A stretch of DNA of 33,387 nt from a virus, in IMG/VR virus record IMGVR_UViG_3300042691_011232, positions 1 through 33,387 of that record; one strand, given 5' to 3'. The position numbers and the translations under genes were made by a program. Positions 1-33,387 of the stretch are shown piece by piece (positions within the stretch are counted from its first letter, which is position 1; each line of letters begins with the position of its first letter). Under the pieces are notes generated by a model, which searched no databases, was not told where the DNA came from, and worked only from the letters and a program-made list of their open reading frames with translations.

Positions 1-92
1 GTGGTGAAAATAACGCAGACGAGGATGTATATAAAATGTTAGGGGGTGTAAATGGTATAAATAAAAATTCAAATATATTAAGCAATGAGTGA
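1..92 (+). CDS. Lectin-like tail protein, C-terminal fragment (wraps from window end)
   Basis: This is the last 30 or so codons of the lectin-like tail gene whose full copy lies at 32782-33348. The window opens at the second base of a codon. The fragment ends with a TGA that overlaps the start of the next gene by 8 bases. It differs from the full copy by one residue, Asn instead of Ser, near the C-terminus. It is a duplicate produced by linearising a circular genome, not a second gene. Confidence 0.85.
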   Translation, partial: GENNADEDVYKMLGGVNGINKNSNILSNE

Positions 93-131
93 CGAAACAA
101 GAAGAATAATTATTAAAAAAGGGAGTGGAGT
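1..131. repeat. Terminal redundancy, left copy
   Basis: The first 131 bases recur at 33257-33387 with a single difference (A at 61, G at 33317). The join restores an intact tail gene and the start of the next, so the window is one circular or circularly permuted genome cut inside a gene. An assembly overlap is the simplest explanation; a packaged terminal repeat is less likely because the cut falls inside a coding sequence. Confidence 0.9.
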
Positions 132-1116
132 TCCTACAATTCCAACAAGTGCAGACCATAGAGATGGTAGTTGGTTGGCTACTGATATCTATGAAGGTGA
201 GTTCTATATGGATACCGTAACAGGTAGTATATACACACGTACAGCAAGTGGTATTGAAGAAATTATTTATGATGTCGCAAGCTTTGAATTATCAGCAAAT
301 AAAGCAACTGATTTTAGTGTAATTAACAATACTAAATACCCAACAACACAAGCGGTTGAAAATCAAATTGATGCTAAATTAGTAGTTGAAAATTATTGGA
401 CTGTTAAAAGTGATGAAATTGCAAGGGGTTACAGGGCGCAACATAACTCCACAACTGTATTAGCTGAAAATATAGCTGCCGGAACTTTGCAAGGTACAGC
501 AACAGCAGTAGCAGTTTCAACGACTTCAATACAAACTAAAAAAACACGTTTAAAAATTGGTGTTTCTACTCCCGCAGCAAATGGTATTTGTGCTTATAGG
601 TCAACAAGTGCTTTTAATATCATGGAAATGGGTTGGCGTATGTGTGTTGCGTTTGGTATTTCTGATACGGGATTCAATACAGGAGCGAGACAATTTTACG
701 GAATGACAAGTTCAACAGCTTCTTTGGGTATCTCATCCACTGTAACAGTGGCAAGTTTGACAAATATTATAGGTATAGGCTCAGATTCAACAGATACTAA
801 TTTACAAATATTTCACAACGATGCAACAGGAACGGCAACTAAAATAGATTTAGGTTCTAATTTTTTAGCAAATAGAACAAGTGGAGCGGCTGCAACTGAT
901 TTTTTTGTTTTAGATATGTATAACCCTTATAATTCAAATACTGTTTATTACAAAGTAACTTCATTAGAAAATAATTTTACCGTTGAGGGCTCTATTTCAA
1001 CAGATTTACCAAGTAACACAACGCCAATAACTATACAAGCAATTAGGACTTCGGGTTCAAGTTCAAATGCTTGTAGTTTTGATATTTCACAATTAACATT
1101 AAATTGTTTGTCATGA
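85..1116 (+). CDS. Tail fibre / receptor-binding-like structural protein
   Basis: 343 aa. The N-terminus has the pattern of a phage appendage protein that attaches to the tail tip (GSGVPTIP, then an EGEFYMDTVTGSIYTR stretch). It is followed by a YPTTQAVENQID segment related to the YPSQKAVKTYVD segment of the fibre gene at 9628. The remainder is Ser/Thr/Asn/Gly-rich and beta-like, as in host-binding tip domains. It begins inside the end of the lectin-like gene and is followed by a 52-aa gene and the tape measure, so it belongs to the distal tail operon. The fibre role is inferred from composition and context; no catalytic motif is seen. Confidence 0.6.
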   Translation: MSDETRRIIIKKGSGVPTIPTSADHRDGSWLATDIYEGEFYMDTVTGSIYTRTASGIEEIIYDVASFELSANKATDFSVINNTKYPTTQAVENQIDAKLVVENYWTVKSDEIARGYRAQHNSTTVLAENIAAGTLQGTATAVAVSTTSIQTKKTRLKIGVSTPAANGICAYRSTSAFNIMEMGWRMCVAFGISDTGFNTGARQFYGMTSSTASLGISSTVTVASLTNIIGIGSDSTDTNLQIFHNDATGTATKIDLGSNFLANRTSGAAATDFFVLDMYNPYNSNTVYYKVTSLENNFTVEGSISTDLPSNTTPITIQAIRTSGSSSNACSFDISQLTLNCLS

Positions 1117-1271
1117 TAGAAGTAATACAAGAAGTAAGAGGTTCTTACACATATGTTGAAAGTAGTTATTCAAATATTATTAAAGTAGGTAACGAGGTTT
1201 TAAATGCTAACGTTTCAAGTGAAATAACAGCACAAGAAACAATTATTAACGATTATATTGCTTCATTATAA
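1113..1271 (+). CDS. Small protein between tail fibre and tape measure
   Basis: 52 aa (begins MIEVIQEVRGSYTYVESSYS, ends YIASL). The ATG overlaps the upstream TGA as ATGA, and the TAA overlaps the next ATG as TAATG, so it is translationally coupled on both sides. This coupling and the absence of any other gene in the gap make it credible. No family is recognised. Its position suggests a minor tail or fibre-associated protein. Confidence 0.65.
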   Translation: MIEVIQEVRGSYTYVESSYSNIIKVGNEVLNANVSSEITAQETIINDYIASL

Positions 1272-3427
1272 TGGCACAAGAAGAAATAATATTTAAAGTA
1301 GGTGTTGACACTGGAGATAGTGCTAATAAGGTTGCTACAGTTGAGGAACAGTTTGACATACTTAAGAAAACAATTAGCGACACAGAACAAGAAGTTGAAG
1401 AGCTAACCAAGCAATTTGGAAAGAACTCGCAAGAAGTTGAGAGCGCTCGAAAAAAGTTAGGTAACCTTAATGAATCTTTTAATCAGCTTAAAGGAGCAGC
1501 AACAAATGTTAACTCAACCTTTGCAGATGTTTACGGAGAATTACAACCTTTAACAACTCGTCTAGGTGAGGCAGAAGATAGACTTTATGAGCTATCATTA
1601 GCTGGTAAGCAAAACACGAAAGAGTATAAAGATCTACTAGAGACTGTTGCTCGTTACAAGCAAACGCAAATTGAAACTGATAGAATAATAGATCAGGCTG
1701 CATTAACTATGACTCAAAAACTCGGAGCTGCAATACAAGGAGCTGCAAATGGTTTCATGGTTGTGCAAGGTGCGTCTGCTTTATTTGGTAGTGAGTCGAA
1801 AGAACTAGAGAAAGCACTATTGAAAGTACAAGCTGCAATGGCACTTGCTCAAGGTATCGAAGGTGTTAGACAGGCAATCCCATTGTTTAGTAATTTTGCC
1901 AATACTATAAAAACAAAAGTTATAGCATCATTCACTTCCTTAAGAGGAGCTATAATGTCAACAGGTATCGGAGCATTAGTTGTTGCTATAGGTTATTTAA
2001 TCTCAAACTTTGACAAGTTAAAAGGTGCGATGAGTTCGGGGTTGACTGCAGCAAAAAACTTTGAAACTTCTACATCTAATCAAGCAGAAGAGGCACGTAA
2101 AGCATCTGATAATTTTACTGAATACGAGCGTACACTAAAAAGATTAGGTTATACTGAAGATGAGATAAACAACAAAAGAAAAGCACGTTATAAAGATGCA
2201 ATTGAAAAAACACAAAAAGAAATAGCAGCATCAAAGGATGTATATAAAGAACAATTAAAAAACTTAAAGATTGTTGAGAGCTTTGATAAGTGGGGATTCA
2301 ATGCAACAGGTCGATTATTATTTGGTGATGAAGAAGATGCTAAAGCGCAACAACAAAAGATAAAAGATTTAAGTGCTAATTTAACAAAGCTGCGAAATGA
2401 TCAATTTGAATACAATCAAAAGATAAAAGAAGAAAGAAAAAAAGATAACGAGGATGCTGATAAGAAACAAGCTGAGGCAAATGAGAAAGCAAGGGAAAGA
2501 AGAAAACAAAATTTAGAAGATATTCGCCAAAATAAAATACACCAAATTGAATTAGAAAATGCACGTATATTAGAACAGGAAACTTTAGAAAACGCATACT
2601 ACGATAGTTTTAAAACACAACAGCAATTAGAAGAACAAGCGGTCAGAGATAAGTATTTTACTATCATTCAAACCACAAAAGATAATGAGACTTTAAAACT
2701 TGCACAACAAAAAGAATTAGATGCTATTGCTTTAAAATATAAAGAAGAAGCGGACAAACAAGAAAGCGAACGTTTAAACAACATAGGACAACAATACGAA
2801 GACTTTGTAACACAATATACCGAAGCGGTTAATTCAGTATCAGAGAATGAAAAACTAGCGGTTAACGATAAGTATAATTACCTTATTGAGAAAGCAAAAG
2901 AGTATGGTTTTAGCACTGTAGAATTAGAGAAAAAAAGAGCTGCAGAATTAAAAGAAATAGATAAAGAACTATTACAAGCAAAAGAAAAATTTGTAGATGA
3001 AGTTTCTAATATGCTAGGAGCTTTATCTAGTTCAGCAGCTGAGGGAAGTAAAACACAGAAAGCTTTTGCGGTAGCACAATTAGCAATAGATACAGCTAAG
3101 TCTATCGGCTCGGTTATTAGTGGAGCTACCGCAGCCGCAGCCGCAGGAGGGCCAGCTGCACCATTCTTGATTGGTGGATATATTGCTAGTGGAATCGCAA
3201 CGGTTACTAAAGCGATGAGTACAGCGAAAAAGTTATTAAATGCTCCTTTACCAAGTGTACAACCACCTAGTGCTAATAGACCTACGGATAATGCGCAAGG
3301 TACTACTCAACAAGGTACACAACAAACAATACAAGCTCAAAGTACATATAAAGTAGTAGTAGTGGATTCAGATATTACTAAAATGCAAGATAAGACAAAA
3401 AAAGTTAATGCGATAAGTACTATTTAA
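1271..3427 (+). CDS. Tail tape measure protein
   Basis: 718 aa, among the longest genes here. It has coiled-coil-rich stretches (about residues 18-130 and 270-580), a hydrophobic segment at about 232-246 (GALVVAIGYLIS) and an Ala/Gly-rich hydrophobic region at about 605-660 that includes AFAVAQLAIDTAKSIGSV, a pattern common near the C-terminus of tape measures. Such proteins set tail length and pass into the host envelope at DNA ejection. At the usual 0.15 nm per residue the tail would be about 0.1 micrometre, an inference. Unusually, it is followed directly by head genes. Confidence 0.88.
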   Translation: MAQEEIIFKVGVDTGDSANKVATVEEQFDILKKTISDTEQEVEELTKQFGKNSQEVESARKKLGNLNESFNQLKGAATNVNSTFADVYGELQPLTTRLGEAEDRLYELSLAGKQNTKEYKDLLETVARYKQTQIETDRIIDQAALTMTQKLGAAIQGAANGFMVVQGASALFGSESKELEKALLKVQAAMALAQGIEGVRQAIPLFSNFANTIKTKVIASFTSLRGAIMSTGIGALVVAIGYLISNFDKLKGAMSSGLTAAKNFETSTSNQAEEARKASDNFTEYERTLKRLGYTEDEINNKRKARYKDAIEKTQKEIAASKDVYKEQLKNLKIVESFDKWGFNATGRLLFGDEEDAKAQQQKIKDLSANLTKLRNDQFEYNQKIKEERKKDNEDADKKQAEANEKARERRKQNLEDIRQNKIHQIELENARILEQETLENAYYDSFKTQQQLEEQAVRDKYFTIIQTTKDNETLKLAQQKELDAIALKYKEEADKQESERLNNIGQQYEDFVTQYTEAVNSVSENEKLAVNDKYNYLIEKAKEYGFSTVELEKKRAAELKEIDKELLQAKEKFVDEVSNMLGALSSSAAEGSKTQKAFAVAQLAIDTAKSIGSVISGATAAAAAGGPAAPFLIGGYIASGIATVTKAMSTAKKLLNAPLPSVQPPSANRPTDNAQGTTQQGTQQTIQAQSTYKVVVVDSDITKMQDKTKKVNAISTI

Positions 3428-3438
3428 TAAAAAATTTT

Positions 3439-3446
3439 TATATTTA
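3439..3446 (+). promoter_or_regulatory. Possible weak promoter before the head genes
   Basis: TATATTTA lies in the 37-base gap between tape measure and protease. It matches the Bacteroidetes -7 box TAnnTTTG except for the last base. No TTG sits at the right upstream distance. Only its position at the start of the head gene block supports it. Confidence 0.25.
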
Positions 3447-3464
3447 CAAAAACGTTCTTTTAAT

Positions 3465-3992
3465 ATGTTACCTTTTTACGAATTGGTTATTGATGAGTCT
3501 GATGATACAGGTGTAGATTTTAACGCTTTTGTACTACGACCAGCTCACGGTAAACCTTATTTTGCCTTCAACAAAGAGCAAAAGATTCAGTACTTCTTTA
3601 ATGAAGAAAAAAGAATAGTTACAGGTGTAATGATGAGTGCTAATACTCCTATATACCGAAGTAATCCAGATAGATTCGTGCTATTCAAAGAGGAAACAAT
3701 TAGAGCGATAAGAACTAAATTCCACAAAAACGGATTTTCCAATAACGTTAACGAAGAACATAATCCTGATTTAAAACTAGATGGGGTTAAAATGATTTCT
3801 AGTTATATCGTTTCTCATCCTTCTCACATTCCTAGCCAATTTAAAGCAATGAATTTGCAAAATGGTACTTGGATAGCATCTTATAAAATTGACAATCCTA
3901 CGGTATGGAATAAGATAAAAAAAGGGGAGTTTAGTGGGTATTCTGTTGAGGGGTATTTTGATCAAAAAGAAATTAAATTAAAACAAATATGA
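3465..3992 (+). CDS. Prohead serine protease, XkdF-type
   Basis: 175 aa. It matches the pattern of the XkdF-like phage protease family: GVMMSANTPIYR (about 54-65), FKEETIR, a His in NNVNEEHNP (His99), and GEFSGYSVEGYF with Ser160. The His and Ser are the probable catalytic pair of a prohead maturation protease that cleaves scaffold and capsid N-termini. It lies directly upstream of a putative scaffold and the major capsid gene, and overlaps the scaffold start as ATGA. Length fits the family. Confidence 0.85.
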   Translation: MLPFYELVIDESDDTGVDFNAFVLRPAHGKPYFAFNKEQKIQYFFNEEKRIVTGVMMSANTPIYRSNPDRFVLFKEETIRAIRTKFHKNGFSNNVNEEHNPDLKLDGVKMISSYIVSHPSHIPSQFKAMNLQNGTWIASYKIDNPTVWNKIKKGEFSGYSVEGYFDQKEIKLKQI

Positions 3993-4471
3993 GTAAATCA
4001 ATTTTCGATTTCTTCAAAAAAGAAGAAAACAAAGTAGTTTTTGCTGAGGTAAAGACTGTTGATGGGATTGTACTTCAATACGATGGTGAACTTGCTGAGG
4101 GTACACCTTTATTCGTGTTAGATGAGGAAGGCAATCAAATTCCTGCACCTGAGGGTGAATACCAAGTTGAGTATGAAGACCAACTATGGGTAGTGTCTAT
4201 TGACGTGAACGGTGTTCTAGTGAAATTAGAAGCGGTTAACGTAGAAGAAGAGCCTATGTCAGAAGAAGAGCCTGTTAATGAAATGATGTCAAAACAAGAG
4301 TTTGATGCTATCATTCAACAAGTTATTACGGACACAGATTCTAGAATTACAGCACTTGAAGCGAAGTTCGCTGAGTTGTTAGAAGTAAAAGAAAGTAAGT
4401 TTAAAGACGAAAGAAAAAAGGTAGAAATGTCTAAGGAGCTTACAGTAAGAGAAATATTAACTAAAAAATAA
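3989..4471 (+). CDS. Putative capsid scaffolding protein
   Basis: 160 aa, acidic. After a lysine-rich start comes an SH3/beta-like region (about 17-80), then a Glu-rich linker (about 83-95, EEEP repeats) and a helical, coiled-coil-prone C-terminus. This composition, and its place between protease and capsid, is what scaffolds look like. There is no sequence signature that proves it; a capsid decoration protein is the alternative. Confidence 0.6.
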   Translation: MSKSIFDFFKKEENKVVFAEVKTVDGIVLQYDGELAEGTPLFVLDEEGNQIPAPEGEYQVEYEDQLWVVSIDVNGVLVKLEAVNVEEEPMSEEEPVNEMMSKQEFDAIIQQVITDTDSRITALEAKFAELLEVKESKFKDERKKVEMSKELTVREILTKK

Positions 4472-4478
4472 AAATCAA

Positions 4479-5447
4479 ATGTCAATCAAAAGAACATTAA
4501 AAGAAAAGTTCGGTTACGATGTATCAGGACTTGCAGCATGGAAAGATAATACTTTACCTAACATTACACCTGATTTAGTAGCGACTTCAAGATTCCTTGA
4601 AAAATTAATGTTAGAGGAAGGTGTTAAAGGATCTCGTGAGATCGCTTTATTATCTTCATCTGTAGCGTTACAGGCGAAAGCAGCGTGTACACCTTCACCA
4701 GATGGATCTGTAGTTTTCACTGAGAAAGTTTTAACAACCAAACCATTGTACATGGGTGTTGAGTTTTGTAATGAAACTTTGAACACAAAAATGACTCAAG
4801 TATTAAACGCTTTAGGAATGAAAAACCAAGATGGTCAATTACCTGCACCGCTTGAAACTATCTTAATGGCTTATTTAACTAAACAATTACAGAAAAAAGC
4901 TGAGCGTTTAGTATGGTTAGGTGATACAGCATCATTAGATACTGAGTTAGTACACTTTGATGGTTTAGTAAAAGCGTTGAAAGCTGATACTTCTGTATTG
5001 AAAACTACTACTACTTTCGCAACGTTGACTACTTCAAATGCTTATTCTGCTGCTTACGAGGTTTTCACTAAGATCCCTGCTGAGATTTTTGATAACCAAA
5101 TGGAAGTTGCTTTATATACAGGAAGAACTGAAGCTTTAGCTATCATTTCTGAATGGAATACTGCGAATGCTTACGATCGTATCCAATACACTTCAGAAGG
5201 TGGTTCTATTCGTTTCATTTTACCACAAACTAACGTTGAAGTAATTACTGTACCTGCATTAGATGGTTCAAACGAAATCTTTGCAATCCCTACTTCATTG
5301 GTATTCTTAGGTGTTGATGCTCGTGAAGATGAGAACTTCGATATTAAATACGATGCTTACAACGAGAAATTGAAAGTTGACACTTCTTTCAGATTAGGTG
5401 TACAATATGTATTCCCTCAATACTTTGTAAGAGTTAAAAGAGCTTAA
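4479..5447 (+). CDS. Major capsid protein
   Basis: 322 aa. Features consistent with an HK97-fold capsid: a helical N-terminal region, a long central helix (ETILMAYLTKQLQKKAERLVWLG cut here at about 128-148), an ALYTGRTEALAIISEW segment, and a beta-rich C-terminus ending in YVFPQYFVRVKRA. Codon choice shifts to frequent codons (for example GCT, ATC and TTC) compared with neighbours, which suits a very highly expressed protein. It follows protease and scaffold and is followed at once by a terminator-like hairpin. Confidence 0.85.
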   Translation: MSIKRTLKEKFGYDVSGLAAWKDNTLPNITPDLVATSRFLEKLMLEEGVKGSREIALLSSSVALQAKAACTPSPDGSVVFTEKVLTTKPLYMGVEFCNETLNTKMTQVLNALGMKNQDGQLPAPLETILMAYLTKQLQKKAERLVWLGDTASLDTELVHFDGLVKALKADTSVLKTTTTFATLTTSNAYSAAYEVFTKIPAEIFDNQMEVALYTGRTEALAIISEWNTANAYDRIQYTSEGGSIRFILPQTNVEVITVPALDGSNEIFAIPTSLVFLGVDAREDENFDIKYDAYNEKLKVDTSFRLGVQYVFPQYFVRVKRA

Positions 5448-5457
5448 TTATTAATCT

Positions 5458-5481
5458 AGGGAGCCTAAAAACTCCCTTTTT
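5458..5481 (+). terminator. Intrinsic terminator after the capsid gene
   Basis: AGGGAG pairs with CTCCCT around the loop CCTAAAAA and runs into five Ts. It lies between the capsid and putative tail tube genes, so it probably allows partial read-through and raises capsid transcript levels relative to downstream genes. The same GGGAG/CTCCC stem recurs at 6041 and 25569. Confidence 0.75.
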
Positions 5482-5496
5482 AAAATATTATAAATT

Positions 5497-6021
5497 ATGT
5501 GCGAATTAAGTGCGGGCTTTAATGCCTTAAATTGTGACTCCGCTGGTGGTATTGCTACCTTATACATTGGATCACTTCGAGATGAAACTACAGGAGCTGC
5601 TAACTATACGTATACACGTACAGCTGGTGAGCTTACTGCTATGGCTAACGTTGGAGCTAAATTGTTTTACACTGTAACTGTTGACGCTGAGATGTCTGAC
5701 TTTACTGTTAATGCAATCGGTTCTAGAGAAAACGCTTCTACTGCTTTTGAAATCACAGGAAACATCAAACTAGCTGGTAATACCGCAGCTATGATTGAGC
5801 AATTAGAAAACCTTTCAAAAGATAGAGTTTGTGTTATTGCTAAACTAAATGATGGTACAAATGAAGTTTTAGGTTTAGATAATGGATGTAAATTCTTATT
5901 CAATCGTACTTCAGGGACTAAGTTTGACGACATGAACGGTGTTACTTTGACTTTCTCTGGGCGTGAAAAGAAAAACGCTCCGAAAGTAAGTGATGTAATC
6001 GTTGCTGCTTTATTAGTGTAA
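5497..6021 (+). CDS. Putative major tail tube protein
   Basis: 174 aa. It is beta-rich, uses the same frequent-codon style as the capsid gene, and is flanked on both sides by terminator hairpins, which fits an abundantly made virion protein. Motifs include a Cys-containing start (MCELSAGFNALNCD), a YTVTVDAEMSDFTVNAIGS segment and a conserved-looking C-terminal VTLTFSGREKKNAPKV. Tail tube is the best guess because an abundant second structural protein next to the capsid is expected and no other tube candidate is visible. A head decoration protein cannot be excluded. Confidence 0.6.
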   Translation: MCELSAGFNALNCDSAGGIATLYIGSLRDETTGAANYTYTRTAGELTAMANVGAKLFYTVTVDAEMSDFTVNAIGSRENASTAFEITGNIKLAGNTAAMIEQLENLSKDRVCVIAKLNDGTNEVLGLDNGCKFLFNRTSGTKFDDMNGVTLTFSGREKKNAPKVSDVIVAALLV

Positions 6022-6040
6022 TCTAAAAATCAATAAATTT

Positions 6041-6070
6041 AAGGGAGTTATTAGTTTAGCTCCCTTTTTT
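6041..6070 (+). terminator. Intrinsic terminator after the putative tail tube gene
   Basis: AAGGGAGTTA pairs with TAGCTCCCTT (10 bp, one G-T pair) around a 6-base loop, and ends in a run of six Ts. Its stem core is the same as in the hairpin after the capsid gene. It probably trims transcription of the less abundant downstream portal and connector genes. Confidence 0.8.
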
Positions 6071-6083
6071 AATACTTAAAATC

Positions 6084-6272
6084 ATGGAATATTTAGAGAA
6101 TTTCAAAGGTCAATCGGTTTGGATTGATAAAATAAAGTGTTTTTTAGTGGCAAATGAAGAAAATAAAGAAATTTTATTTAAACTATTGCCGAATATTTTT
6201 CAAGAAATAACTAACTTTAACGAAGTAAAACCTGTAAAACGTGTTCTTTCTAATCGAAAAAAATCAAAATAA
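6084..6272 (+). CDS. Small hypothetical protein
   Basis: 62 aa, unrecognised. It has an N-terminal SH3-like pattern (FKGQSVWIDKIKCFLVANEE) and a basic C-terminus rich in Arg and Lys. It starts right after the putative tail tube terminator and overlaps the next gene by 32 bases in another frame. By position it may be a tail assembly factor; that is inference only. Confidence 0.6.
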   Translation: MEYLENFKGQSVWIDKIKCFLVANEENKEILFKLLPNIFQEITNFNEVKPVKRVLSNRKKSK

Positions 6273-6612
6273 CTCAATTTGCTTAACTCTAACTGAGAAA
6301 GCGAATGATAATTACCCTGATATTTGGTTGTTCAGATTCGTAAATGAGCAATCTAAGAAAGAATATTACTGCAATCTAACCGATTTATCCACTACAAAGA
6401 AAAGATTTAACCTATTTAATCTATACGAGGGTACAAGTGTTACTTTACCTTTGGGTGATTATACGTATTACGTGTATCAAATGGAGATAGTCGAAGATGA
6501 AAACTATAATCTAGGCATACTTTGTGAACAAGGGAAAGCGAGAGTTAAAACTGATTCTACTGCTATACCTACTTTCACACAAACCACAACAATAAAGAAT
6601 ATTTATGAGTGA
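6241..6612 (+). CDS. Hypothetical structural protein upstream of the portal
   Basis: 123 aa from a GTG start. No in-frame ATG occurs near the start of the conserved-looking part, so GTG is favoured. Beta-strand-rich with a pattern (EK..NNSICLTLTEK, then LFRFVNEQSKKEYYC, then GDYTYYVYQ) common to small proteins next to head genes in Bacteroidetes phages. It overlaps the portal start by 8 bases. A head- or tail-associated role is likely; none is proven. Confidence 0.6.
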   Translation: MFFLIEKNQNNSICLTLTEKANDNYPDIWLFRFVNEQSKKEYYCNLTDLSTTKKRFNLFNLYEGTSVTLPLGDYTYYVYQMEIVEDENYNLGILCEQGKARVKTDSTAIPTFTQTTTIKNIYE

Positions 6613-8482
6613 TAACTACATATTTAGGGAAGCTAAAATTCCTTTACCAATAGAAAAACAAAAAGCTGGACAAACTTGGATAAGTTGGGGAGATGATAAT
6701 GCTTATCCACAATTCTTAATTGGACTTTATTACAATAGTTCAATCCATCAGGGGATAGTTAACTCTAAGGTTAAGTATATAGCTTCAAGTGGTTTAGATT
6801 CACAAACTACAGATATACAAAAATGGGAACTTATTAAAAAGAATGGTAATGCACCATTTAGCTTAGATGAAATTTCATTAATGGTTGCGAAAGATTTTGA
6901 GTTATTAGATTCATTTGCTATCATGTTTAGAAAAAACCCTATCTCAAAATTTTGGGATATGCATCACGTTTCAACAGAATTGATTCGTAAAGGTGAGGAC
7001 TCTAGTTTTTTTTATTACTCAGAGAATTGGAAAGATAGAGTACAAACTGAAGAAAAAACAGGTTTTAAAACTATCAAGAACATTGAAGATTTAAGCCTTG
7101 AAGATAAAGAATGCTTATTATATGTTAGCTCACGTTCTAAGCAACATATTTTAGATGAGAAAACAGGTTTATTGACTAAGTCTGTTTACCCTATTCCATC
7201 ATATAGCGGCGCAATTAAATCAATCATGGCATCAATTGAAATGAATTACTTTAGATATTCTGAGGTTGTTAATTCTTTCAAGGGTGGTACAATGATTAAC
7301 ATTCCAACAGGTGCACCTGACAACGAACACGACAAGAAAAAATTGATTGCACAATTAAAAGGAGATGCAAGTGATCGTGATAAGCAAGGCGGAATAGTGG
7401 TTACCTTTTCAAGAGGTTCGGAAAATGCTCCTACGGTTACGCAAATAAACGGTAATAACTTAGACCAAAGATACTTATTGACTCAAGAAAGCATAGTTGA
7501 CGATATAATGGTGGGTCATAGTGTAATTAGTCCGACTTTATTCTCAATTAAAACAGCTGGTCAATTAGGAGGCTCACAAGAGCTTGAAACAGCGTATCAA
7601 TTATTCATGAATAACTACGCTTTAGAGCGTCAAAAAATCATTACAGATGCGTTAGAATATGCACACTATACACTTAATTCATTTGTTGGTGATATATTCT
7701 TCCAAAATAAACCATTAAACCTTAGTGGTAAAACGGAAGAAGTTTCTGAGGTTGCTAAAAAAATTAGCGTATTAGAACCTACTATACAACAAGTGATTTT
7801 ACAAAAATTAACTGTAAACGAATTACGATCTATAGCTGGTTTAAACCCTATTCCTAACGGGGATATTATTCAACAATCATTTAAAAACGAAGTGAGTGAT
7901 GATACTATTATTTCATGGTTTTCTGAATTAGGTAGAACAGAATACAAAGAGGTATTTAGCCAAGAGGTAAAAGACTTTACTAAACTTGAAATGTCGGAAA
8001 AGGAACTACTTTCTAAATATTCTTTCGCTAACGACTTAACTGAGGACCAGTTGAAGATAGTTGAAATGATTAACAATGGTGAAAGCTATGGTTCAATCGT
8101 TAAAGCTATTGACAAAGGTGCGACATATGTATCTAGGCAATTAGTAGAGCTTGAAAAGTTAGGAATAATTAAAGGCTTTGAACTTACACCAAAAGGAAAA
8201 TCAAACGTAGGAGAGGTATCTTTTGAAGTTGTTTACCAATATAGAGAGAGAGAGGGAATACCGCCTTTAAAAGGTGAAAGCAGACCATTTTGTAAAAACT
8301 TAATTGCTTTACAAAGAGTATTCACAAGGGAGGAGATTGATATGATTTCAGCACGTTTACGAGCAAACGGAATAGATAGAGATGTTTGGCAGTATAAAGG
8401 TGGTTGGTATCACAATCCTGAGACTAACAGAAATACTCCTAGCTGTCGACATACGTTTTACCAAATCGTTATAAGTAAATAA
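6605..8482 (+). CDS. Portal protein fused to a winged-helix segment and a MuF-like C-terminal domain
   Basis: 625 aa, longer than a typical 400-450 aa portal. Residues 1 to about 440 look like a portal: WGDDNAYPQFL near the start, a SFAIMFRKNPISKFWDMHHV stem-side segment, and GGSQELETAYQLFMNN at about 322. Residues about 478-533 form a winged helix-turn-helix pattern (EDQLKIVEMI ... YVSRQLVELEKLGIIKG). Residues about 534-625 hold SRPFCKNL, FTREEID, YKGGWYHNPE and SCRH, resembling the Cys-containing C-terminal domain of MuF-like minor head proteins. The portal forms the dodecameric DNA gate. No separate MuF gene is present, so the fusion probably supplies that function. Confidence 0.85.
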   Translation: MSDNYIFREAKIPLPIEKQKAGQTWISWGDDNAYPQFLIGLYYNSSIHQGIVNSKVKYIASSGLDSQTTDIQKWELIKKNGNAPFSLDEISLMVAKDFELLDSFAIMFRKNPISKFWDMHHVSTELIRKGEDSSFFYYSENWKDRVQTEEKTGFKTIKNIEDLSLEDKECLLYVSSRSKQHILDEKTGLLTKSVYPIPSYSGAIKSIMASIEMNYFRYSEVVNSFKGGTMINIPTGAPDNEHDKKKLIAQLKGDASDRDKQGGIVVTFSRGSENAPTVTQINGNNLDQRYLLTQESIVDDIMVGHSVISPTLFSIKTAGQLGGSQELETAYQLFMNNYALERQKIITDALEYAHYTLNSFVGDIFFQNKPLNLSGKTEEVSEVAKKISVLEPTIQQVILQKLTVNELRSIAGLNPIPNGDIIQQSFKNEVSDDTIISWFSELGRTEYKEVFSQEVKDFTKLEMSEKELLSKYSFANDLTEDQLKIVEMINNGESYGSIVKAIDKGATYVSRQLVELEKLGIIKGFELTPKGKSNVGEVSFEVVYQYREREGIPPLKGESRPFCKNLIALQRVFTREEIDMISARLRANGIDRDVWQYKGGWYHNPETNRNTPSCRHTFYQIVISK

Positions 8483-8485
8483 GTT

Positions 8486-9007
8486 ATGGCACATTTAATA
8501 AGTACAACAAATCTTAAAGCATTATCTTACATTAGTTCAAATGTAGATGATCTTTTACTTTCTACTTTAATTACTAGGGTGCAAGACACTGTATTGGAGT
8601 CGATTTTAGGTAGTCAATTATTTAACCGACTTTTGCAAGGTGTAGATAACGACGATCTAAATGCTGATGAGGTTCTTTTGTTAGATACTTACATTAGTCC
8701 TTGCTTAGTCGCTGCAGTTGAAAAAAGGGCTACTGATATGACTACTTTAGAACTTCGACAAATCGGTGTAGCTCGAGTAAGTTCGGATGGTGTAAACACG
8801 GTAAATGAGCAAGAATTAAACAGATTAAGCAACTCTTTGAATAAAGACTATAATTTCTACCGTGAAAGGTTAATAAGGTTCTTAAAATTGAATTATACAG
8901 TTTACCCTGAATATACTTCTTATTACGATTATCTTTATCCTTGTGATGATCTTAATCAAATTAATCCGGATAGAGGTTTTTCAGACACAAACATTAACTT
9001 CGCATGA
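8486..9007 (+). CDS. Head-tail connector (head completion adaptor)
   Basis: 173 aa. Mostly helical, beginning MAHLISTTNLKALSYISSNV. The pattern of a first helix, a TLITRVQDTVLESILGSQLF helix and a long LLDTYISPCLVAAVEKRA helix is that of adaptor proteins docking under the portal in Bacteroidetes phages. It lies 3 bases after the portal gene and overlaps the next gene as ATGATAA. Family assignment rests on pattern and position. Confidence 0.65.
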   Translation: MAHLISTTNLKALSYISSNVDDLLLSTLITRVQDTVLESILGSQLFNRLLQGVDNDDLNADEVLLLDTYISPCLVAAVEKRATDMTTLELRQIGVARVSSDGVNTVNEQELNRLSNSLNKDYNFYRERLIRFLKLNYTVYPEYTSYYDYLYPCDDLNQINPDRGFSDTNINFA

Positions 9008-9624
9008 TAACGAGTATTAACCAACTTTCGGAGGAGCTTAAAGCTATTCAAGAAGCGCACTACCAATTGAATTCTTACTATTTTGGTGAGTTTAATTTGG
9101 CTTTACAGAATAGGAGCTTGGAATATCCTTTACTAGTTTGTGATTATAACAATGGTTCTATCAACGTATCTAATACTTCAGTTCAGCTATTCATTATTGT
9201 CGCAGACAAAGTATACAAAGACAATTCTAACTTAATAGAAACGAAATCTGACACACTTCAAATATGTAGAGATATATTCAACGTAATGAAGAAGTCTCAA
9301 CGTTGGCAAGTTTTAGGACGAGTAACTCAAGGAAACGTAACTTCATTTGTTGAACGTGGTAAAGACGAGGTTGCAGGACACGTAATGAACGTAACTATAG
9401 AACTGAGAGATACAAATGGTATTTGTGAACTACCTTTGAATGGTTATGATTTCGGTGGAAGTGGAAGTCCTTCGTGCGATCCTGTTTTAATCGTTAATAG
9501 CAATGGTACATTTAGTGTATCAGCTCCAAGTGGAAGCACTTATGAGTTGGATGACATGCTTTTTAAAGTATATGTGAATAGTAATTTTAAAGAAGATATA
9601 ACAATAATAACCTTAGATAATTAA
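9004..9624 (+). CDS. Putative tail completion / terminator protein
   Basis: 206 aa. An alpha/beta pattern with a strand-rich centre (NVSNTSVQLFIIVADKVYK) and a helix (SDTLQICRDIFNVMKKS), as in tail-terminator-like proteins, followed by a short beta appendix (PVLIVNSNGTFSVSAPSGST) also seen in phage structural proteins. It sits between the connector and the fibre genes with a 4-base upstream overlap. Function is inferred from place and pattern. Confidence 0.5.
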   Translation: MITSINQLSEELKAIQEAHYQLNSYYFGEFNLALQNRSLEYPLLVCDYNNGSINVSNTSVQLFIIVADKVYKDNSNLIETKSDTLQICRDIFNVMKKSQRWQVLGRVTQGNVTSFVERGKDEVAGHVMNVTIELRDTNGICELPLNGYDFGGSGSPSCDPVLIVNSNGTFSVSAPSGSTYELDDMLFKVYVNSNFKEDITIITLDN

Positions 9625-9627
9625 ATT

Positions 9628-11028
9628 ATGCCAAATACAGTAAACATTTATGTGAATAAGACCGACATGGGTCTTGATTTAGTCAATAATACAAGTGACT
9701 TGAATAAACCAATTTCAACAGCTACACAAACGGCTTTAAATGGTAAAGAAGATGTTGCAAACAAGTCAACAAACACAAATTTAGGGACTAGCGACACGCT
9801 TTATCCTAGTCAAAAAGCTGTTAAAACTTACGTAGATTCTGCGGTGAGTGGTGCGCCTGTACCTACTTTATCACAAGTAACTGCGGTAGGTAGTTCAACA
9901 AGCACACCAATTTCAGTTTTAAACGCTACGTTTAACTCTAATATTACACCTAGTCAAATAACTACGTTTAGAGGTACTAAGGGAGTTGTGAATGATGCTG
10001 AAGGTGAAGTGTGGATAAATACAAATGGTAATTTTAAAGGTAAGTTAAAAGCTACAAATTTAACTGCTGAAATCAATCTAGAATTTCCTAATAAAACAGC
10101 AGGTACTTATACAATTGCAACAACTGATTTAATAGGTGCAGCGAATGGATTAGCTGAGTTAGATGGCACTGGGAAAGTTCCAAGTTCACAACTTCCAAGT
10201 TTTGTTGATGATGTTGTTGATTACGCAAATTTAGCTTCATTTCCTGTTACGGGTGAAAGTGGGAAAATCTATATAGCTTTAGATACTAATTTAACTTATC
10301 GTTGGAGCGGTTCTGTTTATGTAGAAATTAGTCCTAGCCTTGCTTTAGGTGAAACTTCTGCTAGTGCTTATAGAGGGGACAGAGGAAAAATTGCATACGA
10401 TCACTCACAACTAACTAGTGGTAACCCTCATAATGTAACAAAAACAGACGTAGGGCTTTCAAATGTGCCTAATTTAGATGCTACAAACCCTGTTAATATT
10501 GTTCAAACGGCTAGTTACAGATTTGTAACTGATACAGAAAAATCAACTTGGAATAGTAAAGAGAATGCAATTACAGCAGGTACAACAGCACAATATTATA
10601 GAGGTGATAAAACATTCCAAACACTTGATAAAACAGCAGTAGGTTTAGGAAACGTAGATAATACAAGTGATGCTAATAAACCTATTTCTTCAGCTACGCA
10701 AACAGCTTTAGATAACAAGTCCGATAAAAACATCACGTTAGATCGTAAAACAGCATCTTACACGCTAGTCGCTAACGATAATGGAAAGTTGATTGAGATG
10801 AATGTTGCAAGTGCTAACACGTTAACGATTGACGCTAGTTTATTCTCAGCAGGTAACCAAATTTTAATTAGCCAATACGGAGCCGGTCAAACGACTATCA
10901 CAGCAGGTGCTGGTGTAACGTTAAGAAGTAGCGGAGGTAAGTTAAAAACTTCAGCTCAATATTCGTTAGTTACGATTATAGCAATTTCAAGTACTGAGTT
11001 TTACGTAGCAGGTGATTTAACAGCATAA
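9628..11028 (+). CDS. Tail fibre protein with repeats
   Basis: 466 aa. Two copies of a classic fibre repeat are visible, LVNNTSDLNKPISTATQTAL near residue 19 and VDNTSDANKPISSATQTAL near residue 348, plus YPSQKAVKTYVD, ASAYRGDRGKIAYDHSQLT and NPHNVTKTDVGLSNVPNL. All are found in trimeric fibres. The C-terminus (about 370-466) is beta-rich. It probably forms the shaft for host recognition, with the next gene providing the tip. Confidence 0.82.
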   Translation: MPNTVNIYVNKTDMGLDLVNNTSDLNKPISTATQTALNGKEDVANKSTNTNLGTSDTLYPSQKAVKTYVDSAVSGAPVPTLSQVTAVGSSTSTPISVLNATFNSNITPSQITTFRGTKGVVNDAEGEVWINTNGNFKGKLKATNLTAEINLEFPNKTAGTYTIATTDLIGAANGLAELDGTGKVPSSQLPSFVDDVVDYANLASFPVTGESGKIYIALDTNLTYRWSGSVYVEISPSLALGETSASAYRGDRGKIAYDHSQLTSGNPHNVTKTDVGLSNVPNLDATNPVNIVQTASYRFVTDTEKSTWNSKENAITAGTTAQYYRGDKTFQTLDKTAVGLGNVDNTSDANKPISSATQTALDNKSDKNITLDRKTASYTLVANDNGKLIEMNVASANTLTIDASLFSAGNQILISQYGAGQTTITAGAGVTLRSSGGKLKTSAQYSLVTIIAISSTEFYVAGDLTA

Positions 11029-11030
11029 TT

Positions 11031-11822
11031 ATGATACTAGCAAGTAACGGAATAATAAGTGTGAGTAGGGGTGATTCAGATGCACAAGCATTTATAACAG
11101 CTGCTGGAATAACCGACAATACACAAAAAACAGCTATAACACAATTAGTAACTGATTTAAAGACTAATTCTTTATGGACTAAATTTTACGCATTTTATCC
11201 ATTCGTAGGAGGTACAGCTTCAGCTCATAAATTCAATTTAAAAGACCCTAGAGATTTAGATGCCGCTTATAGATTAACATTTGCAGGCGGTGGCACACAC
11301 TCATCGTTAGGTTATGTAGGTAACGGAACAAGCGGTTACGCTAATACATTTATAACGCCTAACGGTCTTATAACACAAAATAATTTACATATAAGTTATT
11401 ATTCGCAAACAGCCGGTACGGGTACAGCTGATGATATTGGAGTATTTCAATCTGGAAAAGCACCTATTGAAATTTACATGAGATATAACACAACTTCTTC
11501 ATTATTATATTTAAATGCAAGTGCTGGTAATTCACCAACTACAACAGGTAGGAAGTATACAGTAGCTTCAAGAACTAATGGTACTACTATTTCATCGACA
11601 AATAATGGAGTTAGTACAAGTGTATCAAGTAATTCAGCGAGTAGTTTATGTACTGTGCCAATATTTATTCACTCATTAAACAACAACGGTACACCATTAG
11701 GTTATTCATCAAGAACAGCCTCAACAATTACAATAGGTGTAGGGTTAACAGATGCAGAGGCACAATCTTTAAGCACAATTGTAAACACTTATAATACAAC
11801 TTTATCAAGAAATGTTTATTAA
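11031..11822 (+). CDS. Receptor-binding / fibre tip protein, lectin-like beta sandwich
   Basis: 263 aa. After a helical N-terminal section come FYAFYPFVGGTASAHKFNLKDPRD and a Ser/Thr/Asn-rich beta region (GTSGYANTFI, TTSSLLYLNASAG, SVSSNSASS), resembling the concanavalin-like tip proteins encoded after fibre genes in Bacteroidetes phages. The last helix, LTDAEAQSLSTIVNTYNTTL, also occurs in that group. It lies two bases after the fibre gene. A likely receptor-binding protein; the ligand is unknown. Confidence 0.65.
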   Translation: MILASNGIISVSRGDSDAQAFITAAGITDNTQKTAITQLVTDLKTNSLWTKFYAFYPFVGGTASAHKFNLKDPRDLDAAYRLTFAGGGTHSSLGYVGNGTSGYANTFITPNGLITQNNLHISYYSQTAGTGTADDIGVFQSGKAPIEIYMRYNTTSSLLYLNASAGNSPTTTGRKYTVASRTNGTTISSTNNGVSTSVSSNSASSLCTVPIFIHSLNNNGTPLGYSSRTASTITIGVGLTDAEAQSLSTIVNTYNTTLSRNVY

Positions 11823-11823
11823 T

Positions 11824-12036
11824 ATGCAAGTTTTTAAAATTACACAAGAACAAAAAGATCTTTTAATCGGTCAAACATGGGACGGAGTTACATTCTTTAA
11901 CCCTACAATTGACGCAACAGGTCAGTATTTCGTATCTCAAGAAGAAGTAAACGGTTGTGATAAACCCGAATTTCAATGGTTAAAATCGTGTGAATTGATT
12001 GAACATAACCCCGTAGTAGTTAACTTTCCTAGATAA
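11824..12036 (+). CDS. Small hypothetical protein after the fibre genes
   Basis: 70 aa from the ATG chosen because it follows the upstream stop by one base. An in-frame ATG 12 bases earlier is the alternative. It starts MQVFKITQEQKDLLIGQTWD and contains an NGCDKPEFQWLKSC segment with two Cys. It may be a fibre chaperone or tip accessory by position. No family is recognised. Confidence 0.6.
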   Translation: MQVFKITQEQKDLLIGQTWDGVTFFNPTIDATGQYFVSQEEVNGCDKPEFQWLKSCELIEHNPVVVNFPR

Positions 12037-12052
12037 TTATTAATTTAGCACC

Positions 12053-12667
12053 ATGAACGAAATTAAAAGCATTTTAGAGGTAATTAGAAGAATGAAAACT
12101 ACGGTAATTTTAATTTTGTTTGTGGTGTTTGTTTTATTCTATTACAAGCCACTAATAACAGAGGTAGTTGAAATAAAAGTTAAGAAGCCCGATGAGATTA
12201 AAAGAGACGTAAATAACAACGTTTTAATACAACAGTTACTAAATGATTTGATGCTTAAATATAACGCTGATAGGGGATATATATTTAGGTTTCACAATTC
12301 GATTCAATACTACGATGGACATCACAAAAATCATCAATCATTGGCGTTTGAAGTGTGCAATAAAGGAATATCTAGCGAAAAATTACAATTACAAAATTTA
12401 CCAACTAGTCTATTTCCTGTGTTTTTACAAGAAGTGATGCTAAATAAAATGATTTATACAGATATCAATGAAATCAAAGAAAACGCCACTAGGATAGCTT
12501 TAAAGGACCAAGGAATAAAAAGTATAATGATATCTCCTGTTTTTAAAGATGGTCAATTTGTGGCTTATATAGGTTTAGACTTTGTAAAAGATAGCTTAAG
12601 TCCAAACGTAAATTTTAGAGAATTTAGAAAACACGCTTCTGAAATAGGAGCTATATTAACACAATAA
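12053..12667 (+). CDS. Membrane-anchored GAF-like domain protein in the lysis cassette
   Basis: 204 aa. One transmembrane segment (about 16-34, ILILFVVFVLFYY) follows a short basic N-terminus. The rest looks like a GAF-type sensor fold: NADRGYIFRFHNSIQYYDG (about 71-89), SLAFEVCNKGISSEKLQLQ, YTDINEI, and IKSIMISPVFKDGQFVAYIG. GAF domains bind small molecules, but the ligand cannot be read from the sequence. It is immediately upstream of the putative holin and the endolysin, so a role in the lysis pathway or its timing is possible (inference). Confidence 0.6.
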   Translation: MNEIKSILEVIRRMKTTVILILFVVFVLFYYKPLITEVVEIKVKKPDEIKRDVNNNVLIQQLLNDLMLKYNADRGYIFRFHNSIQYYDGHHKNHQSLAFEVCNKGISSEKLQLQNLPTSLFPVFLQEVMLNKMIYTDINEIKENATRIALKDQGIKSIMISPVFKDGQFVAYIGLDFVKDSLSPNVNFREFRKHASEIGAILTQ

Positions 12668-12671
12668 GAAT

Positions 12672-12893
12672 ATGAAATTTTTAGAGAGAATTAAGGCTAA
12701 AACGCCTAAGAAAAACAAGAAGATTACACAAGTTGTAACCGTATTAGGTGCAGTTTCTTTGGCTATTGCTGAAAGCGGTATCGTAGACAATCGCCCATTA
12801 ATTAAAATAGGCTTAGAAGTCTTATCTGTTAAGCTGGGAGCGGTTGCAGTTTATAACGCACAAAAGGTGGAAGATGGACAAAATAACGATTGA
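12672..12893 (+). CDS. Putative holin-like small membrane protein
   Basis: 73 aa. A highly basic N-terminus (KRIKAKTPKKNKK-like) is followed by two weakly hydrophobic helices (about 20-35 and 44-60). Its small size, charge and place directly before the endolysin, which it overlaps by 20 bases, suggest a holin. The hydrophobic segments are short and modest, so this is a candidate only. Confidence 0.5.
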   Translation: MKFLERIKAKTPKKNKKITQVVTVLGAVSLAIAESGIVDNRPLIKIGLEVLSVKLGAVAVYNAQKVEDGQNND

Positions 12894-13353
12894 AAGAATT
12901 AAACTTGCTCACCCTAAAATAAGACAGGAATTAGAGCAATATTATATCGAATGTAATAATCTTTTACCAAAAGGTGTTAGATTGAGGTTTGCATACGTGT
13001 ACAGAAGTATAAAAGAACAGGACTCTTTATTTAATCAAAGACCGAAAGTAACCAATGCTAAAGGTGGTCAATCTATACACAACTATGGTCTAGCTTTCGA
13101 TTACGTTATACTACTAGATAAAGACAATAACGGAACTTTTGAGTCAATTGAATGGGATTTAAAGTCACCTTATCATAAAGTTGTTTGGGATTACTTTAAA
13201 AGCAAAGGTTATGAACATGGTGGAGATTGGAAAAACTTCAAAGATTATCCACATTTTCAAAAGGCATTCGGTTATACTTGGCAACAATTAAAGAAAAAAG
13301 TTGATTCGGGTGATATTATTCGAGTAGATAATATTGTATATCCAAAAATATAA
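12874..13353 (+). CDS. Endolysin, M15 family L-alanyl-D-glutamate / D-Ala-D-Ala peptidase
   Basis: 159 aa from ATG. The zinc-peptidase signature SIHNYGLAFDY (His69, Asp76) and the C-terminal HGGDWKNFKDYPHFQ (His127) match VanY/T5-endolysin-type M15 peptidases. The PKGVRLRFAYVYRSIKEQDSLF stretch near residue 31 supplies the usual Arg region. No signal peptide is present, so release should depend on a holin. It ends the late transcription unit. Confidence 0.92.
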   Translation: MDKITIERIKLAHPKIRQELEQYYIECNNLLPKGVRLRFAYVYRSIKEQDSLFNQRPKVTNAKGGQSIHNYGLAFDYVILLDKDNNGTFESIEWDLKSPYHKVVWDYFKSKGYEHGGDWKNFKDYPHFQKAFGYTWQQLKKKVDSGDIIRVDNIVYPKI

Positions 13354-13362
13354 CTATATTTG
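13334..13362 (+). promoter_or_regulatory. Bacteroidetes-type promoter (leader class)
   Basis: TTG and TATATTTG are separated by 18 bases, a near-ideal Bacteroidetes promoter. It overlaps the endolysin stop and lies 42 bases before an intrinsic terminator, so it should make an RNA of about 60 bases unless read-through occurs. It lacks the inverted repeat seen at the early promoters. Confidence 0.7.
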
Positions 13363-13403
13363 AGAACATTTTCCATTCTTTCATTTTTTTAAATTAAACA
13401 ATT

Positions 13404-13428
13404 AAGGCTATTTCGGTAGCCTTTTTTT
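13404..13428 (+). terminator. Strong intrinsic terminator at the end of the late region
   Basis: AAGGCTA pairs perfectly with TAGCCTT around the loop TTTCGG, followed by a run of Ts. It ends the late operon after the endolysin and also ends the short transcript from the promoter just upstream. The next gene begins 8 bases later. Confidence 0.9.
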
Positions 13429-13435
13429 ATTGCCT

Positions 13436-13630
13436 ATGAAACTATCAGAACTAGAAGCCAAACTTAAAGAGATTACAGAGTTTAAAAATCTCAATCTTTC
13501 ACACGGTCGAATTACCGATCCTAAAAAATTCATTGATATTAATATTTCTTATCTAAAAGCTCAATCCGGCAAACGTAGGTATCTTCCTTATTATGATCGA
13601 CTTCTGGAGTTTTATCTCCTCAATAAGTAA
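13436..13630 (+). CDS. Small hypothetical protein
   Basis: 64 aa from ATG; an in-frame TTG lies 6 bases upstream. It begins MKLSELEAKLKEITEFKNL and has a FIDINISYLKAQSGKRRYL then PYYDRLLEFYLL pattern, seen in small proteins of Bacteroidetes mobile elements. It lies alone between a terminator and an operator-promoter, so its expression should depend on read-through of the leader terminator. Confidence 0.65.
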   Translation: MKLSELEAKLKEITEFKNLNLSHGRITDPKKFIDINISYLKAQSGKRRYLPYYDRLLEFYLLNK

Positions 13631-13658
13631 ATCAAATATTAAAATATTCTTAGAAAAT

Positions 13659-13700
13659 ATAACTTTTATTTTGTATTTAGGTTATTTAGCCTTATATTTG
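13659..13700 (+). promoter_or_regulatory. Early promoter with operator, copy 1
   Basis: ATAACTT, a 13-base gap and AGGTTAT form an imperfect inverted repeat. TTG (13671-13673) and TATATTTG (13693-13700), 19 bases apart, form the promoter around it. The left half-site lies upstream of the -33 box and the right half lies in the spacer. It drives a run of overlapping small early genes. The same arrangement occurs at 15779, 18930 and 20698. Confidence 0.85.
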
Positions 13701-13721
13701 TGTATCTAAAAATTAAAAGAT

Positions 13722-14003
13722 ATGCGAGATAAAACACTACTACAAACGTATAAAGACTACTTTTCAAAAGAAGTACCTAATACGTTAGAATTCACTCAGC
13801 TTAAAGTGATAGCTATAAAGCGACTTAAAGCAAACCGATTTAAACTAAAAGAAATACAGGAAGTAATCGGAATCTGTTATAAGAACGTTTTAAAGCTGAA
13901 TTCTAGAGAAATAAACAAAGAGTTAGAATTATTATTCGACACTCTAATAACTGAAAAAATTTACCCAACTAAACAAAACAACAGAACGACATGGACAAAG
14001 TAA
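13722..14003 (+). CDS. Small helix-turn-helix-like protein, candidate early regulator
   Basis: 93 aa, basic. The segment KRLKANRFKLKEIQEVIGIC followed by YKNVLKLNSREI (about 36-66) looks like a helix-turn-helix. It is the first gene after operator-promoter copy 1, as expected of an autoregulated transcription factor, but that is inference. The start is ATG in an A-rich leader. It overlaps the next gene by 13 bases. Confidence 0.6.
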   Translation: MRDKTLLQTYKDYFSKEVPNTLEFTQLKVIAIKRLKANRFKLKEIQEVIGICYKNVLKLNSREINKELELLFDTLITEKIYPTKQNNRTTWTK

Positions 14004-14176
14004 TATATTTAATAATTATGATAGGCTTTTTATTCGTTGTAAAAGCTCTTTTATCAAGAATGGAGGAAATGTCTGAGAAGAGAAAGAAAGTACGTGAGAA
14101 ACGAGAAAAAGTGCGTAATTACGAAACGATTGACTATACTAATTTCAATCCTAACACTGGTCGTTATGAGAATTAG
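13991..14176 (+). CDS. Small single-span membrane protein
   Basis: 61 aa. A hydrophobic segment (about 4-20, VIYLIIMIGFLFVVKALL) is followed by a highly charged, probably cytoplasmic tail of Lys, Glu and Arg residues. It overlaps both neighbours. No family is recognised. An early envelope protein, for instance in host takeover or exclusion, is possible. Confidence 0.55.
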   Translation: MDKVIYLIIMIGFLFVVKALLSRMEEMSEKRKKVREKREKVRNYETIDYTNFNPNTGRYEN

Positions 14177-14471
14177 AAAACCATACCACAAAAAACACTT
14201 CAAGAACTTGCCAATTGACGTTCAAAATAGAATCTACAACTTGATAAGTAGAGGAAAAACTTTATACCAAATAATCAAGTTAGAGAAAGTTTCGGTATCA
14301 AGCCTTCATTTATTATTTGAAGAAATTCAAAAGCCTGTTTCGAGAGGTAAAATAGGGCATAGAGATGAAGCTTACTGGAGTGAGGAGTACATGATCAACG
14401 GATATATAGCTCCCACTTATGACGAGCTAAGCGAAAGTGAAAAAGTAATTTATAATATGAAAAAAATATGA
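14166..14471 (+). CDS. Putative helix-turn-helix protein
   Basis: 101 aa from the ATG that overlaps the upstream stop by 11 bases. A longer GTG start within the membrane protein gene is less likely. Residues about 18-50 (VQNRIYNLISRGKTLYQIIK then VSVSSLHLLFEEI) show a helix-turn-helix pattern, within a basic N-terminus. It may bind DNA in early regulation. It overlaps the next gene by 4 bases. Confidence 0.55.
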   Translation: MRIRKPYHKKHFKNLPIDVQNRIYNLISRGKTLYQIIKLEKVSVSSLHLLFEEIQKPVSRGKIGHRDEAYWSEEYMINGYIAPTYDELSESEKVIYNMKKI

Positions 14472-14695
14472 TTGAAAGTACAATATACATGGCTCGAATG
14501 ATGTTTAAAGACTTAATCGAGGACTATTCACAAGAAAGTTTAGAACGTTTTGCAAACGATTTTAAGAACTTGGAAGAATTATTTGAAGAACAAATGAAAC
14601 AGGCCTACTATCAAGGATATAACGACAGATGGCACGTTGATAGATCGGATTTGCCACAAGCTTTTAACGATTATATTAACACATATAAAAAATAA
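14468..14695 (+). CDS. Small acidic hypothetical protein
   Basis: 75 aa, mainly helical and acidic, with aromatic-rich YYQGYNDRWHVDRSD near the C-terminus. Starts in an ATGA overlap. No family recognised; part of the early small-gene operon. Confidence 0.6.
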   Translation: MIESTIYMARMMFKDLIEDYSQESLERFANDFKNLEELFEEQMKQAYYQGYNDRWHVDRSDLPQAFNDYINTYKK

Positions 14696-14697
14696 TT

Positions 14698-14955
14698 ATG
14701 AAAGATCAATTATCAGTAATGTACCAAGTGATTTGTTTATCACAGGTAATGTTAGAAACTATAGAAGAACTAGAAGAAAACAACCTATTTAAAAAGAACA
14801 ATAAAGAACTATTTGAAAAGTTTTATGATGTTGTTTCAGACCTTGCAGAAAACAGCACTGACAAACTAACAGATAAGCAAATACAATCTTATCAGTATTC
14901 GACTGACAAGTTAAGAAAGGTAGTAGAAAGAATTAATATAAAATCAGTTTTGTAA
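14698..14955 (+). CDS. Small helical hypothetical protein
   Basis: 85 aa, predicted all helical, Glu/Lys-rich and without Cys motifs or membrane segments. It begins two bases after the previous stop and ends in a TAATG junction with the next gene. Function unknown. Confidence 0.6.
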   Translation: MKDQLSVMYQVICLSQVMLETIEELEENNLFKKNNKELFEKFYDVVSDLAENSTDKLTDKQIQSYQYSTDKLRKVVERINIKSVL

Positions 14956-15344
14956 TGAAGATAGGAGATGAAGTAAAAGCGATAAAACAGTATGTTTATG
15001 GTGCTGGACACCCTAACGGAGGACGTGATGCCCTTATTATAGGAGCTATTTATAAGATAACAGATCAAAGCTGGTCTATGAATACTTTCTCAATAGTTGA
15101 TAATTTTGGGAATAAGCTTTGGTTTAATAACGAGAACGATCATTTTGAAATGGAGAAAAAAGATGCTATTGTTGAAAGCGTTGTTGCGAAGTATTTAAGG
15201 AGATCTAAAGTTGGTATTGATAAGTATGGTACAACTTTACAAGAAAACAACATAGATGACTTTCTTTTGCACCTTCAGGAGGAATTAATGGATGCTTCGC
15301 TTTACATTGAAAAACTAATTAGTCAAAGAAATGGAAACAAGTAG
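14955..15344 (+). CDS. Phage protein with SH3-like start and MazG-like helical C-terminus
   Basis: 129 aa. Residues 1-60 look like a small beta barrel (MKIGDEVKAIKQY, then IIGAIYKITDQS, then FGNKLWF). Residues about 75-125 (KYLRRSKVGIDKYGTTL, then DDFLLHLQEELMDASLYIEKL) match a widespread phage helical domain whose EExxD motif recalls all-alpha NTP pyrophosphohydrolases. Enzymatic activity is not established; a second, clearer MazG-like gene is at 23145. It overlaps the next gene by 14 bases. Confidence 0.6.
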   Translation: MKIGDEVKAIKQYVYGAGHPNGGRDALIIGAIYKITDQSWSMNTFSIVDNFGNKLWFNNENDHFEMEKKDAIVESVVAKYLRRSKVGIDKYGTTLQENNIDDFLLHLQEELMDASLYIEKLISQRNGNK

Positions 15345-15591
15345 AAAATGTTACACTTGTCAGATCGAAAAACCACTTTCTGAATTCACACCCTCAAAAA
15401 GAAAATACCAAATCAAAAAGTATCTTAACCATATGTTAAATTGTGACGAGTGCATTTTGGAAAATACTCGCAAAAACAATGGGACTGCTTGGTTTAATTT
15501 CGAATTAAATAAATTTGAAGTTCACAATTTGGTGACGGATGAAGAAATCCTTTTGTTCTTTGATAATAAACTCAGAAAATTTAAGAAATGA
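15331..15591 (+). CDS. Small zinc-ribbon-like protein
   Basis: 86 aa. Two Cys pairs, CYTCQIEKPLSEF at the start and CDEC at about residues 36-39, form a probable zinc site of the sort seen next to HNH nucleases and in small phage DNA-binding proteins. No HNH residues follow, so it is a zinc-ribbon protein without visible nuclease. It overlaps both neighbours. Confidence 0.6.
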   Translation: METSRKCYTCQIEKPLSEFTPSKRKYQIKKYLNHMLNCDECILENTRKNNGTAWFNFELNKFEVHNLVTDEEILLFFDNKLRKFKK

Positions 15592-15773
15592 AAATAACAG
15601 ATAAAGCTCCTGTTGGATTCACTTGTCCAGCGATTGATGAAGCGATACAGATAATTGAAAATGTAGATATGAGTAATTACGATCGACTACTAGTACTGGA
15701 TCTACTTGAAGAGTTACGTGAGGATAACGCTAAACTCCGTGAATATATTAACGAAATATTAGAAAATAATTAG
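15588..15773 (+). CDS. Small leucine-rich helical protein
   Basis: 61 aa, acidic. The C-terminal half (LLVLDLLEELREDNAKLREY) is a coiled-coil-like helix that could dimerise. The start overlaps the upstream stop as ATGA. It is the last gene before operator-promoter copy 2. Unknown function. Confidence 0.55.
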   Translation: MKITDKAPVGFTCPAIDEAIQIIENVDMSNYDRLLVLDLLEELREDNAKLREYINEILENN

Positions 15774-15778
15774 AAAGT

Positions 15779-15818
15779 ATAACCTTTGTTGTTTATATAA
15801 GTTATTTATATACCTTTG
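15779..15818 (+). promoter_or_regulatory. Early promoter with operator, copy 2
   Basis: ATAACCT, 13 bases, AAGTTAT, then TACCTTTG as the -7 box, with TTG (15789-15791) 19 bases upstream of it. Half-site spacing is identical to the other three copies. It drives the 132-aa protein and the lipoprotein. Confidence 0.82.
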
Positions 15819-15842
15819 TAAGGTAATTAAAATTTAAAGAAT

Positions 15843-16241
15843 ATGAGTAGAGTATTAAAAAGAGTATTAACAAGAAAATCAATTTTAGGTTTTGGTTATG
15901 CTGAATATAGAGATTTGTCAGTACAAATGTTGCTTGATTTAAATAAACATAATTTACTAATTGATGTATATTATGGTCTTGAAAAAATAGACTTTATTCC
16001 TGATATATTAGATGAGTTAGGTATAACAGAAGAGTTTAGAATAATTAAACCTTCAAAAGATAGGATTATGAGAGGTAAATTTTACACTCACTTAATAAAT
16101 AATAGAGATGAAGAAAAAGATTTTAAAATAATGGCATCAAATTTTTGGGATAATAAAAAAAGAAGTAAAAATAAAGAAAAAGGAGATAGCTATAAATATG
16201 GTAGCAAGGTATATTTAATGAATAAAAATCACGGAAAATGA
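15843..16241 (+). CDS. Hypothetical early protein
   Basis: 132 aa, unrecognised. N-terminal basic helix (MSRVLKRVLTRKSILGFGYA), then an alpha/beta-like stretch (DLSVQMLLDLNKHNLLIDVY, IDFIPDILDELGITEEFRII), and a Lys-rich C-terminus. No signal peptide. It is the first gene after its own operator-promoter and overlaps the lipoprotein gene by 4 bases, so the two are probably co-expressed. Confidence 0.6.
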   Translation: MSRVLKRVLTRKSILGFGYAEYRDLSVQMLLDLNKHNLLIDVYYGLEKIDFIPDILDELGITEEFRIIKPSKDRIMRGKFYTHLINNRDEEKDFKIMASNFWDNKKRSKNKEKGDSYKYGSKVYLMNKNHGK

Positions 16242-16492
16242 AAAAATTAGTATTAGTATTAGGAATAGCAACTTTATTTAGTTGCGAAAAGGAAGTATCA
16301 AAAGCATCTAAAACAACTTGTAATTGTCATCGTGAGTGGCAAAATCAACAATACCCTTATTATATAAATGGAGTTCAATATGGTAGTTATTGGTCACAAA
16401 CTTATTATGGTGAATCAAAACAAGATTTTTGTGCGAATGCTTATGATTGGACATTAAGAAATGGTTATAAAGAAAGATATGTTTGTGAATAA
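16238..16492 (+). CDS. Small secreted lipoprotein, possible superinfection exclusion factor
   Basis: 84 aa. A signal peptide with lipobox (MKKLVLVLGIATLFSC) predicts lipidation at Cys16. The mature part is Tyr/Trp/Gln-rich with five Cys in all and a CNC pair. Acidic residues soon after Cys16 (CEKE) faintly recall Bacteroidetes surface-export signals. Phage lipoproteins often block secondary infection; here that is inference from type and early operator-linked expression. Confidence 0.75.
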   Translation: MKKLVLVLGIATLFSCEKEVSKASKTTCNCHREWQNQQYPYYINGVQYGSYWSQTYYGESKQDFCANAYDWTLRNGYKERYVCE

Positions 16493-16495
16493 TAG

Positions 16496-16525
16496 TTGCC
16501 AATTAAAATAAAAAGGTTATATTTG
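16496..16525 (+). promoter_or_regulatory. Bacteroidetes-type promoter for the leader RNA
   Basis: TTG and TATATTTG are 19 bases apart. An AGGTTAT half-site like that of the operators overlaps the -7 box, but the left half-site is missing. The promoter lies just after the lipoprotein stop, and a structured leader follows. Confidence 0.78.
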
Positions 16526-16529
16526 TACT

Positions 16530-16624
16530 ATCGAAGCGTAGGAAACTCCGAAAACATTTATTAAACAACAGAAAAGCTGACTCAAAAAGGTATTCCTACG
16601 CACCTTTTGAAGTTGGCTTTTTCT
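16530..16624 (+). ncRNA. Structured leader / small RNA with self-complementary terminator loop
   Basis: No gene fits the 170 bases between 16492 and 16663. The predicted RNA has GCGTAGGAA (16536-16544) near its 5' end. Then comes a long hairpin: 16572-16582 pairs with 16611-16621 and 16585-16591 pairs with 16602-16608, around a 10-base loop. The loop holds TTCCTACGC (16593-16601), the exact complement of the 5' segment. The hairpin ends in TTTTT, so it is an intrinsic terminator. The loop pairing could act in cis as attenuator control or in trans as a kissing RNA. Ends are estimates. Confidence 0.7.
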
Positions 16625-16662
16625 ATTAAATTTTGTTTGTTTTTTTAAAACATTCACAAATT

Positions 16663-16875
16663 ATGGCAGTACAATTAAAGTTCTACGGAACAGAAGTAAC
16701 AAACACAAATGAACATTCTCTAGATGTTTTTGTAAATTCTCAACTTGAAATAACAGTTAGAATAAAAGATGAATCGGTTGAACACGATTATAACCAGCAA
16801 GTAGTTAGTTTAGATAAGCAAACCGCTATTAGATTAAGTCGTGAGTTAAGAAAACAAATCGCTTTATTAGACTAA
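16663..16875 (+). CDS. Small hypothetical protein before the replication genes
   Basis: 70 aa from the ATG after the leader. Beta-rich start (AVQLKFYGTEVTNTNEHSLD), then a helical end (KQTAIRLSRELRKQIALLD). Two bases separate it from the replication initiator. Likely an accessory protein of the replication operon; no family known. Confidence 0.6.
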   Translation: MAVQLKFYGTEVTNTNEHSLDVFVNSQLEITVRIKDESVEHDYNQQVVSLDKQTAIRLSRELRKQIALLD

Positions 16876-16877
16876 TT

Positions 16878-17591
16878 ATGAATATCGGTTGGGTAAAATT
16901 ACACCGACAATTTAAGGATTGGGAGTGGTATAATAAATCTGAAATGGTTCATTTATTTATTCATTGTTTGATTAAAGCCAACTTTAAAGATGGTTCATTC
17001 CAAGGTATTGAATGTAAAAAAGGATCGTTTATAACTTCTTTAAAACACCTATCTGATGAAACTAATATATCAATTCAGACAATTAGAACGTGTTTAAAAA
17101 AGTTACAATTAACAAAAGAAATTTACGTAAAATCAACAAACAAACTAACACAGATAACTATTTGTAATTATGATAGTTACCAACAAGAAAACGAAGACAC
17201 TAACAAACAACTAACAAACAATCAACAAACAACTAACAAACAACTAACAACAATAGAAGAATATAAAGAAAGTAAAGAAGAAAAAAAAAATATTAAAGAC
17301 CGCAAAACAAGTTTTGCTATTTCTTTAGAACCTTATCTAGAATTATACAATAGAGAGATGTTAAACAACTTTTATATGTATTGGACTGAACATGGTGAAA
17401 AGGATAAAAAGATGAGGTTTGAAAAGGAAAAATCTTTTGATGTAAAATTAAGATTATTGAATTGGAGTAAAAGAAGTGAAAGTTTTAAGCAAAAAGAATT
17501 TAAAAAAGAAGTTTTATTTGTAACTCCAGAGGGAATAGAAATTACTGATAAGTTAGTATTACACGTTTATCAACAAACAGGAAAGGTATGA
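16878..17591 (+). CDS. Replication initiation protein (winged-helix, DnaD/lambda O-like)
   Basis: 237 aa. The N-terminal 100 residues follow the pattern of phage replisome organisers: WVKLHRQFKDWEWY, FIHCLIKANF, KKGSFITSLKHLSDETNIS, then a recognition helix IQTIRTCLKKL and a wing ending ITICNYDSYQ. A low-complexity Thr/Asn/Gln/Lys linker (about 108-135) is encoded by 11-bp iteron-like repeats. The C-terminal 90 residues could contact the helicase encoded next, which overlaps by 4 bases. Lambda O has the same layout, with the origin inside the gene. Confidence 0.8.
   Translation: MNIGWVKLHRQFKDWEWYNKSEMVHLFIHCLIKANFKDGSFQGIECKKGSFITSLKHLSDETNISIQTIRTCLKKLQLTKEIYVKSTNKLTQITICNYDSYQQENEDTNKQLTNNQQTTNKQLTTIEEYKESKEEKKNIKDRKTSFAISLEPYLELYNREMLNNFYMYWTEHGEKDKKMRFEKEKSFDVKLRLLNWSKRSESFKQKEFKKEVLFVTPEGIEITDKLVLHVYQQTGKV
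17132..17300 (+). other. Candidate replication origin: 11-bp iterons followed by A-rich tract
   Basis: Five adjacent 11-base units fill 17199-17253: ACTAACAAACA, ACTAACAAACA, ATCAACAAACA, ACTAACAAACA and ACTAACAACAA. A further ATCAACAAACA lies at 17132. An A/G-rich, easily melted tract follows (17254-17300, including a 10-base A run). The 11-base period is one helical turn and is not a multiple of three, so codon repetition does not explain it. The arrangement of iterons in the initiator gene linker followed by an AT-rich tract mirrors the lambda origin. Confidence 0.65.
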
Positions 17592-18562
17592 TACTTAAAG
17601 ACGGACATTCAACACAAACTATTTTAGATTATAAAAATGGTTTAATACCTAGAGGGCTTGAATTAGGTATTCATTTTGATGAACATTTTGTTCATAAGCA
17701 TGGACAATTGAATTTTGCACTTGGACATGATAACGTTGGTAAAACTTATTTTATGGAGTGGTATTTTTTAGCTTTAGCAACAAATCATAATTTAACTTTT
17801 ACTTTGTTTATGGATGAAAACCCACCTTACAAAGTTTTAAGAGATATGCTTAAAATGTATTTAGCAAAGCCAATAGAAGAAATGAGTGAACTTGAAATAA
17901 AAAAAGGTTTAATTAAATTAGAGCATCATTTTAAGTTTGTAGACAATACAAAAAGATACACTCCAGAAGAACTTTTAAACGTATTTAATGAAACAAATAC
18001 AGATGTTTATTTAATTGATCCTTTTAATGCTTTAAAATCTTCAATGACTTACGCAGGTAATTACGATGTTTTAAATGAACTCAAAATGTTTTGTAAAAGG
18101 ACAGGAAAAACTATTTATATAAATGCACACCCATCAACAGCTGCAGGTCGTAAACAAGCTGTATATCCAAAAGGTCATAATTGGGAAGGTCATATAATGT
18201 TTCCTTTTAAAGATGATATTGAAGGTGGTAAACCTTTTTCTAACAAGGCTGATGATTTTATAATTATTCATCGTTTTAATGGACATGAAAATTTAAGATT
18301 TACAACACTAGTAGAAGTTAAAAAAATTAAAGATACTGATACAGGTGGAAGGCAAACTTTAAATGAACAGCCTATATTTTTTGATTATAACTATGGATTT
18401 GGTTTTAAATGCGGTGGTAAAGATGTTATTAAAAGACCTAAAGATATTCAAACAGATGCTTTTATACCAAAAGACGAACCTATAAAACCAGCAAACCTAA
18501 TGAATATAGGTAGGGAAGTAAACGAGTTTAAACCATTAACAGACGATCAATTACCATTCTAA
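17588..18562 (+). CDS. RecA-fold replicative helicase (DnaB/RepA-like)
   Basis: 324 aa. A Walker A variant GHDNVGKTYF (Lys52), Walker B TDVYLIDPFN at about 138-147, and a downstream IYINAHPSTAAGR segment fit a phage hexameric helicase or RecA-like ATPase. There is no DnaB N-terminal domain, so it is a short single-domain form. It overlaps the initiator gene by 4 bases. The last residues, TDDQLPF, resemble the acidic C-terminal tip of bacterial SSB. Confidence 0.8.
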   Translation: MILKDGHSTQTILDYKNGLIPRGLELGIHFDEHFVHKHGQLNFALGHDNVGKTYFMEWYFLALATNHNLTFTLFMDENPPYKVLRDMLKMYLAKPIEEMSELEIKKGLIKLEHHFKFVDNTKRYTPEELLNVFNETNTDVYLIDPFNALKSSMTYAGNYDVLNELKMFCKRTGKTIYINAHPSTAAGRKQAVYPKGHNWEGHIMFPFKDDIEGGKPFSNKADDFIIIHRFNGHENLRFTTLVEVKKIKDTDTGGRQTLNEQPIFFDYNYGFGFKCGGKDVIKRPKDIQTDAFIPKDEPIKPANLMNIGREVNEFKPLTDDQLPF

Positions 18563-18927
18563 TGAAAGAACTAGATTTAATACTAAGCCAGCAAAGGCTT
18601 TTAAAAAACATTATTAAGATTCAAAATTCAGTTCAAGATATAGAGCTAAAACATAAAGACCGTAAAGACTTAATCGATTCAATGAATAAAAGTATTGAAG
18701 AACTTACACTGGTCCTTAAAGATTTTAGGAATTTAGAGCAAAACTTTAAAACAGTGTCTCAGATGAACGATAAAGTTAACGAACGATATTATATACTAAA
18801 AAAAGAATATAATTCGTTAGAAGCAGTTAAAACATCAAATAATGACACTGAAAGTTATATCTTATCTTTAGAGAATGAGAATAGAGAACTTAAAAATAAA
18901 TTAGATATTTTAATAAAAGAATTATAA
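18562..18927 (+). CDS. Coiled-coil protein
   Basis: 121 aa, almost wholly helical with heptad-like Leu/Ile spacing (for example SLENENRELKNKLDILIKEL at the end). It starts on the last base of the helicase stop (TAATG). No catalytic motif. Position suggests a replication accessory protein, but function is unknown. Confidence 0.6.
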   Translation: MKELDLILSQQRLLKNIIKIQNSVQDIELKHKDRKDLIDSMNKSIEELTLVLKDFRNLEQNFKTVSQMNDKVNERYYILKKEYNSLEAVKTSNNDTESYILSLENENRELKNKLDILIKEL

Positions 18928-18929
18928 AA

Positions 18930-18961
18930 GTAACTTATATTAAAAAAATAAGTTATATTTG
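18930..18961 (+). promoter_or_regulatory. Early promoter with operator, copy 3
   Basis: GTAACTT, 13 bases, AAGTTAT. The right half overlaps the -7 box TATATTTG (18954-18961). No TTG is seen at the usual -33 distance, so this copy may be weaker or need activation. Spacing of the half-sites is the same as in the other copies. Confidence 0.78.
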
Positions 18962-18983
18962 TAGAAATTTAAAACTAAAAATT

Positions 18984-19271
18984 ATGATAACAAGTGAGAT
19001 TAAAGAGAATGTAATTTATTTACTTAGAAATTTTCCAGAAACAAAAGACTGTGACTTAAAATTAGTTGCTAGGTATTGGGATAAATTTGACGGGTATAAT
19101 ACTGCTGTTTACTTTGAAGATATCTATTATGGTCATGTAACCCACTTTGAAAGTATAAGACGAATGAGACAAAAATTGCAAATGGACAATGAAGAGTTAA
19201 GAGGGTTAAGGTATAAGACTAGAAAAAACAAGTTAGAGAAAGAGGTTCGTGAATTAATTAAAAATGATTAA
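18984..19271 (+). CDS. Small basic hypothetical protein
   Basis: 95 aa. The N-terminal half (LLRNFPETKDCDLKLVARYW) and the ESIRRMRQKLQ then ELRGLRYKTRKNK segment follow a pattern widespread in small proteins near phage replication genes, perhaps DNA-binding. It is the first gene behind operator-promoter copy 3 and overlaps the methyltransferase start by 8 bases. Confidence 0.6.
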   Translation: MITSEIKENVIYLLRNFPETKDCDLKLVARYWDKFDGYNTAVYFEDIYYGHVTHFESIRRMRQKLQMDNEELRGLRYKTRKNKLEKEVRELIKND

Positions 19272-19956
19272 AATGAAAGTATTAAATTTATACGCTTGTT
19301 TGGGTGGGAATAGATACAAGTGGGATGAGGTCGCAAAAGATGCAGGAATTGAAATAGAAGTAACTGCGGTTGAATTAGACCCTGAAGCAGCAAGATTATA
19401 CCAAGATAGATTTCCAAATGATAAAGTAATAGTTGCAGATGCACATCAATATTTATTAGATAATTATAAAGAGTTTGATTTCATTTGGAGTTCACCCCCT
19501 TGCCCGACACATAGTAGAGCAAGATATTGGAATAGTTCAAATTATGAAACAACAACACAAGCTGTTTATCCTGATTTGAAACTTTATGAAGAAATACTTT
19601 TTTTACAACATTATTATAAGCATGGTAAATTTGTTGTCGAGAATGTAATACCTTATTATGAGCCTTTAATTTTATCACAAAAAAGAGGTAGACATTTATA
19701 CTGGACTAATTTTAATTTACCAAACGAATGTAATGATAGAGGCTTTAAAATTTCACAAGAAAAAAATGAATTAGATTCTTTATGTAAGTTTCATGACTAT
19801 GATTTTAAACAATATAAAGGTGAGCAATCAGTAGTTAAAATGGCACGCAACTTAGTAGACTATGAAGCAGGAAGAACTATTTTTGAAACCGCTTTAGGCA
19901 TTATAAAAAAGAAAGACGAGAAGCAAATTTCAATATTTGATGAATTAAATGATTAA
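19264..19956 (+). CDS. DNA C5-cytosine methyltransferase
   Basis: 230 aa; an in-frame ATG 9 bases later (after the upstream stop) is an alternative start. Motif I is MKVLNLYACLGGNRYKW, motif IV is SSPPCPTHS with catalytic Cys80, and motif VI is GKFVVENVIPYY. It is compact, as phage C5 enzymes often are, and a target-recognition domain is hard to see. The C-terminus KQISIFDELND contains a QxSxFD-like beta-clamp-binding motif. It probably modifies phage DNA against host restriction. Confidence 0.82.
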   Translation: MIKMKVLNLYACLGGNRYKWDEVAKDAGIEIEVTAVELDPEAARLYQDRFPNDKVIVADAHQYLLDNYKEFDFIWSSPPCPTHSRARYWNSSNYETTTQAVYPDLKLYEEILFLQHYYKHGKFVVENVIPYYEPLILSQKRGRHLYWTNFNLPNECNDRGFKISQEKNELDSLCKFHDYDFKQYKGEQSVVKMARNLVDYEAGRTIFETALGIIKKKDEKQISIFDELND

Positions 19957-20149
19957 AAAAATACACATACTTTTTAGGCGTATAGACGAACTTTTTAACC
20001 TTCCTTATGGTACAAGTAAGGTAGCAATAAAAGAACGCTTACAAATAGAAAGTATAGGTAAATTAGAACATGAAGATTTAAGCTACTTATTGAGGTATGT
20101 AGATAATATTTTACTAGAAAATGGAATTGATATAGATGAACACAAATAG
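19949..20149 (+). CDS. Small hypothetical protein
   Basis: 66 aa. Basic start (MIKKIHILFRRIDELFNLPY), acidic end. Overlaps the methyltransferase by 8 bases and NinG by 14. Unrecognised; helical by appearance. Confidence 0.55.
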   Translation: MIKKIHILFRRIDELFNLPYGTSKVAIKERLQIESIGKLEHEDLSYLLRYVDNILLENGIDIDEHK

Positions 20150-20693
20150 AAACATAAAACAAAAGAAATGCCGCTACTGCGAAACTCTTTTTTATCCAAT
20201 TAGAACAACAGCTATTGTCTGTTCGTATGAATGCTCGATGTTATACACTAAGGAACTAAACGAAAAAAAGGGAAAAAAAGAGTGGAAGGAGCGAAAAGCT
20301 AAAATGAAATCTGATCTTATGACTCTTAGTGACTGGTTAAAGATTGCACAATCTCATTTTAACGAATACATAAGACTAAGAGATAAAGATCAGCTATGTA
20401 TTAGTTGTCAAAAACCACCATTGAAAAAAAATGCAGGTCACTTCTATAATTCAAACAATCATTATAACGTTAGATTTGACGAGCGAAATGTGAATTTACA
20501 ATGTGAACACTGCAATACTTTTTTAAGTGGATCATTGATTAATTATAGAGAAAACTTAATTAAGAAAATCGGAATTACCGATTTTAATAAACTATCTTTA
20601 ATAGCAAATGAAACTAGAAAGTTTACTATTTCAGAGGTTAAAGAGATAATCGAGACATACAAAGAGAAAATTAAAACATTAAAAAATTCTTAA
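20136..20693 (+). CDS. ninG: NinG/Rap-like recombination protein
   Basis: 185 aa. An N-terminal zinc finger (CRYCETLFYP ... CSYEC, about 12-35) is followed by the NinG core: MTLSDWLKIAQSHFNEYIRLRD, CISCQK, NAGHFYNSNNHYNVRFDERN, and LQCEHCNTFLSG. NinG (Rap) stimulates recombination in lambda and works as a structure-specific nuclease. Its place before the ERF and exonuclease genes fits a recombination module. Confidence 0.88.
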   Translation: MNTNRNIKQKKCRYCETLFYPIRTTAIVCSYECSMLYTKELNEKKGKKEWKERKAKMKSDLMTLSDWLKIAQSHFNEYIRLRDKDQLCISCQKPPLKKNAGHFYNSNNHYNVRFDERNVNLQCEHCNTFLSGSLINYRENLIKKIGITDFNKLSLIANETRKFTISEVKEIIETYKEKIKTLKNS

Positions 20694-20697
20694 AAAG

Positions 20698-20739
20698 ATA
20701 ACTTTTATTTGCGAGATAAGTTATTTATTATTATATTTG
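20698..20739 (+). promoter_or_regulatory. Early promoter with operator, copy 4
   Basis: ATAACTT, 13 bases, AAGTTAT is a perfect inverted repeat. TTG (20709-20711) and TATATTTG (20732-20739) are 20 bases apart. It drives the ERF/exonuclease genes and probably the long gene run after them. Confidence 0.87.
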
Positions 20740-20763
20740 AATATAATTTAAAAATAAAGAAAA

Positions 20764-21273
20764 ATGAAGATTTACCAAAAATTACTGAATGCTAAAAAAA
20801 ATATTGGCAAAGTAAAAAAGACGATGAAGAACGGACACTTCAAAAACACGTACGCAGACATTAATGCGTTATTGGAAGTTGTTGAGCCTGTTCTTTTAGA
20901 AAATGGTTTGTTATTGTTACAGCCTATCATTAATAACAAAGTCATCACTCAGATTATTGACGTTGAAACAGGTGAAAAGATTGAATCTATAATTGAATTA
21001 GATGGTAACCTTAACCCACAGCAAAGAGGCAGTCAAATAACTTACTACCGTAGGTATAGTTTACAAAGTGCTTTATCTTTGGAAGTAACGGATGACGATG
21101 GTAATACAGCAAGTCAAAATATTACTAAGGTTAAACCAGCACTAAATGACAAAGGTTTTTCACAAGCACTTGAAAGAATAATCAACGGAGAAGTTGAAAT
21201 AGTAAAAAAGCTGAAAGAAACTTTCACACTTACAGCACAACAAGAAGTAGAGTTAAACGAAGTATTAAAATAA
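20764..21273 (+). CDS. erf: ERF-family single-strand annealing recombinase
   Basis: 169 aa. ERF signatures are clear: KNTYADINALLEVVEPVLLE, then NGLLLLQPI, then QRGSQITYYRRYSLQSALSL and VTDDDGNTAS. Such proteins anneal complementary single strands during phage recombination and circularisation. It is paired with a PD-(D/E)XK exonuclease two genes on. The C-terminal 45 residues are helical and variable. Confidence 0.9.
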   Translation: MKIYQKLLNAKKNIGKVKKTMKNGHFKNTYADINALLEVVEPVLLENGLLLLQPIINNKVITQIIDVETGEKIESIIELDGNLNPQQRGSQITYYRRYSLQSALSLEVTDDDGNTASQNITKVKPALNDKGFSQALERIINGEVEIVKKLKETFTLTAQQEVELNEVLK

Positions 21274-21332
21274 TGGAATTAGATATAGATTATGAAAGAT
21301 ATGAATATGAATGGTACAACTATGGAAAATAG
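21273..21332 (+). CDS. Possible 19-aa mini-protein
   Basis: MELDIDYERYEYEWYNYGK, acidic and Tyr-rich. The ATG overlaps the ERF stop (TAATG) and the stop overlaps the next ATG, so it is coupled on both sides. It may instead be a translation-coupling spacer. Evidence is positional only. Confidence 0.3.
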   Translation: MELDIDYERYEYEWYNYGK

Positions 21333-21552
21333 CAAGATCAAAGAGATAAATCTATTAGCTTATAGATATCTAGAAGGATTAATGACAGGCGATTTAGGTA
21401 AATATGAATCAATCAACACGAAAGTAGTTATTTCGATAGTAGAAAGTATAATTGTAAACGCTGAATCTAATTATGCCTATCATGAAAAGATTGAGGATAT
21501 CAAAAGAAAATCAGCAGTAAGTGTAATTATTAATCAATTAAACAATTTATAA
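21322..21552 (+). CDS. Small hypothetical protein
   Basis: 76 aa from this ATG; an in-frame ATG at 21292 would add 10 Met/Asn-rich residues. Mostly helical (NLLAYRYLEGLMTGDLGKYE, then VVISIVESIIVNAESNYAY). Sits between ERF and exonuclease. Unknown function. Confidence 0.6.
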   Translation: MENSKIKEINLLAYRYLEGLMTGDLGKYESINTKVVISIVESIIVNAESNYAYHEKIEDIKRKSAVSVIINQLNNL

Positions 21553-21553
21553 A

Positions 21554-22183
21554 ATGAAAATCAGATGCTCAAGTTTGCCTAAGATAATGACAAACCCTCG
21601 TACAAAAAGCGAGGTGTTGTCTGAAACTGCAAAGTCAGAAATAATAAAGATAGCAAAAGAGGACTTTTACGGGTATAGCTCACAAATGACAAACAAATAT
21701 GTCGAAAAGGGAATAGAAGTAGAAGATAAGTCAATAGAGCTATTAAATGCGGTTAAATTAGCAAACTACAAAAAGAATACTACAAGACTAGAAAATGATT
21801 TTCTAACTGGTGAAGCAGATATAAACGATGAGGTAAACGATGAGATAATAGATATCAAATCTAGCTGGTCCTTAGAAACATTCCCTGCTTTACCAAGTGA
21901 TATAAACATCAAAGACTACGAAATGCAGTTAAGAGGTTACATGATGTTATATGGTCGAAGTAAAGCAAGTGTGTGCTATTGTATCGTTGACACACCTGAT
22001 GAGCTTTGTAAATATGAAAATCAAACCTTACACAAAGTAGATCATATAGATCCTTTCGCACGAGTAACTATGTTATCAATTGAAAGAGATTTAGAGATTG
22101 AAAAGCAAATAGAGGATAGATGCAAGGTAGCAATTGAGTTCTATTATGATTATATTAGAGAACTAGCAAACAAAAACGTGTAG
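21554..22183 (+). CDS. PD-(D/E)XK exonuclease (lambda exo / YqaJ-like)
   Basis: 209 aa. The catalytic layout is visible: KGIEVEDKSIELL (about 52-64), then FLTGEADI with Asp89, then IIDIKSSW with Asp100 and Lys102, then a KDYEMQLRGYMMLYG helix that carries the usual Gln-containing motif. It is the 5'-3' exonuclease partner of the ERF annealing protein. Confidence 0.82.
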   Translation: MKIRCSSLPKIMTNPRTKSEVLSETAKSEIIKIAKEDFYGYSSQMTNKYVEKGIEVEDKSIELLNAVKLANYKKNTTRLENDFLTGEADINDEVNDEIIDIKSSWSLETFPALPSDINIKDYEMQLRGYMMLYGRSKASVCYCIVDTPDELCKYENQTLHKVDHIDPFARVTMLSIERDLEIEKQIEDRCKVAIEFYYDYIRELANKNV

Positions 22184-22185
22184 AT

Positions 22186-22350
22186 ATGACAGCAGTAGAA
22201 TGGTTGCTAAAGATATTAGAAGCTCAAAAAGAAGATGCTTTTAATTATGACGAATGGTTAATAACGTTTAATCATGCTCTAGAAATGGAAAAGGAGCAAT
22301 TTGAAAAACTAAAAGATTTTGAAACATGGAAAGAATGGAAAGATTTATAA
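22186..22350 (+). CDS. Small acidic hypothetical protein
   Basis: 54 aa (starts MTAVEWLLKILEAQKEDAFN, ends with Trp-rich ETWKEWKDL). It begins two bases after the exonuclease stop and fills the gap to the RlpA-like gene, which it overlaps by 25 bases. Unrecognised. Confidence 0.55.
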   Translation: MTAVEWLLKILEAQKEDAFNYDEWLITFNHALEMEKEQFEKLKDFETWKEWKDL

Positions 22351-22667
22351 TAATAGCAATGTGTTTCTTTTGTCTAACTTCATTCTACGAAGCTACTTAC
22401 TATGGTGGTAGCTTTCATGGAAACTATACTAAAAGCGGTGAAATATTTGACAAAAATAAATTAACAGCTGCCTCAAATAAATTACCTTTGGGAGCTTTAA
22501 TTAAGGTGACTAACAAAGATAACGGTAAAAGTGTAGTGGTTAAGATCAACGACACAGGTGCAATGCCAAATCATGTAATAGATCTAAGTGAGAAAGCATT
22601 TAAAAAGATAGCTGATTTGAAAACAGGCAGAATTAAAGTAAAAGTAAACATAATAAAATGGAAGTAA
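22326..22667 (+). CDS. Secreted RlpA-like double-psi beta-barrel protein
   Basis: 113 aa. A signal peptide or anchor (RFIIIAMCFFCLTSF) precedes an RlpA-type domain: ATYYGGSFHGNYTKSGEIFD, then LTAASNKLPLGALIKVTNK, then VVVKINDTGA and HVIDLSEKAFKKI. The Glu of SGE and the Asp of INDTG align with the residues reported as catalytic in RlpA lytic transglycosylases, though the usual TAAH His is Ser here. It should act on peptidoglycan in the periplasm. It lies in the early region, far from the endolysin. A second ATG, 9 bases on, is equally plausible. Confidence 0.78.
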   Translation: MERMERFIIIAMCFFCLTSFYEATYYGGSFHGNYTKSGEIFDKNKLTAASNKLPLGALIKVTNKDNGKSVVVKINDTGAMPNHVIDLSEKAFKKIADLKTGRIKVKVNIIKWK

Positions 22668-23056
22668 TAGACAGAGAACATTATACATTACTATTATCTG
22701 AATGCCCTTGTGAGATATTCGAGTATTACAAAGTAAATAGTATGCATGGGTTAAACTATGAAGATTGCTTAAAACACCTAAACAACAAAGATCAAGCATA
22801 CATTTGGGGATGGGCCAACTATGTACCTAACGATGATCTTTACTACAAATTTGGTTGCGATAGGTTTGTATTTATTAACTTAACAAGATGCAAAAAAGAC
22901 TTTGATACATATGGAGGTGTATTTCATGAGATGATGCACCAAGCGTTAGAACTATACAACTACAATATGATATTTGAAGAAGAGTTAATAACATGGGCAG
23001 AAAATGAGACAAAGGAAGTTTTTAAAATAATAAACGAGTATTTATGGAAAGATTGA
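22658..23056 (+). CDS. Zinc metallopeptidase-like protein (HEMMH)
   Basis: 132 aa. FHEMMHQALELYNY at about 89-102 holds an HExxH zinc motif, and the Glu-rich EEELITWAENE segment about 15 residues on could supply the third ligand. No signal peptide. The N-terminal part contains WGWANYVPNDD. It overlaps the RlpA-like gene by 10 bases and a mini membrane protein by 13. Substrate unknown. Confidence 0.65.
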   Translation: MEVIDREHYTLLLSECPCEIFEYYKVNSMHGLNYEDCLKHLNNKDQAYIWGWANYVPNDDLYYKFGCDRFVFINLTRCKKDFDTYGGVFHEMMHQALELYNYNMIFEEELITWAENETKEVFKIINEYLWKD

Positions 23057-23142
23057 TAATGATATTTATCTATTTAGGTATACCTTTAATCACAGCTTAT
23101 TTATGGTATATATTAATACATTTTATAATTAAATTTTGGTAA
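23044..23142 (+). CDS. 32-aa single-span membrane peptide
   Basis: Nearly the whole peptide is one hydrophobic helix (LIMIFIYLGIPLITAYLWYI) with few charges. It overlaps the metallopeptidase stop by 13 bases and ends 2 bases before the MazG-like gene. The tight fit and hydrophobicity support a real mini-protein, but its small size limits confidence. Confidence 0.5.
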   Translation: MERLIMIFIYLGIPLITAYLWYILIHFIIKFW

Positions 23143-23144
23143 AC

Positions 23145-23513
23145 ATGGAAATTAGAGAATTACAGAGAAGAATCCACAAAAACGCAATCGATAAGGGATT
23201 TTGGGACAAACCACACAATTTTGGAAACGATTTAATGTTGATCGTGTCAGAACTAGGTGAATGTATAGAAGCGCATAGATGCGGAGATTTTTGCGATATG
23301 GAAGCTTACAACGAGTTAATGACAAATGAAACGTATGACTTTGAAACGTGCTTTAAACGTGAAATCAAAGATACGATGGAAGATGAGTTAGCAGATGCTT
23401 TAATTAGAATACTAGACACCGCAGCAGGTTACTCAATAGACTTGCAGAAACACGTAGAACTTAAAATGCTATACAATGAGAAAAGGGAACGTTTGCACGG
23501 GAAGAAATACTAA
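23145..23513 (+). CDS. MazG-like nucleotide pyrophosphohydrolase
   Basis: 122 aa from ATG. The MazG-type motifs are ELGECIEAHRCGDF (metal-binding Glu residues, about 32-45) and EDELADALIRILDTAAGY (about 76-93). Such enzymes hydrolyse NTPs or dNTPs, or lower ppGpp, during infection. It overlaps a small basic ORF at its end. Confidence 0.82.
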   Translation: MEIRELQRRIHKNAIDKGFWDKPHNFGNDLMLIVSELGECIEAHRCGDFCDMEAYNELMTNETYDFETCFKREIKDTMEDELADALIRILDTAAGYSIDLQKHVELKMLYNEKRERLHGKKY

Positions 23514-23625
23514 GTTCTCAAAACGAGAATTAAGGTTAAAAAGGGCAAAGTTAAGAGGTGACAAGTGTCACTTTAGAAATCAAATTAATAAACAATTAAA
23601 TAATAATAACGATGACAATAACTGA
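23476..23625 (+). CDS. Possible 49-aa basic protein
   Basis: Starts inside the MazG-like gene and reads MRKGNVCTGRNTKFSKRELR, followed by a Lys/Arg-rich stretch, CHFRNQIN and an Asn-rich end. It is strongly basic and explains the otherwise empty 98 bases between neighbours. A perfect GTGAC-AAGT-GTCAC palindrome lies inside it. DNA or RNA binding is possible. Supported only by the open frame and fit. Confidence 0.4.
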   Translation: MRKGNVCTGRNTKFSKRELRLKRAKLRGDKCHFRNQINKQLNNNNDDNN

Positions 23626-23791
23626 AAAAATCAAAGCTTTACAAAGCCAATTAACAGGCGATTTAATGAACGATTGCGGAACTCACAACGAAATCTATAA
23701 GTTAAAGATTGAACTTGCAAAAGAGCAAGGAATAACCATAGATCAATACGAGGAGGATAATAGAGATGAATGCGAAGCTTGTGGGAGTTAA
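23612..23791 (+). CDS. Small protein with C-terminal CxxC
   Basis: 59 aa. Helical, starting MTITEKIKALQSQLTGDLMN and ending DECEACGS. The CxxC with an upstream Cys could bind metal. It overlaps both neighbours. Unrecognised. Confidence 0.55.
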   Translation: MTITEKIKALQSQLTGDLMNDCGTHNEIYKLKIELAKEQGITIDQYEEDNRDECEACGS

Positions 23792-23955
23792 TTACTGCTA
23801 ACGTATGGTACTATAAAATCGTTTTAATGTTTTATAGTACGTGTTACCTGCTGGTGCGGATAATTAGCACAAAACTTGAATCGAATAACAAAGACTTTTT
23901 CTTTTCTTTTTTGTGCGGTGGAAAAATTTTAAAAGATGGATATAGAAATAGATAA
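23770..23955 (+). CDS. Small membrane protein
   Basis: 61 aa. A hydrophobic segment (about 12-33, VWYYKIVLMFYSTCYLLVRI) and a second weak one (FFFSFLCGG). Overlaps the upstream gene by 22 bases and the next by 20. Function unknown. Confidence 0.5.
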   Translation: MRSLWELITANVWYYKIVLMFYSTCYLLVRIISTKLESNNKDFFFSFLCGGKILKDGYRNR

Positions 23956-24112
23956 TGAAACACCTGATTTTAAATGTAAACAATGCAAAACAGGTGTATC
24001 AATTTATAATGAAGAATATTGGACAGGTGAATTTGATGTAGATTGTCCGGTATGTAGAACAAAACATAAATTAATGAGAGAACTTATAGAAAAGATTACA
24101 TTATGCGAATAA
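23936..24112 (+). CDS. Small zinc-ribbon protein
   Basis: 58 aa. CKQC and CPVC pairs (about residues 14-17 and 40-43) make a classic zinc ribbon. It overlaps the methyltransferase start by 10 bases. Possibly a DNA-binding or complex-bridging protein; no further match. Confidence 0.65.
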   Translation: MDIEIDNETPDFKCKQCKTGVSIYNEEYWTGEFDVDCPVCRTKHKLMRELIEKITLCE

Positions 24113-24933
24113 ATAAAATATACAACGAAAATTGCCTTGATACAATGGCTAAAATGCCTGATAATTTCATTGACTTAACTGTTACTTCGCCACCTTATGA
24201 TAACTTACGAGAATACAAAGGTTATTCATTTGCATTTGAAGATATTGCTAAGGAACTTTACAGAGTAACAAAACAAGGTGGAGTAGTAGTTTGGGTTGTA
24301 GGTGATGCAACAAAAAACGGAAGTGAAAGCGGAACATCATTTAAGCAAGCGTTATTTTTTAAGGACATAGGATTTAATTTGCAAGACACTATGATATATC
24401 AAAAAAGCGGAGCTGGTGCAGTAGGAAGCAATAAATGTTATATCCAAAACTTTGAGTATATGTTTGTTTTTAGCAAAGGAAGAATAAAAACGACAAACCT
24501 TATTGAAGATAGAAAGAACAAAAAAGTTTGTACAACTATGTCAAATGGAAGCAGAGATAAAAACAATGCAGACAATGAACGAAAATACAGAACAATAACT
24601 ACAAAAGAATACGGAAAAAGGTTTAATATTTGGCAAATAGAACAAAGGAATAACCAAGATGAATTTCATTTATTGCATCCTGCACCATTTCCACAGCAAT
24701 TAGCAAACGACCATATAATTAGCTGGAGTAACGAAAATGATTTGATTTACGACCCATTTATGGGAAGTGGAACAACTGCTAAAATGGCTATATTAAACAA
24801 TAGAAAATACATCGGCAGTGAAATTTCAGAAGATTATTGTAAGATTATGGAAGAACGTGTTAAAAAAGCTTGGGAAGAAAAAAGAAAAGAAAAAGATTTA
24901 CAAGTAAGCACTCTATTCGGAGACGAAATGTAG
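24103..24933 (+). CDS. DNA amino-methyltransferase (N6-adenine or N4-cytosine), beta group
   Basis: 276 aa. Catalytic motif IV TSPPYDNLREY (about 28-38) comes before the SAM-binding motif I DPFMGSGTTAKMA (about 219-231), the beta-class order. The SPPY form occurs in both N4-cytosine and N6-adenine enzymes, so the base cannot be fixed. The C-terminus LQVSTLFGDEM carries a QxxxLF motif like beta-clamp-binding peptides. No cognate nuclease lies beside it, so self-protection is the likely purpose. Confidence 0.85.
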   Translation: MRINKIYNENCLDTMAKMPDNFIDLTVTSPPYDNLREYKGYSFAFEDIAKELYRVTKQGGVVVWVVGDATKNGSESGTSFKQALFFKDIGFNLQDTMIYQKSGAGAVGSNKCYIQNFEYMFVFSKGRIKTTNLIEDRKNKKVCTTMSNGSRDKNNADNERKYRTITTKEYGKRFNIWQIEQRNNQDEFHLLHPAPFPQQLANDHIISWSNENDLIYDPFMGSGTTAKMAILNNRKYIGSEISEDYCKIMEERVKKAWEEKRKEKDLQVSTLFGDEM

Positions 24934-24952
24934 CACTTGCGGGTAACACAAA

Positions 24953-24982
24953 GATAAGAGCCGTTTTTAAATGGCTTTTATC
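24953..24982 (+). terminator. Hairpin after the methyltransferase, possible terminator
   Basis: GATAAGAGCC pairs with GGCTTTTATC (one G-T pair) around a 10-base loop. The Ts lie within the 3' arm rather than after it, so it is an imperfect terminator and may instead protect the mRNA end. Nothing else is seen in the 82-base gap. Confidence 0.5.
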
Positions 24983-25015
24983 AACTGTTAGGAGTAGTTT
25001 AATTAAATTTAAAGA

Positions 25016-25162
25016 ATGAAAATAGTATTAACAATAGAAGAGGACGAGTTCGGAGATTTGAATTCTGAATTAATAGCGGAAGATATACAAATATTAGAAG
25101 CATTAGAAATAATAAGAGAAGCACAAGAGGAGCTATATTTAAGTAGAATAAATTTAAACTAA
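25016..25162 (+). CDS. Small acidic hypothetical protein
   Basis: 48 aa (MKIVLTIEEDEFGDLNSELI and an acidic helix EALEIIREAQEELYL). It fits the space before the SSB-like gene with an AAAGAATG start like its neighbours. Unknown function. Confidence 0.5.
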   Translation: MKIVLTIEEDEFGDLNSELIAEDIQILEALEIIREAQEELYLSRINLN

Positions 25163-25168
25163 AAAACA

Positions 25169-25540
25169 ATGAGTGAAGTAAAAGGAACGATTAAAGAAAT
25201 CAAATCAACACAAGTAGTAAGTGATAAATTCAAAAAAAGAGAATTTGTATTAACCACTGAAGACAAGTATCCACAGGATGTACTATTCCAATTATCACAA
25301 GATAACTGTGATCTGGTAGATATTTTTAAGGCTGGTGATAAAGTAACACTTGCTTATAATCTAAGAGGTCGAGAATGGGTAAATCCACAAGGAGAAACAA
25401 AATATTTCAATACACTTGAAGTATGGAAAATGAACTACCAAGATGAAACTATTAAACCTAGTAAAGCAACAGGAATAGTTAAAAACTTTCAAGAGGACAT
25501 GATTAACACAATGACTCAAGAAGCAGATTTGCCATTTTAA
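25169..25540 (+). CDS. SSB-like single-stranded DNA-binding protein (DUF3127-type OB fold)
   Basis: 123 aa. The OB-fold pattern of the DUF3127 group is clear: KGTIKEIKSTQVVSDKFKKR, then QDVLFQLSQDNCDLVD, then GRE and ETKYFNTLEVWK. The C-terminal QEADLPF is an SSB-type acidic tip that recruits replication and repair partners. It is probably the phage SSB serving replication and ERF recombination. Confidence 0.8.
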   Translation: MSEVKGTIKEIKSTQVVSDKFKKREFVLTTEDKYPQDVLFQLSQDNCDLVDIFKAGDKVTLAYNLRGREWVNPQGETKYFNTLEVWKMNYQDETIKPSKATGIVKNFQEDMINTMTQEADLPF

Positions 25541-25558
25541 AATAAATTACTATATTTG
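25529..25558 (+). promoter_or_regulatory. Bacteroidetes-type promoter before the late-entry genes
   Basis: TTG and TATATTTG are 19 bases apart; the TTG lies within the last codons of the SSB-like gene. No operator half-sites are present. A short hairpin-terminated leader follows, as at the other two leader-class promoters. It is the nearest good promoter upstream of the terminase genes. Confidence 0.75.
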
Positions 25559-25562
25559 TAAA

Positions 25563-25609
25563 GCGCACAAGGGAGTAGTCGGTCAAACGTGATGTTGCTC
25601 CCTTTCTAA
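25563..25609 (+). ncRNA. Short leader RNA ending in a terminator-like hairpin
   Basis: Within the predicted transcript, AAGGGAGTAGT (25569-25579) pairs with GTTGCTCCCTT (25594-25604), with three G-T pairs, around a 14-base loop, and TTTCT follows. It is a terminator or attenuator 11 bases before the next start codon. The stem core is the same as in the hairpins at 5458 and 6041. Unlike the leader at 16530, no long loop-to-5' complementarity is found. Confidence 0.55.
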
Positions 25610-25619
25610 TTTAAACTAT

Positions 25620-25850
25620 ATGACAAACATTATAATAAGTCTTTTTGTTGCATTCATAGTTCACCAAGAACTAAACTTCGGTTACTATGTAAGAAAATGG
25701 ACAGGGACTAGAATTTCAAAACCAATTAAAATATTAGATTGTTTTCCATGTTTTAGTTTTTGGACAGCAGTAATAATAAGTTTATTCACTCAAGACTATT
25801 TAGCTCCGCTAGCAGTCTTTTTAATAATAAAGTTTTATGATAATAAGTAA
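25620..25850 (+). CDS. Small integral membrane protein
   Basis: 76 aa with two to three hydrophobic segments (IIISLFVAFIVH; CFSFWTAVIISLF; LAPLAVFLIIKF) and a CFPCFSFW motif. It follows the hairpin leader and overlaps the next gene by 14 bases. A holin-like or envelope-modifying role is possible; there is no proof. Confidence 0.6.
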   Translation: MTNIIISLFVAFIVHQELNFGYYVRKWTGTRISKPIKILDCFPCFSFWTAVIISLFTQDYLAPLAVFLIIKFYDNK

Positions 25851-26109
25851 GAACGCCTACGAGTCTTTTTTAAAGGTTAAAGAACTAATCAAAAGACCAC
25901 AAATCAAATACTCTAATGAAGAGTTTTTATTACTTTCAGAAGTATACGCAGAGATAACTAAAAAGCCTTTAACAAAAGGTTGTGCTGGTTGTCTTGAAAC
26001 AGGTTTGAAGATCCTAAATAACTGGATGAATCTTTTTGAAGATGCAACTAGACTAGCGTATGAGACAAAAGAAGTAGTTAAGAAAGTAAGAAAGAAGAAA
26101 GCACAATGA
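25837..26109 (+). CDS. Hypothetical protein
   Basis: 90 aa, helical and basic at the end. LTKGCAGCLETGLKILNNWM contains a CAGC pair; similar small proteins with this CxxC occur near packaging genes of Bacteroidetes phages. It overlaps the next gene by 4 bases. Unknown function. Confidence 0.6.
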   Translation: MIISKNAYESFLKVKELIKRPQIKYSNEEFLLLSEVYAEITKKPLTKGCAGCLETGLKILNNWMNLFEDATRLAYETKEVVKKVRKKKAQ

Positions 26110-26450
26110 AAACTTTAATTGCTAAAAGACTAGATTTCGCTAAGTCATATACTGATTACCCACAAGCAGCAACTGAGAATGCTAAAATAGCACTAAGGTA
26201 TGCAGAAGAAAATGGTTGGGGAAGTTGTGGAACTCCAGTAGGTAAACAAAGAGCAAATCAATTAGCAAAAAGAGAACCAATAAGCGAAGATACAATATCA
26301 CGAATGGCTTCATTTGAAAGACACCGACAAAACTCAAACAAAGAATTAGGAGATGGATGCGGTCGTTTAATGTGGCTAGCATGGGGTGGAGATGAAGGAA
26401 TCGAATGGGCTACAAGAAAATTAAAACAGATTAGAGATGGGAAAGCATAA
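26106..26450 (+). CDS. Conserved phage protein upstream of terminase
   Basis: 114 aa. The pattern DYPQAATENAKIAL, GTPVGKQRANQLAKREPIS, then MASFERHRQNS and LMWLAWGGDEGIEWATRKL is familiar from phages, sometimes found joined to prohead protease or head genes. Its biochemical role is unknown. It overlaps the terminase small subunit by 14 bases, so a packaging or head role is plausible. Confidence 0.65.
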   Translation: MKTLIAKRLDFAKSYTDYPQAATENAKIALRYAEENGWGSCGTPVGKQRANQLAKREPISEDTISRMASFERHRQNSNKELGDGCGRLMWLAWGGDEGIEWATRKLKQIRDGKA

Positions 26451-26850
26451 GTACATAGAGACTCCCGAAAAACTTTGGGAACTATTTGAAGAATATGTTT
26501 TACATGAGAAAAAAAACCCTATGTATAAAACAGAATATGTAGGTAAAGATGGAAGGACTGAATTAACACCTTTAGAGACTCCGATAACGTTTGAAGGCTT
26601 TGAATGTTATTTGATGGATAAAGGAATAATAGGAGATTTAGGACACTATTCACAAAATTTAGATGGTAGATATAAAGAATATGTACCCATCATTACACGT
26701 ATAAGAAAAAATTGCTTTGTGCATAACTTTAGAGGGGCTTCTGTTGGTTTGTTTAATGCTAATATCATAGCTAAGAAATTAGGACTATCTGAGAAAGTAG
26801 AAACACAGCAAACGATTATACAAAGGTTTGATTTCGATGTCAACGATTAA
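26437..26850 (+). CDS. terS: Terminase small subunit
   Basis: 137 aa. Pattern of the small-terminase family common in Bacteroidetes phages: YIETPEKLWELFEEYVLH, then TFEGFECYLMDKGI, and C-terminal NANIIAKKLGLSEKVETQQ. It recognises the packaging site and assembles with the large subunit, encoded next with a 14-base overlap. Confidence 0.82.
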   Translation: MGKHKYIETPEKLWELFEEYVLHEKKNPMYKTEYVGKDGRTELTPLETPITFEGFECYLMDKGIIGDLGHYSQNLDGRYKEYVPIITRIRKNCFVHNFRGASVGLFNANIIAKKLGLSEKVETQQTIIQRFDFDVND

Positions 26851-28033
26851 GGGGTATAAACCACACGAAAAACAAAAAGAAATACATAACTCTATAATCA
26901 ATGAGAGTTATAAATATTATATTCTAAACATAGGTAGGCAGTTTGGTAAAACAATGCTAGGTATAAACCAAATGTTATACTGGGCCATCAATCACAAGGG
27001 TTGTAATATTGCATGGGTTACTCCTATCTATAAACAATCAAAGAAAGTATTTGATGAAATGGAGAAGGTCACGAAAACGAGTGGCCTATTCGAGTATAAT
27101 AGATCTGACTTAACGATAACAGGTTTTAATTCTCAGATTCAATTCTTCTCCGGTGAACGACCTGATAACATTCGAGGTAATACGTTCGACTATCTTATAG
27201 TAGATGAGATGGCTTTTACACGTCCAGAATTATGGAGTGAGGTATTAAGTGCAACGGTCCTAGTTAAAGGTAAGAAGGTAATCTTTATTAGTACACCAAA
27301 AGGTAAGAACCATTTTTACCAATTAAGTTTACAACCTAACTACGATAATCGTTATAAGTACTTCCATTATTCTAGTTACGACAACCCTATGATTGATGCG
27401 GAGGACTTAGAAGAAAGGAAAAGGAGTTTACCTAAACACATCTTTGAACAGGAATATTTAGCGAAGTTTATTGATAATGCTAGTGGACTATTTAAGAATG
27501 TCGATAGTTGCGTAATTAAGACCGCTGAACGTACGCAAAAACTATTCGGAGGGTTAGATATAGGTAGAGCAGATGACTACACTGTGTTAACTATTTTAAA
27601 CAAAAACTATCAAATGATATATGTTCAAAGGTGGAGACAACAAGAATGGTCCAAGATTATAGACGAGGTTGCAACTAAGATCCGTGAGTACAATGCTGAG
27701 ATATTTGTCGAAGTGAATAATCAAGGAGACGTGTTCTTTGAAATGTTACAGAATAAAGTATACAACAATATACAGCCTTATGTAACCACTACAGCAACTA
27801 AACCGATAATGATTGAAGATTTAGCGGTACACTTTGAGAATAAAGATATCGGAATACTAAACGAGAATTGGCTAGTAGATGAATTGAACGCATTTACTTA
27901 TATTTACAACGAGAAAACTAGGAGAGTACAATATGGCGCACCACAAGGAGTACATGATGATGGTGTGATGTCGTTAGCACTTGCGGTACAATCAATAAAA
28001 AAGAATCAATATGGCTATTTTGAAGTATATTAA
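26837..28033 (+). CDS. terL: Terminase large subunit
   Basis: 398 aa from ATG; a TTG lies 9 bases earlier. ATPase motifs: Walker A-like NIGRQFGKT (Lys38), Walker B YLIVDE (Asp123, Glu124), and coupling motif STPKG (about 152-156). Nuclease residues: GLDIGRADDYTV (Asp241), EVNNQGD, and HDDGVMSLALAVQ near the C-terminus. It is the packaging motor and cutter. Overlaps the next gene by 23 bases. Confidence 0.95.
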   Translation: MSTIKGYKPHEKQKEIHNSIINESYKYYILNIGRQFGKTMLGINQMLYWAINHKGCNIAWVTPIYKQSKKVFDEMEKVTKTSGLFEYNRSDLTITGFNSQIQFFSGERPDNIRGNTFDYLIVDEMAFTRPELWSEVLSATVLVKGKKVIFISTPKGKNHFYQLSLQPNYDNRYKYFHYSSYDNPMIDAEDLEERKRSLPKHIFEQEYLAKFIDNASGLFKNVDSCVIKTAERTQKLFGGLDIGRADDYTVLTILNKNYQMIYVQRWRQQEWSKIIDEVATKIREYNAEIFVEVNNQGDVFFEMLQNKVYNNIQPYVTTTATKPIMIEDLAVHFENKDIGILNENWLVDELNAFTYIYNEKTRRVQYGAPQGVHDDGVMSLALAVQSIKKNQYGYFEVY

Positions 28034-28616
28034 TATTAAAGCACCGAAAACATTAAACGATTTACGCATAAGACATTTGAAGTCGTTAACAGATGAAAGG
28101 TTTCAAAACGACATGAGTCTAGATACGATCATTGATTTTATACACGCCATAACAGATTCTGATAAGGAAGATTTAAGAAAGGTTAATAAGAATGATTTAT
28201 TAAGCATACACAGACATTGTGTGAGACTTTTTAAGTATTTTAATATCACAGAACCTAAACAAGAAATAACTATCTTAAAACAAACATATGTGCTTGTAGA
28301 TCCTTCTAAGGTTGGGATAGGTTGGCACATTGATATAAGTAACTCAGACCTACAAAATGATCCTAGTAGATTAGCTTCATTAATGTACATTGAGAAAGGT
28401 ACGGTTTATGGTGAACTTGACGAAAATCTAAACATGAAGTATAGCAATCAAGAACGGGCGAAACTCTTTGAAGAACACTTGCCACTACCTGACTATCTTA
28501 ACTTAGTCAGTTTTTTTTTGCGACAATCAATCGTATTAATGAGCAGTTATACGGAAAACAAAAAGACGAGGATAAGCCTACTAAGGGCAACGATAGGTTT
28601 GTTTGGGAAAAACTAA
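28011..28616 (+). CDS. Tail-assembly-chaperone-like protein, short (zero-frame) product
   Basis: 201 aa if read without shifting. Helical and charged N-terminus (LNDLRIRHLKSLTDERFQND), a central section with VDPSKVGIGWHIDISNSDLQ, and an abrupt Ser/Phe/Leu-rich, basic end after nine consecutive Ts. The last 33 residues look unlike a folded domain and probably represent normal termination upstream of a -1 frameshift. Its position just before the neck and tail genes supports a tail-assembly role, in the manner of lambda G, though no strong sequence match is seen. Confidence 0.7.
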   Translation: MAILKYINIKAPKTLNDLRIRHLKSLTDERFQNDMSLDTIIDFIHAITDSDKEDLRKVNKNDLLSIHRHCVRLFKYFNITEPKQEITILKQTYVLVDPSKVGIGWHIDISNSDLQNDPSRLASLMYIEKGTVYGELDENLNMKYSNQERAKLFEEHLPLPDYLNLVSFFLRQSIVLMSSYTENKKTRISLLRATIGLFGKN

Positions 28617-28756
28617 TTCACTATCTAAGTAAAGAATATAATCAAACTTGGGAGCAAATCGTTAAATGGAATATATTTACCTTTAATCATAGGTTAAAAT
28701 TTATTAACTTTACCAAACAAGAAGAAATTAAAACGATTCAACGTGACAGAAGGTGA
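28011..28756 (+). CDS. Predicted -1 frameshift product (G-T-like fusion), 248 aa
   Basis: Reading through the slip T-TTT-TTG and moving back one base gives 169 residues of the short protein plus 79 new ones (FATINRINEQLYGKQKDEDK, then FVWEKLIHYLSKEYNQTWEQ, then IVKWNIFTFNHRLKFINF) ending at TGA. The extension fills the otherwise unexplained 126-base gap before the next gene and overlaps its GTG start by 14 bases. The YNQTWEQIVKW stretch resembles helical T-domain ends of tail chaperones. An assembly error in the T run is the alternative. Confidence 0.7.
28511..28519 (+). promoter_or_regulatory. Slippery T9 site for programmed -1 frameshifting
   Basis: Nine Ts, read TTT TTT TTG in the zero frame, fit the X-XXY-YYZ rule for simultaneous -1 slippage. 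No strong downstream stem or upstream Shine-Dalgarno-like stimulator was identified by eye. Confidence 0.68.
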
Positions 28757-29294
28757 AATAGCAGCAAGTTTAGATTTTGGTAGATCAAAGGATATATTAG
28801 AGAATAAGTCTAAAAATCCTATGACTGATTTATTATTGAAGATCACAAATGAACTTATTGAAGATTGGCGAAAGGAGTTAATTAAAAACGACTCTTATGC
28901 TACTGGTGGTTTAGCTGCATCTTTGAGACCTGTTAACATGAAACCTGAGTCTATAGAAACGGAAGCCGAAAACCATTGGAAGTATATTAACTATGGTGTA
29001 AATGGTACTATGGTTAATAGAGGTGCGCCAACACATGGAAGAGCGCCAAAAGGTAACCTATCATTTTATGAAGCCATAAAGAAGTGGATGTATGACAAAG
29101 GTATTAACCCGCCACAAGGGTATACAGTAGAACAGTACGCTGCAATGGTTAAGACCAGCATACGAAAAAAAGGTATTGAAGGGAATCACTTCTTCGATAA
29201 GGTACTAAACGAAAAAAGAGTTGACGAGATCAGAGAAAGGATTTCCAACCTAGCAGGAGCAGCAATAAAAACGATGATAATAAAACCAAAATAA
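28743..29294 (+). CDS. Neck / tail completion protein (HK97 gp10-like)
   Basis: 183 aa from GTG. The HWKYINYGVNGTMVNRGAPT stretch and the basic ends recall HK97 gp10-like and virion morphogenesis proteins, which join the head to the tail. The start overlaps the frameshift product by 14 bases. It is followed directly by the large tail genes. Confidence 0.6.
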   Translation: MTEGEIAASLDFGRSKDILENKSKNPMTDLLLKITNELIEDWRKELIKNDSYATGGLAASLRPVNMKPESIETEAENHWKYINYGVNGTMVNRGAPTHGRAPKGNLSFYEAIKKWMYDKGINPPQGYTVEQYAAMVKTSIRKKGIEGNHFFDKVLNEKRVDEIRERISNLAGAAIKTMIIKPK

Positions 29295-30548
29295 ATGGCA
29301 GTAACTATAACACAAGAACCTGATAAGTTTACACCTTCGGACAATCCAATAGTGTATGCTTTCAAACAACCATTGACAGTAAGTGGAAACCAAAAGTATA
29401 ACGTATCTTTTGTGGTGAAGGTATTCATTGGAGTAGCTGAGATAGGTACTTTCGAAATATTCCCTGAGTTAATCACAAGTGATTTTTTTGGTAAGATAGA
29501 TTTGAGTGATAAGATACGAGGGTATATAACTAATCATTCAGTGAGTAATTCAACAACATCACCGACATTCCTATACGACACGCAGAACTACGTAGAGACT
29601 CATATAGAGATACAAGAGAAATACTCGACCGATCCTAACGTAGATCCAACAACACAAGTCGCAGTGACCACTAGTAGTAATACTATAGCTTTTAAGGGAT
29701 CTTTGAGTAGATCAGAGTTTGCGGTATGGGATCATTCAGAGTATAAAAAAGGTGGTTTATCAAGACAATTCTTAACCGACAGAAGCTTTACAAGTGCATA
29801 TGGTGTTACTTCATATACAGCTACTGAGAAGAAAGGAGATACAACTATACTTTCATATTTTGACAATAGTGATTTAGATACACCAGCTGATTATTATGTA
29901 AAATTTATTTACCAAATACCAAGTGGTAATGTTACACAAACAACAACCTTTATATCTTCTTATCAAGGATCTGTTTCTGCGATTCGTTTTAATCTACAAG
30001 AGCAACTAGATTTAGGTAATATAACACAATCTACTTATGATGATTGTACAGGTGTAATCATAGCTTTACAAGACTTATCTAACGTTGGAAGAATGGGACT
30101 ATATACTATTTATTTCTCAGATGCTTGTTTCGATAAGGGTGCTAGTTTAATTTGGTTAAACAAGTTTGGAAGTTACGATAATTATAGATTCACGTACAAC
30201 TCACGTATCTCAGCTAAAATTGAAAGCAAATCATTTTCTAAACGTCAAGGTGAATGGAATAGTATAAATAATACATATTATACAAGCAACAACACGTTTG
30301 GTAGGATAAACTATTTAAAGACTATCACAAAACAGTTAGAGCTATCCTCTGATTGGTTAACTGAGGATCAACAAGCTTATGTAGTGAACGTTTACGAAAG
30401 TCCTCTAGTGTACATTAATGAAGGCACAGAAGTCGAAAACGTAGTTATTACTAATTCAGCATACCAGCTAAAACAAAGCGAACATGACGAGCTATTTAAT
30501 GAAATAGTTAACATTGAATTCACGGATAAAAAATCAATCACACTATGA
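29295..30548 (+). CDS. Distal tail protein
   Basis: 417 aa, beta-rich. The pattern (ITQEPDKFTPSDNPIVYAFK at the start, SLIWLNKFGSYDNYRF in the second half) is common to tail proteins that precede the hub in Bacteroidetes siphoviruses. It overlaps the next tail gene by 4 bases. Probably part of the baseplate-like tip. Confidence 0.7.
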   Translation: MAVTITQEPDKFTPSDNPIVYAFKQPLTVSGNQKYNVSFVVKVFIGVAEIGTFEIFPELITSDFFGKIDLSDKIRGYITNHSVSNSTTSPTFLYDTQNYVETHIEIQEKYSTDPNVDPTTQVAVTTSSNTIAFKGSLSRSEFAVWDHSEYKKGGLSRQFLTDRSFTSAYGVTSYTATEKKGDTTILSYFDNSDLDTPADYYVKFIYQIPSGNVTQTTTFISSYQGSVSAIRFNLQEQLDLGNITQSTYDDCTGVIIALQDLSNVGRMGLYTIYFSDACFDKGASLIWLNKFGSYDNYRFTYNSRISAKIESKSFSKRQGEWNSINNTYYTSNNTFGRINYLKTITKQLELSSDWLTEDQQAYVVNVYESPLVYINEGTEVENVVITNSAYQLKQSEHDELFNEIVNIEFTDKKSITL

Positions 30549-32782
30549 ATAGTAGGCTAGTAGTTAATGGTTACGAGTTAGACCTTTCAGAAAGTATTGC
30601 AGTACCTTTAAATCTTTCAATAACGGATATTAAAGAGCCTGAGAAACGTAAACGTTCATTCTCTAAGACTTTAACGTTAGAAGGCACGAGTAATAACATG
30701 GCTTTCTTTATCGCAGCTTATTCACTAGATGTGAGTATAGAGAAAAGTATTAATATTCAATTCACACCCAATAAAAGATACGATTGCGAACTATATAAAA
30801 ACGACTTACGAATTTTTAAGGGTAAGTTCAAACTTAACGAGGTTAAGATTCTTGAAGGTAATTACTCTTTTGATTGTAACTTGATAAGTGATGCAGTGGA
30901 CATCTTTGCAAAGCTTAAGGACAAGAAACTAAACGAGCTTGACTGGTCCGAATACGATCACTTACTAACTAGGGATAACGTTATTAAATCTTGGAGTGAA
31001 GGTATAAAGTTAAACGGAGTAGATAATAGAAACTTCGGAGCTGATTCTAGAGGTTATCAACCTAAGTCATATGGGTACATTTATCCTATAGTAGACTATG
31101 GTTATGTCAAGCCTAAAAACAATTCACCGCTGAACTTTAAGGTTAACCAGCTATTCCCTTTCATATACGTAAAAGAGGCTGTCAAAAAGTGTTTAGATTT
31201 CGCTCTAGAAGGCACGAATATAGAAGTTGATTACACTACTACGTTTTTCAATAACGAGAACATGAAGAAGTTGATTTATGGCTTTGGTGGCGGTGAGCAA
31301 AATAAACTAAATTCAACGCAGGTAAGTCAATCGCAGGTATTAATCAATAATGCTACAAACAATAGTGTATATCAATCAAAAAATGTAGGCTATTACTTTT
31401 TCTCTGATTTGTTTAACGTATTAGATCAATTTTCATTCACTCCAACATACGATGCTAATATTTTAAATCAAAATACAGGTCGTATCAAGATGAATATCCC
31501 CGGCAAGTATAAACTATCATTTTCTACTGAGTCTGTTTATTATACGTCTGCTATTGGTTACAATCCTATTACTTTTGATACTTTTAACGAGGTCATAGTG
31601 TACGTTGATGGTTTGCAGGTATACAGATATAAATGGAAACAATTAGTTGATGTAATAACTACTATTTCATTCAACACGAATATAGATGTTAAAGCAGGTC
31701 AAGAAGTATACTTGGAGCTTGTGTTCGCTGGAGGTTGTTCAACAGGTGGTTCAACAGGATATCAATCTTTCTCATTGAACTTCTCAAATACAGATATTAA
31801 TCTAATTGCTGATAATTCAATCGCATTAACTGATAATTCACCTGTTAGTTTGTCATCTTCTTTGCCTGACATCAAATGCTCAGACTTTTTGAAGGGAATT
31901 TTAAACTTGTTTTACGCTTATATGAGTGATCCTATTTATGATCCTGTTACAAATAAGTCATTATTAACGATAAATAGCTTTATAAATTTCTACGATTCAC
32001 AAGAAAACTACGATAATTGGACTGATTTAGTTGATGAATCAAAGGATATTACTATTCAATCTAATAGCTTAGTGCAGGGTAATGTATACCAATATACATT
32101 TAGTGAGGAGAAAGACTATTTAAATCAACAATATAGGGACTTAGTAGGCTCTAATTATGGTGAAAAACAGCTCGAAATAGATACTTGGTTGAATGGAGTG
32201 GTTAAATTTGAACTACCTTTCAATACATATGTGCCATATAAGATAGAGAATAGCCAATTAATCTACCCATTAGTAATAGAACAATCTACCGATTCTAATA
32301 ATAACATAGTTACAAAACCTTATAAAGGAAAAGGAATGCTTACTTTCTACAATGGGTTAAGGAGTGGAGTAGTTAATATCTACGATGTAGAGGATGCCGG
32401 TGGTACTTATACTATTAAATATGACTTTCCTATGATTCATCATTTGAGATTTAAAGACAATCCAACGAATAACTATTCATTCGAACCTTTGTTTGATTTA
32501 CACTTTGCACCTAGAAGTACAACCTTTGACGACATCTACGCTGTACCTGAGAATTCTAACACGTTCGAAATATATCATAGAAAATTCGTAAATGAGATAA
32601 CATCTATTGATAGTAAATTAGTAACTTTATACCTTAAGTTATCATATAAAGATATTAACGAGTTGGATTTTGCAAAACTAAAAATGATTGATGGCGTGTT
32701 GTATAGGTTAAACACGATTAAAGATTTCGATTCAGATGCATACGGGACTACTGAAGTAGAACTAATTAAATACCTAGGATAA
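30545..32782 (+). CDS. Tail tip / baseplate hub-like protein
   Basis: 745 aa. The N-terminal motif (NGYELDLSESIAVPLNLSIT, then EKRKRSFSKTLTLEGTSNN) is typical of large tail proteins of Bacteroidetes phages. Several beta-rich domains follow, ending in YGTTEVELIKYLG. A hub role, contacting host and tape measure, is inferred from size and position. Stop and next start overlap as TAATG. Confidence 0.7.
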   Translation: MNSRLVVNGYELDLSESIAVPLNLSITDIKEPEKRKRSFSKTLTLEGTSNNMAFFIAAYSLDVSIEKSINIQFTPNKRYDCELYKNDLRIFKGKFKLNEVKILEGNYSFDCNLISDAVDIFAKLKDKKLNELDWSEYDHLLTRDNVIKSWSEGIKLNGVDNRNFGADSRGYQPKSYGYIYPIVDYGYVKPKNNSPLNFKVNQLFPFIYVKEAVKKCLDFALEGTNIEVDYTTTFFNNENMKKLIYGFGGGEQNKLNSTQVSQSQVLINNATNNSVYQSKNVGYYFFSDLFNVLDQFSFTPTYDANILNQNTGRIKMNIPGKYKLSFSTESVYYTSAIGYNPITFDTFNEVIVYVDGLQVYRYKWKQLVDVITTISFNTNIDVKAGQEVYLELVFAGGCSTGGSTGYQSFSLNFSNTDINLIADNSIALTDNSPVSLSSSLPDIKCSDFLKGILNLFYAYMSDPIYDPVTNKSLLTINSFINFYDSQENYDNWTDLVDESKDITIQSNSLVQGNVYQYTFSEEKDYLNQQYRDLVGSNYGEKQLEIDTWLNGVVKFELPFNTYVPYKIENSQLIYPLVIEQSTDSNNNIVTKPYKGKGMLTFYNGLRSGVVNIYDVEDAGGTYTIKYDFPMIHHLRFKDNPTNNYSFEPLFDLHFAPRSTTFDDIYAVPENSNTFEIYHRKFVNEITSIDSKLVTLYLKLSYKDINELDFAKLKMIDGVLYRLNTIKDFDSDAYGTTEVELIKYLG

Positions 32783-33348
32783 TGGCTATCATTGATATTA
32801 AGCAATACGAAGATTATATTTTACAAGCTGAAATTCTAACAGGAACTTATGATTGGAATGGTTCGGTTGGTAGCGTTTTAATCGGTTCTAACGACACTTT
32901 GACAGGTGAATTTAATTCTCAGTTAATAAGCACATCACAAGGTTCTAGTGGTTCTGCAAATGATATTTGTCAAACTCATGTAAGCGGTGGGTTTAACGAT
33001 TGGTATCTACCTTCGAATGATGAGTTAACGGCAATATATCAAAAGGGAATATTAAACACTTCGGATTTATATTGGAGCTCAACAGAATATGATATAGATA
33101 ATGCCTATCATATAGTAGGTAATACCGGTACTGTCAGCGAAACTTTGAAGGCTATCAATTCATTTAACTTAGTAGCGGTTCGAAAAGAATATACAACTAC
33201 TTCTGTAACTATTGAACGTATGAAAGTACAATCGAAAAATGCGCCAATATTAAGAGGTGGTGAAAATAACGCAGACGAGGATGTATATAAAATGTTAGGG
33301 GGTGTAAATGGTATAAGTAAAAATTCAAATATATTAAGCAATGAGTGA
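32782..33348 (+). CDS. C-type-lectin-like (DUF1566-type) tail tip protein
   Basis: 188 aa. Residues about 60-130 match the C-lectin-like/DUF1566 pattern: SGGFNDWYLPSNDELTAIYQ, then LYWSSTEYDIDNAYHI, then LVAVRK. This fold is used for receptor binding in phages and in Mtd-type tropism proteins. The C-terminal 50 residues continue into the duplicated terminal sequence and end 8 bases into the next gene. No reverse transcriptase or template repeat is present, so it is not a recognised diversity-generating element. Confidence 0.75.
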   Translation: MAIIDIKQYEDYILQAEILTGTYDWNGSVGSVLIGSNDTLTGEFNSQLISTSQGSSGSANDICQTHVSGGFNDWYLPSNDELTAIYQKGILNTSDLYWSSTEYDIDNAYHIVGNTGTVSETLKAINSFNLVAVRKEYTTTSVTIERMKVQSKNAPILRGGENNADEDVYKMLGGVNGISKNSNILSNE

Positions 33349-33387
33349 CGAAACAAGAAGAATAATTATTAAAAAAGGGAGTGGAGT
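33257..33387. repeat. Terminal redundancy, right copy
   Basis: Repeats the first 131 bases of the window with one mismatch. Joining one copy gives a genome of about 33,256 bp. Confidence 0.9.
33341..33387 (+). CDS. Tail fibre-like protein, 5' fragment (continues at window start)
   Basis: The first 15 codons of the fibre-like gene that is complete at 85-1116. The reading frame runs off the end of the window. It is present only because the window is redundant. Confidence 0.85.
   Translation, partial: MSDETRRIIIKKGSG

Follow-up and report, generated by a model that had tools for sequence, protein, structure and literature searches.

A 25-bp inverted repeat shared by four early promoters as a putative operator of a phage-encoded regulator in a small virus of Bacteroidetes-type bacteria

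Four early promoters of the virus considered here share a 25-bp inverted repeat, TAACYT-N13-ARGTTA, at which, judging from the sequence, a single protein made by the virus very probably docks. The window, that is, the whole stretch of DNA analysed, is a 33,387-base IMG/VR virus record with 32% G+C. Its gene set is phage-like (portal, terminase subunits, tape-measure-like protein, endolysin, DnaD-like helicase loader, helicase, ERF with a match to Pfam PF04404, exonuclease with a match to phrog_5715, and NinG), all these genes being carried by the plus strand, and the virus is a small virus of Bacteroidetes-type bacteria. In agreement with the initial annotation, no match to an integrase or a CI-like repressor was seen among the window ORFs scanned; the lipoprotein pair described there is reduced to a single lipoprotein-like ORF (16238), downstream of an unrelated ORF (15843). 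Cultured phages yielded neither a DNA match nor a relative of the product of ORF 13722, the candidate regulator discussed below, and the ERF relatives in cultured phages are all less than 60% identical. Pattern-limited searches of 84,980 prokaryote genomes produced no relative of ORF 13722 or ERF.

Exactly four exact matches to the element are present in the window, starting at 13660, 15780, 18931 and 20699; the element and its N13 gaps had been described correctly in the initial annotation, with each start placed one base too low (13659, 15779, 18930 and 20698). No place in the window matches with one mismatch, hence the four exact copies are clear of the background. With up to three mismatches allowed, there are 102 matches in the window versus 119 expected from shuffles, that is, no enrichment. 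The mean number of exact matches in 600 dinucleotide shuffles was 0.048 and the maximum was 2, and all four window copies are intergenic, at promoters only. As claimed, the half-sites are offset by 19 bp, and the gap sequences do differ between the copies, though two of them share the start TTATTT. The half-site hexamers form four pairs with spacing 13 in the window, one with spacing 8 and one with spacing 12. If the motif is left free (any 5-bp arm, gap of 4 to 25), a four-fold repeat arises in 2 of 40 shuffles, which makes it only mildly unusual, and hence the real proof is conservation in relatives.

The position of the repeats relative to the promoters, denoted P1 to P4, was considered using the Flavobacterium johnsoniae -7 element, which spans -12 to -5 (PMC6847099). 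Given this span, the repeats are centred at -33 (P1 and P4), -31 (P2) and -23 (P3), and the claimed overlap with the TTTG/TAnnTTTG promoter elements holds at all four. All operators are exact matches with no strand assigned, and all -7 elements are on the plus strand. Operator 1 (TAACTTTTATTTTGTATTTAGGTTA, 13660-13684) is centred on the -33 element of P1, whose TTTG lies within the operator, separated by a 19-bp spacer from the -7 element (TATATTTG, 13693-13700; consensus according to PMC6847099). Operator 2 (TAACCTTTGTTGTTTATATAAGTTA, 15780-15804) precedes the P2 -7 element (TACCTTTG, 15811-15818), and operator 4 (TAACTTTTATTTGCGAGATAAGTTA, 20699-20723), centred on the P4 -33 element, precedes the -7 element at 20732-20739 (again TATATTTG), upstream of the ERF and exonuclease genes. 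In these three promoters the repeat covers the -33 TTTG/TTG, which is situated inside the gap, 19-20 bp upstream of TAnnTTTG, and ends 6-8 bp upstream of TAnnTTTG. Operator 3 (TAACTTATATTAAAAAAATAAGTTA, 18931-18955) abuts the P3 -7 element (TATATTTG, 18954-18961), the last two operator bases being common to TAnnTTTG, and there is no TTTG at -33.

When relatives are added to the window, the operator centres form two groups, -31 to -34 and -23 to -25, both over the core promoter. The P3-type arrangement is observed at the first promoter in three contigs (L090, L092 and L093), and a related one at the fourth promoter in four (L013, L016, L018 and L093), the two arrangements being interchangeable in evolution. 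As the repeat covers the core promoter, the geometry is that of an operator, with repression favoured.

The related viral contigs (L-numbers) were gathered with ERF and ORF 13722 as queries. At these loci the half-sites occur at spacing 13 in 37 places, some contigs being counted twice, versus 0-7 places for any other spacing between 0 and 40; other half-site spacings were therefore rejected as variants of the element, being at the background level in both the window and the relatives. After duplicate loci were dropped, 31 exact and 7 near copies (with right halves GAGTTA or AAGTAT) remained in 18 other contigs, at syntenic promoters; hence the element is present, not absent, at the corresponding promoters of related phages. 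Operator 1 is kept in L011, L014, L018, L086, L088 and L094. Among the P2 orthologues (n = 7 contigs) the gap drifts, the left half does not vary, and the right half is AAGTTA or AAGTTT, only the last base varying. The P3 promoter type is represented by 17 copies, including that of the window. For the P4 orthologues (n = 11 contigs), the half-sites are invariant and the gap sequence drifts. At both P2 and P4 the bases of the gap change while its length is constant.

When IMG/VR was scanned for the operator with TAnnTTTG behind it, 67 stretches were obtained, with promoter-linked intergenic copies only in the clade of the window; the remaining stretches look like isolated chance matches. In five contigs (L029, L052, L054, L057 and L060), TAACTGTCTAAATACTAGGCAGTTA, an inverted repeat of another kind with a T-run after it, fits the loose operator pattern and looks like a terminator. 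In L014, a tRNA-like sequence is apparently inserted between the P4 operator (8721) and ERF (8895). In L013 (1711-2100), the homologue of 13722 carries a frameshift and the P1 operator has a changed right half, AGGTAT, which is either a real loss or a sequencing error.

In a sister lineage (L015, L025 and L097) the repeat is TTACA-N15-TGTAA at all known sites, two each in L015 and L025 and one in L097, with the 25-bp width and the position relative to TAnnTTTG being the same as in the window operators. The ERF of L015 is 83-84% identical to that of the window, yet the promoter upstream of it carries half-sites of the TTACA type. The sites agree within a genome and differ between lineages, as predicted for a phage-encoded trans-acting factor, and the operator site and the phage factor have changed together. 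The homologues of the 13722 product in this lineage are 33-37% identical to it; other early genes, for example in L015, have diverged too, so the co-variation has no power to single out 13722. An IMG/VR scan with TTACA-N15-TGTAA before TAnnTTTG was rejected, as this pattern is too unspecific.

The gene 13722 (13722-14003, plus strand) encodes a 93-aa predicted helix-turn-helix protein, which we propose, based on an AlphaFold2 model and conservation, as the operator-binding autoregulator. It is the first gene behind operator 1, with 37 nt between the end of the operator and the start codon, and the repeat overlaps the core part of P1, the promoter of this operon. The gene is present in every related contig covering the region, and its family sits behind the first operator there. 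Its product has no match to any Pfam or PHROG family, including the HTH_3-type and CI/Cro families. The AlphaFold2 model (pLDDT 78, pTM 0.68, i.e. of moderate confidence) combines a tri-helical core with a beta hairpin at the C-terminus, and a structure search with it against PDB and BFVD gave no significant match; for the L015 homologue, the model was not strong enough to be searched with. As the other early genes of L015 have diverged as well, the regulator can be assigned to the 13722 product only as the probable candidate.

Among the weak BFVD matches of the 13722 model, DnaA-C-like phage proteins recur (TM about 0.5). The early region of L021, a more distant relative, encodes a protein with the DnaA C-terminal domain (2937-3329; PF08299, 8.9e-11), and ORFs from the corresponding early regions of four further distant relatives (L051, L053, L023 and L024) align with it. 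The similarity to phage Bac_DnaA_C proteins comprises both the loose structural resemblance and a similar early-region place in distant relatives. Conversely, neither the 13722 product nor 12 aligned relatives matched PF08299 at E up to 10, and a profile comparison of the 13722 family with the DnaA-C-like relatives was not significant (probability 2%). We regard it as a tentative possibility that the 13722 family derives from phage-encoded DnaA C-terminal domains recruited as a transcription repressor. If so, two protein units on two separate inverted boxes would explain the wide 19-bp offset, and the sister lineage would be a natural example of the box specificity switching along with the binder.

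There is good support, from synteny, the restriction to one clade and the change of half-sites, for the action of one phage-encoded regulator at all four sites; its extension to all early genes in the initial annotation is not supported, as the promoters at 16518 and 25551 lack the element. We consider it reasonably likely that the element is the operator of this regulator, and that the 13722 protein binds P1-P4 and represses all four together. Upon entry of the phage DNA, the host RNA polymerase would read the early promoters at once, and the 13722 protein, encoded by the first gene of the P1 operon, would accumulate. At each of P1-P4 it would then occupy both half-sites, which are offset by 19 bp and overlie or adjoin the -33/-7 core, blocking the polymerase at all four promoters, including its own. 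This would jointly shut down four early modules: the small proteins, the lipoprotein module, the methyltransferase/NinG genes and the ERF/exonuclease genes.

The binder could be a different early phage protein, either that encoded at 14166 (14166-14471, plus strand) or one of the conserved small proteins in which no DNA-binding domain is recognised, and we consider this rather unlikely. The 14166 product, like that of 13722, is HTH-like, both had been proposed as binders, and several small early genes are conserved clade-wide. However, the L011/L085 counterpart of the 14166 protein shows only 34% identity and a different HTH region, whereas the four operators retain the same half-sites; the 13722 product fits, and 14166 fits poorly and was rejected as the leading candidate. 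The action at P1-P4, in turn, is probably repression: the near-consensus host promoters, the occlusion of the core and the autoregulatory position of the gene would all favour it. Still, the lack of a -33 element in P3 and the offset of about one helical turn between the two groups of centres (-31 to -34 and -23 to -25) would also fit activation, with a phage activator on the same operator raising the four promoters by touching the polymerase from around -33 and -23. This is unlikely, as P1, P2 and P4, being close to the host consensus, should fire unaided, the operator covers polymerase contacts, and the activator's own gene would be the first expressed, leaving nothing to start the infection.

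The site could instead be that of a host regulator, exploited by the phages, with another version of this regulator in the host of the sister lineage. This seems improbable, since the operator type tracks the phage's own early gene and promoter-linked intergenic copies in IMG/VR were recognised only within the clade. Finally, chance or common ancestry of duplicated AT-rich promoters, with no function, would agree with the AT-richness of the sequences, the resemblance between P1 and P4 and the mild unusualness of the free-motif repeat. On the other hand, the half-sites are invariant beside drifting gaps, the spacing is fixed, the same repeat occurs in two promoter architectures, and the change in the sister lineage is concerted; hence we consider this explanation very improbable indeed.

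Early proteins that repress several early promoters, including their own, are represented by lambda Cro and similar proteins. The proposed repressor of P1-P4 is alike in this respect, but here there is no divergent switch region and no integrase, and each promoter has a single operator. In the case of Aca autorepressors, a small HTH protein is encoded in the operon and an inverted repeat is situated in the core promoter, providing negative autoregulation (PMC9410906). The 13722 locus shares the small HTH-like gene in the operon and the inverted repeat within its core promoter. It differs in having one element at four separate operons and a wide half-site offset, with repression being predicted; moreover, the Pfam and PHROG searches matched 13722 to no Aca family, and no anti-CRISPR gene was recognised in the window.

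The promoter at 16518-16525 (plus strand), upstream of the DnaD-like/helicase operon, serves as a control without the 25-bp element. It is followed by a structured leader RNA (16526-16623) with a terminator at the end; the hairpin loop of this terminator pairs with a segment near the 5' end. This leader is also present in relatives (L018:6452, L014:3958, L052:14360 and others), in two forms with a common architecture, the window having the second one. The other form, represented by 11 relatives (10 distinct), shows pairing in 95.7% of cells and changes on both sides in 11 of its 21 pairs, and the covariation score was reached by none of 500 shuffles. Rfam gave no match at the gathering score in three related leader loci, and none for the window leader. 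The leader may act as an attenuator or represent a small RNA. Within the DnaD-like gene itself, a repeat-like sequence of operator width, TAACTATTTGTAATTATGATAGTTA (17155-17179) is followed by AACAAACAACT-like repeats. It is kept in a few clade members, the peptide ITICNY(D/E)SYQ accounting for part of this conservation, and is possibly an origin feature.

Taken together, 13722 and the 25-bp element would constitute a new operator/regulator pair, for which we infer both the repression and the identity of the binder. In the literature searched, we came upon no phage with Bacteroidetes-type promoters whose early regulon had been mapped, and the four operators with a candidate regulator lacking a family match provide a testable regulon. 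The pair of lineages with switched specificity could reveal which residues read which bases, and, in Flavobacterium genetics, the protein with its site may be of use as a small repressor-operator pair.

Follow-up and report, generated by a model that had tools for sequence, protein, structure and literature searches.

Reading frames at the junction

In one gene of a 33,387-base IMG/VR virus record, the whole of which is referred to as the window, the zero frame closes soon after a run of nine Ts while the -1 frame stays open. This raises the question of whether two products are made from the gene by slippage on the run, and whether the slip is made by the ribosome or by RNA polymerase.

The zero-frame ORF is located on the plus strand, from an ATG at 28011 to a stop at 28616, and encodes a predicted short, G-like product of 201 aa. 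The first 166 aa (28011-28508) form a conserved N-terminal domain, seen in alignments, which is common to both predicted products and homologous to the P12024L family described below. The T9 run (28511-28519, plus strand) is read in frame 0 as AGT TTT TTT TTG CGA. It contains the heptamers T_TTT_TTT and T_TTT_TTG, and the latter was found in frame at the junction as the preliminary description had it. From the run, the -1 frame reads FATINRINEQLYG...TIQRDRR and gives a T-like extension of 79 aa (28517-28756, plus strand). It ends at a TGA (28754-28756) that overlaps the GTG start (28743) of the next ORF, and no ATG, GTG or TTG codon was found in the extension of the window. The fused product would be 248 aa long, equal to a naturally fused relative (L027). 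The preliminary description, according to which the zero frame ends after T9 and the -1 frame is open for 79 codons to a stop overlapping the next gene, was correct in all its coordinates, and the two-frame observation at 28011-28756 was confirmed from the sequence. A single T9 in the window is not improbable in itself, since 1.3 are expected by chance, and the case therefore rests on conservation.

Two other places in the window were noted. An A10 run (17281-17290) is located inside the ORF 16878-17591; both other frames close within approximately 30 codons, so no second product is evident. A small ORF (6084-6272), following the phrog_19091 gene (5497-6021), overlaps the ORF 6241-6612 in another frame, and the longest run at this overlap is A7.

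Conservation of the T run

Relatives were collected by scanning viral contigs with each half of the gene and with alignments. The resulting set, from which the truncated loci L160, L161 and L031 were excluded, comprised 91 distinct sequences with the window counted in, and the N-terminal domain reaches the junction in each of them. The junction T run was found at a single codon phase, phase 2, in all 91 loci and was always at least nine long. Nine Ts followed by G were seen in 77 loci, ten Ts followed by C in 13 and ten Ts followed by G in one (L027). In the alignment of homologues, which had been suggested as a check, both frames and the slip run were conserved, and a long extension followed in the -1 frame after T9 or T10 in 90 of the 91 loci. 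In L027 the extension is in frame and the gene is naturally fused. A run of 7 or 10 Ts giving a simple single frame had been named beforehand as evidence against a shift; runs of 7 were never seen among the relatives, and the in-frame T10 of L027 was the only case in 91. The extension was complete in 86 loci and cut by the contig end in five. The +1 frame was shut within 10 codons in 88 of the 91.

The -1 relation was kept in 13 of the 14 loci with T10, all 13 having C as the next base. This T10-C clade shows that it is the frame relation, and not the run length, that is conserved, and a shared sequencing artefact is therefore ruled out. Clustering of the N-terminal domain at 70% identity gave 16 clusters, and the junction reads NNT TTT TTT TT(G/T) in every one of them. 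Over 87 distinct loci, amounting to 868 kb, the junction had a T run of 8 or more in 87/87, and every one of these runs was 9 or 10 long. Elsewhere on the same strand only 2 T runs of at least 9 were observed, against approximately 35 expected from a first-order Markov model that is blind to codon structure. A runs of at least 9 were likewise rare in the same 868 kb (16 observed, 116 expected from this model). An independence estimate for the T-ending codons gave 8.9e-14, which is too generous because the background mixes in codons for other residues. With only T and C endings compared (0.684), the estimate over the 16 clusters was about 1e-8 when the three wobble positions were taken together and about 2e-3 when only the first T was counted, shared ancestry being ignored in both.

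A second family in Nonlabens phage P12024L

A match to Nonlabens phage P12024S in a fold search (BFVD, E 1.5e-6) led to a second family. In P12024L, a cultured phage, gp40 is the gene after the terminase and contains a T9 read as CTT TTT TTT TAT. The -1 ORF from this run covers gp41, and the two are annotated as separate hypothetical genes. Among 63 gp40-related loci, most of which are 25-35% identical to gp40, T9 was found in 62 and T10 in one, with a -1 extension in all. The N-terminal domains of the two families are remotely homologous (hhalign probability 97.4%, E 9.5e-12), and no homology was found between their extensions (hhalign 5%). P12024L gp40 with its -1 ORF is thus like the window gene in its homologous N-terminal domain, T9, -1 extension and gene order, but unlike it in an extension that cannot be aligned and in the codon phase of the run. 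Between the families the phase differs by one base, but the length of nine bases is retained in both.

Level of the proposed slippage

Two mechanisms were considered for the shift. In the first, it would be purely ribosomal: in the same two-product gene, the tRNAs in the P and A sites would slip back together by one base on T_TTT_TTG or T_TTT_TTT, in the manner of E/E+E' of phage P2. An in-frame X_XXY_YYZ heptamer was present in the window and in all 16 cluster representatives. Known tail genes argue for such a shift as well. P2 uses TTTTTTG (T6G) and Smp131 uses T7G (PMC3091744, PMC3931495), both of which resemble the window gene in an all-T slip and a -1 shift in a tail gene, and the tail-chaperone shift of lambda is ribosomal as described in a review (PMC5009743). 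The remark in the preliminary description that an all-T slip site is unusual did not hold for this reason; what is unusual is the fixed run length of 9. P2 and Smp131 have runs of 6-7 Ts, against 9-10 in the window family, and no sequence link to them was found.

It is this length that fits the ribosomal mechanism less well. The heptamer needs 6-7 Ts, and no more than this is kept in the P2 group (PMC3091744, PMC3931495), but the run was never shorter than nine in the 91 and 63 loci, that is, at least 9 in 154/154 loci of both families and in two codon phases. Neither was a conserved 3' structure observed. No downstream RNA structure was found in 15 folded sequences (90 nt, z -1.65 to 1.83), pseudoknots being outside the scope of the folding. 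The missing structure decides little, because P2 also lacks one (PMC3091744). Nor does -1 slippage fit those junctions of other Bacteroidota phages, described below, at which A8-A9 is followed by a +1 frame. On the question of slippage level only, tandem ribosomal slippage is given somewhat less than an even chance. The -1 rule invoked in the preliminary description stands as far as the in-frame heptamer is concerned, but as a mechanism it is one among others for a run of at least nine.

In the second mechanism, RNA polymerase would add one U on the run. Programmed transcriptional slippage is known from Thermus dnaX and IS elements (9A/9T) and from Shigella spa13 (PMC1088944 and PMC5009743). 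PMC1088944 describes selection against A/T runs that is evident at nine nucleotides in many bacteria, and the use of 9A/9T for expression. Like dnaX and the IS elements, the window gene combines a nine-base run with avoidance of such runs elsewhere and with a predicted second product from a different frame. For a run held so strictly at nine or more, transcriptional slippage is at least as good an explanation as the -1 ribosomal rule. Transcriptional slippage is slightly favoured over tandem ribosomal slippage, because at least nine Ts are kept, runs of T9 or longer are avoided elsewhere and no 3' structure was seen in the folded sequences. Coding in two frames may hold some Ts of the run in place, and the length argument is thus suggestive and not decisive. 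A possible nascent-RNA hairpin abutting T9 was seen in the window (CUGACUA...UAGUCAG, 28489-28510, plus strand, z -2.38), but such an upstream hairpin is not family-wide and was found in 1 of 12 folded sequences. In the literature covered, reviews and surveys among it and mostly outside subscription journals, transcriptional slippage was not found described for a tail chaperone.

Junctions in other Bacteroidota phages

In 12 deposited Bacteroidota phages, with BS-TP3 and phi14:2 left out, the region following the terminase or preceding the tape measure was surveyed for two-frame junctions. As a raw count, the junction had eight or more successive As or Ts in six of the 12: P12024L (T9), 11b (A9), phi12:1 and phi18:1 (A9), phi10:1 (A8) and P2559S (A8). 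Of these, phi12:1 and phi18:1 belong to the same genus, and the A8 of P2559S was counted by eye, the automatic count limited to the open region giving A6. No such run was present in the surveyed junctions of 6H, P12002S, phi46:1, RAP44, B40-8 and Porphyromonas 010a.

Flavobacterium phage 11b (L228, 17864-18528) is the clearest surveyed case. Its A9 is followed by a -1 extension that reaches 108 aa beyond the stop of the zero frame and has no start codon in the overlap. This extension matches phrog_16333 and also phrog_441 'tail assembly chaperone' (E 1.4e-4). Among the viral contigs, this locus had no relative but itself. The products gp56 of phi12:1 and gp086 of phi10:1 also match phrog_16333 and stand in a +1 relation to the preceding gene. 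ATG codons were found in the overlap of the downstream frame in phi12:1, phi18:1 and phi10:1, and in these phages the downstream frame may be an ordinary gene. In Croceibacter phage P2559S (L293, 14349-15114), gp20 and the +1 ORF after A8 each match one half of phrog_8914 (1-135 and 138-249 of 250), so a single protein appears to be split. Non-directional slippage would more readily accommodate a -1 relation in one of these phages together with +1 in the rest; ordinary overlapping genes are also possible there.

We tentatively propose, at only just below even chances, that the ratio of short to long tail-length chaperone is set in phages of the window's kind by RNA-polymerase slippage on a nine-base homopolymer and not by ribosomal frameshifting, and that other Bacteroidota siphophages (11b, phi12:1/phi18:1, phi10:1 and P2559S) may do likewise on A8-A9.

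Selection on the extension and alternatives to a programmed shift

Purifying selection on the -1 extension was evident in the alignments. Between the window and 25 close relatives, substitutions in the extension numbered 181, 47 and 465 at -1 codon positions 1, 2 and 3. The residues F1, W30, E31, N52 and H58 of the extension were invariant in 21 sequences and N8 nearly so, and the conserved residues start right at the T run.

This bears on an explanation in which two separate genes are present and the extension is translated alone, by reinitiation or from an undetected start. An ATG, GTG or TTG codon was found within the first 30 extension codons in 14 of the 91 loci (at codon index 4 in 7), and Cellulophaga phi46:1 and Bacteroides BS-TP3 have two ordinary genes at the same syntenic spot; homology of phi46:1 gp16/gp17 and BS-TP3 gp55 to the window family was sought and not found. 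Against this stand the 77 loci in which the first 30 codons hold no such codon and the conservation that begins at the run with the invariant F1. An extension encoded as an independent gene, which had been put forward as a finding against the shift, was absent in both the window family and the P12024L family. Two separate genes are considered very unlikely.

Even less probable is a contingency run, in which replication slippage toggles between the short and the fused form. The single in-frame T10 variant (L027) is what such a run could produce, but mixed lengths would be expected, and the lengths were fixed per clade and nearly always gave the -1 relation. A homopolymer error of sequencing or assembly in an ordinary single-frame gene has a practically negligible chance: homopolymers are error-prone and contig L027 reads straight through its T10, but T9 recurs in 77 of the 91 distinct loci and in 62 of the 63 of the second family, including the deposited P12024L genome, and the T10-C clade keeps the -1 relation.

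The programmed -1 frameshift at T9 with a short and a long product, as first described, is supported at the sequence level. The locus is very probably a two-product, tail-assembly-chaperone-like gene, with a 201-aa short form and a 248-aa long form reached through the T9 slip.

Gene order and protein identity

The gene start is overlapped by the terminase large subunit gene (26828-28033, plus strand; phrog_2 E 2e-47, Pfam Terminase_6N E 4.1e-17). The ORF overlapping the -1 stop (28743-29294, plus strand) had no family match of its own in Pfam or PHROGs and is a putative neck or tail-completion gene by its position, which corresponds to that of gp43 of P12024L; gp43 has a match to phrog_5 'tail completion or Neck1' (E 4.2e-4). 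The tape measure protein (1271-3427, plus strand; phrog_1538 E 2.9e-7) lies downstream of the gene when the window is read across its ends, and gp50 of P12024L matches tape-measure families. Where the region is contiguous in relatives, the slip gene is followed by the neck-like gene, two tail genes of 417 aa and 745 aa, and further on the tape measure, approximately 4-6.5 kb downstream of the slip gene. The terminase adjoins the slip gene in many relatives, is 2.2 kb away in L211 and was unmatched in some loci. The position given in the preliminary description, between terminase and neck-like genes and not beside the tape measure, agrees with this order.

The lambda G/GT arrangement proposed there was retained in part. 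Like lambda G/GT, the window gene has a predicted short and a predicted -1-extended product from one start, and the tape measure is downstream on the same strand. Chaperones of the lambda type bind the tape measure with the short part and the tail tube with the extension, and neither product occurs in virions. The slip site of lambda is GGGAAAG, whereas that of the window is T9, in a gene that follows the terminase and precedes a neck-like gene. The classical position between major tail protein and tape measure was not found, the matches to chaperones are weak and no sequence family link was detectable; we do not assign the gene to the lambda G/GT family.

Neither half of the gene had a usable match in Pfam and PHROGs, with no Pfam match above cut-off. 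The best PHROG chaperone match among alignment members was weak (phrog_1932, E 0.032, in 1 of 21 members). No useful match was found in the PDB by sequence or by fold, and tblastn of both halves against phage genomes found nothing. A search of genome contigs gave no relative, so no prophage was found. An AF2 model of the fused L027 protein (pLDDT 84.3, pTM 0.75) was mostly helical with short strands. With this model, 36 matches at E <= 0.001 were obtained in BFVD, of which almost all are phage proteins without a name. Proteins annotated as tail assembly chaperones were among the weak matches, in Arthrobacter phage Kitkat (E 4.6e-3, TM 0.35/0.32) and Bacillus phage 019DV002 (E 0.011). A tail-chaperone role is the best reading, as suggested by synteny, the short/long architecture and these weak structural matches. 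Three unnamed phage proteins of 243-267 aa (A0A516L5A8, A0A6J7WJY4 and A0A6J5N0W0) align over the entire fused model, so that in some relatives a single frame may suffice for the long form.

Proposed working and implications

We infer that both products are made, as well as their ratio and the chaperone role. Most decoding would give the short, G-like 201-aa protein, and in a fraction of events a slip at T9 would lead into the -1 frame and give the GT-like 248-aa protein with its additional, predicted helical C-terminal domain. The long product would link the tape measure to the tail-tube subunits during tail assembly.

The frameshifts of tail chaperones are textbook examples of ribosomal recoding. 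The phage family described here is large, has neither a name nor a database entry and strictly keeps T9 as its slip site, and it thus provides a natural experiment on whether transcription can set the same output. The finding also accounts for the splitting of genes annotated as 'hypothetical' in deposited genomes of flavobacterial phages, such as gp40/gp41 of P12024L, and suggests as an annotation rule that a T9 be sought in the gene after the terminase. If true, slippage on A8-A9 would account for a downstream frame that is -1 in some Bacteroidota siphophages and +1 in others.
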